This document shows positions 1 through 64,000 of a stretch of 64,000 nt of DNA, in pieces. The translations under genes were made by a program, and so were the position numbers. Positions within the stretch are counted from its first letter, which is position 1, and each line of letters opens with the position of its first letter. The DNA is taken from positions 613,632 to 677,631 of the forward strand of contig JAIXQR010000001.1 of the NCBI GenBank assembly GCA_027485645.1, given 5' to 3'. This DNA is from a bacterium (GTDB lineage: Bacteria; Armatimonadota; Fimbriimonadia; Fimbriimonadales; Fimbriimonadaceae). The notes under the pieces were generated by a model. It had not been told where the DNA came from. It saw nothing but the letters and a program-made list of their open reading frames with translations, and did not search any database.

Positions 1-1
1 G

Positions 2-700
2 ATCGCCTGGGACAAGCGGAACCTATCGCAAGATCGAGATGGGCGTTTCGTGGCGAAGGGCAACGACAAGCGGCGCAAAGAGAACAGCGTGCTTGGTGGA
101 GCGGTGGGTGGACTTGTACTCGGTGCGCTGGTGAAGAAGCCCGGTGAAGGACTCTTGCTTGGCACGCTCGCCGGAATCTTGGTTGCCGAAACGGGCAAGA
201 AGAGCACCGCCGATCTGACCCTTGCTAGAGGCACCAAGATCGGGGCGTGGTTCTCGGAGCCGTTTACGGTCCAAAACTGGGACCGAAACCAGATCATCAT
301 CCAGGACGAGGATTACTACCGACGAGACCGCATCAACGACCGTGAAATCTCCGTCGAGTGCGACGACCGACGCTTCCGGTACTCCCAATCGGAGGCGCCG
401 TACCGCGAAGGTGACCGGTACTTCTTGCCGCTTCGACGAACCGCCGAGCAGCTTGACTTTGAAGTTGACCGAATCAGCGATGACGTGGTCTACATCCACG
501 GCGAGAACGGAGTGCTCCGACTCACCGCCGGCTCACGCGACATTCGGCTGAACGGAAAGCGCCGGACGCTGAAGGACGCGGTTCAGCTTCGCGGGAAGGA
601 GTGGTTCGTCCCGGCCGATGCCTTTGCGTTGATCTCGCCGAAGGCGATTCGGATCAACGGCAAAGACATTGACTCGGATCGCATTAGCTCAGATCGATAA
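2..700 (+). CDS. 5'-truncated envelope protein with glycine zipper and copper amine oxidase N-like domain
   Basis: The reading frame is open from the first base of the window, so the true start probably lies upstream; the first internal start codon is GTG at 50. After a basic stretch, a Gly/Ala/Leu-rich segment (about residues 14-45 from that GTG) has the GxxxG pattern of a glycine zipper, which usually inserts in a membrane. The C-terminal half (about residues 105-205) alternates short strands in the style of copper amine oxidase N-terminal-like domains, with phrases such as YFLPLRR, IRLNGKRR and WFVPADAFALI; these are common in surface proteins. The function is not known. It converges on pdxT and the two genes overlap by 12 bases at their 3' ends. 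The membrane and domain calls are inference from pattern. Confidence 0.6.
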   Translation: MAWDKRNLSQDRDGRFVAKGNDKRRKENSVLGGAVGGLVLGALVKKPGEGLLLGTLAGILVAETGKKSTADLTLARGTKIGAWFSEPFTVQNWDRNQIIIQDEDYYRRDRINDREISVECDDRRFRYSQSEAPYREGDRYFLPLRRTAEQLDFEVDRISDDVVYIHGENGVLRLTAGSRDIRLNGKRRTLKDAVQLRGKEWFVPADAFALISPKAIRINGKDIDSDRISSDR

Positions 701-1267
701 GAACCACTGGTGCATGTGCCGATCGTCGGTGAGCTCGGGATGGAAGGACGTCCCGAGCATATTTCCCTGACGAACGGCGATCACTTGTCCCTCGACCTCG
801 GCAATCACGTTGACGCCAGCTCCGACCCGGGTCACGATGGGTGCGCGGATAAAGACGGCCATGATCGGCTTTGGCAAGCCCGTCACTTTGACGGGAGCTT
901 CAAAGCTATGTACTTGGGGACCGAAAGCATTTCGCCGCACGGATACGTCAAGGATGCCAAGGCTGAACTGATCGGGGCGAGATTCGATCTCCTTCGCCAT
1001 CATGATCATGCCCATGCAGGTGCCCCAGATTGGGAGACCAGCGGCGACCTTTTCAACGAGGGCTTCGGCCAGGCCGAAGCGCTGCATGAGTTGCCCTACC
1101 GTGGTGCTCTCTCCGCCCGGAATGATGATGCGGCCGCAGCCTTCTAGATCCTCTGGAACCTTCACGTACCGGGCCGTTGCGCCACAGGCTTCCACGGCGT
1201 GTCGGTGTTTTTCGTAGTCGCCTTGGATGGCGACGATCCCGACAGTGTGATCGGGGAATTTGAACAT
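689..1267 (-). CDS. pdxT: Pyridoxal 5'-phosphate synthase glutaminase subunit PdxT
   Basis: This is the glutaminase half of the ribose 5-phosphate-dependent PLP synthase. It releases ammonia from glutamine and passes it to PdxS in the cytoplasm. The 192-residue protein has the family length and all signatures: the oxyanion motif GGEST near residue 52, the nucleophile cysteine in GTCMGM near residue 84, RNAFGPQVHSFE, FIRAP, and the catalytic His/Glu in SFHPELTDD near the C-terminus. The partner pdxS is not in the window, although the two are often adjacent. It starts with ATG at 1267, only 17 bases from the divergent arginase gene, so the promoters must overlap the coding starts. Family assignment is very secure. 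Confidence 0.96.
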   Translation of the reverse strand: MFKFPDHTVGIVAIQGDYEKHRHAVEACGATARYVKVPEDLEGCGRIIIPGGESTTVGQLMQRFGLAEALVEKVAAGLPIWGTCMGMIMMAKEIESRPDQFSLGILDVSVRRNAFGPQVHSFEAPVKVTGLPKPIMAVFIRAPIVTRVGAGVNVIAEVEGQVIAVRQGNMLGTSFHPELTDDRHMHQWFLSI

Positions 1268-1284
1268 GAGAGAGAGGATACTTG

Positions 1285-2292
1285 GTGTCCCGGTACCGCG
1301 CCGGACCGGAAAAGTACACTCGCCACGTGGTTGACATCATTGGCGCACCGTTTGATCTTTGCGGAATGCGCTTAGGCAGTCGCCTAGGGCCGGCAGCAAT
1401 TCGGCTGGCCGGGCTCGCCGAAGCACTTCAGGGCTTAGGGCTGGCGGCACAAGATCTCGGCGATGTGGCCGTGGACTTGAACCCCACTTCGGGGCCGGGG
1501 ATGCGGAACTTTCAGCCACTTTTGGAATGCATCCGGCTCTTGAAGTCCAAGGTCGCCGGGTCCATCGCGGCAGGGAGATTGCCCGTAGTGCTGGGCGGGG
1601 AACACACCCTTGCGGTTGCCGGAGTCAGCGCCGCGCTGAAAGCCTACGGCGAGAACCTCGCCGTGCTTTGGATTGACGCCCATGCGGACGTGAACACGCC
1701 GGGTTCGAGCGCGACCGGAAACATCCACGGCATGCCCATTTCGGCGCTATGGGGAACGCCAAGCGAAGCGGAAGCCGAGGTGGATGCCCAATGGCAGGAA
1801 CTGCTGAATTTGCTCGGTCCAGCAAAACTTGAACCCACGAAGACCGCTTGGTTTGGGCTTCGAGACGTGGATGTTTCCGAGCGTCACCGAATGCATGGCT
1901 TGCCGGTGACGATGCACGATGTCGATCGATACGGGGTGGACGCTTGCGTGGGAATGATCACGCGCTGGCTTGGTGACTTCCGAGGAACTCACCTTTGGAT
2001 TTCTTTCGACGTGGATGCGCTGGATCCGATCCTTGCGCCCGGCACGGGTACGGCGGTTCGCGGAGGACTCACCTATCGCGAGGCTCACTTGTTGGCGGAG
2101 CTGTTGCACGAAGCCTTGCGCGTGTCGCAGATCCAGCTTGCCGGGGTGGACCTGGTGGAGACCAATCCTTTGGTCGATCGCAACAACGAAACCGCCCAAG
2201 TGGCAGTGGAATGGATTGCTTCGCTGTTTGGCAAAACCATTCTGGGCAACGATCTTTTGGCCAACGAATCGATGGCAAGGAAAGGCCGTTGA
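1285..2292 (+). CDS. rocF: Arginase
   Basis: A ureohydrolase-fold enzyme that hydrolyses arginine to ornithine and urea with a two-manganese centre. The metal ligands are visible in order: GGEHTLA, DAHADVNTP, and SFDVDALDP. The segment after DAHADVNTP reads as SATGNIHGMP, the arginase form rather than the agmatinase form, and the C-terminal VDLVETNP followed by RNNETA also fits arginase. I chose GTG 1285 because a GAGAGG element at 1272-1277 sits seven bases ahead; TTG 1282 is an alternative adding one residue. The length of 335 residues is slightly above the usual 300. Its stop overlaps the next start (TGATG), so it is probably co-translated with the sugar-phosphate isomerase, though no metabolic link is obvious. 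Confidence 0.88.
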   Translation: MSRYRAGPEKYTRHVVDIIGAPFDLCGMRLGSRLGPAAIRLAGLAEALQGLGLAAQDLGDVAVDLNPTSGPGMRNFQPLLECIRLLKSKVAGSIAAGRLPVVLGGEHTLAVAGVSAALKAYGENLAVLWIDAHADVNTPGSSATGNIHGMPISALWGTPSEAEAEVDAQWQELLNLLGPAKLEPTKTAWFGLRDVDVSERHRMHGLPVTMHDVDRYGVDACVGMITRWLGDFRGTHLWISFDVDALDPILAPGTGTAVRGGLTYREAHLLAELLHEALRVSQIQLAGVDLVETNPLVDRNNETAQVAVEWIASLFGKTILGNDLLANESMARKGR

Positions 2293-3254
2293 TGAGCTCG
2301 ATTCCGGTGGGTCGAGACGTTCTGCTGCACCAGGCGCAGGCTCTCTTGATGCTTGCCGATGGGCTGAATGCCAGCTTCGACTCGGTTGTTGGGCTGATTT
2401 TGGAGTGTCCGGGGCGCGTGATTACTTGCGGCATCGGAAAGTCGGGGCACATCGCCCGGAAGACGAGCGGAACGCTCAGCAGCACCGGAACGCCATCGCT
2501 GTTTTTGCACGCCGCCGAAGCGGTCCATGGCGATCTCGGGATGATAGCTCCTTCCGATGTCGTGCTGCTTTACAGCCACAGCGGGGAAACGGACGAGATT
2601 GTTCGACTGTTTGCGCCGATTCGCGAACTGGGGGCGAAGTCGGTTCTGGTTACCGGCCGGGCAGATTCCAGCGCGGCCCGATTGGCGGACTTGGTTCTGG
2701 TGACGTACGTCACCGAGGAATCTTGCCCGAATAACCTTGCCCCGACCACGAGCACCACGGCGATGCTGGCGCTCAGCGATGCGCTGGCGGTGGCAGTAAT
2801 GGACCGTCGCGGATTTGGCCGAGATGACTTTGCGCGCTTACACCCAAGCGGTTCGCTGGGTAAGCGGTTGTTGCTACGGGTTCGAGACGTGATGCGACCG
2901 CGAGCCGAGATTGCGGCAGTTGCTCCGGGAGCAACGAGCATGGAAGTTGTGAAAGCCATGACGACTGCCGGCATGGGAGTGGCTTGTGTGATGGACAACG
3001 AGGCCCTCGTCGGGCTCATCAGTGAAGGAGACTTGCGCCGATACTTGTTGAAGACGGGGAAGATTGACGGAGGAACGGCGAGCGAGATGGTGAACGGTCA
3101 GCCGAGCACGATTGATATTGAAGTGCTGGCGATTGACGCCCTTGAGGCGTTTCAGAACCATCCAAAAAGAATCGGCGAGATGCCAGTGCTAGAGCACGGG
3201 AATCTCGCCGGGGTTTTGGTCCTAAAGGACCTCCTGCGAAGCGGAATCGTTTAG
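2292..3254 (+). CDS. kdsD: D-arabinose 5-phosphate isomerase (KpsF/GutQ/KdsD family)
   Basis: The enzyme interconverts ribulose 5-phosphate and arabinose 5-phosphate, the first step to Kdo and hence to lipopolysaccharide. The 320-residue protein has an N-terminal SIS domain (about residues 25-170) with GIGKSGHIARK and the sugar-phosphate loop LYSHSGET, then the family linker LHPSGSLGKRLL, then two CBS domains (about 200-255 and 265-320). This order and length are those of KdsD/GutQ. ATG 2292 is chosen because it overlaps the arginase stop and gives the normal N-terminus; the frame runs open further upstream inside arginase. It overlaps the convergent rpsR stop by four bases. It supports a diderm, LPS-making cell. 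Confidence 0.92.
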   Translation: MSSIPVGRDVLLHQAQALLMLADGLNASFDSVVGLILECPGRVITCGIGKSGHIARKTSGTLSSTGTPSLFLHAAEAVHGDLGMIAPSDVVLLYSHSGETDEIVRLFAPIRELGAKSVLVTGRADSSAARLADLVLVTYVTEESCPNNLAPTTSTTAMLALSDALAVAVMDRRGFGRDDFARLHPSGSLGKRLLLRVRDVMRPRAEIAAVAPGATSMEVVKAMTTAGMGVACVMDNEALVGLISEGDLRRYLLKTGKIDGGTASEMVNGQPSTIDIEVLAIDALEAFQNHPKRIGEMPVLEHGNLAGVLVLKDLLRSGIV

Positions 3255-3676
3255 GCCGATTCGGTTGGCGTCGCTTCTTTTGCGGTCGATTCGACAGGCG
3301 TGTTACCAGAGTCCATTGGGGCCTGGTCGTCTCGTCGGGATCGTCGCATCGCTGGTCGATCGTTGGTCATGTCGGTGACCACGAATGGCAACAGGGCCAT
3401 TTCTCGAGCCCGTCGAATTGCGGTGGAAATCATTCGCTGCTGAGCGGCGGTGTTTCCGGACTGTCGGGCAGGAAGCATCTTGCCACGATCGTTGATGAAC
3501 TTTCGAAGGATATTTACTTCCTTGTAGTCCACCGTCTCAATCTTGTTCAGCGTTAGGTAGCTCACCTTTCGCTTACGTTTGCCCTTTGGTCGCGCGTTCG
3601 GATCGGCATCTTTATCCATCCGAGGCATCGCGGCTGCTAGTCCAGCAGCAGGTCCTTGCTTGATTTCTTCGCTCAT
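3251..3676 (-). CDS. rpsR: 30S ribosomal protein S18 with long N- and C-terminal extensions
   Basis: The core about residues 45-100 is typical S18: VDYKEVNILRKFI, DRGKMLPARQSG, AAQQRMISTAIRRAREM and ALLPFV. S18 binds S6 and 16S rRNA on the 30S platform. The protein is 141 residues, nearly twice the usual 75 or so, with a basic Lys/Arg-rich N-terminal extension and an acidic, Thr/Glu-rich C-terminal tail. No cysteine pair is present, so this is the zinc-free type. ATG 3676 is preferred; an in-frame TTG at 3697 would add seven residues. No neighbouring rpsF or ssb is seen. It diverges from rplU across about 150 bases. Confidence 0.9.
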   Translation of the reverse strand: MSEEIKQGPAAGLAAAMPRMDKDADPNARPKGKRKRKVSYLTLNKIETVDYKEVNILRKFINDRGKMLPARQSGNTAAQQRMISTAIRRAREMALLPFVVTDMTNDRPAMRRSRRDDQAPMDSGNTPVESTAKEATPTESA

Positions 3677-3829
3677 GCTAAATCTACATTGAGCCAAATT
3701 GGCCCGTTAGAACCCAAAAGGATAGCATATTTAGGCAAGCGGACCACCAATGTTTCGTAGACCTTGCGTTTTGGGCCTCGAATCGGGCATCATTACCAAT
3801 TGCGCCCTTAGGGGTGTTTGGAGCTGATG

Positions 3830-4144
3830 ATGTACGCGATCGTAAAGACCGGAGGCAAGCAATACCGAGCCTCACAAGATGAAATTATCGTTGTCGACAA
3901 GATCGAGGGCGATGCTGGCACCGCCATTGAACTTAATGACGTTCTCATGGTTGTAGACGGAAGCTCTACGACGTTGGGTGCGCCTTTTGTCAAAGGAGCG
4001 TCGGTGATGGTCGAGATCGTGAAGCAGACTAAGGCTCCGAAGATCAACGCTTTCAACTACAAACCAAAGAAGAACGAGCGCAAGCGCTGGGGACACCGCC
4101 AGCCGCTGACTCAGATCAAGGTTACAGGGATCGAGGTCAAGTAA
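3830..4144 (+). CDS. rplU: 50S ribosomal protein L21
   Basis: A 104-residue protein starting MYAIVKTGGKQYR, the diagnostic L21 N-terminus, and carrying the conserved C-terminal KPKKNERKRWGHRQPLTQIKV. L21 is a 23S rRNA-binding protein of the large subunit. Several starts are in frame (TTG 3818, ATG 3827, ATG 3830); GGAG at 3820-3823 is best placed for ATG 3830, which gives the family N-terminus. It lies four bases ahead of rpmA, the usual bacterial rplU-rpmA order. Confidence 0.97.
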   Translation: MYAIVKTGGKQYRASQDEIIVVDKIEGDAGTAIELNDVLMVVDGSSTTLGAPFVKGASVMVEIVKQTKAPKINAFNYKPKKNERKRWGHRQPLTQIKVTGIEVK

Positions 4145-4147
4145 TTC

Positions 4148-4405
4148 ATGGCACACAAGAAAGGACAAGGCTCCTCACGAAACGGTCGCGATTCTCATTC
4201 GCAGCGACTAGGGGTCAAGCGATTCGGCGGAGAACTCGTTAAGGCGGGAACCATCATCATTCGACAGCGCGGAACCCAGTTCCACCCTGGTCCGAACGTT
4301 GGCATGGGACGAGACCACACCATCTTTGCGCTCATCGAAGGCGTCGTAACCTTCGAAGGCCCAGAAAGCAAGCGCCGCATCGCGGTTTACGCTCCTCAAA
4401 GCTGA
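4148..4405 (+). CDS. rpmA: 50S ribosomal protein L27
   Basis: An 85-residue protein beginning [20 protein letters not shown], followed by LGVKRFGGE and the [10 protein letters not shown] motif of L27. The N-terminal tail reaches the peptidyl transferase centre. It starts with Met-Ala-His, so there is no cleaved leader of the Staphylococcus type. It is co-transcribed with rplU and is followed by a perfect rho-independent terminator, which closes this two-gene operon. Confidence 0.98.
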
Positions 4406-4427
4406 AGAAAACATCATCAAAGGCGAG

Positions 4428-4463
4428 AGGCCCGGAACTCCAAGTGGAGTTCCGGGCCTTTTT
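4428..4463 (+). terminator. Rho-independent terminator of rplU-rpmA
   Basis: A perfect 15-base-pair stem pairs 4428-4442 with 4445-4459 and is followed at once by a run of T. It begins 22 bases after the rpmA stop, so its role is clear. It is the cleanest terminator in the window. Confidence 0.93.
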
Positions 4464-4510
4464 GCTTATTCTCTTCATTTTTGTCGTGTAGTATCATTTA
4501 CGCGTCGAGT

Positions 4511-4840
4511 ATGAAAAGTATGAAATCTCAGTCTGATTCACCCATGTGTGATTTTGATGAGGCATTTTACGGAACGGCGACCTTAGGAGAACGAGGACAG
4601 TTGGTGATTCCGGCCGAGGCCAGAGCCACCATGGACATGCAACCAGGGGACAAGATCCTGATCATGCGCCACCCCGTTCAAAAGGGTCTCGTGATGTTTA
4701 AGCTCAGTCACGCCCGCCAATTCCTTGAGGAATTTAGTCGGACCCTAGACCAAATGGAAATGCATCAGGCTACGAGCCCATTGCCAGAAGACGCAAAACA
4801 TTCGGGCGAGGCAGATGCGCCCGAAGAGGAAGCACTATGA
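4511..4840 (+). CDS. AbrB/SpoVT-type DNA-binding regulator heading an efflux operon
   Basis: The middle of this 109-residue protein (about residues 17-50) reads FYGTATLGERGQLVIPAEAR and then GDKILIM, the swapped-hairpin AbrB/MazE/SpoVT DNA-binding fold. The remainder is an acidic helical tail. Its stop overlaps the tolC start as ATGA, so it is translated with the pump genes. From this placement I infer that it controls this operon, perhaps by autoregulation; the ligand is unknown. The start is either ATG 4511 or ATG 4520, which sit in two tandem copies of a nine-base repeat. A TTG at 4481 would also be in frame but lies just behind the terminator. No toxin partner of the MazF or VapC type is adjacent. 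Confidence 0.8.
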   Translation: MKSMKSQSDSPMCDFDEAFYGTATLGERGQLVIPAEARATMDMQPGDKILIMRHPVQKGLVMFKLSHARQFLEEFSRTLDQMEMHQATSPLPEDAKHSGEADAPEEEAL

Positions 4841-6192
4841 GCATCATTACGTCTGGCCTGATGGCCGTCGGCGCTCTCATGAGCGCGCAATCGACCTCGA
4901 CACTCAGCCTAGACCGAGCACTGGCGCTCGCCGAAGCTAATGCATACGACGTCCTCATTCAGCGAACGACCGTTGAGTCTCAGCGGCAACGGCTGATGCA
5001 AGCGAAAGCGGCACTAAACCCACGCCTGGGCTTAAACACCGTTTACACGCGGTTCGACAAAGAGAACGTGGCATCAATCGGACCAGGGCAGAGCTTTGTA
5101 ACGCAGCCTCTGAACAGCACCAACGTCACCGCGTCGCTTACCTATGACATCGACATTGCTGGCTCAGCGCGAAAGCAGATCGATGCGCAGCGACGAACGC
5201 TAACCGCACAGGAGTACGGTCTGCTGGCGATCATGAACGAGTTGCGGCTCAGCGTGAAGTCGAGCTACGTCACCGTTTTGCGAGCCCAGGGGCAGGTTAA
5301 AGTTGCCGAGCAAGCGTTGGAGCTATCCAAGGCTCGCCGCGATCAGGCGAAGCGGCAGTTTGAAGCTGATTCCGCCGCGCGGGTGGATTTGACTCGCTTT
5401 GAAGCGCAAGTTTCGCAAGCCGAAGCCGATCTCGTGAGCGCGAAGAACAACCTGGCGAACGCCAAGAATGGCTTGAATCAGGTGCTGTCGCGACCCATCG
5501 AAACGGAGTCGGAGCTTGAAGCGCTGACCGTGGACGTGCCCACTTTGGCCGCGCCAGATGCGCTCGTTGATCTCGCCGTGAAGTCGAGACCCGATGTGAA
5601 GCGGACGGAAACGACCATTCTCGCCTTAAAGGACGTTCGACGATCGGAAGAGACCGGAGACGATCCGACGCTGAACTTCAACATGAGTCACCAGCGGAAC
5701 CTGAACGCCACCGGCCTTAACCCGCGAACCTTCCAGACCACGAGCACCTTCACCTTGAGCATCCCGATCTTTGATCAGGGGATTACGCGATCGCGAGTTC
5801 GCGCGGCGCGACAGGATGAGGCGTCCGCAAAGATCCAACTCGATCAGCTCAAACTGAACGTATCACAGCAAGTTCGAACCGCTCTGAATGACTACAACAC
5901 CGCATCGGCTCGCCTGAAAAATGGTTTGGAGCAAGAGCGCCTGGCCGAAGAGGTGTATCGCATCTCCGTCGTCCGCCGCGATGCGGGCGAAGGCACTTAC
6001 GTCGAAGTTGTCGATTCGATCAACCAACTCACCCAAGCTCGGAACAACGTTGTTAACGCACGCTACGACACCCTCCTTGCCTATTTCCAGTTGCAACGAG
6101 CAATTGGGAAGGATCGGTTTGACGCCACCGAGGCCCTATCCCCTGTCCCGTCAACCGGGCAAACCACTTTAGTTCGAGAGGAAAGTAAATGA
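4837..6192 (+). CDS. TolC-family outer membrane efflux channel
   Basis: A 451-residue outer membrane factor that would form the trimeric exit duct for the pump encoded downstream. A short N-terminal hydrophobic segment (MSIITSGLMAVGALMSAQ) serves as signal peptide. Two OEP repeats follow, each with the long Ala/Gln/Leu-rich helices typical of the periplasmic tunnel; examples are LELSKARRDQAKRQFEADSA and the second-repeat ISVVRRDAGEGTYVEVVDS. The conserved repeat phrase RPDVKRTE is at about residue 250. It overlaps genes on both sides by four bases, so it belongs to one transcript with the fusion protein and the RND pump. Confidence 0.92.
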   Translation: MSIITSGLMAVGALMSAQSTSTLSLDRALALAEANAYDVLIQRTTVESQRQRLMQAKAALNPRLGLNTVYTRFDKENVASIGPGQSFVTQPLNSTNVTASLTYDIDIAGSARKQIDAQRRTLTAQEYGLLAIMNELRLSVKSSYVTVLRAQGQVKVAEQALELSKARRDQAKRQFEADSAARVDLTRFEAQVSQAEADLVSAKNNLANAKNGLNQVLSRPIETESELEALTVDVPTLAAPDALVDLAVKSRPDVKRTETTILALKDVRRSEETGDDPTLNFNMSHQRNLNATGLNPRTFQTTSTFTLSIPIFDQGITRSRVRAARQDEASAKIQLDQLKLNVSQQVRTALNDYNTASARLKNGLEQERLAEEVYRISVVRRDAGEGTYVEVVDSINQLTQARNNVVNARYDTLLAYFQLQRAIGKDRFDATEALSPVPSTGQTTLVREESK

Positions 6193-7673
6193 AGCAAATC
6201 ACCCTTGCAGCAATGGCCCTTGTCGCCTTGACCGTGACCGGCTGCGTTAATCGCGAAGAACAGAAAACAGCGAAAGAAACGGCAAAGATCGTTAGCGATC
6301 CTTTGATCGCCGTTTCGGTTCAATCCGCCCAAACTCGGCCGCTCTCGGAGTCGGTTGAAGTCACCGGAAGCATCGACGTCGGTGACACCACGGCGGTCGG
6401 CGCGCGAATCAGCGGCCGAATCGTGAGCGTTTTCGTTCAAGAAGGCTCGGCTGTCACAGAAGGGCAAATCCTTGCGGTGCAGGACACGAGTCAGTTGCAG
6501 ACCCAGCTGTCGCAAGCCCTTGCAAACCTCCGGTCGGCGGAGGCCCAGTTGCAGCAGCAGATCAAGAATGCTTCCATGACGCCGGACCGCACTTCGGCCC
6601 AGATTCGATCTGCCGAAGCGGCTCTGCGACAGGCACGAGTCAATCTCCAGAAGGCGATCAACGGTCCTCGTGGCCAGGAAATCGAGCAGGCAGAGGCTTC
6701 ACTTCGATCCGCGGACGAGAACCTGAAGACGCAAAAGCTGGAACTCGAACGAGTTCAGAAGTTGGTTTCGGAAGGGGCGATCGCCGCGAACCGATTGGAT
6801 AGCCAGCGGAACCTAGTGGCCTCGGCGCAAGCGCAGTTCGACAGCGCGAAGCAGAGCGTTAACCTCCTGCGCGAAGGAACGCGAAAGGAAGACATCCAGT
6901 CCCTTCGAGAGGCGGTTAGCCAGGCCGAATCTAGCGTGCGCAGCGCCAAGGTGCAGCGAGATCTCGATTCGTTGCTGCTCGATCAAGTTCGATCTTCGAA
7001 GGCCCAGGTGGACGCCGCCCGAGCTTCGGTTCAACAGATTCAGCAGCAGATCAGCGATGCCACGGTAAAAGCCCCGTTCGCCGGAACGATCACCGGGAAA
7101 CCAACCCAGGCAGGTTCGGTGCTTGCACCGGGTGGAAAGGTTGTGGACCTCGTGGGCCAGAGCAAACCCTACTTCACCGCGCAGGTTCCGGAGCAGGTTG
7201 TTCCAAAGCTAATCGGTGGAGCGACGGTCACGATCACGATCGACGCGCTTGGCGCGAAGTTCCCTGGTCGAATTGAATCCGTGAATCCGTTGGGCAGCGA
7301 ATTCGGACGTCAGTTCAGCGTGCGAGTGGCCTTTGATGCCGCCACCGCGAACCTGCGCCCCGGAATGTTCGCCCGCGGTTCGGTGCTGCTGCGATCGATT
7401 CCGAGCGCGACGGTTGTGCCAGACAGTGCGGTCGTGAAGCGCGACGGTAAGGACGTGATTTTCACCATTCGCGACTCGGCCGCGCAGCAGATTTCGGTTA
7501 CCCGAGGCTTGCGGCAGGGTGAGCTGGTTCAGGTTTCGGGCGTTCTTCCCGGCACCGAAGTTGTCATTCGCGGACAAGAGGCGCTGGACAACGGCACGAA
7601 AGTAAAGGTTCAAGCCAGCACAGACACCAAGTCGGGAGATTCGAAAGACGTGAGTGAGGAGACGAAAGCGTGA
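6189..7673 (+). CDS. RND efflux membrane fusion lipoprotein (HlyD/AcrA family)
   Basis: The periplasmic adaptor linking the inner-membrane pump to the TolC channel. The N-terminus is a lipoprotein signal with lipobox VTGC (Cys about residue 19). A biotinyl-lipoyl half (VGARISGRIVSVFVQEGSAV) leads into an unusually long coiled-coil hairpin rich in Ala, Gln and Arg (about residues 100-285). The second lipoyl half (ATVKAPFAGTI) and beta-barrel then follow. At 494 residues it is about 100 longer than AcrA, and the extra length is mostly in the hairpin, so it probably reaches further across the periplasm. It overlaps tolC (ATGA) and the RND gene (GTGA). Confidence 0.92.
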   Translation: MKQITLAAMALVALTVTGCVNREEQKTAKETAKIVSDPLIAVSVQSAQTRPLSESVEVTGSIDVGDTTAVGARISGRIVSVFVQEGSAVTEGQILAVQDTSQLQTQLSQALANLRSAEAQLQQQIKNASMTPDRTSAQIRSAEAALRQARVNLQKAINGPRGQEIEQAEASLRSADENLKTQKLELERVQKLVSEGAIAANRLDSQRNLVASAQAQFDSAKQSVNLLREGTRKEDIQSLREAVSQAESSVRSAKVQRDLDSLLLDQVRSSKAQVDAARASVQQIQQQISDATVKAPFAGTITGKPTQAGSVLAPGGKVVDLVGQSKPYFTAQVPEQVVPKLIGGATVTITIDALGAKFPGRIESVNPLGSEFGRQFSVRVAFDAATANLRPGMFARGSVLLRSIPSATVVPDSAVVKRDGKDVIFTIRDSAAQQISVTRGLRQGELVQVSGVLPGTEVVIRGQEALDNGTKVKVQASTDTKSGDSKDVSEETKA

Positions 7674-10600
7674 ACTTAACAAAAACCGCCATTCAGCGCC
7701 CGATCTTGATCTTGATGATCATGATCGGGGTGATCGCCATGGGGCTTCTCGGCTACCAAGCGATGCGCAAAGAGCAGAATCCCGACGTTAGCTTCGGCAC
7801 GTTGACGATTCTGACCGTCTATCCCGGCGCAAACCCGGACGAAGTTGCGACCCTGGTTTCGCGACCGATTGAAGAATCGGTCTCGGGTGTCAACGGCATC
7901 CGCGAAGTTACGAGTACTTCGGTCGAAGGGCGCTCGGTTGTTATCATTCAGCTCGAACTCACCACTGACGTGGATGCTGCGCTGAACGAAGTGCGATCAA
8001 AGGTTGACTCGGTCCAGAACCAGCTTCCGGATAGTGTGGAGAAGCCGACAATCTCGAAGGTTGACACGTCCTCCACGCCGATCTTGTACTACGCTCTGTC
8101 GGCTACCGGGCTAAACGGCCGCGACCTGCGAACCCTTGTCGACGACAAGTTGAAGGACCGGTTTGCCCGAATTGCGGGCGTTGCTGAAGTTGGAGTCCAG
8201 GGCGGCGACGTCCGTGAATTCCAGGTTGAGATCAAGAAAGACCAACTGATCCGGTACGGCGTTGGGCTGCTCGAGGTTAAGAACGCGATTCAAGCGGCGA
8301 CCCTGAACATTCCGTCGGGCAAGATCATTACCGGCGAGCAAGAAGTTAGCGTTCGTGTTCCGGGTGAGTTCACGAGTATTAGCGAGCTCGAAGAGCTTCA
8401 GTTCTCAAAATCCGACCCAAACAACCCGATGGGCAAGGGACGGCTGATCCGACTGAAGGATGTCGCGACGATTCGTGACACCATCGCCGAGCGCTCGGCT
8501 TACTCCACCCTTGATGGTGCGGACACGATTGTTCTGGTTCTCCAGAAGGCCCGAGAAGGTAACGCGGTCGAAATCTCGAAAGCGTCAGCCGCCGTCATTG
8601 AGGGGCTTGAGAAAGAGTTCGAAGGCATAGGTCTGAAGTTTGTTAAGACCCAAGACCAAGCGATCAAGATTCAGGAAGGTCTCGATGACCTGAACCTGAC
8701 GCTGTACTTCAGCATCTTCTTGGTCAGCTTGATCGTTTACATCTTCCTTCACGACTTCCGCGGAACGATGATCGTTGCGCTCGCGATTCCGGTTTGTCTG
8801 TTCGCCACGTTCGCGGCGTACCGTATTGCCGGATTCACGATTAACAACCTGTCGATGCTCGCGCTATCGCTGGCAATCGCCGTTCTCGTTGACGACGCGA
8901 TCGTTGTTCTTGAGAACATCTATCGCCACTTGAAGATGGGTGAAGACCCTCGCGAAGCGGCGATCAACGGTCGTGCCGAAATCGGCGTGGCCGCTATCGC
9001 CATCACCTTGGCCGACGTTGTTGTGTTCTTGCCGCTCGCCTTTGTTGGAGGAATTGTCGGTCAGTTCTTCCGACCGCTGGCGCTCGGCTACGTCATGGCC
9101 GTTCTGTTCTCGCTGTTCGTGTCCTTTACTCTCACGCCGATGCTGGCTTCGCGCTGGTACAAGGCGGGCGAGGATCTGGAGCACCCACGTGGACGGTTCG
9201 CTCAAGGTTTCGACCGATGGTTTGCGTCGTTCGAGCGCGGATATCGCAAGGCCCTTAACTGGTCTTTGAATCACCGATGGCCCGTGTTCATCATGGGCAA
9301 CTTGGTTCTCGTCGCGGTCTTTGTGTTGATCGCAGGTAGCAACCAGCCGGATGACAAAGCTGCTCTGATGACCGGTTTGCCGATCATGATCGTGTCTTGG
9401 TTCGTCGGGCTGTTCGTCTACATGATCTCCGCATTCAAGCGGGTCTACGCTGGCGTCGGAGCGATGGCCATTTGTGGCAGCTACGCGGTTGGGTCAGTTG
9501 CTGCGATTGTCATCGGAGCGTCAACCAAGGGTGCAGTTCCTGTTCCGGGACTTGCATTCGGTTTGGGCACGATCATCGCCGCTGCTGCGGGCGCGTTCAT
9601 GCAGAAGTCCGGGCCACACAAGAGCTACAAGCTCGCCCCTTCCAACTTCCTCTGGGTCGGTCTTGCTTACGGCGTGATCTTCCCGATCGCTTCCTTTGGC
9701 GGATTCTACATCGGCCAGTGGAAAGCTGAACCTCTGTTCAAGTTCTCTTTCTTCCCCTCGTCGGACACTGGCTCATTGAACGTCAATATTCAGTTGCCGC
9801 CGGGCCGAAGTTTGGAGGCGACAGAGCGAGTCGTTGCTTTGGTTGAGGAGCGCATCAAGGGAATTCCCGAAGTCGAGTACATGCTTGCAACGGTGGGTTC
9901 GCAAGGCGTCAGCCAGTTCCAGGCCGGAACGCAAGGCGGAAACTACGCCCAGGTCGTTGTTTCGCTCCACGAGAAGAAATCGATCCTAGACACGCTCGCC
10001 TTCTGGGTGAAGCATGAAGAGCAGCTGCGAGATCGGTCCACCGACCAGGTTTCGGCAGAGATTATTCAGAAGATCGGGCGAATCTCGGGGGCAGAAATCC
10101 GGGTCGCGCAGTCGGACGGATTTGGCGCCGGTTCCGCGATTCAGATGTCATTCTCGGGCAACAACCGAAACGAGATTCTGGACGTTGTTTCGAAGATCAA
10201 GCGTGGTTTGCAAGGTGGAGCGATTGCCGGTGTCATCAACCCGGATATCTCTTCGAAGCCAGGAAAGCCTGAGCTTCGCGCCGAGCCAGACCGCACGCGC
10301 TTGGCCGATTCCGGCATGACGGTCAGCGATCTTGCTTCCGTGCTTCGAATTGCCTACACGGGCGACGATACGGTCAAGTACCGAGAAGCAGGTCGCGAGT
10401 ACGCGATTCGCACGATGTTGGACTTGGAGGATCGAAACGATCCGAACACGATCAACTCGATCCCGGTGAAGTTCACCCAGGGTGAGCCGATCTACGTGAG
10501 CGGAGTGGCGAACCTTATTCCGGGCACCGGAACGGACAAGATTGAGCGACGAAACCGCGCGGAAGAAATCCGCGTTACGGCGGACCTTCTTCCGGGCTTT

Positions 10601-11308
10601 GCCGCGGGAACGGTCCAGTCGCAGATCAACGCTTGGATGGCGAAAGAGAAGCTGATTCCTTCAACGGTTACGCTTCGAGCCCTCGGACAGGCAGAGTCTC
10701 AGAACCGAGAATCGGCCGCGCTCCTCGGAGCTTTGCTCCTTGGTCTGGTGCTGGTCTACATGGTTTTGGCCTCGTTGTACGAGAACCTGCTGTATCCGTT
10801 CATCATTCAGATCGCTCAGCCTCAGGCGTTTGTTGGTGCGCTCGTCGCGCTGATGATTTTCAACAAGCAGTTCAGCCTTATCGGCTTTATCGGCTTGTTG
10901 ACGTTGATCGGCCTCGTGGGTAAGAACGCGATTCTGCTGGTCGACTATACGAACACCTTGCGTGGTCGTGGACGGCAGCGAGAGGACGCAATCCTTGAGG
11001 CGGGTCCGACCCGACTTCGACCGATCATGATGACCTCCCTGGCCCTGGTCCTCGGCTTGTTGCCGACGGCGCTGGCGGTTGGCCGAGGTTCGGAGTTCCG
11101 CGAATCGCTGGGCTACGTGATCATCGGTGGCGTTACGCTCTCCACGTTCTTGACCCTCCTCGTCATTCCGTGTTCGTACACGATCTTCGACGACTGGTCG
11201 AACTGGATTGGCAGATTGCGCGGACGACGAAACGAGTTCGACACGGATCCGACGACAGATGGAGTCGGTTCCGAGCCAAGTTCGCCCGAAACATCACCGG
11301 TAGCCTGA
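7670..11308 (+). CDS. HAE-1-type RND efflux pump with extra central membrane segment
   Basis: The inner-membrane proton-driven pump, 1212 residues against about 1040 for AcrB. The proton-relay motif VDDAIVVLENI places Asp408 and Asp409 in TM4, as in AcrB, and the pore-domain phrases YPGANPDEVATLVSRPIEE and LPPGRSLEATERVV are normal for multidrug (HAE-1) rather than metal RND pumps. The notable difference is between TM7 (about residues 543-557) and the second periplasmic domain (FFPSSDTG at about 694). Normally these adjoin; here about 130 residues carrying roughly four further hydrophobic helices intervene. The start is GTG in a GTGA overlap with the fusion protein. Substrate cannot be told from sequence. 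Confidence 0.93.
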   Translation: MNLTKTAIQRPILILMIMIGVIAMGLLGYQAMRKEQNPDVSFGTLTILTVYPGANPDEVATLVSRPIEESVSGVNGIREVTSTSVEGRSVVIIQLELTTDVDAALNEVRSKVDSVQNQLPDSVEKPTISKVDTSSTPILYYALSATGLNGRDLRTLVDDKLKDRFARIAGVAEVGVQGGDVREFQVEIKKDQLIRYGVGLLEVKNAIQAATLNIPSGKIITGEQEVSVRVPGEFTSISELEELQFSKSDPNNPMGKGRLIRLKDVATIRDTIAERSAYSTLDGADTIVLVLQKAREGNAVEISKASAAVIEGLEKEFEGIGLKFVKTQDQAIKIQEGLDDLNLTLYFSIFLVSLIVYIFLHDFRGTMIVALAIPVCLFATFAAYRIAGFTINNLSMLALSLAIAVLVDDAIVVLENIYRHLKMGEDPREAAINGRAEIGVAAIAITLADVVVFLPLAFVGGIVGQFFRPLALGYVMAVLFSLFVSFTLTPMLASRWYKAGEDLEHPRGRFAQGFDRWFASFERGYRKALNWSLNHRWPVFIMGNLVLVAVFVLIAGSNQPDDKAALMTGLPIMIVSWFVGLFVYMISAFKRVYAGVGAMAICGSYAVGSVAAIVIGASTKGAVPVPGLAFGLGTIIAAAAGAFMQKSGPHKSYKLAPSNFLWVGLAYGVIFPIASFGGFYIGQWKAEPLFKFSFFPSSDTGSLNVNIQLPPGRSLEATERVVALVEERIKGIPEVEYMLATVGSQGVSQFQAGTQGGNYAQVVVSLHEKKSILDTLAFWVKHEEQLRDRSTDQVSAEIIQKIGRISGAEIRVAQSDGFGAGSAIQMSFSGNNRNEILDVVSKIKRGLQGGAIAGVINPDISSKPGKPELRAEPDRTRLADSGMTVSDLASVLRIAYTGDDTVKYREAGREYAIRTMLDLEDRNDPNTINSIPVKFTQGEPIYVSGVANLIPGTGTDKIERRNRAEEIRVTADLLPGFAAGTVQSQINAWMAKEKLIPSTVTLRALGQAESQNRESAALLGALLLGLVLVYMVLASLYENLLYPFIIQIAQPQAFVGALVALMIFNKQFSLIGFIGLLTLIGLVGKNAILLVDYTNTLRGRGRQREDAILEAGPTRLRPIMMTSLALVLGLLPTALAVGRGSEFRESLGYVIIGGVTLSTFLTLLVIPCSYTIFDDWSNWIGRLRGRRNEFDTDPTTDGVGSEPSSPETSPVA

Positions 11309-11329
11309 ATCCACCGGTAAAGTGAATAC

Positions 11330-13249
11330 ATGAAACCGTTAGGTTCCTTTCGCGAGGTCCTAACGGTTCTTGTGTTTTTGGCTGGTGGCATAAGCTATTT
11401 GCCGAACTTGAGCTGGCTGGCTTGGGTGGCTTTAGCCGTTGGTTTGCCATTCCTGATCAAGCGCACATTTGAGAGCTTGCGCCAGGGTGATTTGGACGTT
11501 GACTTCCTGATGCTGCTCGCGGCGGTCGGCGCGGCGGTGGTCAATCAGCCCGGCGACGCGGCAATCCTGCTTTTCCTCTTTAACCTTTCCAGCGTGATGG
11601 AAGAGCGAGCGATGAGCCGCACAAAAGACGCTATTTCTTCGCTCGTCAAACTTCGTCCCAGCGAAGCCATTTTGGTTCGAGACGGCGCAGACAAAACCGT
11701 CCCCGTAGAGTCACTCGCCGTTGGTGACATTGTTCGCGTTCCCAGTTTCACTTCGGTTCCGGTAGACGGCACGGTTGTCGAAGGGCTCAGTTCGGTGAAC
11801 CAGGCGTCGATTACTGGTGAATCGGTCCCGGTCTCCGTCGAGAAGGGCACCAATGTCATCGGCGGGACTCAAAACCTCGATGGACCTCTTCTGATCTCAG
11901 TTCGGACGGTGGTCGGTGATAGCACCCTGGACCGGATTGTAGCGCTGGTACAAGAGGCGCAGACGAACAAGGCGTCGGGAGAGCGCATCAGCCAGTGGTT
12001 TGGACAGCGGTACACCTGGTTCGTCCTTGTGGCATTCGCGATCTCGCTGGCGGTCCGATTGTTTGTTCTGAATCAGCCGCTGATGGCTGCCACCTACACG
12101 TCGGTGGTGCTGTTGGTCGCCTTGAGCCCATGCGCCTTAGTGATCTCGACGCCTGCGACGACCCTGAGTGCGTTGGCTTGGGCGGCGCGAAATGGGTTGC
12201 TGATTCGAGGGGGAGAGTTTATCGAGCGGTCCGGTGAGGTCAATGCGGTTGCGTTCGATAAGACCGGCACGGTGACCAGTGGTCGGCCGAAACTTCGGTG
12301 CGTTTGCGTTTGTAGCCACGATGAAGGGGACAGCGCGACGGAGGACCAGTGCTACTCGGGAGCGGGCGAGCCAAGCGCTCGAGTTCGCGAGGTCGTCGCT
12401 CTTGCGGCTGCTCTGGAAAAATATGCCGCGCATCCGATGGCAGAGGCCATTCGTCGAGCGGCGGTCCAATGGCCCGAACCGGAGCCGACGGTTTCGGATC
12501 ACCGGGTGATTCCGGGACTCGGGATCGAAGGAGTTACGGCAAGCGGCCCGATTCGACTCGGCCAAATTCGTCTCTGGGAAGAGGCCAACGTGCAAGTTCC
12601 GGCCTACGTGCAGAGTCACGTGACGGAGTGGCAGGGCGAGGGCCTTGGCATCGTCGTGATGGACTCTCCGCTTGGGTTTGCGGTGCTTGCCTTCGAAGAT
12701 GAAATGCGCCCCGAGACGCCCGCAGTCCTTGAACAACTGCGATCAATGGGGGTTAAGCACTTGGCCATGCTAAGCGGCGACTCGCCAGCGGCGGTTTCTC
12801 GACTTGCCGGAATGCTTAAGCTGGACGAGGTCCAGGGTGGTTTGATGCCAGGGCAGAAGTCCGGTCGAATTGCGGAACTCGGCAAGGAGCATCGCGTGAT
12901 GATGGTCGGCGATGGCGTGAACGACGGCCCCGCGCTTTCGGCGGCCTATGTCGGCGTCGCCATGGGCGGGCTCGGATCGGATGTCGCCCTTAACTCGGCC
13001 GACGTCGTGCTCATGCGCGATCGGCTTGATGCTTTGCCCGAACTGATTGAGCTCGGGCGCAAGACGCGCAGAACGATCACCGCGAATCTTGTCTTCGCGG
13101 GTGGCGTCATCGTGGCGCTGACCGTGAGTTCGTTTATCATCCGGCTACCGCTGCCCGTCGCGGTGATCGGGCACGAGGGCAGCACGGTGTTAGTGATTCT
13201 CAACGGACTCCGCTTGCTGCGGGGGCCGGGGCTCAGTCCTCGAAAGTAA
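11330..13249 (+). CDS. P1B-4-type metal-exporting ATPase (Co/Fe class)
   Basis: A 639-residue P-type ATPase with no N-terminal HMA domain. Signatures: actuator TGES, SPC in the transport helix (Ser266-Pro267-Cys268), the phosphorylated Asp310 in DKTGT, AAHPMAEAI for the HP locus, GDGVNDGPALSAA, and HEGST (615-619) in the last helices. SPC with HEG(G/S)T defines the P1B-4 class, whose members (CoaT, CtpD, PfeT, FrvA) export cobalt or ferrous iron. The nucleotide-binding domain starts with a cysteine-rich insert (about residues 323-345, including CVCVC) that I do not recall from the family. It begins 21 bases after the RND gene on the same strand, so it is probably in the same transcript. Confidence 0.9.
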   Translation: MKPLGSFREVLTVLVFLAGGISYLPNLSWLAWVALAVGLPFLIKRTFESLRQGDLDVDFLMLLAAVGAAVVNQPGDAAILLFLFNLSSVMEERAMSRTKDAISSLVKLRPSEAILVRDGADKTVPVESLAVGDIVRVPSFTSVPVDGTVVEGLSSVNQASITGESVPVSVEKGTNVIGGTQNLDGPLLISVRTVVGDSTLDRIVALVQEAQTNKASGERISQWFGQRYTWFVLVAFAISLAVRLFVLNQPLMAATYTSVVLLVALSPCALVISTPATTLSALAWAARNGLLIRGGEFIERSGEVNAVAFDKTGTVTSGRPKLRCVCVCSHDEGDSATEDQCYSGAGEPSARVREVVALAAALEKYAAHPMAEAIRRAAVQWPEPEPTVSDHRVIPGLGIEGVTASGPIRLGQIRLWEEANVQVPAYVQSHVTEWQGEGLGIVVMDSPLGFAVLAFEDEMRPETPAVLEQLRSMGVKHLAMLSGDSPAAVSRLAGMLKLDEVQGGLMPGQKSGRIAELGKEHRVMMVGDGVNDGPALSAAYVGVAMGGLGSDVALNSADVVLMRDRLDALPELIELGRKTRRTITANLVFAGGVIVALTVSSFIIRLPLPVAVIGHEGSTVLVILNGLRLLRGPGLSPRK

Positions 13250-13907
13250 GTTCGAGGACCGGTCGCGCGGCTTCTCGCTCGGCGTCTTTCGAGAAGATTT
13301 TGTAGGTCTGACGATTCTCGTCCATGCTCAATTTCGTGGTGAGAACCAGCGAGAGCGGTCCGCCAACTCGACCGGCGAGGTACTTCGCGAAGTTGCCTTT
13401 GCCAGCTAAGAGATCGATCTCGATTTTGAACTCGGCATCGGGGGCAGTGAACTTGGGTGCGGTCGCGCCGAAGAGACTGGTTTCTTTAGCATCGAGCTTG
13501 AGCTTGAAAAGCGATTCGTAGGTCCAACCTTTCTCCTTGAACTCACCTTCGACGGCGCGAACTTCGAGCGGAGTTTTGGACGCGCCTTCGACGGTGAAAG
13601 AAGGATTCGCGATGTGAGTTACGATCAGCTTGGCAGCGGTGAGCTTCTTGCCGGCGGGAACCTTGACGGTGTTGAACTGCAGGAGGCTGTATGAGAACGA
13701 CTCGGTGTCGGACGCTGATTCTGCGACGGCCATGCCGCCGACTCCCCACACTCGCAGGTAGGCGTCGCGCTGCGGGTCCGTCGCGTGCGGATAGGCCCAA
13801 ATGTCATCGGTCGGGGTTAGGGTCACGACGTTTGCGAACATCAAAGAGAGCGATGCAACCAGCACGGTTGTAGTTTGGCAAGTTTTGTCCGGTAGGGAGT
13901 ACGGCAC
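13233..13907 (-). CDS. Secreted DNRLRE-like beta-sandwich protein
   Basis: A 224-residue protein with an N-terminal hydrophobic segment (about residues 14-28) that fits a signal peptide. The body resembles DNRLRE/carbohydrate-binding-like modules: an early AYLRVWG, then SYSLLQFNTVKVPAGKKLTAAKLI, where a line of text on bodies of structured rods is typical, and a closing RPVLELTFED. Such modules occur on exported proteins; no catalytic residues are evident. The start is GTG 13907. Its 3' end overlaps the ATPase by 17 bases in convergent orientation. It diverges from mutS2 with 46 bases between starts. The domain name is a tentative match by pattern. Confidence 0.6.
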   Translation of the reverse strand: MPYSLPDKTCQTTTVLVASLSLMFANVVTLTPTDDIWAYPHATDPQRDAYLRVWGVGGMAVAESASDTESFSYSLLQFNTVKVPAGKKLTAAKLIVTHIANPSFTVEGASKTPLEVRAVEGEFKEKGWTYESLFKLKLDAKETSLFGATAPKFTAPDAEFKIEIDLLAGKGNFAKYLAGRVGGPLSLVLTTKLSMDENRQTYKIFSKDAEREAARPVLELTFED

Positions 13908-13953
13908 ATTCGGTGTTCGATTGCCTGCTTTGACGACACAATGATCTTGGTCG

Positions 13954-16293
13954 ATGATTCATGCCCTGAAGGTTCTTGAATACGGCGCAATCCTAGCGGA
14001 GCTCGCTCGGCATTGCGAAACAGAAATTGGCGCAGCTCAAGCGGTGGAGCTGAAGCCTAGCTTCGACGCGTCAACGGTTTTCGAGCGCCAGCAGAAGACG
14101 ACCGATGCCGTTACCGCGCTCGAACGACACTCGCCGCCCGGACTCTCGGCGGTTCGAGATTTGCGCAGTCCATTGAAGCGGGCTGAGAAGGGCGGTGTTT
14201 TGGGTGGGGAAGAGCTGTTTCGAATCGGCGAGTGCTTAGGCGCACTTCGCGCGATGAAGGAGTTCCTCTCCAATCGGCAAGAGGACATGCCGGCATTGCA
14301 TCCATACGCTTTTGCTTTGCACGCCGCGCCATCGCTGGAAGCGCGGTTGTTAGACGTGCTTGAGCCGGGCGGCACCCTGCGAGACCATGCCTCGCCGGAA
14401 CTGGCGACCTTGCGCCGTCGAAGAGCCGGTACGGCAACGCGAATTGTCGAGACGATCCAGAAGTACACGATGGGTCGATTCCGCGATCTTCTAAGCGACC
14501 CAATTTATACAACTCGAGATGGCCGTTATGTTGTGCCGTTGAAGGCCGAGAATCGCGGAAAGATCCGGGGCATCGTCCACGACACGAGCGCCAGTGGGCA
14601 GACGATCTTTCTCGAGCCCGACGAAGTTGTCCAATTGGGCAACACGCTGCGGGAAGCCGAGGCTTTGGCGCGAGCCGAAGAATTCCGAATCTTGACCGCG
14701 CTGAGTGAGTGGGTCGGCAAAGAAGCGCTTGCGACTTCCGGAGCGATCGAGGCAGCGGCACAGATCGATCTTGCTTTTGCCAGCGCCCGATATGGGTTTG
14801 CGATCCGCGGCGTGCTGCCGATGATGTCGAGCGGACCCGCGAACATTCAGATTTTGCACGGCAAGCATCCTTTGCTAGATCCGGTGAAGGCGGTACCGCT
14901 CGACATCACGCTACAGCCCGGCAAGAGCGTTCTGATCACCGGTCCAAACACGGGCGGAAAGACGGTTGCGATTAAATGTGTCGGGCTGTTTGTCGCGATG
15001 GCGCAGACGGGCCTTATGCCACCGGCGCTGGAGGTTCGGCTGTCGCCGTTTTGTCAGATCTGGGCAGACATTGGCGATGAGCAAAGCCTGGAGCAGTCGC
15101 TTTCAACTTTCTCGGGGCACATCAAAAACGTTGGGAAAGCGGTTCGCGAACTCAAACCCGGCGGGCTCGTGTTGCTCGACGAAATTGGGGCGGGCACGGA
15201 CCCAGCAGAGGGTGCGGCGCTTGCGGCGGCGATTCTGCGGGCCCTTCACGAGAAAGGGGCCGCCATCTTGGCTAGCACGCACTATGGAGAGCTGAAGGCG
15301 TTTGCCTATAACACGGAAGGCTTCCAGAACGCGGCGATGGAGTTTGACGAGAAGTCGCTCAAGCCGACGTACCGACTTTTGGTTGGCGCGCCGGGGGCGA
15401 GCCATGCGCTGAAGATTGCCGAACGATACGGGATCGATCCAACGATCGTTGAGCAGGCTCGAGAAGAGCTCGGAACCCAGGCACAAGACCTGGCCAAGAT
15501 GCTTGAGCAACTCTCGCAGGCTCAGAAGCTTGCTCGAATTGCCCAAGGCGAAGCCGACCGGAAGCTGAATGAGCTTCGGGCTGCGGAGAAGGTGGCCGAT
15601 CAGAAGCTACGCGAAGCCGAGGACATTCGAAAGAAGGCCCACGCGAACGCGAACGAGGTCATTGAGATTGCCCTCCGAGAAATTCGCTTGGAAGCCAACC
15701 GGCTGTTCGACGAGCTGAAGGCAAAGCCGGGCGACACCAAGACCAGCGAAAGCGTTCGTCGCGGACTAAAGGAGCTCGACGAAGTTGGCAAGGACTTTGC
15801 CAAAGAATTTCGTGCGGGAGCCACGTCGTCTCGCTCCAGTGCGCCGGATCAGATTCAAAAGGGTGATTCGGTCAGCGTCACTGGCTTTGGTCAGAAGGGA
15901 GTCGTGCTTGAGGCGCCACGAGGTGGGCAGGTGATGGTGCAAGTTGGAATGATGAAGCTGTCAGTTCCGATCGAACGGCTTCAGAAAACTTCGGCCAACC
16001 CGGTTGGTTCGCGTCGCACGATTGAAATGCGACTGCAAAAGGCGATCAACTCGACATTGGAGCTTGATCTGCGGCACCTTCGGGCCGAGGAAGCGCTTCC
16101 GCGCCTAGAACGATTTATCGATGACGCGCTGCTTGCGGGAACCTCGAACTTACGCATCGTTCATGGGAAAGGAGAGGGCATCTTGCGAAAGGTGACCCAG
16201 GAAGCCCTGAAAAAGCATCCCGAGGTAGTGTCCTATCGCGATGGCGAACCGAGTGAGGGCGGTCAAGGAGTGACGATTGTCCATTTCGAGTGA
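13954..16293 (+). CDS. mutS2: Endonuclease MutS2 with Smr domain
   Basis: MutS2 acts on recombination intermediates and, in some bacteria, on collided ribosomes; it is not a mismatch-repair protein. The 779-residue sequence shows the MutS core helices, Walker A GPNTGGKT (about residues 330-337), Walker B with LLDEIGAGTDPAEG, ASTHYGELK, a long charged coiled coil (about 510-620), a KOW-like segment (GDSVSVTGFGQKGVVLE) and a C-terminal Smr domain with LDLRHLRAEEAL and HGKGEGILR. All parts are intact. Its stop lies 17 bases inside the start of cdd, so the two are probably co-expressed. Confidence 0.96.
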   Translation: MIHALKVLEYGAILAELARHCETEIGAAQAVELKPSFDASTVFERQQKTTDAVTALERHSPPGLSAVRDLRSPLKRAEKGGVLGGEELFRIGECLGALRAMKEFLSNRQEDMPALHPYAFALHAAPSLEARLLDVLEPGGTLRDHASPELATLRRRRAGTATRIVETIQKYTMGRFRDLLSDPIYTTRDGRYVVPLKAENRGKIRGIVHDTSASGQTIFLEPDEVVQLGNTLREAEALARAEEFRILTALSEWVGKEALATSGAIEAAAQIDLAFASARYGFAIRGVLPMMSSGPANIQILHGKHPLLDPVKAVPLDITLQPGKSVLITGPNTGGKTVAIKCVGLFVAMAQTGLMPPALEVRLSPFCQIWADIGDEQSLEQSLSTFSGHIKNVGKAVRELKPGGLVLLDEIGAGTDPAEGAALAAAILRALHEKGAAILASTHYGELKAFAYNTEGFQNAAMEFDEKSLKPTYRLLVGAPGASHALKIAERYGIDPTIVEQAREELGTQAQDLAKMLEQLSQAQKLARIAQGEADRKLNELRAAEKVADQKLREAEDIRKKAHANANEVIEIALREIRLEANRLFDELKAKPGDTKTSESVRRGLKELDEVGKDFAKEFRAGATSSRSSAPDQIQKGDSVSVTGFGQKGVVLEAPRGGQVMVQVGMMKLSVPIERLQKTSANPVGSRRTIEMRLQKAINSTLELDLRHLRAEEALPRLERFIDDALLAGTSNLRIVHGKGEGILRKVTQEALKKHPEVVSYRDGEPSEGGQGVTIVHFE

Positions 16294-16690
16294 CGAAATT
16301 CTGGTTACCAAAGCCAAAGCGGTTCGAGATCACGCTTACGCACCGTACAGCGGCTACTTGGTTGGGGCGGCCCTTCGAGCCACGGATGGCGACATTTTCA
16401 CCGGGGCAAACGTGGAGAACCTTTCGTTTGGCTTGACGATTTGCGCGGAACGAAGCGCGGTCGCGGCGATGGTTTCGGCAGGCAAAACCCGTTGGTCTGA
16501 GTTGGCGGTGGCCACAAAAGATGGTGGGACCCCTTGTGGCATGTGCCTGCAGACGTTGGTAGAGTTCGTTGAAGACCCGGCGAACTGCCGCATTTTGCTG
16601 TGCGGTTCAAGCGGAACGGTGACTGAGCATCGATTGATTGAACTGTTGCCGATGGGTTTTGCGTCGGATGCGGTAAGGCGCGTTGGCTAA
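16277..16690 (+). CDS. cdd: Cytidine deaminase
   Basis: A 137-residue zinc enzyme that deaminates cytidine and deoxycytidine in pyrimidine salvage. The substrate and zinc motifs are clear: APYSGYLVGAALR, GANVENLSFGLTICAERSA (zinc Cys and catalytic Glu), and TPCGMCLQ (the other two zinc Cys). This is the short tetrameric type. The start is TTG 16277, supported by a perfect AAGGAG at 16265-16270 six bases ahead; this places it inside the mutS2 coding end. Confidence 0.95.
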   Translation: MSISSDEILVTKAKAVRDHAYAPYSGYLVGAALRATDGDIFTGANVENLSFGLTICAERSAVAAMVSAGKTRWSELAVATKDGGTPCGMCLQTLVEFVEDPANCRILLCGSSGTVTEHRLIELLPMGFASDAVRRVG

Positions 16691-16699
16691 ACGCGAACC

Positions 16700-16729
16700 T
16701 TGAGAATTCTCTCGAATTCGAAGTTTAAG
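16700..16729 (+). promoter_or_regulatory. Candidate sigma-70 promoter for the first lipoprotein gene
   Basis: TTGAGA at 16700-16705 and TTTAAG at 16724-16729 are 18 bases apart, ending 16 bases before ATG 16746. The -10 is a weak match, so this is a tentative call. Confidence 0.3.
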
Positions 16730-16745
16730 TGGAACAGGAAACAGA

Positions 16746-17540
16746 ATGAATCGTTGGAATGGTATGCGTAACGCAGGTTCGCCGTGGCTCGTTGGCGTCA
16801 GCTCGGCCCTTTTGATCACGATTATTGCGTGCGGTGGGGGCGGCGGTGGCGGTGGAAGCACCTCGGCCAGCGGCGGTGGCTCCACGGGGACGTTTACAGA
16901 AGTAGCGGTTGAGTTCCGAACTCCCGACAACTACGTGGTCGACCCTTCGAACATCCGAGTTGGCGATGTACTTCAGCTTTACCTATGGGGACGGGACTCC
17001 ACGGGCCAGATCGCTGCGGTGCCTTCGAGCAACTGGTCGACTACGGCGCCGAACTCCATCGCGGTTACGAGTAGTTCGGGTGCGTTCGAAGCCAAGTCCG
17101 CTACGAGCACGACTTACGTTGTTCGAGCAAACGGAAACGAGTTCACCGCGAACTTTACGATCAAGGCTGCGAGCGGTGGTCTCGTCGCGGGTCGAGTGCG
17201 AAATACGGACTCCCAAGGCGTTCCGGGAGCATTCGTAAGGATCTATAGCGCTGCTGGCGCACAGCTAGGAACTGCGATCACTGGCTCAAATGGCACCTTC
17301 CGCATCATGGCGCCGTTTAGCGCTACTGGCTTTTTGGTCGATTTAACCGGGTTGGGCACGAAATATTACAATCAGTTTGGCTACGGTTCAAGCGAGTACA
17401 GCGTGATCTGTCCAGACTCAAAAGCGACATTGCCAGCGGTTTCAAGTTCAAGTTTGACCTTGCTTCCGTCAAATCCGGTGGTCTACCGCAAGGTTAGCGG
17501 ATCCACTCCGCCGCCACCACCGCCAGATTGCGGTTTGTAA
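16746..17540 (+). CDS. Lipoprotein with poly-glycine tether and carboxypeptidase-regulatory-like domain
   Basis: A 264-residue exported lipoprotein. The signal peptide ends with lipobox IIAC (Cys about residue 29), followed directly by eight glycines and a Gly/Ser linker. An Ig-like segment (about residues 50-140) has VDPSNIRVGDVLQLYL, and a second domain (GLVAGRVRNTDSQGVPGAFVRIY) matches carboxypeptidase-regulatory-like folds. It ends in a six-proline run. The next gene encodes the same architecture, so these are paralogs from a tandem duplication. Role unknown; location in the outer or inner membrane cannot be told. Confidence 0.75.
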   Translation: MNRWNGMRNAGSPWLVGVSSALLITIIACGGGGGGGGSTSASGGGSTGTFTEVAVEFRTPDNYVVDPSNIRVGDVLQLYLWGRDSTGQIAAVPSSNWSTTAPNSIAVTSSSGAFEAKSATSTTYVVRANGNEFTANFTIKAASGGLVAGRVRNTDSQGVPGAFVRIYSAAGAQLGTAITGSNGTFRIMAPFSATGFLVDLTGLGTKYYNQFGYGSSEYSVICPDSKATLPAVSSSSLTLLPSNPVVYRKVSGSTPPPPPPDCGL

Positions 17541-17580
17541 ACCTTCCCAATATTCGCCGAGATTGGCATAATATGAATCG

Positions 17581-18366
17581 ATGAAGCGCGCAAGTTTCGC
17601 GGTAACTACTTTGGCCGCACTGTTCTTAGCAGGATGCGGAGGAAATAACGGTGGTGGGGCGGCAGCAGGTGGTGGCGGATTGCCGACAGCTGGTCCACAA
17701 ACGTTTGTCGAGGCAGTGTTGGCCCCCGGTGGAGTCGCCCCAAGCGATCCGGCGGCCTTCGTGGTCGTTGATCCCCTGAATATTCAGGTGGGTCAGATCA
17801 TTAAGTATCAGCTGGCAACCTACTCCACCACGGGCGTTCGAACCGTGCTTCCGGTGACGGAGTGGCGCAACAGCGACGAAACGAGTGCGTTCGGTCAGAT
17901 CGGTTCCGATTCGGGACTTTACGAAGCTGGAAACGTTGTAACCACGACCACCGAGTTCATCGGTACTCGCTACAACGGCGTCGACTACTTCACGGCGTAC
18001 CAAATCAAGCCAGCTCAGGCTTCGGTTCAGGGACAGGTTGTGGATTCCGCGACCGGCCAGCCGATCCGTGGCGCATCGGTTGAGTTCTACGATTCAAGCG
18101 GCGTTCTCATCGGAACCGTCCGACAGCCGTTCCAGGGCAACTTCCGAGCGTCTTTGCCTCTCAACGCGGCAACGTTCACGATCAACAGCGACACCTTGCC
18201 AACGAACTATCGACGCGTTTTCAGCTTCGACGGCAATGGCTTCCGAGCTGGAGACCCGAACTGCTACGCTTCGTCCCCATCGTTCTCGCTGGGCAACAAC
18301 TCGTTCGGAACGGTGTTCATCCCGAAGACCTCCGAGCCAGAGCCAGACCTCACCGGTTGCGGCTAG
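17581..18366 (+). CDS. Lipoprotein, paralog of the preceding gene
   Basis: A 261-residue protein with a clean lipobox (LAGC, Cys at residue 19), a Gly/Asn-rich tether, an Ig-like domain with VDPLNIQVGQIIKYQL, and a carboxypeptidase-regulatory-like domain starting VQGQVVDSATGQPIRGASVEF. The same key phrases in the same order as the gene 40 bases upstream show they are duplicates. C-terminal cysteines (DPNCYAS and LTGCG) could form a disulfide. A stem-loop 30 bases past the stop is its likely terminator. Confidence 0.75.
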   Translation: MKRASFAVTTLAALFLAGCGGNNGGGAAAGGGGLPTAGPQTFVEAVLAPGGVAPSDPAAFVVVDPLNIQVGQIIKYQLATYSTTGVRTVLPVTEWRNSDETSAFGQIGSDSGLYEAGNVVTTTTEFIGTRYNGVDYFTAYQIKPAQASVQGQVVDSATGQPIRGASVEFYDSSGVLIGTVRQPFQGNFRASLPLNAATFTINSDTLPTNYRRVFSFDGNGFRAGDPNCYASSPSFSLGNNSFGTVFIPKTSEPEPDLTGCG

Positions 18367-18374
18367 TCTGCCCC

Positions 18375-19601
18375 TTACTCATTTGGGAACCGAAGGAACT
18401 CCGCCAGTGCGCGGAGTTCTTCTGGTTTTAGGGTGGGGAAACCTGGCATCGTTGAACCTGGCTTAATCTCTTTCGGGTTCTTGATGTAGGTCACGTAGTA
18501 GAAAACATCGGACCGCTTTTTGTACGATTCGGCCAGGCTCGGGCCGGTGGTGCCGACCTTTCCATCCTGCCCGTGGCACGCGACACAAGAGTTTGAGTTG
18601 AAGACCCTGCGACCCATCGCGGCAAGCTGAGGGTCTTTGATGTCGTTTTGCTTGGCGATGGTCGCTATGGAAGCAGGATCTCGCTTTCCGGTCAGCGGGG
18701 CCGGTTGGCCGCCGTGGAGAAGGGTGATGCCAGAGAACAGCAGGGTGGCACCGACAAGGAACCATTGAGCGACCTGCTGGGAAACCTTCAAGACACCAAT
18801 GCCGAGGATCGCCGCAAAGATTGCGCCCGGTAGCAAGACCGCCCCAAGCCAGCCGCCGCTCCGCATCAGACCGTCGGTCCAAACGAGCATGGCATGAGCC
18901 GGAAGGGTGTACCAACTGGCGAGAGCATCAAACTTCCCGGCGTCGGCAACGGTTGCCTGGGTACCGATCGGACTTTGAACGACGAACGACGTGAGAAAGG
19001 CAACGGCCAGTCCTCCCGCCGCAGCGGCCCAATTGGGCTCGCCTTCGCGTTCTCGAACGTACGACGAGATCAGGACGATGGCGAGGACCACGAAGAGGGC
19101 AGGAAGTACGAAGCGGTGCAACTCGTACCAAAGCGTCAGGGTCGACTGCGACACGCCCTTTCCGCCGAGAATGGCTTCCATGAGCGTTTTCCCAACGCCG
19201 GGTACGCGCCCAGCAATGCTGCCTTCGATCGCGGCGGTCTGAACGGCGTGCCGATCCCAGGGCAAGATGTTGCCGGTCAATTGGAAGGCGAGCGCCAGGA
19301 GAAACAGAAAAACGTTCCCGACGAACTGGGTTTGGCTTTTGTGGATGTAGCTTCCGGTCCATAGTCCGGCGGCTACGGCGAGACCGCTGACGATAATCAG
19401 AACGGCGCTTGCCCAATAGTGGAAGCCCTGCAACATGCCGAAAGTCGAATCAAAGTGCATGGCCTGGACGCTCTTGTGCGCCCCTCCCGTGGTGGCGACG
19501 TAGCGCGTGCCGATGGCGATTCCAACCGCAATCTGACTCACCATGAGAATGAGCGCGGCTGCCCCCAGTGTTGCTACATGATCCGTTTTTTGATTTGCCA
19601 T
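18375..19601 (-). CDS. Cytochrome b/b6-like protein fused to cytochrome c, with one b-heme site missing
   Basis: A 408-residue membrane protein: helices like the cytochrome b6/subunit IV core (about residues 10-295) followed by a c-type heme domain with Cys339-Cys342-His343 and Met385 in STMPGF. LPWDRH and GVSQSTLTLWYELHRFVLP match the cytochrome b6 Qo region and helix D. The bL ligands His61 and His162 are in place. The positions 14 residues on, where bH ligands belong, hold Ala75 and Val176/Leu177. The PEWY motif appears as ASWY (228-231), so its Glu is lost. A quinol-to-c role is expected for the family, but a full Q-cycle looks impossible. No Rieske gene is nearby. ATG 19601 is preferred over an upstream start at 19634. 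Confidence 0.82.
   Translation of the reverse strand: MANQKTDHVATLGAAALILMVSQIAVGIAIGTRYVATTGGAHKSVQAMHFDSTFGMLQGFHYWASAVLIIVSGLAVAAGLWTGSYIHKSQTQFVGNVFLFLLALAFQLTGNILPWDRHAVQTAAIEGSIAGRVPGVGKTLMEAILGGKGVSQSTLTLWYELHRFVLPALFVVLAIVLISSYVREREGEPNWAAAAGGLAVAFLTSFVVQSPIGTQATVADAGKFDALASWYTLPAHAMLVWTDGLMRSGGWLGAVLLPGAIFAAILGIGVLKVSQQVAQWFLVGATLLFSGITLLHGGQPAPLTGKRDPASIATIAKQNDIKDPQLAAMGRRVFNSNSCVACHGQDGKVGTTGPSLAESYKKRSDVFYYVTYIKNPKEIKPGSTMPGFPTLKPEELRALAEFLRFPNE
18395..18424 (+). terminator. Hairpin terminator inside the coding tail of the facing cytochrome gene
   Basis: A perfect nine-base-pair stem pairs 18396-18404 with 18411-18419 and is followed by a pyrimidine-rich tract. It lies 30 bases beyond the stop of the plus-strand lipoprotein gene and also within the last codons of the minus-strand cytochrome gene. 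The placement suits termination on the plus strand. Confidence 0.6.
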
Positions 19602-19734
19602 AAGCTTCCAGCAATTAATATGACGTACCGTCAAAGACGGGAGCGTCTACGCCATTAGAACCAATTCTGCGAAATTTACAGCTCTAATGAATCCTTTTTG
19701 GACAAAGGAATAGTACAGTTTCTGGGAGAGAAGG

Positions 19735-21000
19735 ATGAGTTTAGATAGAAACCCGCTACAAACGAGGTTAGCGGATGGTTCGGGGGGGCAGTTTGACCTG
19801 ACCGAAGACACGGTCGACCAGATGCTTGCGCTTGCAGAGCGCTTGCGGATGTCGAACGGAGGAGTGCTGGACGACGACGCCATTCAGGCGGTCGCCGAAG
19901 CTACCGGTGCGCCAACTGAGTACGTTCGACTCGCCGTTAAGGTCCGAGCCGAAAAAGAGAATCGCAGCCGTCTCTCGAATCTTCGGGCTCAGTTCCTGAC
20001 CCTTGATCCCGAAACAAGACGCATGGTGGCGGTGGGCACCATGGCGACGGTCTGTGCCTTCCTGTTCGCGCTGGAGTACCGCCTTGGCCCAGCCGTGAGC
20101 CAATACGGCGTCTTGAGCATGGTTGGCTTGATTGCGCTCTCGCTGGGGCTGTATCAGGTCGCGCTTTCAAAGGACGTGAAATGGGCCGGTGCGAACGGCG
20201 CCATTCTTGGTGGCGCGTTCTTCGGCATGTACGCGGTGTTCTCGTTGGTGATGCAATCGGCGATGAGAATTTATGCGCCGGCTATTTTGCCGATCATGAT
20301 TGGCGGTGGAATCGCGGGTGCCTTGTTGAAGAAGGCGGTTGAAAAGAATCGCGACAGCCTCGGTCTGCGCGATCCGATTCAAGAGCGTCAAGAGTTGCTC
20401 GCGCAGTTGGTTGAGCTTCAGGACCGACTCCGAAGCGGAGAGCAGAGCGTCACCTTCCTGAGCGTGGACATTGTTGGGTCCACGAAAATGAAGCTGAAGG
20501 CTGACCTCTTGGCGGTTGAGTACACGTTCACCGAGTACCACGGCTACGTGGAGCGCATTACGGTGCGATACGGCGGTCGTGTTCACAGCACGGCCGGTGA
20601 CGGCGTCACTTGCGCCTTTGATCACCCGCATCAGGCTTTTGCGGCGGCCAAAACGATTCAATCCGGCTTGTTCGAGCTGAACACCTTCCGGAATCGGCTC
20701 GGTTCGCCGATCACGCTTCGGTGTGGCGTGCATACCGGCACGGTGGTCACGCCGCAGGGCGGAGACATTAAATCGCTCAACTTTTCGCATGTCATCGACG
20801 TGGCCGCGACGATTCAAAAGTATTGCCCTCCGGGAGGCGTGGCAGTGACCGAGGCGAGTGTGATGTACTTGCCCGGCGGCGCTACCGCAGTTGGGGAAGA
20901 AATGATCGAAGCCGCGGATACGCGAGCCGCGATTTGGCGCCCGAAGGCGATGGTTACGGCAGGTTCGGCCGAGCAGACTCCACCCCTTCCGGCGGTCTGA
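19735..21000 (+). CDS. Membrane class III adenylate/guanylate cyclase-like protein
   Basis: A 421-residue protein: an N-terminal cytoplasmic helical region (1-95), four hydrophobic helices (about 100-205), then a cyclase homology domain. Both metal-binding aspartates are present, Asp245 in SVDIVGST and Asp289 in AGDGV, and VHTGTV follows. However, where active enzymes have Asn-x3-Arg for the transition state, this one has Asp355 and Thr359 (VIDVAATIQKY). It may be a weak or atypical cyclase, or a nucleotide sensor. SD AGAAGG precedes ATG 19735. It diverges from the cytochrome fusion over 133 bases and is followed after six bases by an unknown gene. Confidence 0.8.
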   Translation: MSLDRNPLQTRLADGSGGQFDLTEDTVDQMLALAERLRMSNGGVLDDDAIQAVAEATGAPTEYVRLAVKVRAEKENRSRLSNLRAQFLTLDPETRRMVAVGTMATVCAFLFALEYRLGPAVSQYGVLSMVGLIALSLGLYQVALSKDVKWAGANGAILGGAFFGMYAVFSLVMQSAMRIYAPAILPIMIGGGIAGALLKKAVEKNRDSLGLRDPIQERQELLAQLVELQDRLRSGEQSVTFLSVDIVGSTKMKLKADLLAVEYTFTEYHGYVERITVRYGGRVHSTAGDGVTCAFDHPHQAFAAAKTIQSGLFELNTFRNRLGSPITLRCGVHTGTVVTPQGGDIKSLNFSHVIDVAATIQKYCPPGGVAVTEASVMYLPGGATAVGEEMIEAADTRAAIWRPKAMVTAGSAEQTPPLPAV

Positions 21001-21006
21001 TTTTCC

Positions 21007-21714
21007 ATGCGGAAAACCTACCGGCAATCAAATGATTGGCACCGTGACCTTGATCCGGGCTCGCCAACCACGCCGGTCATCAAGGTTCGCCGCGACGCAA
21101 GTCACTTTATCGCCGGAGGGCTTTGGCCCTCCGGTTTTCGGTTGTTTCACAACGGAGGCTTGCCGCAGCTCGAACGTCGTCGGGACGATTGGATTTGCGA
21201 AATTTTGCTGGACGTGGATGAAACGGAGGCAACTTCCGCCCCGGTCCGGATTCGCATCCACCTGTGCCACCGGAACATTCGCACGGTCCGCGAAAAGTAT
21301 TGGACTCCGGCCAGTGCCGCGCCGATTCTTGTCGCGGCATCAGATATCGGTGGGTTAGAACTGCCGCCTTCCTATCTGGTGTGGTGGTGCAAAGGGCGCA
21401 CTTACGAGTACGCGGAAATGATGTCCCACATCCAAGCAACGGCCTTGCCTTGGTTTGCGGAGTTTGAAGACCCGGAACAGTTGGAAGCAAAGTTGATGGG
21501 CGCGGGACTCCCGTTGATTGGCCATGCGACGGCGATTGAGTTGCTGTTGACGGAGTGCGGGCGGAAGGCCGCGCGGGCTTACGTCGAGAAATTTTTAGCC
21601 GATGACGCGCAGTTTCAGATTGAAGTCGGACGTTTGGCGATGCAGCCGCGCGGGAAACCGCTCCCAGAAATGCCTCGGGCGGCCAGTGCGGCGTTTTTGT
21701 ACCGGCTCCTGTAG
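21007..21714 (+). CDS. Unknown 235-residue cytoplasmic protein
   Basis: I do not recognise this protein with confidence. It has no signal peptide or membrane segment. The N-terminal half is strand-rich with a GFRLFHNGG turn, and the centre reads WWCKGRTYEYAEMM and ALPWFAEFEDPEQLEAKLM, which loosely recalls DUF4304-like proteins. The C-terminus is helical. It starts six bases after the cyclase-like gene and is probably on the same transcript, but this does not define a function. Confidence 0.6.
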   Translation: MRKTYRQSNDWHRDLDPGSPTTPVIKVRRDASHFIAGGLWPSGFRLFHNGGLPQLERRRDDWICEILLDVDETEATSAPVRIRIHLCHRNIRTVREKYWTPASAAPILVAASDIGGLELPPSYLVWWCKGRTYEYAEMMSHIQATALPWFAEFEDPEQLEAKLMGAGLPLIGHATAIELLLTECGRKAARAYVEKFLADDAQFQIEVGRLAMQPRGKPLPEMPRAASAAFLYRLL

Positions 21715-21756
21715 TCCCAAGCGGTCCGTGGGGCAGGGGTATTCTCCCGCCGATTA

Positions 21757-22323
21757 ATGCTCTTCGGCAGACGGGATAAACGGGACGCCTTCGAACGCTA
21801 CGCCGAAAGTGTCTTTCCGTCTGTCTTCGGCACCGCGCTTCGCCTCACAAGATCACGTGAAGAAGCGGAGGACCTATGCCAAGAAGCCATCGTTCGGGCC
21901 TATGAGGCGTTCGAACGTTTTGACGGAACGAATTTCAAGGCTTGGCTGTTGCGAATAGTAACGAATCTGTACATCAACAAGTTCCGTCGGCAACAGCGTG
22001 GCCCTCACATGGGATCGCTCGACGAAGACGGAGCAGTTGAACCTACGGCGGCGGAAACGGTCCTTCCAGATCGGGCACTCTTTGATGAGGCGCTTGGGGC
22101 GGAAGTCGAAGAAGCCCTCTCAAAGGTCCCAGCAGATTTTAGGATTACAGTAATTTTGAGCGACATTGAAGGGCTGAGCTATCAAGAAATTGCCGACGCG
22201 ACGGATGTGCCCATTGGCACCGTCCGATCTCGACTGGCACGAGGTCGCGCTCTGCTCCGAACCGCCCTGGCAGAATATGCCATTCGCGAAGGCATCGTGA
22301 AAGAAGGAATGGAGATCGAATGA
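21757..22323 (+). CDS. ECF RNA polymerase sigma factor
   Basis: A 188-residue extracytoplasmic-function sigma factor. Region 2 is at about 20-90, with EAEDLCQEAIVRAYEAFERF and FKAWLLRIVTNLYINKFRR; region 4 at about 120-175, with LSDIEGLSYQEIADATDVPIGTVRSRLARGR. It redirects RNA polymerase to a stress or envelope regulon. Its stop overlaps the next start as ATGA, and that gene encodes the likely cognate anti-sigma factor. Confidence 0.93.
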   Translation: MLFGRRDKRDAFERYAESVFPSVFGTALRLTRSREEAEDLCQEAIVRAYEAFERFDGTNFKAWLLRIVTNLYINKFRRQQRGPHMGSLDEDGAVEPTAAETVLPDRALFDEALGAEVEEALSKVPADFRITVILSDIEGLSYQEIADATDVPIGTVRSRLARGRALLRTALAEYAIREGIVKEGMEIE

Positions 22324-23066
22324 GAGACGTGGAAACGCTACACGCCTACGTAGACCGGGAACTCAGCCCGGAACAGATTGCTGCATTTGAGGAACTGATG
22401 AGTCAGGATGCAGAGCTTCGAAAGCAAGTCGCCCTGGTTCAGGCCCAGAAAATGGCCATGGTGAACCTCAATTACGGCATGGAATGCGAAGATGCCTGGA
22501 AGAAATGCAAGGGCCGCATTGCCGAGATTGAGAGCGCGCGCCGCACCGAAAATTTTGTTTCTCGCTATGCGTGGGCTTTGTGCGCCTCGCTCATTCTGAT
22601 GATCGTGGTTGGCGGCGGCTGGCAACGATTGAACGGAACCTCGAACTCGAACGGAACGGCAATTACAGAAATGATGGCTGGCTTCGTGCCGAACCGCCAG
22701 CAAACCTCTACGCCGGCCGAAGTTCAGCGCTGGGTTGAAGGCGTTTTCGATTTTGCGGGTGAGGCGACTCGACCAGATCGACTTGAGCTTCTCGCGATGG
22801 AGAAGGGCGTCTCAAGCGGCAAGATGGTCGAGAGGCACTGGATCAAAGATGGCGAAGGCCAGATTATCTTGATCGCCGTTGAAGGGCACGTTCCCATGAC
22901 GGGCATGACGCCAGCTTCCGAAGACGGCAAGTACATGGTCGGGCACGTGGGCAAAGCCAACTGCATCGGCTGGTACAAGCCGAACTACACGGTGTTCTTG
23001 ATGGGCGAGCGACCGACGGAGAACCTGAAAGTCGCGGCAATTCGCTTGTGCTCAATGATCAAGTGA
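22320..23066 (+). CDS. Membrane anti-sigma factor
   Basis: A 248-residue protein: an N-terminal helical domain beginning LHAYVDRELSPEQIAAFEEL, one membrane helix at about residues 84-100 (WALCASLILMIVVGGGW) and a C-terminal extracytoplasmic domain. The start resembles anti-sigma domains such as RsiW, but the usual His-x3-Cys-x2-Cys zinc motif is absent, so it is a zinc-free variant. Overlap with the ECF gene supports the pairing. The outer domain may sense envelope state; the signal is unknown. Confidence 0.8.
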   Translation: MRDVETLHAYVDRELSPEQIAAFEELMSQDAELRKQVALVQAQKMAMVNLNYGMECEDAWKKCKGRIAEIESARRTENFVSRYAWALCASLILMIVVGGGWQRLNGTSNSNGTAITEMMAGFVPNRQQTSTPAEVQRWVEGVFDFAGEATRPDRLELLAMEKGVSSGKMVERHWIKDGEGQIILIAVEGHVPMTGMTPASEDGKYMVGHVGKANCIGWYKPNYTVFLMGERPTENLKVAAIRLCSMIK

Positions 23067-23105
23067 GTCGGAAAGTTTGACTCGCGGATCAGCGGCTTAA
23101 AGATT

Positions 23106-23181
23106 TGGCAGGGGCGACAGGACTCGAACCCGCGACAACTGGTTTTGGAGACCAGGACTCTACCAACTGAGCTACACCCCT
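23106..23181 (-). tRNA. trnW: tRNA-Trp (anticodon CCA)
   Basis: A complete cloverleaf on the minus strand: the acceptor AGGGGTG pairs with CGCCCCT, the anticodon loop CTCCAAA reads CCA for Trp, and the T-loop GTTCGAGTC is canonical. The discriminator is G, as expected for bacterial tRNA-Trp. The 3' CCA is encoded at 23106-23108. Confidence 0.97.
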
Positions 23182-23249
23182 GCGTGTTCTTAAATGTACC
23201 AGACCAATAAAGCACATCGCGTCGTCGGCATCGTTCTATACTGGGACCC

Positions 23250-24098
23250 ATGCGTCGAGCGAATCCTTTGGTCCGGACGGCAGTCGTCCTTGGTTTTCTT
23301 TTTGTAGGGGGTTCTGCTCTCGCGCAGCCTCTATCGGGAGCGCGTCAGTACCCACAGTTTCGTAACATGTCGGGCTTGCCCGGCGGGCTTTTCGGCGTCA
23401 ATTCAATGGGCCGACCTAGCATGTGGGGTGCCATGGGCATTTCCACTCCGGTGGGATACTCCCTCTCCGATTACCATGTGGCGCTCGGCTTTGCGAACAT
23501 GAGTCGAGATCGAACGCTCCGATTCCCGAACGGATCTCGGGACGCGTCGGATGCGAACGGAACGGGCCAAGCAATGATCGGCATTCCGACCTCCTACGGT
23601 GCGGTGACGATCAGCGGCATGCTCCACAGCGGCGTTGGCGACAGCGTTTTGAACCTGCAGTACGCGCCATCCTTTGGGCCGCGCGGGCTTGGGGTTAAGG
23701 GCCTCGGCGTTAGCGTCGGCGTTCAGGATGCCTTCTCCACCGGCGGATCGGCCGGTCAGGGGCAGCCAAGCGACAACGACAGCAGTCGGTCGTACTACGT
23801 GGTTGCAACGTACGAAATCAAGCAGGGCATCCATGTAAGCCTTGGCAAGGGTGATCGACGATTTGCGGGACTTTTCGGCAACGCGAGCATCAGCGTTGGC
23901 CCACGCGTGAAGCTGGTTGTGGAGAACGACACGTTCAACACGAACTATGCGGTTGCGTACAGCTTGGGACCGCTCAAGAAGCCAGATCCTCGATATCTGC
24001 TTTCGTCGGAAGATGATCCGCGACGCGGTGATGTCGTGATGAGCCTCGGAATTATTCGCCAAAGCCGAATCTTCTGGGGCCTGAACGTCACGTATTGA
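23250..24098 (+). CDS. Exported, probable outer-membrane beta-barrel protein
   Basis: A 282-residue protein with a classical signal peptide ending SALAQ (about residue 26). The rest is a series of short amphipathic strands with many Gly, Ser, Tyr and Asn, such as GVSVGVQDAFSTGG, SYYVVATYEIKQG and HVSLGKGDRRFAGLFG, ending IFWGLNVTY with an aromatic terminus as in outer-membrane barrels. I cannot name a family. It is flanked by tRNA-Trp and a strong stem-loop, so it is probably transcribed alone. Confidence 0.65.
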   Translation: MRRANPLVRTAVVLGFLFVGGSALAQPLSGARQYPQFRNMSGLPGGLFGVNSMGRPSMWGAMGISTPVGYSLSDYHVALGFANMSRDRTLRFPNGSRDASDANGTGQAMIGIPTSYGAVTISGMLHSGVGDSVLNLQYAPSFGPRGLGVKGLGVSVGVQDAFSTGGSAGQGQPSDNDSSRSYYVVATYEIKQGIHVSLGKGDRRFAGLFGNASISVGPRVKLVVENDTFNTNYAVAYSLGPLKKPDPRYLLSSEDDPRRGDVVMSLGIIRQSRIFWGLNVTY

Positions 24099-24116
24099 GC
24101 TAAAGCTCCAAAACTC

Positions 24117-24141
24117 TGGGCCCACGACGTGCGTGGGCCCA
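24117..24141 (+). terminator. Stem-loop after the barrel protein gene
   Basis: A perfect ten-base-pair GC-rich stem (24117-24126 with 24132-24141) sits 18 bases after the stop and just ahead of the next gene. There is no T-run, so it may stall or protect the transcript rather than act as a classic terminator. Confidence 0.5.
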
Positions 24142-24156
24142 TGAGCTTGCGCCACA

Positions 24157-25059
24157 ATGAGGACTATGCGCGGTCGTTTGTCCGCGGCCCTTGCGGCCCT
24201 ATCGTTACTTCTCGTTTTTGGGTGTGATTCTCCACCGGTCACCCAAGGTGGCAAGATGCGAGAGACTCCGCTTAAGGCGGTCGTCAGTCTCAGTCCCAGC
24301 ACCACCGAGCTTGTGGGCTCGTTCAACTACACCGGCGTGCTGAAAGGCCGAACGGCGGCGGACGATTTCCCCGTGATCGCCAAGAGCATTCCGATCGTGG
24401 CGTCGGTGAAGCCGGACTACGAGAAGATCGCCCAGATCAAGCCAGATTTGGTGGTCTACGATGCTGACCTGTATAACGAGCAGGACGTCGAAAAGATCAA
24501 GGGAATGGGCTTCAAGACCTTCGTGATTGATGCGAAGACGGTTGACGCTTTTGTAGAACAGCTTTACCTGCTCGGCGCAGAAACCGAGTCTGAAACGAGC
24601 GCCAGCACTTATGCGGACAAGGTCCTTTCTGCTAAGAACTCGGCTCTGGGCGACGCGGTTGAACCGAAGCCGAAAGTCGCAGTGGTTCTTGCGGGTGACG
24701 GAGCCGAGCACTACATTGCCGGAACGCAAGGATTTCTCGCGGATGTCGTAAAGAGCGCCGGCGGAGAGCCCGTCGGACCAGCCTCCGACAAGTTCGTGGC
24801 CCTCAGCCCGGAAGCGTTCATCGCCAACAATCCAGACTTGATCGTCGTCGCTTTTCCGCGAGTCGAGAACAAGGATGACGAGAGCCGGGCAAACGCACTG
24901 AAGCGCGTCAACATCATCTTGAATGACAAGCGATTTGCCAACGTTTCTGCCGTACAGAAGAAGCGAATCGTGCCGATCGACGAAGACGTTTTGACCCGAC
25001 GCGGCTACCGCGTTGACAAACTGATCGATGAGCTTCACAAGCGCGTGGTGAGCAAGTAA
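24157..25059 (+). CDS. BtuF-like periplasmic binding lipoprotein
   Basis: A 300-residue class III periplasmic binding protein with a lipoprotein signal (VFGC, Cys about residue 23). The two lobes are visible: RVVSLSPS-like VVSLSPSTTEL with IPIVASVKPDYEKIAQIKPDLVV, and a second with SAGGEPVGPASDKFVALSPEAFIANNPDLIVV, joined by a long helix. These match the BtuF/FepB fold, whose members bind vitamin B12, heme or ferric siderophores; the ligand cannot be told. No permease or ATPase gene is adjacent, so any transporter must be encoded elsewhere. Its stop overlaps the mtnP start (TAATG). Confidence 0.82.
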   Translation: MRTMRGRLSAALAALSLLLVFGCDSPPVTQGGKMRETPLKAVVSLSPSTTELVGSFNYTGVLKGRTAADDFPVIAKSIPIVASVKPDYEKIAQIKPDLVVYDADLYNEQDVEKIKGMGFKTFVIDAKTVDAFVEQLYLLGAETESETSASTYADKVLSAKNSALGDAVEPKPKVAVVLAGDGAEHYIAGTQGFLADVVKSAGGEPVGPASDKFVALSPEAFIANNPDLIVVAFPRVENKDDESRANALKRVNIILNDKRFANVSAVQKKRIVPIDEDVLTRRGYRVDKLIDELHKRVVSK

Positions 25060-25910
25060 TGCCACGAGAGCTTGCGGAGATTGGCGTATTCGGCGGTTCT
25101 GGCTTCTATAAGCTGCTTGAGGACGTTCGCGAAGTAAAGATCGACACGCCTTATGGCGCGCCTAGCGATTCGGTCTTCCTTGCCACGGTCAGCGGTCGAA
25201 AGGTTGCGTTCTTGCCTCGTCACGGTCGAAACCACACGCTTCCGCCCCACAAGATCAACTATCGCGCCAATGTTTGGGCGATGCGGTCCATTGGTTGTGC
25301 GGCGATCATTAGCCCATGCGCGGCCGGTTCGCTGCAGCGCCACGTCGAGCCTGGTCACTTCGTTCTGTGCGATCAGTTTGTTGACCGAACCAACGGCCGA
25401 AGCGACACCTTCTACGATGGCCCGATTGTCACCCACGTGTCTCCTGCGGACATGTACCACCCCCTGTTGAGAAAGCTGGCGGCGGAAGCCATTCGAGAGA
25501 ACGGCATCGTTTGCCACGAAAAGGGAACCGTCGTTGTGATTCAGGGTCCTCGATTCAGCACCAAGTCGGAGAGCAAGTGGTTCCACGATCAGGGTTGGGA
25601 AGTCATCAACATGACCCAATATCCTGAGGCGTACCTTTGCCACGAACTCGGAATGGGCGTTGTCAACATTGCTTTGATCACCGACTACGACAGCGGCGTG
25701 CATGCTGATGCCGAAGCGGTGACCGCGCACAGCGTGCTTGAGGTGTTCCAGTCCAACTCCGAAAAAATCAAGCGCGTGGTGTTAGATTTGATCGGGAAGA
25801 TACCGACCGACTTGTCACTCGTCAGAACGCAGGAAGGCCTGCAGTGGACGAGAGGCGACGGTCACGCAACAAGTCCAGACGACTTGAGAATCTTCCAAAG
25901 CTGGGAATGA
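25059..25910 (+). CDS. mtnP: 5'-methylthioadenosine phosphorylase (MTAP/PNP family)
   Basis: A 283-residue trimeric purine nucleoside phosphorylase-type enzyme that splits methylthioadenosine to adenine and methylthioribose 1-phosphate. Motifs: GVFGGSGFY, phosphate-binding LPRHGRNHTLPPHKINYRAN, QGPRFSTKSESK, INMTQYPEAYLCHELGM and the base-recognition Asp in TDYDSG. MTAP is favoured over guanosine phosphorylase by the NMTQYPE context and TDYD. It is translated with the binding-protein gene and is followed directly by the HEAT-repeat gene. Confidence 0.9.
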   Translation: MPRELAEIGVFGGSGFYKLLEDVREVKIDTPYGAPSDSVFLATVSGRKVAFLPRHGRNHTLPPHKINYRANVWAMRSIGCAAIISPCAAGSLQRHVEPGHFVLCDQFVDRTNGRSDTFYDGPIVTHVSPADMYHPLLRKLAAEAIRENGIVCHEKGTVVVIQGPRFSTKSESKWFHDQGWEVINMTQYPEAYLCHELGMGVVNIALITDYDSGVHADAEAVTAHSVLEVFQSNSEKIKRVVLDLIGKIPTDLSLVRTQEGLQWTRGDGHATSPDDLRIFQSWE

Positions 25911-25911
25911 T

Positions 25912-28242
25912 ATGAATCTGATAGGAATCCTCGCGACCTCGGTCCTGATGCCGGGGGTGATGGACCCTCAACAACCAGCTCCGGTTAGCGTTAAGATCGG
26001 TGGACGTACCGTCGAAGTGGCGTACACGTCCACCACCAACCTTGACTACGACGGCGCAATCGATGCTTGGAGTGGCTGGGGAGACCTTAAAGGGGAACCG
26101 CAGAGGATTTTCATTGTTGATCGCCCGGATCAACTCGTCGGCAAAGTGCCGAAGCCGGGCGCTACCGTTTTTCGAGCGAAGTTCATCATCTACCCCCGCG
26201 TGGATGGACTCCAGCCGAGCGCTGACGGCACTTTACGCCTTCGCCGCGCCGACATGGAAGAAGCCCAGGTTAAGGAAACCCTCGCGGCGATTGTGCGATT
26301 GAAGAACCAGGTTGCGGCTTCGACCGATGGCAACGTGGACTTTCAACCTGATGTCGAGATTCGCGAAGAAATCGAGCGGGTCAACCTGCAGCCCGGAATG
26401 GCGAGTTTGCCGACCGAAGCCTGGCGAAATGAGCTTGAAGTCGCTACGAACGGCGGCAGTTTCGATGCGGAAGATAAGCAGTATCGCGGGCCGTACCATG
26501 CGGGTTTTGTGATCTCTGCCTTGGCTCCAAACCTTGAACGACAGTTTGCCCCTCTCGGCGGAATTTGGAATTCGCCCGCGTTCGCTCTGGGCTATTACGG
26601 CCCGCATGCGCTGGGGATCAAGCTAGACCAAGCGGTCCGCGAGACTTTGCTTTTCTGGAGCGTTCAGAAGGGTGCCAGTAAGTGGCCGGTTGCCGGAGAA
26701 TGGGCAAAGATTCTGTCCTTCGACGAGCCGACGATCGAGCAGCAATTAGCCGTCTTTGCCGGCGTGCCAGCAGCCTTTGATGTACCAAGTTCGGCCGGTG
26801 TCGAACTCGGTGTTCGCTCCGCCGATACCGCGGTCAGTTTGGTTACCGACTCCGATCGAGGTCAGGTTTTGGCCATTACGGAGAAAAGCGTTGGGCGCAC
26901 CGGTGGAGCATCACTCACTGTGCCGGGCGGCGGGATTGACCCGAAAACAACGCCGACCCTGAGCTTCTCGGTCAAGCAAGACACGCCAGAACCGGTTGCG
27001 CTTTGGTTTAACGGAACGACCGCAGTCTCCCTTGGTAGTGACCGTCTAGCAACCGACAATCTCGGTCCGGCGGTGGCGTTTGAGCGTAACGGCACGTGGC
27101 AGACGGTTCAAATTTCGCTAAAGGACCTCGGGCTGGACTTGATTAGCAGCATCGCGGTGCGGCCGGCTCCAGGTGCGTTCTTGCGCGGAAAGATCCAGAA
27201 TCGACCCATCGAGGTGCGGTTCACCGATTTCAAACTCAGCACCACGCCAACGTCAAATATCTCGATGCCGCCATTGTCGGAGTTCGACGAGAGAATTGCG
27301 GCCGCCGCGAAGTTCGGGGCGGAGACTCCGGAAGAGACCTTCATCGCTGCGCTCAAGGACACCGATGAAGAGGTGGCCATGAACGCGATTCAGAAGCTCC
27401 CAAGGCCAATGAGCGTGACCCTTCGAGCAGCCTTGACGACGGCAGCTTCGAGCATTGAGGGGCGGGTGGCCCAGCTTGCGGTCCGAAGATTGGCGTCGGA
27501 GCCAGATTCAACGACTCCGACCGAGATGCGCCGGATAATGCAGTTTGGAATCACCGATGCCGCGCGGGTTGAGGCGGCGCAGTTTGTTGCCCAAGGTGTT
27601 GATCCAAAGGAAGCGGGTTACATCTCGGTTCTGCTCGGCGATCGCCGGGCCTCGGTTCGACGAGGTGGCTTGCTAGCACTCGCGAAGCTGAAGGGCCGAG
27701 AGGCGGGCATCATTCGGATGGCCTACATCACCCAGGTCGACCCGATGTTGAAGGTCATCGTCACCGACGCTTCTGATCCGACCGATGAGTACCAGATGCG
27801 AAAGCTGCTGTGGTCGGCGGTCAACGAACCGTGGGATGCAGTACGGCTTAAGAGCTGTCTCAAACTCATTCAGTCAAATGTGCCGGAGTTCCGAAAGGAC
27901 GGCTACCGGGGCATCAAGGACGACAGCATCGGAGTTCGGCTCTCGATCTCGAGCTTCCTGGCAAACAACGCTACGGAGGCTCACCGAGACGCGCTGCGGC
28001 TGGCGGTGGTGGATTCGGATTCGCGAGTTCGGGCAAACGGTTTGCGGGGGCTTGCCCAGTTGGGACCGGTGTCTGCCGACGAAATTCAGAATCTATTTAC
28101 CGATGCTTTCCCGGCGGTGCAGTATCAACTGATCAGCGCCAGCAAGGCTGGAAAAGTCACCTTGCCCGCCGACACGGTCAAAATGCTCAAAGCGAGTCCG
28201 TTTTCCGGCATTCGCGCTGCCGCAAAGGACCTTACTGACTGA
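25912..28242 (+). CDS. Large exported protein with C-terminal HEAT-like repeats
   Basis: A 776-residue protein with a short, weak signal peptide. The first 230 residues hold strand-rich segments around IGGRTVEVAYTSTT and KPGATVFRAKFII. A central sandwich (about 290-460) contains LWFNGTTAVSLGSD and TVQISLKDLGLDLISSIAVRP, similar to carbohydrate-binding-like modules. The C-terminal 320 residues are tandem helical pairs of HEAT type, for example RRASVRRGGLLALAKLKG and DSDSRVRANGLRGLAQLGP. HEAT repeats bind proteins; the partner is unknown. It starts two bases after mtnP. Confidence 0.65.
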   Translation: MNLIGILATSVLMPGVMDPQQPAPVSVKIGGRTVEVAYTSTTNLDYDGAIDAWSGWGDLKGEPQRIFIVDRPDQLVGKVPKPGATVFRAKFIIYPRVDGLQPSADGTLRLRRADMEEAQVKETLAAIVRLKNQVAASTDGNVDFQPDVEIREEIERVNLQPGMASLPTEAWRNELEVATNGGSFDAEDKQYRGPYHAGFVISALAPNLERQFAPLGGIWNSPAFALGYYGPHALGIKLDQAVRETLLFWSVQKGASKWPVAGEWAKILSFDEPTIEQQLAVFAGVPAAFDVPSSAGVELGVRSADTAVSLVTDSDRGQVLAITEKSVGRTGGASLTVPGGGIDPKTTPTLSFSVKQDTPEPVALWFNGTTAVSLGSDRLATDNLGPAVAFERNGTWQTVQISLKDLGLDLISSIAVRPAPGAFLRGKIQNRPIEVRFTDFKLSTTPTSNISMPPLSEFDERIAAAAKFGAETPEETFIAALKDTDEEVAMNAIQKLPRPMSVTLRAALTTAASSIEGRVAQLAVRRLASEPDSTTPTEMRRIMQFGITDAARVEAAQFVAQGVDPKEAGYISVLLGDRRASVRRGGLLALAKLKGREAGIIRMAYITQVDPMLKVIVTDASDPTDEYQMRKLLWSAVNEPWDAVRLKSCLKLIQSNVPEFRKDGYRGIKDDSIGVRLSISSFLANNATEAHRDALRLAVVDSDSRVRANGLRGLAQLGPVSADEIQNLFTDAFPAVQYQLISASKAGKVTLPADTVKMLKASPFSGIRAAAKDLTD

Positions 28243-28283
28243 AGTTCGCGTAAAAGGCGTAAGGACAAGGAAAGTCGCATATC

Positions 28284-29615
28284 ATGAAAGGAATGAATCG
28301 AACGGTCGTTGTGCTTGGTGGGACGGCACTCATTGCATTTGCTGCAGTGGGTGGAGCTTCCCTCCGAGATTGGGTGGACCTGGGGCGCCGGGCAGAAGCG
28401 CAGATGCCGAACTTCTCCGGAGTCGGTTTGGTGGCGTCCGCAGACGCAAATGGTGCTAGCTACACGGCCGGTGACTACTTCTACCAACTCCTGCGCCTTC
28501 TAAAGCGCGAGTATGTGGAACCGATTCCCGACGACCAGAAGCTCGCCTCGGGCGCGATCCGAAGCATGATCGGCAGCCTGAACGATCCGAAGGCGATGTT
28601 CTTTGACAAGAAGCAGTTTGCGAGCTACCAAAATGCTCGGGCTGGAAAGTACGAGGGCATCGGAGTTGAGGTCGTGATGGTGATGCGCGGCGCGGCCAAC
28701 AAGCAAGCGGTCAAGGCATCCGATTCGGAAGGAGCCTTGCCAGAGGGCACGGCCGAAGAGGCGCTCGTTTCGAGAGTGCGGGTGCCGCGATTGGTCGTTT
28801 CAAATGTTATTCCCGGCAGCCCAGCGGAAAAGGCTGGCATCAAAATGGGCGACGTCGCGTACGAGATTGACAACCACTGGGTTGTGAACACCGACTTACT
28901 CATCAAGTTCCAGAAAGCCCAGGACGACTTTAAGGCGAAGAAAATCACCTACAGTCAGCTCAACTTGGTGCGAAAGGAAGTGCGCGAACGGACTGAGCGC
29001 GCGCTGCTCCCGATGCGAGCTATGGAGCGACTCGTCACCGGCACGAGCGGAAAGGTGAAGGTCGTTTGGGAGCGAGGCACGGACAAGCGCACGACCGATC
29101 TCACGAAGACAGTTACCGTGATGAACCCGATGACGGTTTTGCCAAACGGCGATCTCCGACTTGCCTTTAAGAAGGGCGCAGATGCCTGGCTCGCGAAAGA
29201 GATTCAGGGCAAATCCAAAGTTCGGATTGATCTGCGCAACAACGCGCACGGCGATCTTGAATCGCTGAAGGCGGTTCTCGAAAAGGCAGCTCCGAAGGGC
29301 ACTTACGGCCAGTTCGTGACGAGCCGAGGAAGCGAGCCGATGAACCTGGTGGTTTCGAAAGGAAATCCGGCGGCACCAAAGTACGAATTGCTGGTGGACG
29401 CCAGCACCCGGGGAATCGCCGAGATGTTTGCCCTCGCGCTCCAATCGAAAGGGAAGGCGACTCTGGTCGGTTCTCTGACCGGCGGAGATCGGACCTTGGT
29501 GGAAACCGTACCGTTGCCTGACGGCTCAGGCTACGTTCTGCCAATTGGGGAATACCAAGTTAACGTGACAAACACGAAAGTTGTGATGGCGAAGAAGGCG
29601 GAGGAATTGAGATGA
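28284..29615 (+). CDS. S41/CtpA-like pseudoprotease with PDZ domain
   Basis: A 443-residue exported protein with the layout of a carboxy-terminal processing protease: an N-terminal membrane or signal helix, a cap region with SMIGSLNDPKAMFFDKKQF, a PDZ domain (about 165-250, VVSNVIPGSPAEKAGIKMGD) and a C-terminal protease-like fold. Alignment to the next gene places Gly377 at the catalytic Ser, Asp402 at the Lys and Val406 at the Gln, so the triad is gone, and the usual DxRxNPGG reads DLRNNAHG. I infer a non-catalytic binding or regulatory partner. Its stop overlaps the downstream S41 gene by four bases. Confidence 0.8.
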   Translation: MKGMNRTVVVLGGTALIAFAAVGGASLRDWVDLGRRAEAQMPNFSGVGLVASADANGASYTAGDYFYQLLRLLKREYVEPIPDDQKLASGAIRSMIGSLNDPKAMFFDKKQFASYQNARAGKYEGIGVEVVMVMRGAANKQAVKASDSEGALPEGTAEEALVSRVRVPRLVVSNVIPGSPAEKAGIKMGDVAYEIDNHWVVNTDLLIKFQKAQDDFKAKKITYSQLNLVRKEVRERTERALLPMRAMERLVTGTSGKVKVVWERGTDKRTTDLTKTVTVMNPMTVLPNGDLRLAFKKGADAWLAKEIQGKSKVRIDLRNNAHGDLESLKAVLEKAAPKGTYGQFVTSRGSEPMNLVVSKGNPAAPKYELLVDASTRGIAEMFALALQSKGKATLVGSLTGGDRTLVETVPLPDGSGYVLPIGEYQVNVTNTKVVMAKKAEELR

Positions 29616-30865
29616 AATCGGGAATCAAGTACGTAGCGTTCGCCGTTGCCGCCCTCAGCGCGGGATCGCTGGGCTTCGCGTGGCGAGACCTTCAATCGGG
29701 CTCCGGCGTCGATTCTCGCGCGGTCAACTCTCTCTTGGGCGTGAAGGACACTAAGGCCGCCAGCCCTGAACAAGTGTTTCAGCAGGCCTATAACCAGATT
29801 CGATTTAAGTACTCCCGACAAGTGAAGCCGGATGACCTGCGATTTGCGGGCATGCAGGGGCTCCTGAGTTCGTTGGGCGATCCTCACACGCTCTACTTCC
29901 CACCGCGCGCGGCACAGCTCTTCAGCGAAGAGACCACCGGCAACTTCTTTGGCGTCGGAGCACGACTTTCTGATGACGCCATGGGCGTCCGAGCAGCGGC
30001 CGTGTTCGAAGACGGTCCAGCGTACGCGGCAGGTCTGCGAATCAACGACGTCATCATCGCGGTTGACGGGAAGAAAGTTGGCGGGATGCCAACCGACGCC
30101 GTCGTCTTGCTCATCAAGGGCAAGGAAGGCACCTTCGTGACCCTCACCGTCGCCAAGAAGGGCAAGCAACAGCCGGTGACGATGAAGATCAAGCGCGCGC
30201 GCATTATTGCGCCGACGGTTGAGAGCAAGTTCTTCGAAGATTCAAAGGTCGGCTACATTGCGGTTTCGCAGTTTGCCGAGCCGACGACCATGCAGTTCGA
30301 TCGCGAACTCGACAAGGTCGATCGCAAGTCGCCGAAAGGATTGGTCATCGACATGCGAAGCAATCCTGGCGGACTGCTGGATGTCGCGGCGGACATGTTG
30401 AGCCGCTTCGTGGCGGACAAGGTCGTGGTTAAGATGGTCGGACGCAACGGATTCAACGAAACCGTTCGATCTGCCTCAAACGAGGTCCGGCCGTTCGGCT
30501 ATCCAGTCGTGGTTCTGATGGACGAAAACTCTGCCAGCGCCGCGGAAATCTTTGCCGGCGTGCTTCGGGACTACAACAAGGCCACCTTGGTTGGAACCCA
30601 CTCTTACGGGAAATCGAGCGTGCAGAACGTGTTTCCGCTTGTCGACAAGAGTAGCGCAAAGGTTACGATTGCGAAGTACTACCTACCCAGCGGCGACGAC
30701 ATCGGACGAAAGGTCGACGCGGATGGGATCTACATTGATGGCGGTCTGAAGCCGAGCGTCGCGGTTGAGCTTGATCTTGATAAGGATCCAGAGTTCGGTG
30801 ATCCTAAGACCGACAATCAGTTGCAGAAGGCGATTGAAACCGTTCTGAAGCAAGCGCGAAACTAG
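29612..30865 (+). CDS. S41 family carboxy-terminal processing protease (CtpA/CtpB type)
   Basis: A 417-residue periplasmic or surface serine protease. Order: signal or anchor helix, cap with GLLSSLGDPHTLYFPP, PDZ domain (about 110-190, AVFEDGPAYAAGLRINDVI), then the protease core with IDMRSNPGGLLD, catalytic Ser309 in ENSASAAEIFAG, Lys334 in SYGKSSVQ and Gln338. All catalytic residues are present. It is translationally coupled to the pseudoprotease upstream and ends at a terminator, so the two form a compact pair. Natural substrates are unknown. Confidence 0.92.
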   Translation: MKSGIKYVAFAVAALSAGSLGFAWRDLQSGSGVDSRAVNSLLGVKDTKAASPEQVFQQAYNQIRFKYSRQVKPDDLRFAGMQGLLSSLGDPHTLYFPPRAAQLFSEETTGNFFGVGARLSDDAMGVRAAAVFEDGPAYAAGLRINDVIIAVDGKKVGGMPTDAVVLLIKGKEGTFVTLTVAKKGKQQPVTMKIKRARIIAPTVESKFFEDSKVGYIAVSQFAEPTTMQFDRELDKVDRKSPKGLVIDMRSNPGGLLDVAADMLSRFVADKVVVKMVGRNGFNETVRSASNEVRPFGYPVVVLMDENSASAAEIFAGVLRDYNKATLVGTHSYGKSSVQNVFPLVDKSSAKVTIAKYYLPSGDDIGRKVDADGIYIDGGLKPSVAVELDLDKDPEFGDPKTDNQLQKAIETVLKQARN

Positions 30866-30878
30866 TCTCAATCTCTTT

Positions 30879-30911
30879 GGGCCGATCAGTTATTCAGCTG
30901 ATCGGCCCTTT
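30879..30911 (+). terminator. Rho-independent terminator after the S41 gene pair
   Basis: An 11-base-pair perfect stem (30879-30889 with 30898-30908) is followed by TTT. It lies 13 bases after the protease stop and just ahead of the end of the convergent permease gene. Confidence 0.8.
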
Positions 30912-30924
30912 GTCTTGTCCGCCT

Positions 30925-31815
30925 TCAGGCTGATCGATCTCTAGGATCGGAAAGGGCACGGAGACCGTCACCGACGAAGTTCAGCGCAAAGATGGTCAAG
31001 CTCAGGACCGCGCAGGGCCAGATCAGCAAGACCGGATAGCTGTTCATGTTGAGCCGCGCGCCGTTAATCATGCCGCCCCAGCTAGGCTGTGGCTCTTGCA
31101 CGCCGATGCCAAGGAAGCTCAGAGTGCTCTCGGCAAGGATCGTTCCGGCGAGGTCGATCATCGAGTAAGCCAAAAGGATTCCGGTGATTTGCGGCAGAAT
31201 GTGCCGGGTGACCAGGTAGAAGTTGCTGGCTCCGGCGGCTTTCGCGGCCACGACGTACTCGCGGTCCTTGAGGGTGGCCACCTGCGAGGCGACAAGCCGC
31301 GCAATGCTGGGCCACGCGGTCACTGAGAGGGCAAAGATGACCGGTCCCATGCCGAGCCCGACCACGCTGACGATCAAGATCGCAAGCAGGATGTCCGGGA
31401 ACGCGAACATGCCATCGGTAAACCGCATGAGCGGGTTGCGAATCCACTTGGGTGCCAGAACACCAAGCACTCCCACCGTGACGCCTACAAGGAGGGCAAT
31501 GAGCTGGACAGAAAGTCCGACGGTCAACGATACTCGGGCTCCTTCGGCAAGGCGAGCTACGATATCGCGCCGCAGTTCATCCGTCCCTAGGGTCGCGGCG
31601 CCACCGGCCGGAGCAAATGGGCTGGAGCTGACCGGGTCTAGAACGGCGTTGTAAACCCGGATGTCGGGGTCTACTTTCTTTGCGACGTCGCTGAGCTGGG
31701 CGTTGCGAATCATCGGCCCAAAGATCGCGAAGAGCAACAGCAGTACGAGGTACCCCGCACCGAAAATCAGTCCCAGTCTCTTTTTGCGTGGGCTCTTGCC
31801 TTTGAGCTTGATCAA
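30925..31815 (-). CDS. ABC transporter permease, DppC/OppC family
   Basis: A 296-residue inner-membrane subunit for peptide- or nickel-type uptake. It has an N-terminal helix, a periplasmic loop, and five more helices with the EAA loop EYVVAAKAAGASNFYLVTRHILPQ and the C-terminal LSFLGIGVQEPQPSWGGMI, both diagnostic of DppC. The start is TTG in a TTGA overlap with the upstream dppB-type gene. Neither the ATPases nor a binding protein lies beside it, so the substrate cannot be deduced. Confidence 0.9.
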   Translation of the reverse strand: MIKLKGKSPRKKRLGLIFGAGYLVLLLLFAIFGPMIRNAQLSDVAKKVDPDIRVYNAVLDPVSSSPFAPAGGAATLGTDELRRDIVARLAEGARVSLTVGLSVQLIALLVGVTVGVLGVLAPKWIRNPLMRFTDGMFAFPDILLAILIVSVVGLGMGPVIFALSVTAWPSIARLVASQVATLKDREYVVAAKAAGASNFYLVTRHILPQITGILLAYSMIDLAGTILAESTLSFLGIGVQEPQPSWGGMINGARLNMNSYPVLLIWPCAVLSLTIFALNFVGDGLRALSDPRDRSA

Positions 31816-32762
31816 ACTTGGCTCTCCCGAATGCGCGGATCGAGGATCGGCAAAATGAGGTCAACGAAGAGGTTGAGAACGATGAAGATGGCGCCGGTCA
31901 GCATGACGCAAGCTTGGACCACCGGCACGTCACCTTTGCGGATGGCATCGATCGTGGTGCTGCCAAGCCCGGGAAGCAGGAAGTAGGTTTCAACAACGAA
32001 TGAACCGGTGAGCAGGAATCCGAAGGAGGTTCCGATAGCGGTAATGACCGGCAGAATGGCGTTTCTCAACGCGTGCTTGACGTACAAGCGGAACGGCGGA
32101 ACGCCTTTCGCGATTGCGGTGCGAATGAACTCCTGCCGCAGGGTCTCAACCATGCTAGCCCGAGTCAAGCGGGTCAATAGCGCGGTCGGGCGCATCGCCA
32201 AAACAACGACCGGCAGGATCAAATAGTAGTAATCGGGCGCAACGCGGTCTACGCTCCAGGTCAACGGGAGCACGTCCCATTGAAGCGCAAAGAAGTACGC
32301 AAGAATTGGCGCAAGTACGAAGTTCGGCAACGTGACACCAAACGTGCTGATGAACAAAATCCCCTGGTCCGGAGGTTTGTTCTGCCACACGGCGGCAAGC
32401 GTGCCGAGGAAGATGCCGATTGCTGACGCGAGCAAGATGGCCGAGCTAGCAATCGTGATCGTCATCGTGACGTTTCGTCCAACGAGCTGGCCGACGGGTT
32501 CTTTCACGCCATAGTAGCTCGTGCCGAAGTCGCCCCGAACGGCTTTCGAGACGAATTCAACGTAGCGGATGGGCCAAGGTCGGTTGAGGCCCAGATTCTC
32601 TCGCAGGCGTGCAATGGTTTCCGCGCTAGCTTTTTCGCCGGCCAATACCGTTGCCGCGTCTCCAGGCTGAATTTCATCGGCCAGAAACGTGACGAAGGAG
32701 ATAAAAAGCAGGCTCAGTAATCCCAGTAAGAAACGGGTTGAGAGCGCACGGGCAAGCTGCAC
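31812..32762 (-). CDS. ABC transporter permease, DppB/OppB family
   Basis: A 316-residue inner-membrane subunit paired with the DppC-type gene. It begins with the typical helix FLLGLLSLLFISFVTF and continues with GLNRPWPIRYVEFVSKAVRGDFGTSY; the EAA loop reads FIRTAIAKGVPPFRLYVKHALRNAILPV. The start is GTG 32762. Overlap with the next gene shows the two are co-translated, as the heterodimer requires. Confidence 0.91.
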   Translation of the reverse strand: MQLARALSTRFLLGLLSLLFISFVTFLADEIQPGDAATVLAGEKASAETIARLRENLGLNRPWPIRYVEFVSKAVRGDFGTSYYGVKEPVGQLVGRNVTMTITIASSAILLASAIGIFLGTLAAVWQNKPPDQGILFISTFGVTLPNFVLAPILAYFFALQWDVLPLTWSVDRVAPDYYYLILPVVVLAMRPTALLTRLTRASMVETLRQEFIRTAIAKGVPPFRLYVKHALRNAILPVITAIGTSFGFLLTGSFVVETYFLLPGLGSTTIDAIRKGDVPVVQACVMLTGAIFIVLNLFVDLILPILDPRIRESQV

Positions 32763-32780
32763 GGGTCTGCGAGTTTAACA

Positions 32781-32805
32781 CGCCCGGCACCTCGTTTGCC
32801 GGGTG
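32781..32805 (-). terminator. Stem-loop between cyclophilin and permease genes
   Basis: Seven to nine base pairs of GC-rich stem (CCCGGCA with TGCCGGG at 32783-32789 and 32797-32803) follow the cyclophilin stop on the minus strand. A T-run is weak, so termination is only possible. Confidence 0.4.
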
Positions 32806-32815
32806 CGATTCGAAA

Positions 32816-33379
32816 TTATTCGCTTACGATTCGAACAGAGGTGACGCGGTCACCTTTCTCGAGCTTTCGAAGCACTTCGATGCCGGAAACGACCTTGCCA
32901 AAGATCGTGTACTTTCCGTCCAAAAACTTCGATCGGCCTAGCGAGAAGTAAATCTGACTGTCGCCGCCGTTCGGGTTATCGGAGGGGCGAGCGAGGCCCA
33001 CGGAGCCCTCTTCATGCTCGTACGGCGTGGTTTCAAGCGGAACCTTGATTCCGGAGCCGCCAGTGCCAATTTGCTGGGAGTCGAGGCTCAGCGATTTCGT
33101 TTGCGGGTCACCGAAGAAAGCCAAGTAAGGGCGCGGCGTTCGCTCCACACGGAAGAACTGAAGGCCATCGTAGAAGCCCTGGCGCGATAAGCGGAGAACC
33201 TGGGCCGTTGCCTTGGGTGCTTCCTTTGTGAAGAAGCGAACGAAGATGCTTCCGCGTTTCTCGATGTCGAAGCGCACAACCGTTTCGCCGGGCTGTGGAG
33301 CATAGCCTTGAGCCAGGGCTGAAGCAGTCCCGAAGTGGATGGCGACAAGGGCAAGACACCGAAAAGTTCGTAGGTTCAT
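32816..33379 (-). CDS. Exported cyclophilin-type peptidyl-prolyl isomerase
   Basis: A 187-residue protein with a signal peptide (cleavage after ALAQ, about residue 24). The cyclophilin core is present: AQVLRLSRQGFYDGLQFFRVE, a GSGIKVPLE turn, GSVGLARPSDNPNGGDSQIYFSLGRSKFLDGKYTIFGKVVSGIEVL in parts, and a closing VTSVRIV. The usual FHR active-site phrase reads FFRVE, so the catalytic Arg is present. It probably folds envelope proteins in the periplasm. Confidence 0.85.
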   Translation of the reverse strand: MNLRTFRCLALVAIHFGTASALAQGYAPQPGETVVRFDIEKRGSIFVRFFTKEAPKATAQVLRLSRQGFYDGLQFFRVERTPRPYLAFFGDPQTKSLSLDSQQIGTGGSGIKVPLETTPYEHEEGSVGLARPSDNPNGGDSQIYFSLGRSKFLDGKYTIFGKVVSGIEVLRKLEKGDRVTSVRIVSE

Positions 33380-33444
33380 GAAATTCGCAAATATTCAGAC
33401 GACAGGAAACCCAAAACGGAACAGTGCTTTGGGACTTGCGCTAC

Positions 33445-34038
33445 TTAATCGCCGAGTTGGCGACCGTAGCCATCCATCCTCACGTTGCCAACGAGGATGA
33501 GAATGCCGTCGATGAAGGACCAAATGAATCCGACTCCGCACAGCGATAGCACGAGCTGAAGCACGCCAATCGCACTGAAGCCCAAGTAGATGCGTCCAAC
33601 GCCAGGGATGATGAGTTGGAGGATTCCGGCGAGGATTCGGCTTCGGTCGCTACGCTGGCTACCGTAAGGCGACATACCGGCCATTTGCATCGAAAGGTCA
33701 GCCGGGGCCGAGAACGGACTTGCCGTGCCGTAGCTCGGGGTGCTCGGAGCCGCCTGCTGGCTCATTCCGGCTACCGCGCCGTAAGGATCTGCCGGAGCGG
33801 CTTTTCTGGCGCCGGGAGATGGCGGCGGTGGTGGCGCGACGTTTGGTTGCGCGTCCATGAACATCGAACTGATCTCGGGAGTTCGACCAGCGGGCATCCA
33901 ATCAGGGAGGCCCTGTTTCCAGACGTAGGTATCACGGTCAATCACGCCGCCAGCGACCAGTTCTTCCATCTGGTCGAGCGTCAACGGACCAAGCTGTCCG
34001 TAATGTCCAATGTAGTACCAATCTGCTGCGATGCTCAA
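33445..34038 (-). CDS. GYF_2 and TM2-like membrane protein
   Basis: A 197-residue protein with an N-terminal GYF_2 domain (WYYIGHYGQLGPLTLDQMEEL), a Pro/Ala/Ser-rich linker of about 90 residues, and a C-terminal pair of membrane helices in the TM2 style (LAGILQLIIPGVGRIYLG, then GVLQLVLSLCGVGFIWSFIDGI split by a turn). This layout is common in bacteria but has no fixed function; GYF domains bind proline-rich sequence. I chose TTG 34038, since it gives the normal GYF_2 N-terminus; another TTG at 34095 adds 19 residues with no better support. Confidence 0.7.
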   Translation of the reverse strand: MSIAADWYYIGHYGQLGPLTLDQMEELVAGGVIDRDTYVWKQGLPDWMPAGRTPEISSMFMDAQPNVAPPPPPSPGARKAAPADPYGAVAGMSQQAAPSTPSYGTASPFSAPADLSMQMAGMSPYGSQRSDRSRILAGILQLIIPGVGRIYLGFSAIGVLQLVLSLCGVGFIWSFIDGILILVGNVRMDGYGRQLGD

Positions 34039-34106
34039 GTTGCCGCCAAAGTTGAGAGAAGTATGCGAGAAGTGTTTACCTAATCGTAGGCACAAGGTCT
34101 AGTCGA

Positions 34107-35027
34107 TCACAACGATTGTTCGCTCTCGGGCGAAATATCTGCCGAATGGGGGACCAGAACTCGCAGCGCGGCAGGAAGAATTCGAAACTCAAGCGGGGTG
34201 CGATGGGTTATTTCGCCGTCCACGGTCACGCGTCGCCTCGGGTCCGTCGTGAGAGTCCCCCTGGCGGTTTCCTCGGTGTGAACCTCTTCCAGACGCCCGT
34301 GGTGGCCAAATGACAAGTTGAGGGCGAGCCTCAGCAGGGCCGACTTTCGGGCCGTTTGCAGCGCGTAAAGCGAGAGCTTGCCTGAATCGATGCTGGCTTC
34401 TTCGGAGAGTCGGAATGGTCCGGCATGAAAACGTCCACAGCCGATGACAACCTGCAGGGTTTCGAACTTTGCCAAACCGTTTTCCGTGGTCAGAGTGACC
34501 CTAAATGGCTTCACACGGGCAAGGGCTTTCCAGACGGCAAAGATGTACGCCGCTTTGCCTAGCGATCGCTTGAGTGTGGGGTCAAGGGACTTGGCAATTT
34601 CAGTTGTTAGGCCAACGGAGGCGATGTTGACGAAGACGGAGCCGTTTGCCTCGCCAAGGTCAACCAGTCTTGGTTCGCCAGACATGATGACCGGTAGGGC
34701 CAAATTGAGGTCTGGTGAGATGCCGAGATCGCGAGCGAAGGCGTTACCAGTGCCGAGGGGCAACACGCCAAGCGTGGTGTTTGTGCCGGTTAGCTTTTGG
34801 GCGACCGACGAGAGCGTGCCATCTCCGCCGCCAACAACGATGAGAGGAATGTTGGATCTAACCGCGTCATCGACCAGGCCGAGTAGCTGATCCATTTGCC
34901 GAAACGCCCCGGCTTTGTGAAAGTGGAATCCAGCCTGGGCGAGTCGCAAGTGGGCGGCATCGTACAAATCTCGTCCGCGCCGAGACTTCCCGTTGACGAG
35001 CAAAACCGCATCGCGCACTTGACTCAT
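34107..35027 (-). CDS. Diacylglycerol kinase-family lipid kinase (YegS/DagK type)
   Basis: A 306-residue soluble lipid kinase. It has the nucleotide-binding IVVGGGDGTLSSVAQKL and LPLGTGNAFARDLGI motifs at about residues 60-105 and the C-terminal beta domain ending in a VTVDGEI turn. Members phosphorylate diacylglycerol or related lipids at the inner face of the membrane. ATG 35027. It lies 23 bases downstream of the response regulator on the same strand. Confidence 0.87.
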   Translation of the reverse strand: MSQVRDAVLLVNGKSRRGRDLYDAAHLRLAQAGFHFHKAGAFRQMDQLLGLVDDAVRSNIPLIVVGGGDGTLSSVAQKLTGTNTTLGVLPLGTGNAFARDLGISPDLNLALPVIMSGEPRLVDLGEANGSVFVNIASVGLTTEIAKSLDPTLKRSLGKAAYIFAVWKALARVKPFRVTLTTENGLAKFETLQVVIGCGRFHAGPFRLSEEASIDSGKLSLYALQTARKSALLRLALNLSFGHHGRLEEVHTEETARGTLTTDPRRRVTVDGEITHRTPLEFRILPAALRVLVPHSADISPESEQSL

Positions 35028-35050
35028 GCGCTCATGATCGCTGATTCTGC

Positions 35051-35722
35051 CTAGCCGGTGAATTTATAGCCGACTCCGCGGATGGTGAGCAACCGCGTTG
35101 GGTTCGTTGGATCGGGCTCAATTCGGGTCCGCAGCCATCGGATGTGAACGTCGACGGTTCGACCGGAGATAAACGCTTCGCGGCCCCAGACTCGGTCTAG
35201 CAACGTTTCCCGAGAGAAGACCTGGCCGACGTTTCTTCCGAGGAAGTACATCAACGCGAACTCCTTTGGCGAAAGGTTGAGCGGTCGGTCGTCAATCCAA
35301 GCTTCGTGGCTTCGTGGATCGACGCGTAGGTTTCCAGACTCGATGACTTCTCGTACGGGTTCGCCAGTTGAGCGGCGAAGGATCGCTTTGACGCGGGCGG
35401 CAAGCTCGCCGAGGTTGAACGGCTTCACGACGTAGTCGTCGGCGCCGAGTTCAAGTCCCTTTACGCGGTCGGCTTCGTCGGCTCGAGCGGAGACGAAAAT
35501 GATCGGGGTGTTGCTGTCCTTCCGAATAGCGCGGCAAAAATCGAAGCCGGAGCGCTGTGGAAGCATGATGTCGAGGATCACGAGATCGGGCTTGATTCGG
35601 CGGAAGAGGCGCATTCCTTCCTCAGCGGAATCCGCGACGAAGGTCGTGAAACCTTCCTTGCGCATTTTCGCTTCGACCGTTTCAAGAATGACGGGTTCGT
35701 CATCCACGATCAACAGCTTCAT
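35051..35722 (-). CDS. OmpR/PhoB-family response regulator
   Basis: A 223-residue two-component regulator. The receiver domain (1-118) has the acidic pair in LLIVDDEP, the phosphoacceptor Asp in DLVILDIMLP, the Thr/Ser switch position in IIFVSARAD and Lys in VKPFNLGEL. The winged helix (about 130-223) includes LNLSPKEFALMYFLGRNVGQVFSR in parts and TVDVHIRWLRTRIE, TIRGVGYKF. No histidine kinase gene is next to it, so it is an orphan. Start ATG 35722 or 35725, chosen from the AGAAGG sequence just ahead; an open frame runs upstream to 35821. Confidence 0.93.
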   Translation of the reverse strand: MKLLIVDDEPVILETVEAKMRKEGFTTFVADSAEEGMRLFRRIKPDLVILDIMLPQRSGFDFCRAIRKDSNTPIIFVSARADEADRVKGLELGADDYVVKPFNLGELAARVKAILRRSTGEPVREVIESGNLRVDPRSHEAWIDDRPLNLSPKEFALMYFLGRNVGQVFSRETLLDRVWGREAFISGRTVDVHIRWLRTRIEPDPTNPTRLLTIRGVGYKFTG

Positions 35723-35898
35723 CATGCTGCCTTCTAAGTTCTCCGGTTGCAAGTCTTGAGCCAATGCCAAAAGTGGTTCCCCATGTCTTGCCAGAAAAAT
35801 GTCTCCCCGGCCAAGTATCACTCAGTTGTGCCTGATTTGGGTTAAGGCACTGTAAAGAACGGACCTTCCTTCGTGAATTCTCTGAAAAAATCCTTGAA

Positions 35899-37746
35899 TT
35901 ACGTTCTTTTGAAAAGCTTGAGCAAGTTTTCAGTTGAAAGCGTGACGGTGATCGGGCGACCGTGCGGGCAGAGGTAAGGGTTTTCCGTCAAGGCGAGATC
36001 AGTGACGAGCTTTTCCATCTCCGCCATGCTCAGCGGGTCTCCGGCTTTGACCGCCATTTTGCAGGAGCAGGTGATCCAGATTTGTTCCCGGGTGGGCATC
36101 AGGCGACGATGCACGGAGGACTCGACCAGTTCATCGACCATGTCTCGCAACATTCGGATTGGGTCCCGACTTCGGATGGCGGCGGGCACGGCCCGAACCA
36201 CGAAGCTCTCGCCTCCGAACGGCTCTAGCTCAAAACCGACTTCGGTGATTTCATTGAGGCGCTCGCCGAGGAGGGTGGCAGCGCGGCGGTCGAGTTCGAG
36301 GGTTTGCGGCACGAGCAGGACTTGCTTTTCGATGCCAACCGAACCGCGGACACCGCAGAGGTATTCGTATAGGATGCGTTCATGAGCGACGTGCTGATCG
36401 ATCACCACAAGGCCATGGCGGGTCTCGGCGATGATGAACGTGTTCATGGCTTGGCCGAGGATTCGGAGGCCATCGAGGAGCGATACGAATGGCAGGTTCT
36501 CGAGTGATGGAGCTTGTGGGGCGGTTTCGTCCGCCGGGAGATTTTTAGCTTCCGGTTTTGGCGCGGCAAAGCCTTCAGCATTGACCGGCGGCAGGTTTGC
36601 CCAACTTGGCGGGAGACTGCTGCTCGGTTCAGGCACGCGGCTGGCCGATCGTCCCGCCTCAAAAAGCGCAGGGCCAGAGGCCGCGCGGAGGGCTTCGTTG
36701 ACCCTCGCAATCTGGGCAGCGGAAGGCATCATGCCGTGGGTCAAAAGGGCATTCTTTATTGCCAAACGGATGCCATCGAAGGCTTGATTTTCTTGCTGAA
36801 AACGAACATCGCTCTTGGTTGGCGAGACGTTGATGTCGATTTTTGAGGGCTCGATTTCTAGCATCAGCACGAGATAGGGGTACCGGCGCTCGGGGGTGAT
36901 GTCACGAAGCGCGACATCGACGGCGACGGTCAAGTTTCTTGAGCGCACGGGCCGACCGTTTACGAACAGGAACTGATAGGCGCGGGTGGGGCGGGTGACA
37001 TGGGGCGGGCTGATGTAGCCATGAATGCGGAGGTCTCCCGCGCGAGCTTCGAGTGGAACGAGGGCACGCGCGACATCGCGGCTCCAGACGGCGCCAATCG
37101 CCTCCAGACGGTCGTCTCGTCCCGGTGTTTCCATCGCGACCTGCCCGTTGTGGGTGACCTTGAAGGCAACGTGCGGATAAGCAAAGGCATACCGAGATAG
37201 GTGGTCAAGCGATTGGCCGAGTTCCGTGGTGTCCGATTTCAGAAACTTCCGCCGCGCGGGGACATTGAAGAAGAGGTCTTCGATGATGATTTCGGTGCCC
37301 CTTGGGCCCGCCTCAGCTTCGGGTGGGCTAGGTACGCCTCCTTCAATTTCGAGCCGCGTTCGTAGACCGTCAACATTCCCCGTCAACAGCGTAAATCGCG
37401 AAACCGAGGCGATGCTTGGCAGGGCTTCCCCTCGGAATCCGAGAGTGCCGACGTGGAGCAGGTCCTCGGCATCGCGGATTTTTGAAGTTGCGTGGCGCGA
37501 GAGGGAAAGTAGCGCTTCCTCCCTGGACATGCCGATACCGTTGTCCCGAACCGCGATTCGCGTTCGGCCGGCATCGGTTAGCTCGACCTCGATTCGCGTG
37601 CTCATCGCGTCCAACGCGTTCTCGACGAGTTCTTTAACGACAGATGCTGGACGTTCGACGACTTCGCCGGCGGCAATTTGGTTGACGGTGTGCGGGTCGA
37701 GCTGACGGATCCGGCCGGCCGAGTTAGAAGCTTCGGGCAGGCTCAC
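35899..37746 (-). CDS. mutL: DNA mismatch repair protein MutL
   Basis: A 615-residue MutL: an N-terminal GHKL ATPase (IAAGEVVERPASVVKELVEN, DNGIGM, TLGFRGEAL), a Pro-rich linker (about 345-420), and a C-terminal dimerisation/endonuclease domain. Endonuclease motifs are present: DQHVAHERILYE (Val in place of the usual Ala in DQHA), CSCKMAVKAG, and CPHGRP. So it is probably a nicking MutL, as in bacteria without MutH. A canonical mutS is not in the window. Start GTG 37746, one base after the Gfo/Idh/MocA gene stop. Confidence 0.95.
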   Translation of the reverse strand: MSLPEASNSAGRIRQLDPHTVNQIAAGEVVERPASVVKELVENALDAMSTRIEVELTDAGRTRIAVRDNGIGMSREEALLSLSRHATSKIRDAEDLLHVGTLGFRGEALPSIASVSRFTLLTGNVDGLRTRLEIEGGVPSPPEAEAGPRGTEIIIEDLFFNVPARRKFLKSDTTELGQSLDHLSRYAFAYPHVAFKVTHNGQVAMETPGRDDRLEAIGAVWSRDVARALVPLEARAGDLRIHGYISPPHVTRPTRAYQFLFVNGRPVRSRNLTVAVDVALRDITPERRYPYLVLMLEIEPSKIDINVSPTKSDVRFQQENQAFDGIRLAIKNALLTHGMMPSAAQIARVNEALRAASGPALFEAGRSASRVPEPSSSLPPSWANLPPVNAEGFAAPKPEAKNLPADETAPQAPSLENLPFVSLLDGLRILGQAMNTFIIAETRHGLVVIDQHVAHERILYEYLCGVRGSVGIEKQVLLVPQTLELDRRAATLLGERLNEITEVGFELEPFGGESFVVRAVPAAIRSRDPIRMLRDMVDELVESSVHRRLMPTREQIWITCSCKMAVKAGDPLSMAEMEKLVTDLALTENPYLCPHGRPITVTLSTENLLKLFKRT

Positions 37747-37747
37747 C

Positions 37748-38725
37748 TTAAAGTGACGCGACCTCGCGGCTTTGCACGCTACGGTAGGCCGCCATGGCCA
37801 CTTCGCTCGCTTTCAGGCCATCTTCGAGGGTGGTTCGTCCGGGGCGACCCTCCTGAATTGCGGCCAAGAACTCGGCGATCATCAGGGCGTCAAGATCGGA
37901 GCCGAAGTTGGCGACGGAATGGCTCTTTTGCCCACTGCCGTAGCGGTGGACTTCTTGGCTGAACATGTCGATTTCGATGACGCCGCCTTCGCCGACGACA
38001 TTGAGCGTCACATCGCCCCAAGTTCGAAATCCGGCTGGTCTGGACCAGGAGGAGTCGATCGTCGCGAACACGCCGGAGGGAAACTCCAACGTGACCATCG
38101 CCGTGTCTTCCCAGGATTGAGCGTAAACGCCGTTCCCGGTTTGGGCTTGCACGCGACCCACTTCCTCTTGAAGCAGGTCTCGCAAAAGGTCAGTCACGTG
38201 GACGACGTGGTCGATCATCGCACCGCCACCGGACTCGGAGACGTCGACAAACCAATCGAACGGGCAAGTCCCGCGATTCGTGGTGCAAATGGCGCGAAGG
38301 GTGCCAATGTCGCCGCTTCTCATCCGTGCGCGGAGGCTTTCGTACGCCGGGCTGTACCGACACGGAAAGGCGGTCATTCTGACGCCGGTGTGGTTTGCGA
38401 CGGCGCTGCGAATCCTGGCGGCTTCTTCCGGGTTAGTCGCGATCGGTTTCTCGCAGATGAAGTGCAGATTCGCCGCGGCGACCGCTTCGACATCTTCGGC
38501 ATGTCGCTTATTTTCGCTGGCGATCACGACCGCATCGCACTCCGCGAGGAGCGCGCTAAGCGACTCGAACTCGGGGATGCTGTGCAGGGTCGCGAACGAG
38601 GCCCGGCGTTCTGGCTTGCGGTCCCAAATGCCCGCAAAGCTGCAGCCCGGCACGGTTCGAAGCCCGTGGACATAGGCATGAGCGTGCTGGTGCGCCGAAG
38701 AAACGAACCCAACCCGAAGCGCCAT
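37748..38725 (-). CDS. Gfo/Idh/MocA-family oxidoreductase
   Basis: A 325-residue NAD(P)-dependent oxidoreductase. The N-terminal Rossmann fold has the short variant VGFVSSAHQHAHAY in place of the Gly-rich loop, then the signature CEKPIATNPEEAARI with the catalytic Lys. The C-terminal substrate domain has GGGAMIDHVVHVTDLL with the metal- or substrate-binding Asp/His. Substrates in this family are sugars or inositols; this one cannot be specified. It lies between tsaE and mutL in a minus-strand operon. Confidence 0.85.
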   Translation of the reverse strand: MALRVGFVSSAHQHAHAYVHGLRTVPGCSFAGIWDRKPERRASFATLHSIPEFESLSALLAECDAVVIASENKRHAEDVEAVAAANLHFICEKPIATNPEEAARIRSAVANHTGVRMTAFPCRYSPAYESLRARMRSGDIGTLRAICTTNRGTCPFDWFVDVSESGGGAMIDHVVHVTDLLRDLLQEEVGRVQAQTGNGVYAQSWEDTAMVTLEFPSGVFATIDSSWSRPAGFRTWGDVTLNVVGEGGVIEIDMFSQEVHRYGSGQKSHSVANFGSDLDALMIAEFLAAIQEGRPGRTTLEDGLKASEVAMAAYRSVQSREVASL

Positions 38726-38745
38726 TTGGTAATGCTACACCAGAA

Positions 38746-39168
38746 TCAGCGACTCGAAACGGGAGGCGTGACGGTCACCGTTCGAGAGTCGGGCGAATGG
38801 CCGAACTCGATATGAACCCACCAACAGTCGTCGGCGGGGATCAGATCCGCCATTCGATCGGGCCATTCGATGAAGGTGAGATGCTCGGCAAATTCATCTT
38901 CTAGGCCGAGCCCGTTTGCACTGGAAACCCGGTAAAGGTCGGAGTGCAGGATCGGAGGGGTGGTCGGGAAAGTTTGGATGAGGTTAAAAGTCGGGGAGCG
39001 CACGGCGCCTTCATATCCGCACGCCCGAAGACATGCGCGGACGAAGGTGGTTTTTCCGGCACCGAGCGATCCTTCGAGCGCGACGATGTCACCGACTCGC
39101 CATTCGTGGATGTATCGCTGGGCAAGCTCTGCGAGTTCCGCCTCGGAAGCGATCTCGAACACATTCAC
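38746..39168 (-). CDS. tsaE: tRNA threonylcarbamoyladenosine biosynthesis ATPase TsaE
   Basis: A 140-residue P-loop protein that supports TsaB-TsaD in making the t6A modification of ANN-decoding tRNAs. Walker A GSLGAGKTTFVRACLRACG, then SPTFNLIQTF and LYRVSS, and FIEWPDRM match TsaE. GTG 39168 overlaps the thyX stop as GTGA, so it is translationally coupled. Confidence 0.93.
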   Translation of the reverse strand: MNVFEIASEAELAELAQRYIHEWRVGDIVALEGSLGAGKTTFVRACLRACGYEGAVRSPTFNLIQTFPTTPPILHSDLYRVSSANGLGLEDEFAEHLTFIEWPDRMADLIPADDCWWVHIEFGHSPDSRTVTVTPPVSSR

Positions 39169-40040
39169 GCGGGTAGCTGCGGTTCTTCGGGGGCGTCTTC
39201 CGGCGCGTTTGCCGCGAGCATGTGCGCAAGCTTGGCCTCGAACCGTTCCAGCGCCTTTCCTTCAAGCTGAATCGGCTCACCGCGAAGTCGTGCGGCTAGA
39301 GCGGCGCACTCGGAGCGGCTGAAGTCAACCGACCCCACGATGTGTTCCTCAAAAGCTTCAAACGCGATTGGCGCGACGGCTTTGGCGCACTGGGCCATCG
39401 CTTCGGCGTAGACGCGAATTTCGTACTGCGCGTGGCCATCAAGGCGGAGGCGCAGGAAGTGGAACAGATTGTGAAGATCGATCTGCCAGTACCACTCGGT
39501 GTAGAGCGAGATCGGCAAGTTCGTTCGGGCGAGCTCTCGGGCGACGCCTTGCTCGATCATCTTCTCGTAGCTGGCGTAGGCGGCGACCTGTTCGGCCTTC
39601 AGTGTTTGGATGACGGCTTCGGCTTCGTCGGGAGGCAAAGCGCCGGCTCGGCCCTGCTTGTTCGATTCGCTTTGGTAGGAGACGTGCTCGGGAAGCGGAA
39701 GATAGAACTCGTCCTTCATGACCGAGTAGCGGCCGCTGATCTCGTTCAGGCGCGCGGTTCGGTGCCGGACCCATTGGCGGGCCACGAAGATTGGCATCTT
39801 GGTGTGGAAGGTCAGTTGAACCTGCTCAAACGGGCTCGTGTGAGCGTTCTTGAGCAGGTAGTGAATGAGGCCGCGATCTTGTCGGAAGGTCTTGGTACCG
39901 GCGCCGTAGCTGACACGAGCGCTTTGGACGATGCGAGCATCTCCGCCCAGGTAATCAACGAGGCGCACGAAGCCGTGATCGAGGACGGGAATTTCTTTAT
40001 CCAGCAACGCTTCGGCAGCTTCTACGACGATATGACCCAT
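39165..40040 (-). CDS. thyX: Flavin-dependent thymidylate synthase ThyX
   Basis: A 291-residue FAD-dependent enzyme that methylates dUMP using methylene-tetrahydrofolate and NADPH. The family signature is present as RHRTARLNEISGRYSV (about residues 92-107), with FEQVQLTFHTKMPIFVARQWV ahead in two parts and WQIDLHNLFHFLRLR after. The C-terminal tail is about 40 residues longer than usual and acidic. No thyA is seen. It is followed by tsaE with a four-base overlap. Confidence 0.96.
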   Translation of the reverse strand: MGHIVVEAAEALLDKEIPVLDHGFVRLVDYLGGDARIVQSARVSYGAGTKTFRQDRGLIHYLLKNAHTSPFEQVQLTFHTKMPIFVARQWVRHRTARLNEISGRYSVMKDEFYLPLPEHVSYQSESNKQGRAGALPPDEAEAVIQTLKAEQVAAYASYEKMIEQGVARELARTNLPISLYTEWYWQIDLHNLFHFLRLRLDGHAQYEIRVYAEAMAQCAKAVAPIAFEAFEEHIVGSVDFSRSECAALAARLRGEPIQLEGKALERFEAKLAHMLAANAPEDAPEEPQLPA

Positions 40041-40064
40041 GCGCTAGATGGTACCAAGCGGCGC

Positions 40065-40514
40065 TTACCAGCGCTGCGCGAGGGCTTTGCCCAGTTCGGC
40101 CAGGAACGTCTCATCGGTTGCATCAAACGCGCCGACGGTGTGGCCGTCGATGTCGATTTGGCCCAGGATTGTTCCGTCCTCGGCATGAATCAGAACAACG
40201 ATTTCGCTTCGAGTTTGCACGGAGCAGGAAAGGTAGTTGCTGAGTTCACGCACGTCTTCGATGACTTGGTTGGCGTTCTCGGCGACGGCGGTGCCGCACA
40301 CGCCGCGACCGACGGGGATGTGGGTGTGGTCGGTTTCCGCGCCGACGTAAGCGTCTAGCACGAGGGTGTCGCCTTCGAGCCGATAAATTCCGCTCCAGTT
40401 GTAGTTCGGAAGTTCCGAAAGTAGCGCCATGGCGAAGTCGCGAAGGGCGCGTCCGGAGAGTTCGGAGTTACGAACGGCGGCAACAATCGGTTCAGAAACG
40501 GCTTCGGAGATCAT
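40065..40514 (-). CDS. msrC: GAF-domain free methionine-R-sulfoxide reductase
   Basis: A 149-residue single GAF domain with the fRMsr signature: NWSGIYRLEGDTLVLDAYVG in parts, IPVGRGVCGTAV, NYLSCSVQTRSEIVV and LGQIDIDGH. The enzyme reduces free methionine-R-sulfoxide. The two cysteines in GVCG and SC are present; the third cysteine that precedes IPxGxG in E. coli YebR is Thr/His here, so the disulfide cycle may be simpler. ATG 40514. Confidence 0.87.
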   Translation of the reverse strand: MISEAVSEPIVAAVRNSELSGRALRDFAMALLSELPNYNWSGIYRLEGDTLVLDAYVGAETDHTHIPVGRGVCGTAVAENANQVIEDVRELSNYLSCSVQTRSEIVVLIHAEDGTILGQIDIDGHTVGAFDATDETFLAELGKALAQRW

Positions 40515-40574
40515 GCCTGATTATGGATGGATCGCAAATCGCGGTGGGTTCTCGTAGATGAAGCTGGGCGAGAT

Positions 40575-40603
40575 TTGGAATTTGCAAGATCGTCTGGTTT
40601 AAT
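40575..40603 (+). promoter_or_regulatory. Candidate promoter for the ferredoxin reductase gene
   Basis: TTGGAA at 40575-40580 and TTTAAT at 40598-40603 are separated by 17 bases and end 13 bases before ATG 40616. The spacing is ideal but the -35 is weak. Confidence 0.4.
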
Positions 40604-40615
40604 GGTTGGTTCCGA

Positions 40616-41593
40616 ATGAATACGGTTGACGTGACGATAATTGGGGGCGGGCCTTGCGGCCTTTTTGCGGCGTTCTATGCGGGACTTCGAGGCATGAGCG
40701 TGCGGATTGTGGATTCACTTTCCGAACTTGGTGGCCAGCTCACCGCGTTGTATCCCGAAAAATACGTTTACGACATGCCGGGATTCCCGAAGGTGCTGGC
40801 AAAAGATTTGGCGCGGAACCTGATTGAGCAGGGAACCCAGTTCAGCCCCGAAATCGTGCTCGAAGAAACGGCGAACCAGCTGGAGAAAACGGACGAGGGC
40901 TATGCCATTCGAACGGAAGCGGGCGTTTATCCGACGAGGACCGTGATCATCTCCGCCGGTGCAGGTGCCTTTTCACCAACCAAGCTGGGAGTCGAGAACG
41001 AGGAGCACTACTTCGGTCGGGGACTGATGTACGGCGTTCGCGATAAGAAGAGCCTCGAAGGAAAGCGAGTCGCGATCGTCGGCGGCGGAGATTCCGCGTT
41101 CGACTGGGCGCTCAACCTACTGGACACGGCCGGGCCGATCAGCTTGATCCATCGCCGCGACGTGTTCAAAGCCCATGAAGATAGCGTTCACCAAGTGCAG
41201 AACAGCCGGGTTGAAATGCAGCTCTGGCGAGCAGTGAAAGCACTTCACGGAACGGACAAGCTTGAGGGAATCACCTTGGAGAACACCCAGACCAAGGAGC
41301 TGGAGGAGTTTCCGTGCGACGCGATCGTCGTCAACATCGGTTTCAAGTCTTCGTTGGGACCCATAAAGGACTGGGGGCTAGATATTCAAAAGAACCAAGT
41401 GGTGGTTGACCACAAGTTCGAAACGAACTTGCCGGGCGTGTTTGCGATCGGTGACGTTTGTGCCTTCCCAGAGAAGTTGAAGCTCATTGCGACCGGGGTT
41501 GGGGAAGCCGCAACCGCCGTTTGTTTTGCAAAGACGCGGCTCGATCCAGACGCGAAACTGTTCCCCGGCCACTCGTCCGATCGCGATCTATAA
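40616..41593 (+). CDS. Ferredoxin/flavodoxin-NADP+ reductase, thioredoxin reductase-like type
   Basis: A 325-residue FAD enzyme of the YumC class. FAD site IIGGGPCGLFAAFYAGLRG, then SLSELGGQLTALYPEKYVYDMPGFP (in parts), NADPH site VAIVGGGDSAFDWALNLL, and FAIGDVCAFPEK. There is no CxxC redox pair, which separates it from thioredoxin reductase. It moves electrons between NADPH and ferredoxin. It is transcribed singly ahead of the Gfo/Idh/MocA gene. Confidence 0.92.
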   Translation: MNTVDVTIIGGGPCGLFAAFYAGLRGMSVRIVDSLSELGGQLTALYPEKYVYDMPGFPKVLAKDLARNLIEQGTQFSPEIVLEETANQLEKTDEGYAIRTEAGVYPTRTVIISAGAGAFSPTKLGVENEEHYFGRGLMYGVRDKKSLEGKRVAIVGGGDSAFDWALNLLDTAGPISLIHRRDVFKAHEDSVHQVQNSRVEMQLWRAVKALHGTDKLEGITLENTQTKELEEFPCDAIVVNIGFKSSLGPIKDWGLDIQKNQVVVDHKFETNLPGVFAIGDVCAFPEKLKLIATGVGEAATAVCFAKTRLDPDAKLFPGHSSDRDL

Positions 41594-41642
41594 ACTGACC
41601 GTACTGGTAAGATCACCGATCAGGACAGAGGTAAGGAAGAGC

Positions 41643-42803
41643 ATGGAAGCAGTTCGAGTTGGGATCATTGGCGTCGGGAATATCAGCGGAATTTACATCG
41701 AGTGCCTTCAGGCTTTTGCCGGAGTGGACTTGGTTGCGTGCGCCGATATCGATCGAGATCGAGCGGGCGCGGTAGCCGCCGAGAAGGCCATTCCACAGGC
41801 CCTTTCGGTGGAAGATTTGCTCCAGAGCTCCGAGGTCGAACTGGTCTTGAACTTGACCATTCCCGCCGCTCATGGTCCAGTTGCTTTACAGGCATTGGAG
41901 AACGGTAAGCACGTTTACAACGAAAAGCCGCTGGCCGTAAACCTTGCCGACGCTCAAGCGCTGGTTGCCTTGGGGGCAGAAAAGGGGCTGCGCGTCGGTT
42001 GTGCACCGGATACTTTCCTCGGTGGTGGCCAACAGACTGCTCGACGTGCAATTGATGCCGGACTGATCGGAACGCCGATCGGCGCTCAGGCCGCCTTCTT
42101 GGCCCACGGCCCGGAAGACTGGCACCCGAACCCAGATTTCTTTTATCAGAACGGCGGTGGACCAATGCTGGATATGGGCCCGTACTACATCACGGCGCTC
42201 ACTAACTTGCTAGGACCCGTCAAGCGCGTCAGCGGATCGGCACGAGCCAGCCAGACGACCCGAAAAGTTTCGTTGAAGAACGAGCGGTATTACGCTCGCG
42301 GCGACCGGGCTGCATTCGCCCAGACCGGCTATGAGATCCCGGTCGAAACGCCAACCCACTACGTGGGCGTGTTGGACTTTGAGTGCGGAGCGATCGGCGA
42401 CCTTTGCACCAGCTTTGACATTTGGCACCACCGAAACGACTGGGCTCACCCGATCACGATTTACGGAACCGAGGGCACGATGCTCGTTCCCGATCCAAAC
42501 AACTTTGGCGGCGAAGTCAAAGTCCGGCGGCACGACGAAGAAGATTGGCGAACGCTCGAGAACGTGAACACGTTCAACGAGAACAGCCGAGGACTCGGCG
42601 TGATGGATATGGCCTTCGGTATTCGAACCGGAGCGAAGCACCGTGCGAGCGGTGAGCTTGCTTTGCACGCTCTTGAGGTGATGCTGGGAGTTCGCACCGC
42701 GAGCGAAGAGAGCCGCTACGTCATGCCGACGACGCAGCCGGAGCGCCCAGCCGCGCTTGGACTCGACGAGTACAGCGATCCACGACCACCAAAGATCGAC
42801 TAA
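41643..42803 (+). CDS. Gfo/Idh/MocA-family oxidoreductase (second copy)
   Basis: A 386-residue oxidoreductase with a complete Rossmann loop VGIIGVGNISGIYI, the signature NEKPLAVNLADAQ carrying the catalytic Lys, and GGPMLDMGPYYITAL in the substrate domain. A longer C-terminal domain distinguishes it from the copy at 37.7 kb. ATG 41643 follows an AAGGAAG ribosome site; an in-frame extension upstream overlaps the reductase gene and is not used. Its stop overlaps the convergent VOC gene by four bases. Confidence 0.9.
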   Translation: MEAVRVGIIGVGNISGIYIECLQAFAGVDLVACADIDRDRAGAVAAEKAIPQALSVEDLLQSSEVELVLNLTIPAAHGPVALQALENGKHVYNEKPLAVNLADAQALVALGAEKGLRVGCAPDTFLGGGQQTARRAIDAGLIGTPIGAQAAFLAHGPEDWHPNPDFFYQNGGGPMLDMGPYYITALTNLLGPVKRVSGSARASQTTRKVSLKNERYYARGDRAAFAQTGYEIPVETPTHYVGVLDFECGAIGDLCTSFDIWHHRNDWAHPITIYGTEGTMLVPDPNNFGGEVKVRRHDEEDWRTLENVNTFNENSRGLGVMDMAFGIRTGAKHRASGELALHALEVMLGVRTASEESRYVMPTTQPERPAALGLDEYSDPRPPKID

Positions 42804-43138
42804 GCGTCTCGTTCCACGAGCTGAATTTTGTTTCCGTCCGGGTCCGAGATCGTGACGACTCGGCCCGACGGAATTTCGTGGATTTCGCCCGCCGAGATTC
42901 CGAACTCCGCAAGCGTTGTTAAGGCATCCATGAGGTTGCCTACACGAAGACCAATCACCGGTCCGCCAGGCTGGACGCTGGAACTTGCGTGTAGCCCGAT
43001 TTCGATACCGGGAAAGCGCACGAGGCTCCAGTGTTCGCTTTCGCTGACGAGTTCTGCGCCCAAAACCGTGGAGTAAAAGTGGACGGCATCGGCCATGCGA
43101 GACGTCAGCACAATAAGGCGGTCCACCGAAGTAACCAT
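42800..43138 (-). CDS. VOC-superfamily (glyoxalase/bleomycin-resistance-like) protein
   Basis: A 112-residue single VOC unit, with AVHFYSTVLGAELVSESEHW and VVTISDPDGNKIQLVE. The last Glu is kept, but the first metal-ligand position holds Leu rather than His, so a typical metal site is unlikely. The function is unknown. ATG 43138. Confidence 0.8.
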   Translation of the reverse strand: MVTSVDRLIVLTSRMADAVHFYSTVLGAELVSESEHWSLVRFPGIEIGLHASSSVQPGGPVIGLRVGNLMDALTTLAEFGISAGEIHEIPSGRVVTISDPDGNKIQLVERDA

Positions 43139-43195
43139 GTGGTGATTCTAGCAGTGGATCATCTGTCGGGCCGGGCTTTGAGGTTAGCTACAGAA

Positions 43196-43405
43196 ATGAG
43201 AAGCGAAGCGTCCAATGCGGGTTTTATCGCGCTAAACACGCCGTTTGGCTACATGGCGGTTGCAATCGGCGCGCTGCTGATCTGGTCGTTTATCGCCTTT
43301 GGTAGCGTGCTCTCGAAACGAATCAACGCCGAGGACCGGCAGCGACGAGAGCAAATGCGGAAAGATATGGCCGCCAAGCAGCGCGGCGGTCCAACCGCGC
43401 CTTAA
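43196..43405 (+). CDS. Small single-pass membrane protein
   Basis: A 69-residue protein: a short N-terminus, one membrane helix (about residues 20-40, MAVAIGALLIWSFIAFGSVL) and a charged Arg/Glu/Lys-rich tail. It resembles small accessory proteins but I cannot place it. ATG 43196 is chosen; the open frame extends to 43031 inside the antisense VOC gene. It is ten bases ahead of the polysaccharide deacetylase. Confidence 0.55.
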   Translation: MRSEASNAGFIALNTPFGYMAVAIGALLIWSFIAFGSVLSKRINAEDRQRREQMRKDMAAKQRGGPTAP

Positions 43406-43414
43406 AAGAACACC

Positions 43415-44116
43415 ATGCCGGCCGCACGCCTACCTATCTTGATGTATCACAAGGTCGGTCCGGTGCTGGCCGGGTCACACGTGGCCGGGCATTACGTTTC
43501 GGAACCGGCCTTTCGTCGCCAGATGAATTGGCTACGCGCGCTGAAGTTCACGTCCGTTGACTTGGCCCCCTATGAGGCCGCCTTCTTACCGAAGCGACCG
43601 ATCGCGATTACGTTCGACGACGGGTACCGGAACAACCTCTCCTATGCCGCTCCCGCGATGAAAGCGGTCGGGATGTTTGGAATCGTTTATCTTGTTTCAG
43701 AGCGGCTCGGGGCGACTAACGACTGGGACGACGGCTTGGAACCGCTCATGACGGTTTCGGAAGTTCAAGAGTGGATTCGAGCTGGAAATCGGATCGGTTG
43801 CCATTCCGCAACCCACGCTCACCTGCCCGAGGTGCCGGAAAAGCAACTTTTGGCGGAAGTAATCGGGGCAAAAGACCAACTTCAGGAGCTTTTTGGACCT
43901 AACGTTAAAACTTTCTGCTACCCTTACGGGCAAAGCAACTCGACGGTAAAGAGGGCGGTTCAGACGGCTGGCTTTGAAGCGGCATGCGGAACCGGAAAAG
44001 GAAGTAATCGAGCTGACTCGGATCAGTTTGATTTGCGTAGAATCAACGTTCGCGCCGATACCTGGGGCCCCCTGTTTCTCCTCAAGTTGCTTAGAGCATA
44101 TCGAAATGCCGCCTAG
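43415..44116 (+). CDS. Polysaccharide deacetylase (NodB-like, CE4)
   Basis: A 233-residue cytoplasm-predicted protein with the NodB motifs: LPILMYHKV, ITFDDGYRNNL (catalytic and metal Asp), and IGCHSATHAHLPEV (two zinc His). It removes acetyl or related groups from N-acetylhexosamine polymers. It has no signal peptide. Its 3' end overlaps the start of the glycosyltransferase gene by 11 bases, so the pair may modify and extend the same polysaccharide. Confidence 0.88.
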   Translation: MPAARLPILMYHKVGPVLAGSHVAGHYVSEPAFRRQMNWLRALKFTSVDLAPYEAAFLPKRPIAITFDDGYRNNLSYAAPAMKAVGMFGIVYLVSERLGATNDWDDGLEPLMTVSEVQEWIRAGNRIGCHSATHAHLPEVPEKQLLAEVIGAKDQLQELFGPNVKTFCYPYGQSNSTVKRAVQTAGFEAACGTGKGSNRADSDQFDLRRINVRADTWGPLFLLKLLRAYRNAA

Positions 44117-45245
44117 TCTGATTCAGCCGAATTCTGATCTCAGAATTTTACAAATTTGCTCCGCTCGCGAAGCGGTGTACGGCGCGGCGCTTTCCCTTCT
44201 CACGCTTGGTGAAGCTCAAAGGGCTGCGGGGCACACGGTTGAGTTTGCGACCTTTGCCGGAAAGCGATTCGGATCTCAAGTGCGGGCGAGAGGCTTCGCG
44301 AATCGCGAGTTTAGGGTCCGCCTAAAACTCGACCTGCTCGCGGCGATTCAGATGGCGCGGCACATTCGGCGCGAGAAGTACGACGTCGTGCATACCCACC
44401 TGAGCACGAGCAGCGTGAACGGTGGACTGGCGGCTCGCATCGCCAAAGTGCCTTCGGTCAGCACGGTGCACGGAATGAGCGGCAAGTTGTCCTTTGCATT
44501 TTCCGACCACATGATCGCGGTGAGCGAGCAAGTGAAGAGCCACATGATGGCGCAGGGCATTCTCGCCAGCGACGTCACGGTGGTTTACAACGGCCTGAAC
44601 CTTGCCGATTTCCACGCGAACGCGGATGCGTCGCGAATGGCGCTTGGGCTGGAAAATGTTGGGCCGGTGATCGGTACGGTGTCGAGAATCACCGCCATGA
44701 AAGGGATTGAAGACGGGATCCGTGCGATCGGAATTCTCACCGAGCACTTCCCGAACCTCTGCTATTTGCTCGTGGGCGATGGCGATGGTCTTGATGCGGC
44801 ACGGGCGGTCTCGGAGGACCTCGGCCTGGTCAACCACGTTCGGTTTGTGGGCTATCAGTCCGACATTCGGCCATACCTGGCGGCCATGGATCTATTCCTC
44901 TTCCCCAGCCACCAAGAAGCGATGGGAATCGCGCTTGTGGAGGCGATGGCGTTGGGGCTTCCAACCGTTGCAACCCGCGTGGGCGGCATTCCGGAGGTCG
45001 TCACGCCGGACGTCGGCATTCTGCGGCCGGCACACGATGTTCGAGCGCTGGCTCAAGGCTGCATGGAACTGTTGCAAGATTCGTCCCGGCGAATCGAGAT
45101 GAGCAGCAAGGCGCGGATTCGGGCGCGAAAGGTGTTCAGCGCGGAAGCGATGCAGACCAGCACCGAGTTGGTTTACCGATCTTTGCTCACAAAAAAGCCG
45201 ACCCCGAAACCATCACGTTCCGGGATCGGCTCTACGGCAAAGTAG
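44106..45245 (+). CDS. Glycosyltransferase family 4
   Basis: A 379-residue GT-B-fold glycosyltransferase: an N-terminal ILQICSAREAVYGAALSLL, a middle YNGLNLADF that marks the domain junction, VGTVSRITAMKGIEDGIRAI-type donor site, and FLFPSHQEAMGIALVEAMALGLP with the E-x7-E motif. Nucleotide-sugar donor unknown. ATG 44106 overlaps the deacetylase end. The last 15 codons coincide with the terminator of the convergent pspA gene. Confidence 0.9.
   Translation: MPPSLIQPNSDLRILQICSAREAVYGAALSLLTLGEAQRAAGHTVEFATFAGKRFGSQVRARGFANREFRVRLKLDLLAAIQMARHIRREKYDVVHTHLSTSSVNGGLAARIAKVPSVSTVHGMSGKLSFAFSDHMIAVSEQVKSHMMAQGILASDVTVVYNGLNLADFHANADASRMALGLENVGPVIGTVSRITAMKGIEDGIRAIGILTEHFPNLCYLLVGDGDGLDAARAVSEDLGLVNHVRFVGYQSDIRPYLAAMDLFLFPSHQEAMGIALVEAMALGLPTVATRVGGIPEVVTPDVGILRPAHDVRALAQGCMELLQDSSRRIEMSSKARIRARKVFSAEAMQTSTELVYRSLLTKKPTPKPSRSGIGSTAK
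45191..45231 (-). terminator. Rho-independent terminator of pspA, inside the facing glycosyltransferase gene
   Basis: On the minus strand an imperfect 14-base-pair stem (45231-45218 with 45209-45196, two mismatches) leads into six T (45196-45191). It is 17 bases past the pspA stop. All of it is within the end of the plus-strand glycosyltransferase gene. Confidence 0.75.
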
Positions 45246-45247
45246 TC

Positions 45248-46042
45248 CTAGTCCGACTTCAGTCGCTTCTCAAGCTCTTCGAGCTGCTTCTCGGCTTCGG
45301 ACTGGATCATGGCTTCGCTTGATGCGGCACCGTTGAGTCCAACCGAAACGGTCGAAGTCGTCGTCGTATCCTGAGCCGCTGGCTTCAGGCCGAGGCGCTG
45401 CTCGAGCTTTTCAAGTTCGCTTTCCGCTTCCATGTCGCGGGAAGTGTCTTCCATCATCATCAGCTTGCCTTGGATGGAAGTGCTGAACATTTCCTGCCGA
45501 GCGGCGGCTTCGGACTGAGCTTCTTTGATTCGCTCGCTGGCGGCACCAAATCCTTCGAACTGGTTTTCGAAAGTGAGGCCGTCGAGGGCTTTGGAGATCG
45601 AGTTCTGAATTTGGGCTTGCTTCCACTGCGCCTTCATGGCGAGGGCTTCGGCGGTCTTGGCTCGAACTTCCTCGTCTTGTCGCTTGATGGCAACCTTGAC
45701 CTGTTCAACGGTCTGAACGGCGCTGTCGTACGATGCCTGAAGGGTGGCAATCGTAGCGTCGTTCGTCATCTTCTCGCGCATGAAGTTGGTCGCGAGTTCG
45801 CGCTTGCCTTGTTGAAGAGCCATAGCGGCTTGCTTCTCTAGCTGGGCGCTCTTCTTGTTAGCCTCTTCGAGCATTCCCTGCAATCGGTTCTTCTGGGTAA
45901 TGGCTTGGACCGCTTTTTCGCGGTTAGCAACGAGAGCCTGTTGCATGTCTCGACGTGCTTGATCCAGCATCATCTCGGGATCTTCTAGCCGATCCATGGT
46001 GCGGTTGAAGAGACTCTTAATCCAGTTAATAAATCGTTGCAT
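45248..46042 (-). CDS. pspA: PspA/IM30 (Vipp1) membrane-repair protein
   Basis: A 264-residue, almost entirely coiled-coil protein starting with an amphipathic helix (FINWIKSLFNRTMDRLEDPEMMLDQ in parts), typical of the ESCRT-III-like PspA family, which coats and stabilises stressed membranes. The helix ending EKQLEELEKRLKSD and the NQFEGFG segment are standard. Neither pspBC nor a regulator is adjacent. A perfect TATAAT lies about 33 bases ahead of the start. Confidence 0.93.
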   Translation of the reverse strand: MQRFINWIKSLFNRTMDRLEDPEMMLDQARRDMQQALVANREKAVQAITQKNRLQGMLEEANKKSAQLEKQAAMALQQGKRELATNFMREKMTNDATIATLQASYDSAVQTVEQVKVAIKRQDEEVRAKTAEALAMKAQWKQAQIQNSISKALDGLTFENQFEGFGAASERIKEAQSEAAARQEMFSTSIQGKLMMMEDTSRDMEAESELEKLEQRLGLKPAAQDTTTTSTVSVGLNGAASSEAMIQSEAEKQLEELEKRLKSD

Positions 46043-46074
46043 GGCCGGAATTTGCCCGAAGTTTCGGTGCCCGC

Positions 46075-46102
46075 ATTATACACCCGGGCTTTACGAGGCA
46101 AA
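46075..46102 (-). promoter_or_regulatory. Promoter of pspA
   Basis: A perfect -10 TATAAT (46080-46075 on the minus strand) has TTTGCC (46102-46097) 16 bases upstream. It is placed correctly for the pspA start at 46042. There is no sigma-54-like GG-N10-GC site. Confidence 0.5.
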
Positions 46103-46115
46103 GAACTTTATAGGT

Positions 46116-47525
46116 TCAACGTCCTTTGCGAATCCCGGTGCGGCCAAACCGACCGTTGTTGCCCCGGGAGGGTAACACGCGCACTTTGGGCTCGGCCGGC
46201 TTGTCTAACGTGGCGTCAGAGAGGAAGTTGTGCCGATACTGCATCGCCTCGGTCAGTTCGTACTCGTATGCCGAAAGCTCGGCTAGAGTCGAGGCACCGA
46301 CTTTCTCGGCAAGCTGCGTTAGGATCACGTTTAAGTTGCCAAGTCCGCCAGTGTTGACCTTACGGTCCATCAGGGTGGCAATCCCCGCGTCGGTGCGGAA
46401 AACCTCCGAGACCGTGCCTTGAAGCGGACCCTTAGAGGTCGTCAGTTGAAGCACATCGTTTGCCGGGTAGTACCGCTCGTAGGCAACTTTAAGCTGACTG
46501 ATTCGGAACTCTTCGCTCCGTTCTCCCGCGCGTTGAAAGACGGCGGTGAGCCGTTTGTCTTCGATAATTCTCAGCACGGCATCTAGCCCTTCTAGCTCTT
46601 GCTGCTGGTCGGTGTCGAAGACTTGAATCTTGCCGGTATCGGAAACGTCGACACCGAATTTACGGAAATGGTCTTGGAACGCTGCCGGGTACTCGAGTTC
46701 CATCTTTGCGAGCACTGCTCCGAGGCTGCCGCCGCCTTCGGAGAGAGCGGCAAACTGGATGACGCCAACGCTGAGGTAGCCGGTGTCGTACGTATTTACG
46801 CTTTCAAAACCGCCTTCCAGAAGCGATACCGCCCGCATGGTTTTGCACATCTTTGGGCTTATTCCGGCCTTTTCGAAGAGCGCGTTCAGTTCCTCATCGG
46901 GCATGGCCTTGACCGGTTTCCCAGAAGCCCGGACGCCTTGCCGGAACCGGTAGTAGGCGTACCGCTTTGGCACGGTGACGTTGTCCACGTAGCGGTACTC
47001 GCCATCGTCGAAAAGAATCCGGAACTCATTTGGCAGCACGGGTTCGAAGAACTTCGGCGGTTCACCTGCGAACGCGACCAAGTCGGCCGGTGCGGGCCCT
47101 GGATCAGGAGCTTCGACTTCGGCTACGACAGGAAAGCCACCGAGGCGATTTTCTGCATTGACCGCCACGGCGCTCTGGTACTCATCAAACTTCATTTTTG
47201 CCTGGAGCCATGCCTCCCAGGCCTTTGCCGTGCTTGCCGACACGTCGGCGGTGGAAGATGGCACGACAGGGGCGGACTGCGTGGGGGGCACTTTGCCTAA
47301 TCCCCGAAGTTTGTTGAAGTTCCAGAGCCAAAAGGATCCTTCTGGACTTTGTCGGACAACAAACAGGCCTTGCTTGGCTGCTGACTCAGGAACTACGGTG
47401 GCAAACCGGAGCGGCTCGCTCCAGAACTTCGTGATTTGCTCGCGCTCTTCGGGCAGAAAGTTGGTTTGAGCGGTCGCGAAAGACGAGATGAGGGCCAGAA
47501 CCGAAAGCGTGCTGAAAATTCTCAT
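46116..47525 (-). CDS. Exported protein with a lysozyme/chitosanase-like core
   Basis: A 469-residue protein with a signal peptide ending SSFATAQ. The middle (about residues 230-345) reads MRAVSLLEGGFESVNTYDTG (20-residue stretch), then YLSVGVIQFAALSEGGGS. A Glu followed by Asp-Thr-Gly and a G-x-x-Q-F is the pattern of lysozyme-like glycosidases, so it may bind or cut peptidoglycan or a related polymer. The N-terminal third is Ala/Pro-rich. The C-terminus is basic. Start ATG 47525 is preferred over 47549. A strong leader hairpin lies just upstream. The fold call is inference. Confidence 0.55.
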   Translation of the reverse strand: MRIFSTLSVLALISSFATAQTNFLPEEREQITKFWSEPLRFATVVPESAAKQGLFVVRQSPEGSFWLWNFNKLRGLGKVPPTQSAPVVPSSTADVSASTAKAWEAWLQAKMKFDEYQSAVAVNAENRLGGFPVVAEVEAPDPGPAPADLVAFAGEPPKFFEPVLPNEFRILFDDGEYRYVDNVTVPKRYAYYRFRQGVRASGKPVKAMPDEELNALFEKAGISPKMCKTMRAVSLLEGGFESVNTYDTGYLSVGVIQFAALSEGGGSLGAVLAKMELEYPAAFQDHFRKFGVDVSDTGKIQVFDTDQQQELEGLDAVLRIIEDKRLTAVFQRAGERSEEFRISQLKVAYERYYPANDVLQLTTSKGPLQGTVSEVFRTDAGIATLMDRKVNTGGLGNLNVILTQLAEKVGASTLAELSAYEYELTEAMQYRHNFLSDATLDKPAEPKVRVLPSRGNNGRFGRTGIRKGR

Positions 47526-47526
47526 C

Positions 47527-47586
47527 TCGAATAAACCCTCGTGCGCCAAAGCTATGACGTTCTTTGGCGCACTCTATTCGATTATA
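47527..47586 (-). promoter_or_regulatory. TATAAT promoter element and leader hairpin ahead of the lysozyme-like gene
   Basis: A perfect -10 TATAAT (47586-47581, minus) is followed by a perfect 11-base-pair inverted repeat (47541-47551 with 47562-47572, loop of about ten) flanked by an outer seven-base-pair repeat (47527-47533 with 47575-47581). The whole structure would form in the 5' leader, right up to the ribosome site. Confidence 0.6.
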
Positions 47587-47621
47587 GGGAGAAGTTTTTT
47601 CGGCTTCCGTACTTTTTTCGT

Positions 47622-49010
47622 TTACAGCACGTTCCGAGAGGTCTCGAGATTTCGAACGAATGGATCGAGCTTTAGCCGAACGGACTCGCGGTTAAAGCGA
47701 ATGTGCTTCTCGGTGGTTTCTGGAGCTTCGTAAAGCGCTTCTTCCAAGAGTCGCTCCATCATCGTGTGCAATCGTCGTGCACCGATGTCTTCGATCTTCT
47801 CGTTTACGGCTTCTGCCAGTTCAGCGATCTCATCTAGGGCATCCGACGTGAATTCGATTTCAACGCCGTCGACCTTCAGCAAGTCGAAGTACTGACCGAC
47901 AAGTGCATTCTTTGGCTCCTGAAGGATTCGGCGAAGGTCGCCACGGGTGAGGCTTTCGAGCTCGACTCGGATTGGGAGACGGCCCTGAAGTTCGGGGATG
48001 AGGTCGCTTGGCTTTGCGATGTGGAAGGCACCGGCCGCGATGAAGAGGATGTGGTCGGTTTTGATTGGGCCGAACTTGGATTGGACGGTCGAACCTTCGA
48101 TAATCGGGAGTAAGTCTCGCTGGACGCCTTCACGCGAGACATCGGGGCCGGCTCCGGAACTCTTGATTGCGACCTTGTCGATTTCGTCAATGAAGATGAT
48201 TCCGGTCTGCTCGGCGCGAACGATGGCCTCGCGGTTGATCGAACTTCGATCGACCATCTTCTTCGATTCTTCTTCCACCAGCATCGGGTGTGCTTCTTGC
48301 ACGGTAACGCGACGGGTTGACCGGCGGGAACCGAATGGGCCGCCAGGCGCACTCGTGTCGATGCCCATTTCTTCGATGCCTTGGGCGGAGAAAACTTGGA
48401 CGAACGGGTTGTTAGCCTCTTCGACGTCGATTTCGACGAGCTGGCTATCGAGCTCACCAGTGAGGATTTGCGCTCTTAACGCTTCTCGGGCGGCCTGATA
48501 GTCCTCGTCGGTGATCGCGGGCTTGGCTTCGGTCTCGGCAGCGTCGTCGGAGAAGTAGTTGAAGTTGGTTTGCCACGGGGTTGGGCCGTCGTAAACCATG
48601 TCAACCAGTCGGTCCATGGCTCGGCGCTCGGATTCCTCGCGAACGGCTTCGAACTTCTCTTTTTCGACAATCCGTACGGCGTGGGACACGAGGTCTCGGA
48701 CCATCGAGTCGACGTCGCGGCCTACGTAACCGACCTCAGTGAACTTCGTGGCTTCAACCTTGACGAACGGGGCTCGGGCAAGCTGGGCGAGTCGGCGAGC
48801 AAGCTCGGTTTTACCTACGCCGGTGGGGCCGATCATGAGGATGTTCTTCGGCATCACATCATCTCGTCGCTCCTCTGGGAGTTGCTGTCGGCGGTAACGA
48901 TTTCGAAGAGCCACGGCGACCGCTCGCTTGGCGGCTTGTTGTCCGATGACGTACTTGTCCAATTCGGCCACGATTTGTCGCGGCGTTAGATCTTCGATGG
49001 GCAGGCTCAC
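47622..49010 (-). CDS. hslU: ATP-dependent protease ATPase subunit HslU
   Basis: A 462-residue AAA+ unfoldase. It starts LTPRQIVAELDKYVIGQQAAKRAVAVALRNR (in parts), with Walker A GPTGVGKTELARRLA, Walker B FIDEIDKVA and the HslU pore and I-domain region, ending in SRNVL. HslU works with the HslV peptidase, usually encoded directly upstream; here the upstream gene is cysteine desulfurase and no hslV is seen. GTG 49010 is chosen because it gives the family start and removes an overlap; an upstream start at 49061 is possible. Confidence 0.94.
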   Translation of the reverse strand: MSLPIEDLTPRQIVAELDKYVIGQQAAKRAVAVALRNRYRRQQLPEERRDDVMPKNILMIGPTGVGKTELARRLAQLARAPFVKVEATKFTEVGYVGRDVDSMVRDLVSHAVRIVEKEKFEAVREESERRAMDRLVDMVYDGPTPWQTNFNYFSDDAAETEAKPAITDEDYQAAREALRAQILTGELDSQLVEIDVEEANNPFVQVFSAQGIEEMGIDTSAPGGPFGSRRSTRRVTVQEAHPMLVEEESKKMVDRSSINREAIVRAEQTGIIFIDEIDKVAIKSSGAGPDVSREGVQRDLLPIIEGSTVQSKFGPIKTDHILFIAAGAFHIAKPSDLIPELQGRLPIRVELESLTRGDLRRILQEPKNALVGQYFDLLKVDGVEIEFTSDALDEIAELAEAVNEKIEDIGARRLHTMMERLLEEALYEAPETTEKHIRFNRESVRLKLDPFVRNLETSRNVL

Positions 49011-49029
49011 CGTTTCAAGGTACCAGAGG

Positions 49030-50175
49030 CTATCTCGCGAATCTGGGCTTCTCGGTGCCAAGGATCGCTTGGGCAGTTTGAATGATTCGGTCTGCCGCTA
49101 GGATGGCGTCGCTTGGCCCGATGCCGTGGCCGAGAGTAAATCGCAACCCTTCCTTCGCCTCGGATTCTGAGAAACCAGCGGCGAGCAATACGTGCGACGC
49201 CTCCAGACTGCCACTGCTACAGGCTGCGCCGGCGCTGGCACTCACTCCGGCCCGATCCAACCGAATGAGCATCGATTCTGAATCGACGCCCGGGAATCGG
49301 ACGTGACAATGAGTGTTCAAGGTCGGAGTTCCCGGTGGCAATGTTGCGACGGCTCCTCCAGCAACAAGGCGCTTTTGGAGGTTGTCGCGCGCGGTTTTGG
49401 TCATCACGTCGGACATGGGAAGGTTCACGGCGGCCGCGAACCCAACGATGGCCGCTACATTCTCCGTGCCGCCACGTAGTTCCCGCTCTTGGCCACCTCC
49501 GCCAACGAATGGTTTGAGCTTAGTGCCGGCTTTGACATACAAGGCACCGGCACCTTGTGGGCCACCAATTTTGTGGGCCGAGAGGGCGATCAGATCCGCC
49601 TTCAGGTTCTTCACGAGATTAGGGATTTTTGTAAACGTTTGAACTGCGTCCGAGAAGACAAGGACACCAACTTCGTGGGCTTTGTCGGCGATCGCCGCAA
49701 CGTCCGTGATTGCTCCCGTCTCGTTATTGGCGTGCATGACGGCGATCAGAAGGACATCAGCAGTCAGTTCGGCTGCGACTTTTTCGAAGTCAGGTCGGGT
49801 GTCTCCGCCAACGGGCAGCAACTTTACTTGGTAGCCCAAACGTTCCAATATCGACTGCGTGTGAAGCACGCAGTGGTGCTCGGCCGCGGAGATGAGAACC
49901 CGCCGTCGGCTCAGGTCTTCGTTGGCTAGAGCGGCTCCAACGATGGCGGCGTTGGCCGACTCCGTTGCCCCGGAAGTGAAGAGGCATTCCCCGAACTCGC
50001 AACCAAGCGCGGCGCTAAGCCGTTCTCTCGCTTGGTCAATTGCCCCCTTTGCCCGGCGGCCATCAACGTGCAGGCTGCTCGGATTTCCCGACTCTAGCCA
50101 GGGGAGCATGGCTTTGCGAACTTCGGCCCGTAAGGGTGAAGTCGCCGCGTAGTCGAGATAGATGCGTTTGGACAT
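49030..50175 (-). CDS. Cysteine desulfurase (NifS/IscS class)
   Basis: A 381-residue PLP enzyme that takes sulfur from cysteine for Fe-S clusters or tRNA thiolation. PLP-binding YLDYAATSP, TSGATESANAAI, HANNETG, SDAVQ and the Lys in SAHKIGGPQGAG are intact, and the catalytic Cys is in SAGAACSSGSLEASHVL. This is the class I (IscS/NifS) type. No iscU or mnmA is adjacent. ATG 50175. Confidence 0.93.
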   Translation of the reverse strand: MSKRIYLDYAATSPLRAEVRKAMLPWLESGNPSSLHVDGRRAKGAIDQARERLSAALGCEFGECLFTSGATESANAAIVGAALANEDLSRRRVLISAAEHHCVLHTQSILERLGYQVKLLPVGGDTRPDFEKVAAELTADVLLIAVMHANNETGAITDVAAIADKAHEVGVLVFSDAVQTFTKIPNLVKNLKADLIALSAHKIGGPQGAGALYVKAGTKLKPFVGGGGQERELRGGTENVAAIVGFAAAVNLPMSDVMTKTARDNLQKRLVAGGAVATLPPGTPTLNTHCHVRFPGVDSESMLIRLDRAGVSASAGAACSSGSLEASHVLLAAGFSESEAKEGLRFTLGHGIGPSDAILAADRIIQTAQAILGTEKPRFAR

Positions 50176-50298
50176 TCTCCGCTGGATCGAACCTGCTGTT
50201 ACGAATTGGCGCGACGTGCGGTTCCCCAGAAAGCATAACCTTGGGCCGTGTTAAGAATCATGCACCGTCCGCAAAAATTTCTCAAGAATCCGTGAAGT

Positions 50299-51222
50299 TC
50301 AGAGGAACTTGCGAAACTGGGCGGGGCCGGCAAAGGTGAGGAGGTACCGCGCATAGGTTTGCCAGCGAAGGGGATTGAGGCGAAGCGATTTTTTGTAACT
50401 TCGGCGGGCGTCTTCGGGCTTGCCGTTTAGCATTTGCACCGTGCCGAGGGCGGCGAAGTTGAAGGACATGGCCCCAAACTCGCCGACGTCGCGAGGGTGT
50501 AGCCGGCCAGCTTTCAGGTTCGCGTCAAGGCGTTCATGAATCCACTCTCGAAGCATTTCGTCGTCGCGCCAAATTCGTTCGAGCTTGTGGCTGGCGTTCG
50601 CGCCATGGACACGGTAGAGGGTGAGAGGGGCGTCGACGAAGCCGACGTCGGCGACTTCGGCCACGCGGAACCACATTTCCCAATCGCCACTGCCGAAGTA
50701 CCGTTCGTTGAACCCGCCGAGTTCACGAAGGATTTCGGTCCGCGCAAGGGCGGCGCTGGCGATGATCTTGTTTTCGAAGACCAAGCCGAGCAAAATGTCC
50801 CCGGTTTCGAATCGGGGGAATCGGAAGCCGAGAGGATTGCCTTCGGTTCGGTTGCTATCTCCATCGATGAAATAGCCGCCAGTGTGCACGAGGCCGACTT
50901 CGGGATGGGCATCTAATAGGGCGACCTGCTTCTCGAGCTTTTCTGGGAGCCAAACGTCGTCGTCATTCAGGATGGCAACGAGTTCGCCTTCGGCGGCGGC
51001 CAACGCAACGTTAAGCGATCCGTAGGTGCCGAGGTTGTCTTCGTTGAAGATGGTCTTCAGGTCGGTTTGGCGCGAGAGCCATTCTCGGGTGCCATCCGTG
51101 CTGCCGTCATCGATGGCGATGATTTCGAAGTCTCGGTAGGTTTGGTTGCGAATGCCCTCTAGCGCCTCCGGCAGGTAGCGAAAGTGGTTGTAGCAGGTGA
51201 GCAAAACCGAGACACGAGGCAC
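50299..51222 (-). CDS. Glycosyltransferase family 2
   Basis: A 307-residue GT-A fold enzyme. It begins VSVLLTCYNHFRYLPEALEGI, has EIIAIDDGSTDGT and the metal-binding ILNDDDVW, with a C-terminal helical region of about 90 residues. Such enzymes add sugars to surface polysaccharide or lipid. GTG 51222, four bases after the pyroglutamyl peptidase gene stop. Confidence 0.9.
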   Translation of the reverse strand: MPRVSVLLTCYNHFRYLPEALEGIRNQTYRDFEIIAIDDGSTDGTREWLSRQTDLKTIFNEDNLGTYGSLNVALAAAEGELVAILNDDDVWLPEKLEKQVALLDAHPEVGLVHTGGYFIDGDSNRTEGNPLGFRFPRFETGDILLGLVFENKIIASAALARTEILRELGGFNERYFGSGDWEMWFRVAEVADVGFVDAPLTLYRVHGANASHKLERIWRDDEMLREWIHERLDANLKAGRLHPRDVGEFGAMSFNFAALGTVQMLNGKPEDARRSYKKSLRLNPLRWQTYARYLLTFAGPAQFRKFL

Positions 51223-51226
51223 CGCT

Positions 51227-51766
51227 CTAGTTTAGTTCTTTCAGCACGGTCTGAAATCTCTGATGCATTTCCTCGCGTGACATGTGATCGTCGCCGGGGA
51301 CATGGAGAAAGCCGACCTTCGTGCCCGGGAGGGTGCCTAAGGCGCGGTAGAGCGCATAATTGCAAAGGTAGTGACCTGGGCTGCCGCTGAGGCCGGTGGT
51401 GCCGTCGAGGACCCATTGGATCAGCTGAGAGTTGTTCCACAGGGAAGAGTTTCGGAAAAACGGGCCATCGGGCTCGATGAGTCCGGGCTGAGCCACGCCG
51501 GTTGCATCGGCGGTATCGCCGTTAAGATTCCAACCGAAGAGTTCGGGAGTGAATTTTCTCCTTCCGGCGGCGACTCCGAGCATGAGTAACCGTCGCGGCG
51601 GCGTTCCTTGGCACTCAGCCAAGAACGATTCCACCCCCGCAAACGTGACCGGAAGGATTCGGAAAGGCAACCCGGAGTTTTCGGCAAGATAGCTCGACGG
51701 GTTGTCGTGGATGTTGAGGAACGGTCCGAATCCGGTGATCAGCAGGTCGACGGCGGTGGATTGCAC
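51227..51766 (-). CDS. pcp: Pyroglutamyl peptidase I-like (C15) protein
   Basis: A 179-residue cysteine peptidase that removes N-terminal pyroglutamate. It begins LLITGFGPFLNIHDNPSS, with LMLGVAAGRRKFTPELFGWN (candidate catalytic Glu), the nucleophile in HYLCNYALYRAL and the His in VGFLHVPGD. All three catalytic residues are in place though the protein is shorter (about 200 usual) and divergent. GTG 51766. It is translated with the GT2 gene but without a clear link. Confidence 0.82.
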   Translation of the reverse strand: MQSTAVDLLITGFGPFLNIHDNPSSYLAENSGLPFRILPVTFAGVESFLAECQGTPPRRLLMLGVAAGRRKFTPELFGWNLNGDTADATGVAQPGLIEPDGPFFRNSSLWNNSQLIQWVLDGTTGLSGSPGHYLCNYALYRALGTLPGTKVGFLHVPGDDHMSREEMHQRFQTVLKELN

Positions 51767-51783
51767 TGGGACTTATTGTGGAA

Positions 51784-52950
51784 TCAATTGATCGGTAGTT
51801 CGTTCGCTTTCTTTGCAGCGGCACGCTTTCGCATTGAGAAGACGGCTGCGATCGGTAATCCAATCATAACTACAGCGCCAACTGCCGCTATCTGCATCGT
51901 TTGTTCCTGTTGGAAATTCCTTCTCTCGATGACCGGGTAGGGAGGCTCCTCCCAATCTGACCAGAACCGATGGTCCCAATCGGGATGCTCTCCCTTGTTG
52001 AGTCGTTCCATCATGTAGGCGGTGCGCTTCTGGTGAACTGTCTCACCGTCTTTGCGGATTCGAAGATAGAGTTTCGATCCTTCTGTTTTTCCGGTTAGTA
52101 GCTCTTTGTTGCCAATCAGGGGATCGACTTCGGAATCTGAAAAGTCGGACAGGGCCCTTCGGGTCCGCATCAGGTCCGCAGTGCGGTACGCAGCGACGGT
52201 CGTTCCTGCGCTTGAAACAGTAGGACGGCATCGAGCGATTGCCGCGAATACGTCCGGTGATTCATAGGCCGCGCCCATCATGACTAGCCCGCACAACCCG
52301 ATGGCGATTTCTTCTCTTTTCAGAGAAAAGGCGAGATAGTCGTAGAGGGCCCGATCCTCCTTTCCGCGAGTTTTGGCAGCTAGCCAGCACAACACTTGCA
52401 GTTGAATCCGCTCGCGCCCGAAGTGAGCGTCAGGGCGAATCTTAAGCCCGAGCTCAATCTGACGAGCAGCTTCATCGAGCTGCTTGACTTCGGACTTCTT
52501 TGCGCCTCTTTTTAGCCAATCGTGCGCGAGGAAGGTGCCGTAGTTGGCACGGAACCGGTACATCTCTTCTTTGTTGCCCAGCCTGAGGACTTTAGAAGCC
52601 AAGATCACCTCGATCGCTGACTTGCTGTCTCCAAGTCGGTCATAGGCCACGGCGATATCGTCGGCCATTTCTGCAGGAAGGATCGTTCCCTTTTTGTGGC
52701 GTCCGGTTCGCATCTCGTAGTACTTCTTGGGGTAGCGATCAAATCGACCCGCTGCGGCACGAATGACGAGCTCGCCGATCAGAAGGCCCTTCTCATGCGA
52801 ACTCTTAGCCTTGTTTATTTCCTCAAGGAGGCTCATGTTCTTGAGTTCGAACTCGACGGTGTCGGTGTCGTTGATGCATGCCCGACCTAACGAGGGCACG
52901 AGTAACGTTAGGCACGCGGTGGTGAGGAGGAGACTTCGGATTGGCGTCAT
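51784..52950 (-). CDS. Exported protein with helical repeats and C-terminal membrane anchor
   Basis: A 388-residue protein with a signal peptide (ends GRAC, so the Cys may be part of a lipobox-like site), helical pairs of TPR type (about residues 90-260, for example EMADDIAVAYDRLGDSKSAIEVI) and a single C-terminal membrane helix (about 355-375) with a basic tail. I cannot name a family. ATG 52950. It diverges from the GH76 gene. Confidence 0.6.
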   Translation of the reverse strand: MTPIRSLLLTTACLTLLVPSLGRACINDTDTVEFELKNMSLLEEINKAKSSHEKGLLIGELVIRAAAGRFDRYPKKYYEMRTGRHKKGTILPAEMADDIAVAYDRLGDSKSAIEVILASKVLRLGNKEEMYRFRANYGTFLAHDWLKRGAKKSEVKQLDEAARQIELGLKIRPDAHFGRERIQLQVLCWLAAKTRGKEDRALYDYLAFSLKREEIAIGLCGLVMMGAAYESPDVFAAIARCRPTVSSAGTTVAAYRTADLMRTRRALSDFSDSEVDPLIGNKELLTGKTEGSKLYLRIRKDGETVHQKRTAYMMERLNKGEHPDWDHRFWSDWEEPPYPVIERRNFQQEQTMQIAAVGAVVMIGLPIAAVFSMRKRAAAKKANELPIN

Positions 52951-53040
52951 GGGAGCACGTACTTTAATAAGTGTTTCAAGGGACCATTTCGTTCAATCTC
53001 AAGATGAAATTCCTCAAAGTCCCAGGACATTGCATTCTTT

Positions 53041-53068
53041 TTGTCTCCGATCACTCTGACGCTATGAT
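53041..53068 (+). promoter_or_regulatory. Candidate promoter of the GH76 gene
   Basis: TTGTCT at 53041-53046 and TATGAT at 53063-53068 are 16 bases apart. Transcription would start about ten bases ahead of ATG 53087, with CGGAG as the ribosome site. Confidence 0.5.
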
Positions 53069-53086
53069 AGATCCGGAGATGTTTTG

Positions 53087-54097
53087 ATGATCGCCGCTCT
53101 GTTGCTTGCTTTTCCATCCCTCAATCCTGCTCAAACCTCGAGCCTTGAGTTCGAAAGGGTGATCGAGGCTTACTCCGTGCCGAACTCAAGCCTACTGGCG
53201 GAGTCCATTTCTTCGGATGGCAAGGCGAGCGGCGTGGCGTTCAACTGGACTGTTGGAGTGGTGTTGAGCGCCTGGGTTGCGGCGGCTCGGGTGGACACTA
53301 CTTTGCGGCCTGGTTTGATCCGGTATGCAAACGCGGTTGAGGTGTATTGGAACCCGAAAGGACCCGTGCCGGGCTATGACGTGCTGCCGGGTCCGAAGCC
53401 GGTCGACCGCTACTACGACGACAACGCCTGGATGGCGATGGCGCTCGTCGAGACTTTTGAACTGACCAAGGAGCCGCGGTTTCTGGATCGGGCCGAGAAG
53501 GCTCTGATTTACGCGCTCAGCGGGGAAGACGCAAAGCTGGGTGGCGGCATTTACTGGCGCGAGTCTGACAAGGCGTCGAAGAACACGTGTTCCAATGCGC
53601 CGGTAGCGGCGGCATGCCTCGCGGTGGCGAAGCATCGGGACGGAAAAAAACTCCGGGCAAAGGCGCGGGAAATCTACGACTGGACCCGCGCGAACCTGCG
53701 TGATCCGTCGGACGGTTTGTACTGGGATAGCATCGACCTGACCGGCAAGATCGAGAAAACGAAGTGGAGCTACAACTCCGCCTTGATGCTTCGTACGGCA
53801 AGGGAGCTGCGTCTGCCCGAGGCAAATGACCTCGCCAAGGCTTGCTATCGGCGATGGGTTGACCCAGAGTCGCAAGTCATTCGCGATGAAGGGCGCTTCG
53901 CTCACCTCCTGTTTGAAAACTTGCTCCCGTATCAAAGAGTGCTCGGGTTTGATCCGGTGAAGTCCCTTGCCTCGATCCCAGTGGGAAGCGATGGCTGGTA
54001 CGGCAAGCGCTGGGACCGGCTTGATTCCGCAAAGAACCAGGAGTTGATTGATCAGGTCTCGTACCTGCGGGCGAAGTACGTGCTTCGGGGCCAATGA
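53087..54097 (+). CDS. Glycoside hydrolase family 76-like (alpha-1,6-mannanase)
   Basis: A 336-residue exported protein with a short signal. The catalytic double Asp is visible in YYDDNAWMAMAL (about residues 108-119), and the (alpha/alpha)6 barrel pattern continues in GGGIYWRES, WSYNSALML and a Trp-rich C-terminus. GH76 enzymes cut alpha-1,6-mannan. Start ATG 53087 with CGGAG nine bases ahead; a TTG at 53084 is not needed. Confidence 0.82.
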   Translation: MIAALLLAFPSLNPAQTSSLEFERVIEAYSVPNSSLLAESISSDGKASGVAFNWTVGVVLSAWVAAARVDTTLRPGLIRYANAVEVYWNPKGPVPGYDVLPGPKPVDRYYDDNAWMAMALVETFELTKEPRFLDRAEKALIYALSGEDAKLGGGIYWRESDKASKNTCSNAPVAAACLAVAKHRDGKKLRAKAREIYDWTRANLRDPSDGLYWDSIDLTGKIEKTKWSYNSALMLRTARELRLPEANDLAKACYRRWVDPESQVIRDEGRFAHLLFENLLPYQRVLGFDPVKSLASIPVGSDGWYGKRWDRLDSAKNQELIDQVSYLRAKYVLRGQ

Positions 54098-54113
54098 GGC
54101 GGGAACGCGAAGC

Positions 54114-54503
54114 CTAGGCCCCGTCCGTCTCAGTTAGGTGCGCAGTTACGAATTTACGAATCGCGCGCGCGGATTCAATCGCTGGCTGGATATCCAGTTC
54201 GGTGACTTGCAGCCCCGGGTACCGGCTCGCGACGGCATATGGGGTGAGCAATTCAGCGTCGTTTCGGATAGATTCAGCCGTCGGGAAGGCGGGCAAAAGG
54301 AGCTCGATCAACAACGGAAGAGAATGCGTTTTCCGGAACTCAATCTCGTTTTCGATAAGAAGACTTTTTAGATACTTCTCTGATGCCTGCTGGGCGAGAA
54401 ATGCGATGCTGTTTTTGAATCTACTTTCAGCAGCGAACAGTTCTTCAGCTAAGTCGAAGTCTTCGGCTGCTCGGTCAAGCCACTCAAGCGTGATCTGCTT
54501 CAT
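54114..54503 (-). CDS. HEPN-domain protein
   Basis: A 129-residue all-helical protein typical of the HEPN family (PF05168 type): YLKSLLIENEIEFRKTHSLPLLI in parts, and YAVASRYPGLQV. The Arg-x4-6-His ribonuclease motif of toxic HEPN proteins is not evident; only Arg-Lys-Thr-His is seen. It overlaps the nucleotidyltransferase gene by 20 bases, which is the standard MNT-HEPN arrangement. ATG 54503 is chosen; an upstream frame opens to 54539. Confidence 0.8.
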   Translation of the reverse strand: MKQITLEWLDRAAEDFDLAEELFAAESRFKNSIAFLAQQASEKYLKSLLIENEIEFRKTHSLPLLIELLLPAFPTAESIRNDAELLTPYAVASRYPGLQVTELDIQPAIESARAIRKFVTAHLTETDGA

Positions 54504-54813
54504 AGAGGAGAACCCCTTCCCTTGCAACTTCGAAGCCAATTGTTCCGAGCACGCCCCAACGGCTCTTCACTTCTTGCGGAGTGAGGGCAACGACGTCGAT
54601 TGGCACCCTCATTCCGCGAAGAGCGACCAACATTTGTACTTGGCGTTGATGGTACGAGTCGGCGCTGTCTGTTTCGACCCAAAGATCAACGTCGCTATCT
54701 TCGGTAGCTGCACCGGTCGCGTGGCTGCCAAACAGGAAAATCTTCCTAACGCCCGGTACTGCTTGTAACCGGGAGACGATTTCATCCTTAACGCTTGGTT
54801 CCAGCGTGACCAT
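54484..54813 (-). CDS. MNT-type minimal nucleotidyltransferase
   Basis: A 109-residue protein with the signature FLFGSHATGAATEDSDVDL (GS...SDxDL), whose Asp residues bind metal. MNT proteins pair with HEPN partners; some AMPylate them as antitoxins. ATG 54813 is used. The frame continues upstream through the tRNA-Leu gene, but that part is tRNA sequence and not protein. Confidence 0.85.
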   Translation of the reverse strand: MVTLEPSVKDEIVSRLQAVPGVRKIFLFGSHATGAATEDSDVDLWVETDSADSYHQRQVQMLVALRGMRVPIDVVALTPQEVKSRWGVLGTIGFEVAREGVLLYEADHA

Positions 54814-54841
54814 GATTCTTTTGACGTTCCAGAGAGCGGCT

Positions 54842-54927
54842 TGGTGCCCGGGGCGAGACTCGAACTCGCACGCTCTTGCAAGCAAGGGATTTTAAGTCCC
54901 CTGTGTCTACCATTTCACCACCCGGGC
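54842..54927 (-). tRNA. trnL: tRNA-Leu (anticodon UAA)
   Basis: A complete class II tRNA on the minus strand: acceptor GCCCGGG with CCCGGGC, anticodon loop CTTAAAA reading UAA for Leu, a long variable arm, T-loop GTTCGAGTC, discriminator A as for tRNA-Leu, and the 3' CCA encoded at 54842-54844. Confidence 0.97.
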
Positions 54928-54939
54928 TCCGGCTCAGTG

Positions 54940-54967
54940 GCCGCCCCTAGATTGTACTAGGGGCGGC
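54940..54967 (-). terminator. Stem-loop between the S9 peptidase and tRNA-Leu genes
   Basis: An 11-base-pair GC-rich stem (54940-54950 with 54957-54967, loop of six) lies nine bases after the peptidase stop and ahead of the tRNA. There is no T-run, so it may act as a processing or termination element. Confidence 0.5.
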
Positions 54968-54975
54968 TGGGAGCA

Positions 54976-57354
54976 TTACTTTCCGGCGATGTAAGGGCCC
55001 CACCACTTCTGGATGAAGGCGAGGTAGATCGCGTGGCGGTCTCGGCTGTCCATGTCTCCGCCCATTCCGTGGCCACCCGTTGGGTCGAGGGCCAGCTCAA
55101 CGAGCGGTCCGCGGCCGTACTGCAGGAGCTTTCGATAAACGTTCACGGTGTCTTGGAAGAGGACGTTGTCATCTTCCATGCCGTGAAGAAGAAGCAGCGG
55201 CGAGCGCAGGTTCTTCGCAAGGTAGGTCAAGGAGTACTTGTCGAGGTCATCCGGTTTGCCATTCGGAACGGCGCCGATAACGCCGGTCGTGTACCAAGTG
55301 TTGTAGTTCTGCCATTCGGTTGGCCCCGCTCCGGCGATGCCGAGGGTGAACACGTCTGGGGCGGAGTACATGCACATCTGCGTCTGGAATCCGCCGAAGC
55401 TCCAGCCATTTAGGGCGACCTTCTTTGGATCTACGCCGTGGTTTTGGATCAAGAACTTTGCGCAGTCGCTCAGGTCCTCGGTCTGTGGAATACCGGGCTG
55501 CTCAAAGTTGGCCTTGCCAAACACGTTGCCGTATCCGCTCTGGCCGCGCGTGTCAATGGTTACGGTGACGTAACCCAAAACACGAGTGAGGTACTGGTTG
55601 AACCAGTACGCGGTGCTGTTCAGTGCGCCGTCTTCAACCGACTTTCCGGTTCCCAGCGGGCCGCCATAGACGTAGATCATTAACGGCCGCTTTTCGTTCG
55701 GCTTCATGTCGGCCGGCTTGAACATAAAGCCGTGAATGGTTTGTCCGTGTCGGTTCTTGAACTCAAAGAGCGACGGCTTGACCTTGTTGTTTCGCTCGAA
55801 GATGCTCGTGCGGTGCGAGGTCGTGATTCGCTTTTCGCCGCCATCCATCACGAAAGTTTCCGTGAGGTTGCTCCAGTTTCGGAACTGGGCGGCAATCTGC
55901 TTGGTCGAGTCGCTGATCGCAGGCTCGGTGTAGAAGCCGTCTTGTCGAGTGAGGCGCTTCATTTCGAAGTCGGCCATGTTCACGGCATAGAGGTCGTTTC
56001 GGGCTTGATGCTCCTTGTTCGCGGTGACGAAGAGAGTCTTGCCATCTGGCGAGATTCGCTGTGGGTAGGCCTCGTAGTCGCCCTTCGTGATCTGGGTTGC
56101 GCCTTCGGTGGCGGGGTCCAGCATCCAGGCGTGTCGGTAGCCCGACGCGTCGAGCAACGCAATGACCTTCGAGCCATCGGGGGTGAAGAACGGATCCGCC
56201 ATGCCGGGGGTGCCGTGCTCACCATCTGGCTTCGACTTGTAAATCGTCTTGAGTTCTTTCTTCTCAAGGTCGGCGACAACAACGGCGAAGTCCTTCTGGA
56301 TTCGCTTCCAAGTCGCGAAGACGACCTTCTTCGAGTCAGCGCTCCAAGCTCTCTCGCTTAGCGATAGCTCCTGCCACTCCTTTCCACCGGCCCACTTCCA
56401 TACTTCCCAAGGCTTCTGCTCTGGCTTCGTTGGGTCGTCATTGGCGGAGATGTCGTACACAAACAGGTACTGCTCGTTCTTAAACTCGTCGTCCGATACG
56501 CCTCGACCGGTGGTTACGGCCTTTGCGAATCGATCTCGGTAGGAGATGTACTGGATTTGCCGGTCTTGGCCGGTGTCGCGTCCGCCGTTGATGAGGAGCT
56601 TTTTGCCATCGGGCGAGATGTTGTAGCCGAAGACGGGGAGGCTGTTGGGCAAGTCTGGGTTCAACTGCTCAACAATCGGGCTGTTGAACTTGACGCGGTA
56701 GACGCTGCCGCCCCGGGAGTACGTGAAGCCATCGGCAGCTGGCGTGTACTTTGGCTGCGATTCGTTGTCTTTGGTCTTGGTCAGACGTTCTGGCTTCGCT
56801 TCTCCGAGCTTCCAGCGGTAGACGTCGCCTTTGAAGGTCATCAAGATTTCGTCGCTTTTCGGCGACCAGTTGACTTCGCTGATTCCGTTGTAGTTAGGCT
56901 GCGGCTCGCGTCGCTTCGCGTCTTCTTCCTTTCGCTTGAGTCGCCATTCGCGGTACTCAAGGTCATTCATCAGTTCGACCTTTTGCCACTCTTCGTCTTC
57001 TTTTCGATACCGTTCGACCGCCTTAAGGGCATCGCGGTCGAAGGCCGACATGAGCTGCGGGCTGGTCAGTCGCTTGCTCTCACCCGACTTGGTGTCGTAA
57101 AGCCAAAGGTCGTTGCCTCGGTCGTCGATTGGGTTCCAGAGGTAGGCCAAGTACCGGTCATCGGGTGACCACTTGAGGCCGCGCGCGGTCTTGCCATTGA
57201 ATCCGCGACGAGGAAAAAGATCATCAAATCGGAGTCCAGCCTTGGTTTCTAGCTGAGCGAGGACGGAATTTTCGTTCAGTGGCGGGACGGTTGGTGCGGG
57301 CAATGACGACTTAGCCTGAAATGCTAGGAGAGTTGCGGTGAGAAGGAACGTCAT
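54976..57354 (-). CDS. Exported S9 family prolyl oligopeptidase-like peptidase
   Basis: A 792-residue protein with a short signal peptide, a beta-propeller (about residues 50-530, repeated WSPKSDEI, FSWS-like blocks) and a C-terminal alpha/beta hydrolase. Catalytic residues: Ser in NGWSFGGFQ, Asp in LLHGMEDDNVLF, and His in DPTGGHGMGG. It resembles dipeptidyl peptidase IV or acylaminoacyl peptidase. ATG 57354 is chosen; the open frame upstream is antisense to the CCA gene. Confidence 0.92.
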   Translation of the reverse strand: MTFLLTATLLAFQAKSSLPAPTVPPLNENSVLAQLETKAGLRFDDLFPRRGFNGKTARGLKWSPDDRYLAYLWNPIDDRGNDLWLYDTKSGESKRLTSPQLMSAFDRDALKAVERYRKEDEEWQKVELMNDLEYREWRLKRKEEDAKRREPQPNYNGISEVNWSPKSDEILMTFKGDVYRWKLGEAKPERLTKTKDNESQPKYTPAADGFTYSRGGSVYRVKFNSPIVEQLNPDLPNSLPVFGYNISPDGKKLLINGGRDTGQDRQIQYISYRDRFAKAVTTGRGVSDDEFKNEQYLFVYDISANDDPTKPEQKPWEVWKWAGGKEWQELSLSERAWSADSKKVVFATWKRIQKDFAVVVADLEKKELKTIYKSKPDGEHGTPGMADPFFTPDGSKVIALLDASGYRHAWMLDPATEGATQITKGDYEAYPQRISPDGKTLFVTANKEHQARNDLYAVNMADFEMKRLTRQDGFYTEPAISDSTKQIAAQFRNWSNLTETFVMDGGEKRITTSHRTSIFERNNKVKPSLFEFKNRHGQTIHGFMFKPADMKPNEKRPLMIYVYGGPLGTGKSVEDGALNSTAYWFNQYLTRVLGYVTVTIDTRGQSGYGNVFGKANFEQPGIPQTEDLSDCAKFLIQNHGVDPKKVALNGWSFGGFQTQMCMYSAPDVFTLGIAGAGPTEWQNYNTWYTTGVIGAVPNGKPDDLDKYSLTYLAKNLRSPLLLLHGMEDDNVLFQDTVNVYRKLLQYGRGPLVELALDPTGGHGMGGDMDSRDRHAIYLAFIQKWWGPYIAGK

Positions 57355-57397
57355 AGAATGTGCCTGTTTTACCGAATACGGTCTAACGGAGATAATC

Positions 57398-58783
57398 GTG
57401 CCGACACTTGACTTGCCCCGAATCCATCCCGTGCTGGGAAAAGTCGCGGCTGCGCTTCGCGGAACGGCCTGGGAAAGTGATCTCTTTCTCGTTGGTGGGG
57501 CAGTGCGAGATGCGCTACTTGGAAATGTCGCTAGCGATGACTTCGACCTCGTCACTCAGGGCGATGCTGGTGCTCTCGTGCCGTTTTTGTACGAGGCGGG
57601 ATTGGCGGACCACTATCCGGTGACCTACGAGCAATTCGGCACGGCGATGCTTTCAATCGACGGTGTAGCAGTTGAATTTATTACCGCTCGGGCGGAGAGC
57701 TATCGCGGCGAATCGCGGAAACCGACGGTGGAGCCTGCGGACTATATGCAGGATGCGCTTCGGCGGGATTTCACGGTGAACTCGCTTCGGGCGGACTTGT
57801 TCACGGGTGAAGTGGTTGACACGCTTGGGACAGGGCTGTCGGATATGCAGGATCGGCTATTGCGCACGCCCAAAGATCCGCGCACGACGTTTGCGGAGGA
57901 CCCACTTCGGATGCTGCGCGCGGTTCGTTTTCGCTGGAAGCTAGGCTTCTCACCTGCGCCGGGTCTCTACGAAGCGATTGCCGAGGAAAGCCACCGGCTG
58001 GAGATCATCAGTGCGGAGCGCATCCGCGACGAGATGAACAAGATTCTGATGCTGCGCTCGGCTGCGCTGGCTTTTCAGGATTTGATGTCGCTGGGCTTGC
58101 TCGACCGGATGTTGCCGGAGTTTCGGACGATGATCGGCGTGACGCAGGGGCACTATCACGATGCCGATGTTTGGGGGCATACCCTGAAGGTCCTGGATAA
58201 CTCGGCGGCGGTCGGTGATCCGTTGGTAGTCCGGTGGGCGGCGATGCTGCACGACGTCGCGAAGCCAGTGACGCGGACCATCGAGGAGGATGGTCGTATC
58301 CGGTTCTTTAACCATGAAGTCATCGGGGCCCAGATGTCGCTTGAGATGTTGCGGCGGTTGAAGTTTTCGGAGCGAGACGCTGTGGCGGTCAGTCACCTTG
58401 TCCGCGGTCATATGCGGATTGGCAGCGCACCAACTTTCTCGGCCAGCGCGGCCCGGCGGCTGTGGCGAGAATACGGCGAGGCAGTGGATGATTTGCTCCG
58501 ACTGGTTGAGGCAGATGCCAATGGCCTTAAGGCGGGCGTGCGCCAGCTTGATCTCGGTCCGGTGCGAGCGCAACTGGCAGCGGTTTCGCAAGCGACACCG
58601 CCGGACCAATTGCAATCTCCGCTGACGGGCGGGCAGATAATGGAGATCACGGGGCTATCCGCCGGTTCGGAAATCGGGAAGTGGAAGGCTTGGCTAACCG
58701 AACTGGTGCTTAACGGGGATTTGGCCGTCGGGGATGAATCCGGCGCAAGAGAGAGGCTTGTTGCGGCCCTAAAGACCGAGTAG
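57398..58783 (+). CDS. cca: CCA tRNA nucleotidyltransferase / poly(A) polymerase-family with HD domain
   Basis: A 461-residue class II nucleotidyltransferase. It has FLVGGAVRDALLG, ASDDFDLV (metal Asp pair), EDPLRMLRAVRF and an HD-like MLHDVAKPVT in the C-terminal half. It adds or repairs the tRNA 3' CCA. Both tRNAs in the window already encode CCA, so repair is the likely role. GTG 57398 follows GGAG by six bases. Its 3' end overlaps recN by 15 bases in convergent orientation. Confidence 0.92.
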   Translation: MPTLDLPRIHPVLGKVAAALRGTAWESDLFLVGGAVRDALLGNVASDDFDLVTQGDAGALVPFLYEAGLADHYPVTYEQFGTAMLSIDGVAVEFITARAESYRGESRKPTVEPADYMQDALRRDFTVNSLRADLFTGEVVDTLGTGLSDMQDRLLRTPKDPRTTFAEDPLRMLRAVRFRWKLGFSPAPGLYEAIAEESHRLEIISAERIRDEMNKILMLRSAALAFQDLMSLGLLDRMLPEFRTMIGVTQGHYHDADVWGHTLKVLDNSAAVGDPLVVRWAAMLHDVAKPVTRTIEEDGRIRFFNHEVIGAQMSLEMLRRLKFSERDAVAVSHLVRGHMRIGSAPTFSASAARRLWREYGEAVDDLLRLVEADANGLKAGVRQLDLGPVRAQLAAVSQATPPDQLQSPLTGGQIMEITGLSAGSEIGKWKAWLTELVLNGDLAVGDESGARERLVAALKTE

Positions 58784-60430
58784 CTCTCTCGCGTTTGCGA
58801 GGGCGGATTCGGTGACGTGTTCTCCTGCGAGCATGCGGGCGATTTCTTCTTCGCGTTCCTTTGGCTGAAGCCCGACGATTCGCGTTGTTACGCGTCCGTT
58901 CGACTCGGCTTTGGAGATTCGGAAGTGGGTCGTTGCGCGACTCGCAATTTGTGGAGAGTGGGAGATGACAAGCACCTGGTAGTGAGTCGCGAGCTCGGCC
59001 AGTTTGCGGGCGACGATGGCGGCGGTGCGGCCGCCAAGGCCCGCATCGACTTCATCGAAGATCAGCGTCGGAACGCCGGCGCGCCCTGCGAGTGCAGTTT
59101 TAATGGCGAGCATGACGCGGCTCATTTCTCCGCCGCTGGCAATTTTATTAAGGGGTTTCGGGTCTTCACCGGCGTTTGCCGAAAACAGGAAGATGAGTTC
59201 ATCCGCTCCGGTCTCGTCCGGTTCTTTGTCGGTCCGTTGGACATCGAATTTGGCCCGTTCCATGCCGAGGTCGCGAAGTTGGTCCGCGACGATCTCGGCG
59301 AATTCGATGCCTTTGGCAAGTCGCAAGGCGGTGACTTTCGCGCATGCCGCTCTGAGTTCGGTTGCGGCCTTTTTCTCGGCATCCAAAAGCGAGTCCTCAC
59401 TTGCTTCGGCGTCTTCTAGAAGGGCGAGTTCGTTTTGGGCTTTGATGAGGAATTCGAGGATGGCAGCTTCGTTTTCGCCGTACTTTCGTCGGAGTCGCTT
59501 GAGGGCGTCCATGCGCTCGGTGACTTCGTCCAGCCGACCGGGGTCGGCATCGAGCGATTCGGTGTAGTCGCGAAGGTAAGCGATCGCTTCATCGAGTTCG
59601 GCTATGGCGGCGTTTAGTCGGTCGAGCGGTGCTTGGAGCGCTTCATCGAACTTGAGGAGCGATTGCAGGCTCCTCGCGCCTTGGCCGAGTTGATCTTGGG
59701 CGTTAACTTCGGCATCTGCTCCGGCGGAAAGAGCGGCGAAGACACCTTCGGCGAGCTTTTCGGAGTACTTCAGCCGCTGAAGGGCGGATTCGAGTTCCTC
59801 GTATTCGCCGGCAACGGGGGAGACGGTCTCGATTTCCTTGACCTGGAAACGCAAAAGATCAAGCTTGTGCTCCCGGTCGCGAATGTTTGACCGGAAAGCG
59901 CGCAGGGCCTGGTGCGCGGCGCGGTAGGCAACGAGTCGATCTTCGACGCCGGCGAGCAAAGGCGCAAGTTCTGGGCCAATCCAGGCATCGAGGTAGGCAA
60001 GGTGACGGACCGGATCCAGGAGCGCTTGGTGATCGTGTTGGCCGTGGAGATCGACCAAAAGCGGCCCGAGGGCGCGGAGAGTGCCGACCGGGCAAGTCTT
60101 TCCGTTGAGCCGAGCGACAGACCGACCTTCGGCCATCACTTCGCGCTGGACAAACAGGAGGTTTTCGGTAAGGTCGACGCCAAACTCCGTGCATTTTTCA
60201 CGAAGGGCTGGTTGGCTGGAGAGATCGAAGACGACTTGTACGCTGGCTTTTGGGGCACCGGTTCGGACAAGTTCGGTGTCTGCCCGTTCGCCCATGGCGA
60301 GTTCGATGGCGTCAATTAAGAGCGATTTACCCGCGCCGGTCTCACCAGACAGCGCAGTGAAGCCCGGTCCCATTTGGAGTTCGGCGCGTTCGATGATGGC
60401 CAGATTCTCGACGGTTAGCTCTACGATCAT
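58769..60430 (-). CDS. recN: DNA repair protein RecN
   Basis: A 553-residue SMC-like protein for double-strand-break repair. It begins MIVELTVENLAIIERAEL, with Walker A LSGETGAGKSLLIDAIELA, a coiled coil (about 150-390), signature KIASGGEMSRVMLAIK and Walker B PTLIFDEVDAGLGGRTA. ATG 60430 is the family start; the frame opens further upstream but into the terminator. Transcription begins after the terminator of rpmF. Confidence 0.95.
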   Translation of the reverse strand: MIVELTVENLAIIERAELQMGPGFTALSGETGAGKSLLIDAIELAMGERADTELVRTGAPKASVQVVFDLSSQPALREKCTEFGVDLTENLLFVQREVMAEGRSVARLNGKTCPVGTLRALGPLLVDLHGQHDHQALLDPVRHLAYLDAWIGPELAPLLAGVEDRLVAYRAAHQALRAFRSNIRDREHKLDLLRFQVKEIETVSPVAGEYEELESALQRLKYSEKLAEGVFAALSAGADAEVNAQDQLGQGARSLQSLLKFDEALQAPLDRLNAAIAELDEAIAYLRDYTESLDADPGRLDEVTERMDALKRLRRKYGENEAAILEFLIKAQNELALLEDAEASEDSLLDAEKKAATELRAACAKVTALRLAKGIEFAEIVADQLRDLGMERAKFDVQRTDKEPDETGADELIFLFSANAGEDPKPLNKIASGGEMSRVMLAIKTALAGRAGVPTLIFDEVDAGLGGRTAAIVARKLAELATHYQVLVISHSPQIASRATTHFRISKAESNGRVTTRIVGLQPKEREEEIARMLAGEHVTESALANARELLGL

Positions 60431-60462
60431 GCGGCAGTTGTTTAGACGTCTCGGACAAACAG

Positions 60463-60499
60463 AAAGACCCATCCAACCGGTCGGATTGGATGGGTCTTT
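60463..60499 (-). terminator. Terminator between rpmF and recN
   Basis: A perfect 14-base-pair stem pairs 60463-60476 with 60486-60499, with AAAG/CTTT at the ends. It lies 22 bases past the rpmF stop on the minus strand and should end the rpmG-rpmF transcript before recN. Confidence 0.8.
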
Positions 60500-60520
60500 G
60501 CCCCAGGTTTTGGCGGGAAC

Positions 60521-60709
60521 TTAGCCTTTCTGCTTGAAGCCAGGGAGCTGACGGCCCTTGTAGACGCCGTCGGAGTTGGCATGGAAGCGAAGGAAGAATG
60601 GCTCACTGCTGGCCTGCTTGTTCAGCTGAATCTCTGGCAGGTCGGTAGTGTAGTGAGTTCGGCGCAGTGCCGTTCGCTGGTGGCTAAAACGTCGTTTTGG
60701 GTTTGGCAT
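60521..60709 (-). CDS. rpmF: 50S ribosomal protein L32, cysteine-free
   Basis: A 62-residue protein starting MPNPKRRFSHQRTALRRTHY, the L32 signature, and ending with GVYKGRQLPGF. Zinc-binding L32 has four Cys in two CxxC; here there is no Cys at all, so this is the zinc-independent form. It follows rpmG by one base. The usual rpmF partners (DUF177, plsX) are absent. Confidence 0.9.
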   Translation of the reverse strand: MPNPKRRFSHQRTALRRTHYTTDLPEIQLNKQASSEPFFLRFHANSDGVYKGRQLPGFKQKG

Positions 60710-60710
60710 C

Positions 60711-60878
60711 TTACTTCTTCTCCCGGTGCAAGGTCACCTTGCGGAGTCGGGGGTTGTACTTGTTGAGCTCAAGTCGTTCGGTGGTGTTGCGCTTGTTCTT
60801 CGTGGTGGTGTAGTAGTTCTTACCGTCTTCGGTGCACACCACGCGAATGATTTCGCGCGCTTCAGATTTCTTTGCCAT
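60711..60878 (-). CDS. rpmG: 50S ribosomal protein L33, zinc-free type
   Basis: A 55-residue L33 with [41 protein letters not shown] as the signature (in two parts). A single Cys remains, so there is no CxxC pair for zinc. ATG 60878 is preceded by AGGAG. It is co-transcribed with rpmF from a good promoter. Confidence 0.93.
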
Positions 60879-60924
60879 GATTCTCCTGGGACCGTCAGGC
60901 GTACTTCCGCCTATCGGACCTAAG

Positions 60925-60954
60925 ATTATCCCTGAAGGGAGGTTCCCAGGTCAA
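60925..60954 (-). promoter_or_regulatory. Promoter of rpmG-rpmF
   Basis: On the minus strand TTGACC (60954-60949) and GATAAT (60930-60925) are separated by 18 bases, each a five-of-six match. Transcription would start near 60918, leaving a leader of about 40 bases that holds a small GGCG/CGCC hairpin. Confidence 0.65.
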
Positions 60955-61038
60955 CCGTTCCGTGATGAAATAGTGAATCATTTTGGTCCAAGCAAGGATT
61001 TCCTCGCGACTTTATGCGACCGAGATGCTGTGTGATCG

Positions 61039-61066
61039 TTGATTGGGTCTGGCAAAAGTCTATAAA
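61039..61066 (+). promoter_or_regulatory. Promoter of the DUF3500 gene
   Basis: TTGATT (61039-61044) and TATAAA (61061-61066) are 16 bases apart, a good sigma-70 site. Transcription would begin near 61073, giving a leader of only about 12 bases before GTG 61085. Confidence 0.6.
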
Positions 61067-61084
61067 TCTGCTTAGACTGAACCC

Positions 61085-62083
61085 GTGGCGCACCAACTTC
61101 TCGGAATACTTCTTCTCCAAGCTATGGCGCTGCCTCCAACCACGATGCGGTCTGAACACCCAATCTACGCAGCAACCAAGGACTTCTTGGCCACGCTCAC
61201 GCCAGCTCAGGTCAGTAAGGCAAAGCTGCCCCTGACCAAGGAATCGGCGGCGAAGTGGAGCAATTTGCCAGGTGGTGCTCGGATTCGTAACGGGGTCCAG
61301 TTCAGCGATTTGAGCGAGCCGCAACTCAGTGCGGCGCTGAAGTTGGCAAGGGTGGCCCTTGGGCCAGCTGGCTTTGAGCGATTCCAGTCCATCCGAGCCG
61401 CAGATGGAGTTCTCGAAAAGCTTCGCCCAGATTCGTACAGCCCAAATCAGTACATCGTCGCGATCTTGGGCGAGCCATCGATGACCAAGCCATGGATGAT
61501 CCAACTCGGTGGGCATCATATCGCGGCGAACATCGCGATCAAGGGGGAAAGCGGCTGGAGTTCGCCGTACTTCCTCGGCTTGGAGCCCGAGATGTTTGAG
61601 TCCAACGGCAAGGCGCTGGCGCCGCTTTCGAACGTTCGCGCGGCGATAACGGGGATCGCGAAGTCACTGACGCCGGAGCAAGTCACGAAGGCAACGCTTA
61701 AGGAATCGTTCGGGGACGTGCTGTTGGGCCCGGGCCAGGACGGAAAGTTTCCGGCACGGCACGGTGTTTCGCTGAGCGAACTGTCACCGGAAGCGGTCGG
61801 TTGGGTCAAGAAGGCGATTAGTGCGTACATTTGGGATTCGCCTTTTGCGGACTTCTACCAAAAGCGGTACTTTGCCGAACTGGCCGAGACCAAGGTGGCG
61901 ATTGCGGGAACGACGGCTCAGAGCAAGCCGGGGGATTACGTGCGTATTGACGGTCCGAGCGTGTGGATTGAGTTCATTTGCCAACCAGGCGCGAACTTTC
62001 CCGAGAAGGTGCATTTCCATTCCGTTTGGCGAGACCGTCAGCTCGATTACGGTGGATCGTTTGCGGCCACTCGCAACGACTAA
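61085..62083 (+). CDS. DUF3500-family protein
   Basis: A 332-residue exported protein. The family hallmarks are an early W-SNLP-like ring, RIRNGVQFSDLSEPQLSAAL, and YIVAILGEPSMTKPWMIQLGGHHIAANI (in parts), then FLGLEPEMF. DUF3500 proteins have no settled function; the conserved GHH and Glu suggest a metal or ligand site. It has a hydrophobic N-terminus that suits a signal peptide. GTG 61085 follows no clear ribosome site. Confidence 0.82.
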   Translation: MAHQLLGILLLQAMALPPTTMRSEHPIYAATKDFLATLTPAQVSKAKLPLTKESAAKWSNLPGGARIRNGVQFSDLSEPQLSAALKLARVALGPAGFERFQSIRAADGVLEKLRPDSYSPNQYIVAILGEPSMTKPWMIQLGGHHIAANIAIKGESGWSSPYFLGLEPEMFESNGKALAPLSNVRAAITGIAKSLTPEQVTKATLKESFGDVLLGPGQDGKFPARHGVSLSELSPEAVGWVKKAISAYIWDSPFADFYQKRYFAELAETKVAIAGTTAQSKPGDYVRIDGPSVWIEFICQPGANFPEKVHFHSVWRDRQLDYGGSFAATRND

Positions 62084-62131
62084 CGCCGCGAGAATTGAGC
62101 CAGATGCCGTCGCAAAGTACAATCTGCCGAC

Positions 62132-63739
62132 GTGGCAGCACTGGCTTCCGAAATTGCGCGAAGGCGAACCTTTGCCATCATCTCCCACCCCGACGCGGGG
62201 AAGACGACTCTTACCGAGAAGCTGCTGCTTTACGGGGGTGCCATTCAGCTTGCCGGGACCGTCACCGCGAAAAAGAACCAGCGAAAGGCGACCTCCGACT
62301 GGATGGAGCTAGAGAAGCAACGAGGGATTTCGGTCACCTCCACCGTGTTGCAGTTCGAATATCGCGACCACGTTCTGAACCTTCTCGATACTCCGGGCCA
62401 CGATGACTTTTCTGCGGACACCTATCGAACTCTAACCGCCGCCGATAGCGCGGTGATGCTCATCGACAACGCGAAGGGCGTTGAAACGCAGACGAAAAAG
62501 CTGTTTGCCGTCTGCCGACAGCGCGGGATTCCGATCTTTACGTTCATCAACAAAATGGACCACCCCGGCATCGGTCCGCTTGATTTGCTGACGGAAGTCG
62601 AAGACACCCTTGGGATCAAGAACGTGCCGATGAATTGGCCGATTGGGCAGGGTGATGAATTCCGTGGGATTTATGACCGCGAATCCGAGACGGTGCATCT
62701 GTTCAACCGTGTCGGTGGCGGATCGCAAAAGGCGACAGTAGACGTTTTCCCGCTCGACTCGGACGAGGCCCGCGCGGCGCTTACGCCGCAGGAGTTAGCC
62801 CGGCTGCAGGAAGAGATTGAGCTCATCAGCATCGCGGGAGAAGAGTTTGATCAGGAAAAGGTGCTGGCAGGAGAGCTTTCGCCGGTCTTCTTCGGCTCGG
62901 CGATCTGGAACTTTGGCGTAGAGCTGTTCTTGAATCGCTTCCTCGGCATGGCCCCGCCGCCGGAGAGCCGCAAGGCCGATGAGGCGGAGATTCAACCCGA
63001 GGACGAGGTCTTCAGCGGGTTTATCTTTAAGATTCAGGCGAACATGGACCCGAATCATCGCGACCGAATCGCCTTTATGCGGGTGGTCAGCGGACGGTTT
63101 GAAAAGGACATGCAGGTGAATCACGCTCGAATGGGCAAGTCCATCCGCCTCACCCGTCCGCAGCGCTTGTTTGCAAACGACCGTGAGACGGTGGAAGAGG
63201 CGTACGCGGGAGACATCGTCGGACTCACGAATCCGGGAGCATTCATTCTTGGCGACTCGCTTTCGGCGAAGGGGACACGGACTTTTCACGAGGTCACGCC
63301 GTTCGCGCCCGAAATGTTTGCGACGCTGGTGAATCGAAGCATCGACCGGTTCAAGCACTTTGAAAAGGGGTTTGAGCAGCTTTGTGACGAGGGGCTCTCG
63401 GACGTGTTCTTCGATCCGAAGTCATCGCAGCGGAATCCAATTCTTGGCGTCGTTGGTCGATTGCAGTTCGAGGTTATCCAGTATCGACTAGAGGCCGAAT
63501 ACGGCGTAAAGACGATGCTCGAGCCGCTAGCCTACGACCTGATGTGCTGGCTGGAAGGTGACGAAGCGGAGATCGCGGCGGTTTATTGGGGTTCGAACGC
63601 GAAAGCGGTGCAGACGCGAACTGGGGAGCCGGCCGTGCTCATCGGCTCGGAGTGGCATTTAGGCTATCTGATGGACAAGAATCCCAAGATCACGTTCCAT
63701 CGCCAAGCGGATTGGAAACGAAAGTTGGTGAAAGCATGA
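62132..63739 (+). CDS. prfC: Peptide chain release factor 3
   Basis: A 535-residue GTPase that recycles RF1 and RF2 after termination. GTP-binding motifs: SHPDAGKTTLTEKLL, RGISVTSTV, DTPGHDDFS and INKMD. The RF3-specific region FVFGSA-like VFFGSAIWNFGVELFLNRFL, and the C-terminal GVVGRLQFEVIQYRLEAEYGV, distinguish it from EF-G. GTG 62132. It overlaps the next gene by four bases (ATGA). Confidence 0.96.
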   Translation: MAALASEIARRRTFAIISHPDAGKTTLTEKLLLYGGAIQLAGTVTAKKNQRKATSDWMELEKQRGISVTSTVLQFEYRDHVLNLLDTPGHDDFSADTYRTLTAADSAVMLIDNAKGVETQTKKLFAVCRQRGIPIFTFINKMDHPGIGPLDLLTEVEDTLGIKNVPMNWPIGQGDEFRGIYDRESETVHLFNRVGGGSQKATVDVFPLDSDEARAALTPQELARLQEEIELISIAGEEFDQEKVLAGELSPVFFGSAIWNFGVELFLNRFLGMAPPPESRKADEAEIQPEDEVFSGFIFKIQANMDPNHRDRIAFMRVVSGRFEKDMQVNHARMGKSIRLTRPQRLFANDRETVEEAYAGDIVGLTNPGAFILGDSLSAKGTRTFHEVTPFAPEMFATLVNRSIDRFKHFEKGFEQLCDEGLSDVFFDPKSSQRNPILGVVGRLQFEVIQYRLEAEYGVKTMLEPLAYDLMCWLEGDEAEIAAVYWGSNAKAVQTRTGEPAVLIGSEWHLGYLMDKNPKITFHRQADWKRKLVKA

Positions 63740-64000
63740 GTCAGCCGGGATATCAGATCAATTTTGGTGAGTTCTTCATCCAGTTCGATCCCGCACGTGG
63801 AGCGGTGTCGACCGTAAGCCTCGGGAACATTCACTTTGTGGAGGACCTTTATCCGGCGGTCCGGAATTCACAATGGGGCACGCTTCCGATTGAAAAGGCC
63901 ACGCTTCGGATTGAAGAGAAGGTCGGCGAGAGTGCGGAACTGTTTTGGACGGGTGATGCAGTTGATGACGGCAGGGTTGCGGTCAAGCTTGAAGTTCACG
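63736..64000 (+). CDS. 3'-truncated unknown protein
   Basis: The first 88 codons of a gene cut by the window end, starting at ATG 63736 in an ATGA overlap with prfC. It has no signal peptide. The sequence is strand-rich (INFGEFFIQFDPARGAV, LFWTGDAVDDGRVAV) and mixes turns with aromatic residues, suggesting a beta domain. I do not recognise it. Confidence 0.6.
   Translation, partial: MSQPGYQINFGEFFIQFDPARGAVSTVSLGNIHFVEDLYPAVRNSQWGTLPIEKATLRIEEKVGESAELFWTGDAVDDGRVAVKLEVH

Follow-up and report, generated by a model that had tools for sequence, protein, structure and literature searches.

The domain anatomy, residue conservation and gene neighborhoods of a cytochrome b-c fusion from the Fimbriimonadaceae suggest a complex III that has been stripped of its Q-cycle. 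Cytochrome b and the Q-cycle are usually regarded as inseparable. The family to which this protein belongs seems to have lost heme bH, the Qi site and the Rieske protein and to have remained under strong selection. We consider it reasonably probable that the protein is a stand-alone membrane quinol:cytochrome c reductase that descends from a Rieske/cytochrome b-c complex, uses only the p-side half of cytochrome b and runs no Q-cycle. The gene lies in a stretch of 64,000 nucleotides of contig JAIXQR010000001.1, referred to here as the window.

By sequence, the gene product is a fusion of cytochrome b6, subunit IV and cytochrome c. Its gene lies on the minus strand (18375..19601; all protein features below are on this strand), running from an ATG at 19601 to a stop codon at 18375-18377, and it encodes 408 amino acids. 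A cytochrome b6-like N-terminal half leads into helices resembling subunit IV, and a cytochrome c domain forms the C-terminus. The membrane part covers residues 10-300 (18702..19574), where PF00033, the b6 alignments and hydropathy segments indicate a b6-like four-helix bundle and then the subunit-IV-like helices. Residues 10-176 match Cytochrome_B (PF00033) above the cut-off (2.2e-22), the window protein aligns with the solved cytochrome b6 1q90 in HMMER (4e-21), and the family profile matches the solved b6 2zt9 (1.5e-38). These matches place the protein in the cytochrome b/b6 superfamily, and they bear out the alignment with cytochrome b6 that had been claimed in a first-pass annotation. The C-terminal CxxCH domain reported there is also found. 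Residues 327-403 match a cytochrome c domain (PF13442, 8e-10) that contains the heme c attachment motif CVACH (C339-H343, 18573..18587). C339, C342, H343 and M385 (18447..18449) are invariant in the family alignment, as expected of a c-type cytochrome, and M385, which is followed by an invariant proline (M385-P386, 27/27), is likely the sixth ligand of heme c.

The protein does not fall into the named families that were compared. Its best NCBIfam match is cytb_ExtP, from a selenite/tellurite cluster of Geobacter, with a score of 103.3 against a cut-off of 290 bits, and its score for cytochrome b6 (PRK03735) is 99.2 against a cut-off of 325 bits. ExtP is partnered by a Rieske protein, ExtO (PMC5877670). 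The window protein has no match to NrfD and so does not belong to alternative complex III. AlphaFold models of the window protein and one relative had a mean pLDDT of 37.6 and were not used, and the Qo geometry described below is based on alignment.

The fusion proteins form an undescribed family that is confined to one class among the stronger matches. A class-wide search found orthologs in 29 of 113 genomes, in families f1, f2, f3 and f5; this count leaves out a canonical homolog in G036, and the copy in G070 has a split frame. In a phylum-wide search no match above 300 bits lay outside the window's class, and next in score came the canonical G036 protein and, from outside the class, other cytochrome b-c fusions. 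A contig scan with the window protein as the single query matched only L004. The conservation results rest on an alignment of 27 members, with identity down to 28%, and on a comparison with 23 canonical cytochrome b sequences that have all four heme ligands. Residues invariant in the family include H61, G110, P114, E126, W158, H162, W230, Y231, P234 and H236, in addition to the heme c residues. A natural cytochrome b without bH was not reported in the open-licence papers covered by a limited search. In the split copy (L132, G070:C1:2779900-2781500) the b half and the c half are in different frames, and the near-identical gene of G069 is intact; the split is a recent frameshift or an assembly error.

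The ligands of heme bL are kept, while those of heme bH are lost. H61 in helix B (19419..19421) and H162 in helix D (19116..19118) align with the bL ligands of solved b6 and are present in 27/27 members. The bH positions hold A75 in helix B (19377..19379) and V176/L177 in helix D (19071..19076), residues that the first-pass annotation had numbered correctly and that the alignments to solved b6 confirm. Histidine occurs at both positions in all 23 canonical sequences, but in the family it is found in five of 27 members at the helix-B position and in none at the helix-D position. The full set of four histidine ligands for two b hemes, as in complex III, is therefore absent. The helix-D ligand is missing from every one of the 27 aligned orthologs, even at 28% identity, so its loss is not due to chance. 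The first-pass annotation asked whether the same residues are missing in all homologs; they are at helix D but not at helix B, where five members (L006, L007, L011, L014 and L019) have a histidine that lacks its helix-D partner. No alternative alignment restores the bH ligands: histidine occurs in at least half of the family only at columns 42, 61, 118, 162, 236 and 343, and of these only 61 and 162 are at b-heme ligand positions.

Other conserved features are lost from the n-side of the membrane. We take glycines 13 and 96 to pack on bH, and glycines 27 and 110 on bL. The bL-side glycines are kept (G27, 19521..19523, 26/27; G110, 19272..19274, 27/27). Glycine at position 13 falls from 23/23 in canonical sequences to 9/27 in the family, and at position 96, which is N96 in the window protein (19314..19316), from 23/23 to 1/27. 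The n-side loop between helices D and E is shortened and lacks the Lys/Asp pair (Lys251/Asp252), which has a role in the Qi site (PMC5001787). In the family the p-side halves of the helices are more conserved than the n-side halves (0.60 vs 0.44, p = 8e-5), while in canonical homologs the same comparison is not significant (0.77 vs 0.72, p = 0.08).

The glutamate of the PEWY motif is usually replaced, but it is not the defining loss of the family. The window protein has A228-S229-W230-Y231 (18909..18920), as first described. Among the 27 members the motif is PMWY in seven, VSWY in five, PEWY in four, PSWY in three, and ASWY, PNWY, PAWY and PGWY in two each. Thus WY is invariant, and the second residue is Glu in 4/27 and otherwise Ser, Met, Asn, Ala or Gly. 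Natural variation at this residue has been reported (PMC9162462). The glutamate is lost in 23 of 27 members, but the weight that the first-pass annotation gave to it has to be corrected. PEWY is kept in four early-branching members, and the losses of bH, of Qi and of a Rieske partner are therefore independent of it.

Judged from the alignments, the defining changes around the Qo site are gains of E126, H236 and H118, which the first-pass annotation did not include. E126 (19224..19226) is found in 27/27 members, where 22 of 23 canonical sequences have Gly. H236 of WYxxPxH (18894..18896) is also present in 27/27, at a position that is Tyr or Phe in all 23 canonical sequences. H118 (19248..19250) is present in 25/27 and is Lys, Leu or Arg in canonical proteins, and T122 is gained in 26/27. 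By motif spacing, H118 corresponds to M154 and H236 to Y302 of Rhodobacter capsulatus, both part of a published Qo model (PMC10583091). E126, eight residues past H118, corresponds to R. capsulatus I162 and bovine I146; the latter is a Qo contact and, like bovine Y278, is assigned to the Qo site (PMC12820957). For turnover in R. capsulatus, either one of two protonatable residues close to the quinol suffices (PMC10583091), and this makes acid/base substitutes for the PEWY glutamate chemically plausible.

Another feature not considered in the first-pass annotation is the absence of a Rieske partner. A loose regular expression covering variants of the Rieske motif recovered 7/7 positive controls and gave no match in the window or in 28 family neighborhoods, some of which are on short contigs. 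The window's genome has a single PF00033 match, and its only Rieske match is an oxygenase-type protein, so that no bc-type Rieske protein is found either near the gene or in the genome. G016 has no Rieske match at all, and 16 of the 29 family genomes lack any other cytochrome b match. Several small Rieske proteins were judged by eye not to be of the bc type: G014 (L128) and G045 (L130) have theirs beside molybdopterin-type and 4Fe-4S ferredoxin genes, and in G015 the neighbor is a nirB-like gene. Similar Rieske frames of 167 amino acids are present in genomes without any cytochrome b match.

Relatives that retain a Rieske gene suggest the order in which these features were lost. Rieske and b-c fusion complexes of Armatimonadota (L042, L045, L108-L112) share the b-c fusion order with the family, but they have four heme ligands, PEWY and an adjoining Rieske gene, and they are likely the ancestral type. 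A Rieske gene adjoins each of the out-of-class b-c fusions that were fetched (G186 was judged with a stricter Rieske pattern only). In a maximum likelihood tree built without the main trait columns, the family is one clade (95/86), sister to L117 and L118 (99/97). These two proteins, which come from outside the class and were likewise not part of the first-pass annotation, are an evolutionary intermediate, in which the bH ligands are gone and the Rieske gene is still adjacent, immediately upstream. They share E126, T122, Q107, W158 and H236 with the family, but differ from it in having AEWY, a longer n-side D-E loop, and Ser or Asn in place of H118. The 23 members without the glutamate form one clade (100/99), and the PEWY members branch early at a fork that the tree does not settle; exact placements are uncertain because branches within the family are long. 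The simplest order is that bH was lost and E126 and H236 were gained with the Rieske protein present, then the Rieske protein and most of the Qi loop were lost, and then the PEWY glutamate was replaced. Loss of bH seems to have occurred a second time, independently and with the Rieske gene kept, in L115 (G211:C98, 1683-3152), a Rieske-adjacent b-c fusion with PDWY in which both bH histidines are replaced (Tyr, Phe). Its sister L116 retains both.

The gene is under strong purifying selection and is not a relic. Compared with a 90% identical ortholog (L004/L005), dN is 0.063 and dS is 1.60, giving a dN/dS of about 0.04, which is in the range of neighboring genes; a dS value greater than 1 lacks precision, yet the ratio remains far below 1. 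The bL, heme c and Qo-region residues are invariant in 27 sequences across the class, and the reading frame is intact in nearly all members. Several canonical residues are lost and branches are long, as they would be in a decaying remnant of a lost bc complex, but in view of this evidence decay is hardly credible, and the receptor-like relic offered as an option in the first-pass annotation is contradicted.

The other option in that annotation, electron flow from quinol through one b heme to a fused c heme, is the reading best supported by anatomy, conservation and selection. The protein has one b-heme site and one c-heme site, and we infer that both would be occupied. Menaquinol would bind in the rebuilt Qo pocket, where E126, H236 and usually H118 may replace the PEWY glutamate network in binding and deprotonating it. 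Electrons would pass to the single heme b at the bL position, then to the fused heme c with His/Met ligands, and from there to a periplasmic acceptor, for example the caa3-type oxidase. Protons would be released on the p-side, with no movement of electrons across the membrane. Lacking bH, a Qi site and a Rieske partner, the protein could not run a Q-cycle. Menaquinones MK-10 and MK-11 have been found in Fimbriimonas ginsengisoli (PMC4072686), which is probably one of the carriers of the family (G015). It counts against a quinol:cytochrome c reductase that these genomes already encode another enzyme for this reaction, alternative complex III, and that sequence cannot prove that quinol, as opposed to another small molecule, is the substrate.

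The pocket residues and the direction of flow admit other readings. The protein might bind heme b and heme c and yet accept a non-quinol substrate, or a metal on E126, H236 and H118, since two histidines and one glutamate at positions that line Qo in homologs could form a metal site. This is unlikely: H118 is missing in two members, the three side chains may not converge, and E126 and H236 are already present in the Rieske-adjacent AEWY relatives and PEWY in four members, which suggests continued quinol chemistry. A reading in which a metal ion or some new proton/electron gate takes the place of the Rieske cluster in the rebuilt p-side pocket is very improbable; if true, it would be a new type of quinol-oxidizing center on a single-heme cytochrome b. 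Reverse flow, from periplasmic donors through heme c and then heme b, with quinone reduced in the altered Qo pocket, would use identical anatomy. Sequence is silent on direction, and the acidic and histidine side chains could take up protons as well as release them. It is nevertheless quite unlikely, because the invariant Met-Pro suggests a high-potential heme c, menaquinone is low-potential, the reaction would be uphill, and no donor gene is linked.

Gene neighborhoods bear on two further possibilities. The most frequent conserved neighbor is a membrane protein with a cyclase-type domain (19735..21000, plus strand, PF00211), which is adjacent in about a dozen genomes and divergent in several genera, and the cytochrome could be a redox sensor of the quinone pool or oxygen status that perhaps signals to it. 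However, cyclase homologs are found in 89 of 113 genomes. Many of these genomes lack the cytochrome, and in several that have it the two genes are unlinked. The mutS2 and lipoprotein genes of the region are also syntenic, and neighbors differ in f2 and other families. A sensor is thus very unlikely, and the cyclase gene is linked but probably separate in function. The surveyed neighborhoods contain no conserved operon partner that points to a donor or acceptor. In the window's genome one cluster encodes alternative complex III and then a caa3-type oxidase, and both complexes are near-universal in the class, so that partners would always be available if the cytochrome were an accessory electron-transfer or structural subunit of their supercomplex. 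This role is highly unlikely, as the gene is outside that cluster, away from the NrfD gene, and most genomes with the complexes do without it.

A single-heme quinol:cytochrome c reductase would differ from each of the known systems. Like cytochrome b6f-type complexes, the family has the b6-like four-helix bundle, the bL ligands and glycines, an LPWD-type cd region, the WY of the Qo motif and the b6 plus IV layout. Unlike them, it has a fused cytochrome c and the new residues E126, H236 and H118, it lacks bH ligands, Qi elements and a Rieske partner, and its Qo glutamate is usually replaced. Alternative complex III (NrfD-type) has an unrelated fold, unrelated subunits and no b heme. It resembles the proposed enzyme in carrying out Rieske-free quinol:cytochrome c reduction outside a Q-cycle, and it is encoded in the same genome. 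The closest engineered parallel is R. capsulatus H212N, a bH-knockout cytochrome bc1 in which the bL branch is present without bH and Qi is inactive (PMC4330944), but this is a laboratory mutant that retains the Rieske protein and a normal Qo site. The family would raise the questions of how quinol can be oxidized without the PEWY glutamate and why a cell with alternative complex III keeps a second quinol oxidizer outside the Q-cycle. Together with the living intermediates, it would permit tests of the contributions of bH and the Rieske protein.

Multiheme arrangements are also found among the related proteins. Two frames of about 1090 amino acids that match the family profile (L052 and L053, in G027 and G030) have eight CxxCH motifs, and a Rieske gene and a separate cytochrome b lie next to them. 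In L131 (G187:C121, 10095-12865) a Rieske gene precedes a cytochrome b whose fused c part is multiheme, with 15 CxxCH motifs; this fusion keeps the four b-heme ligands and adjoins a protein with 11 CxxCH motifs.
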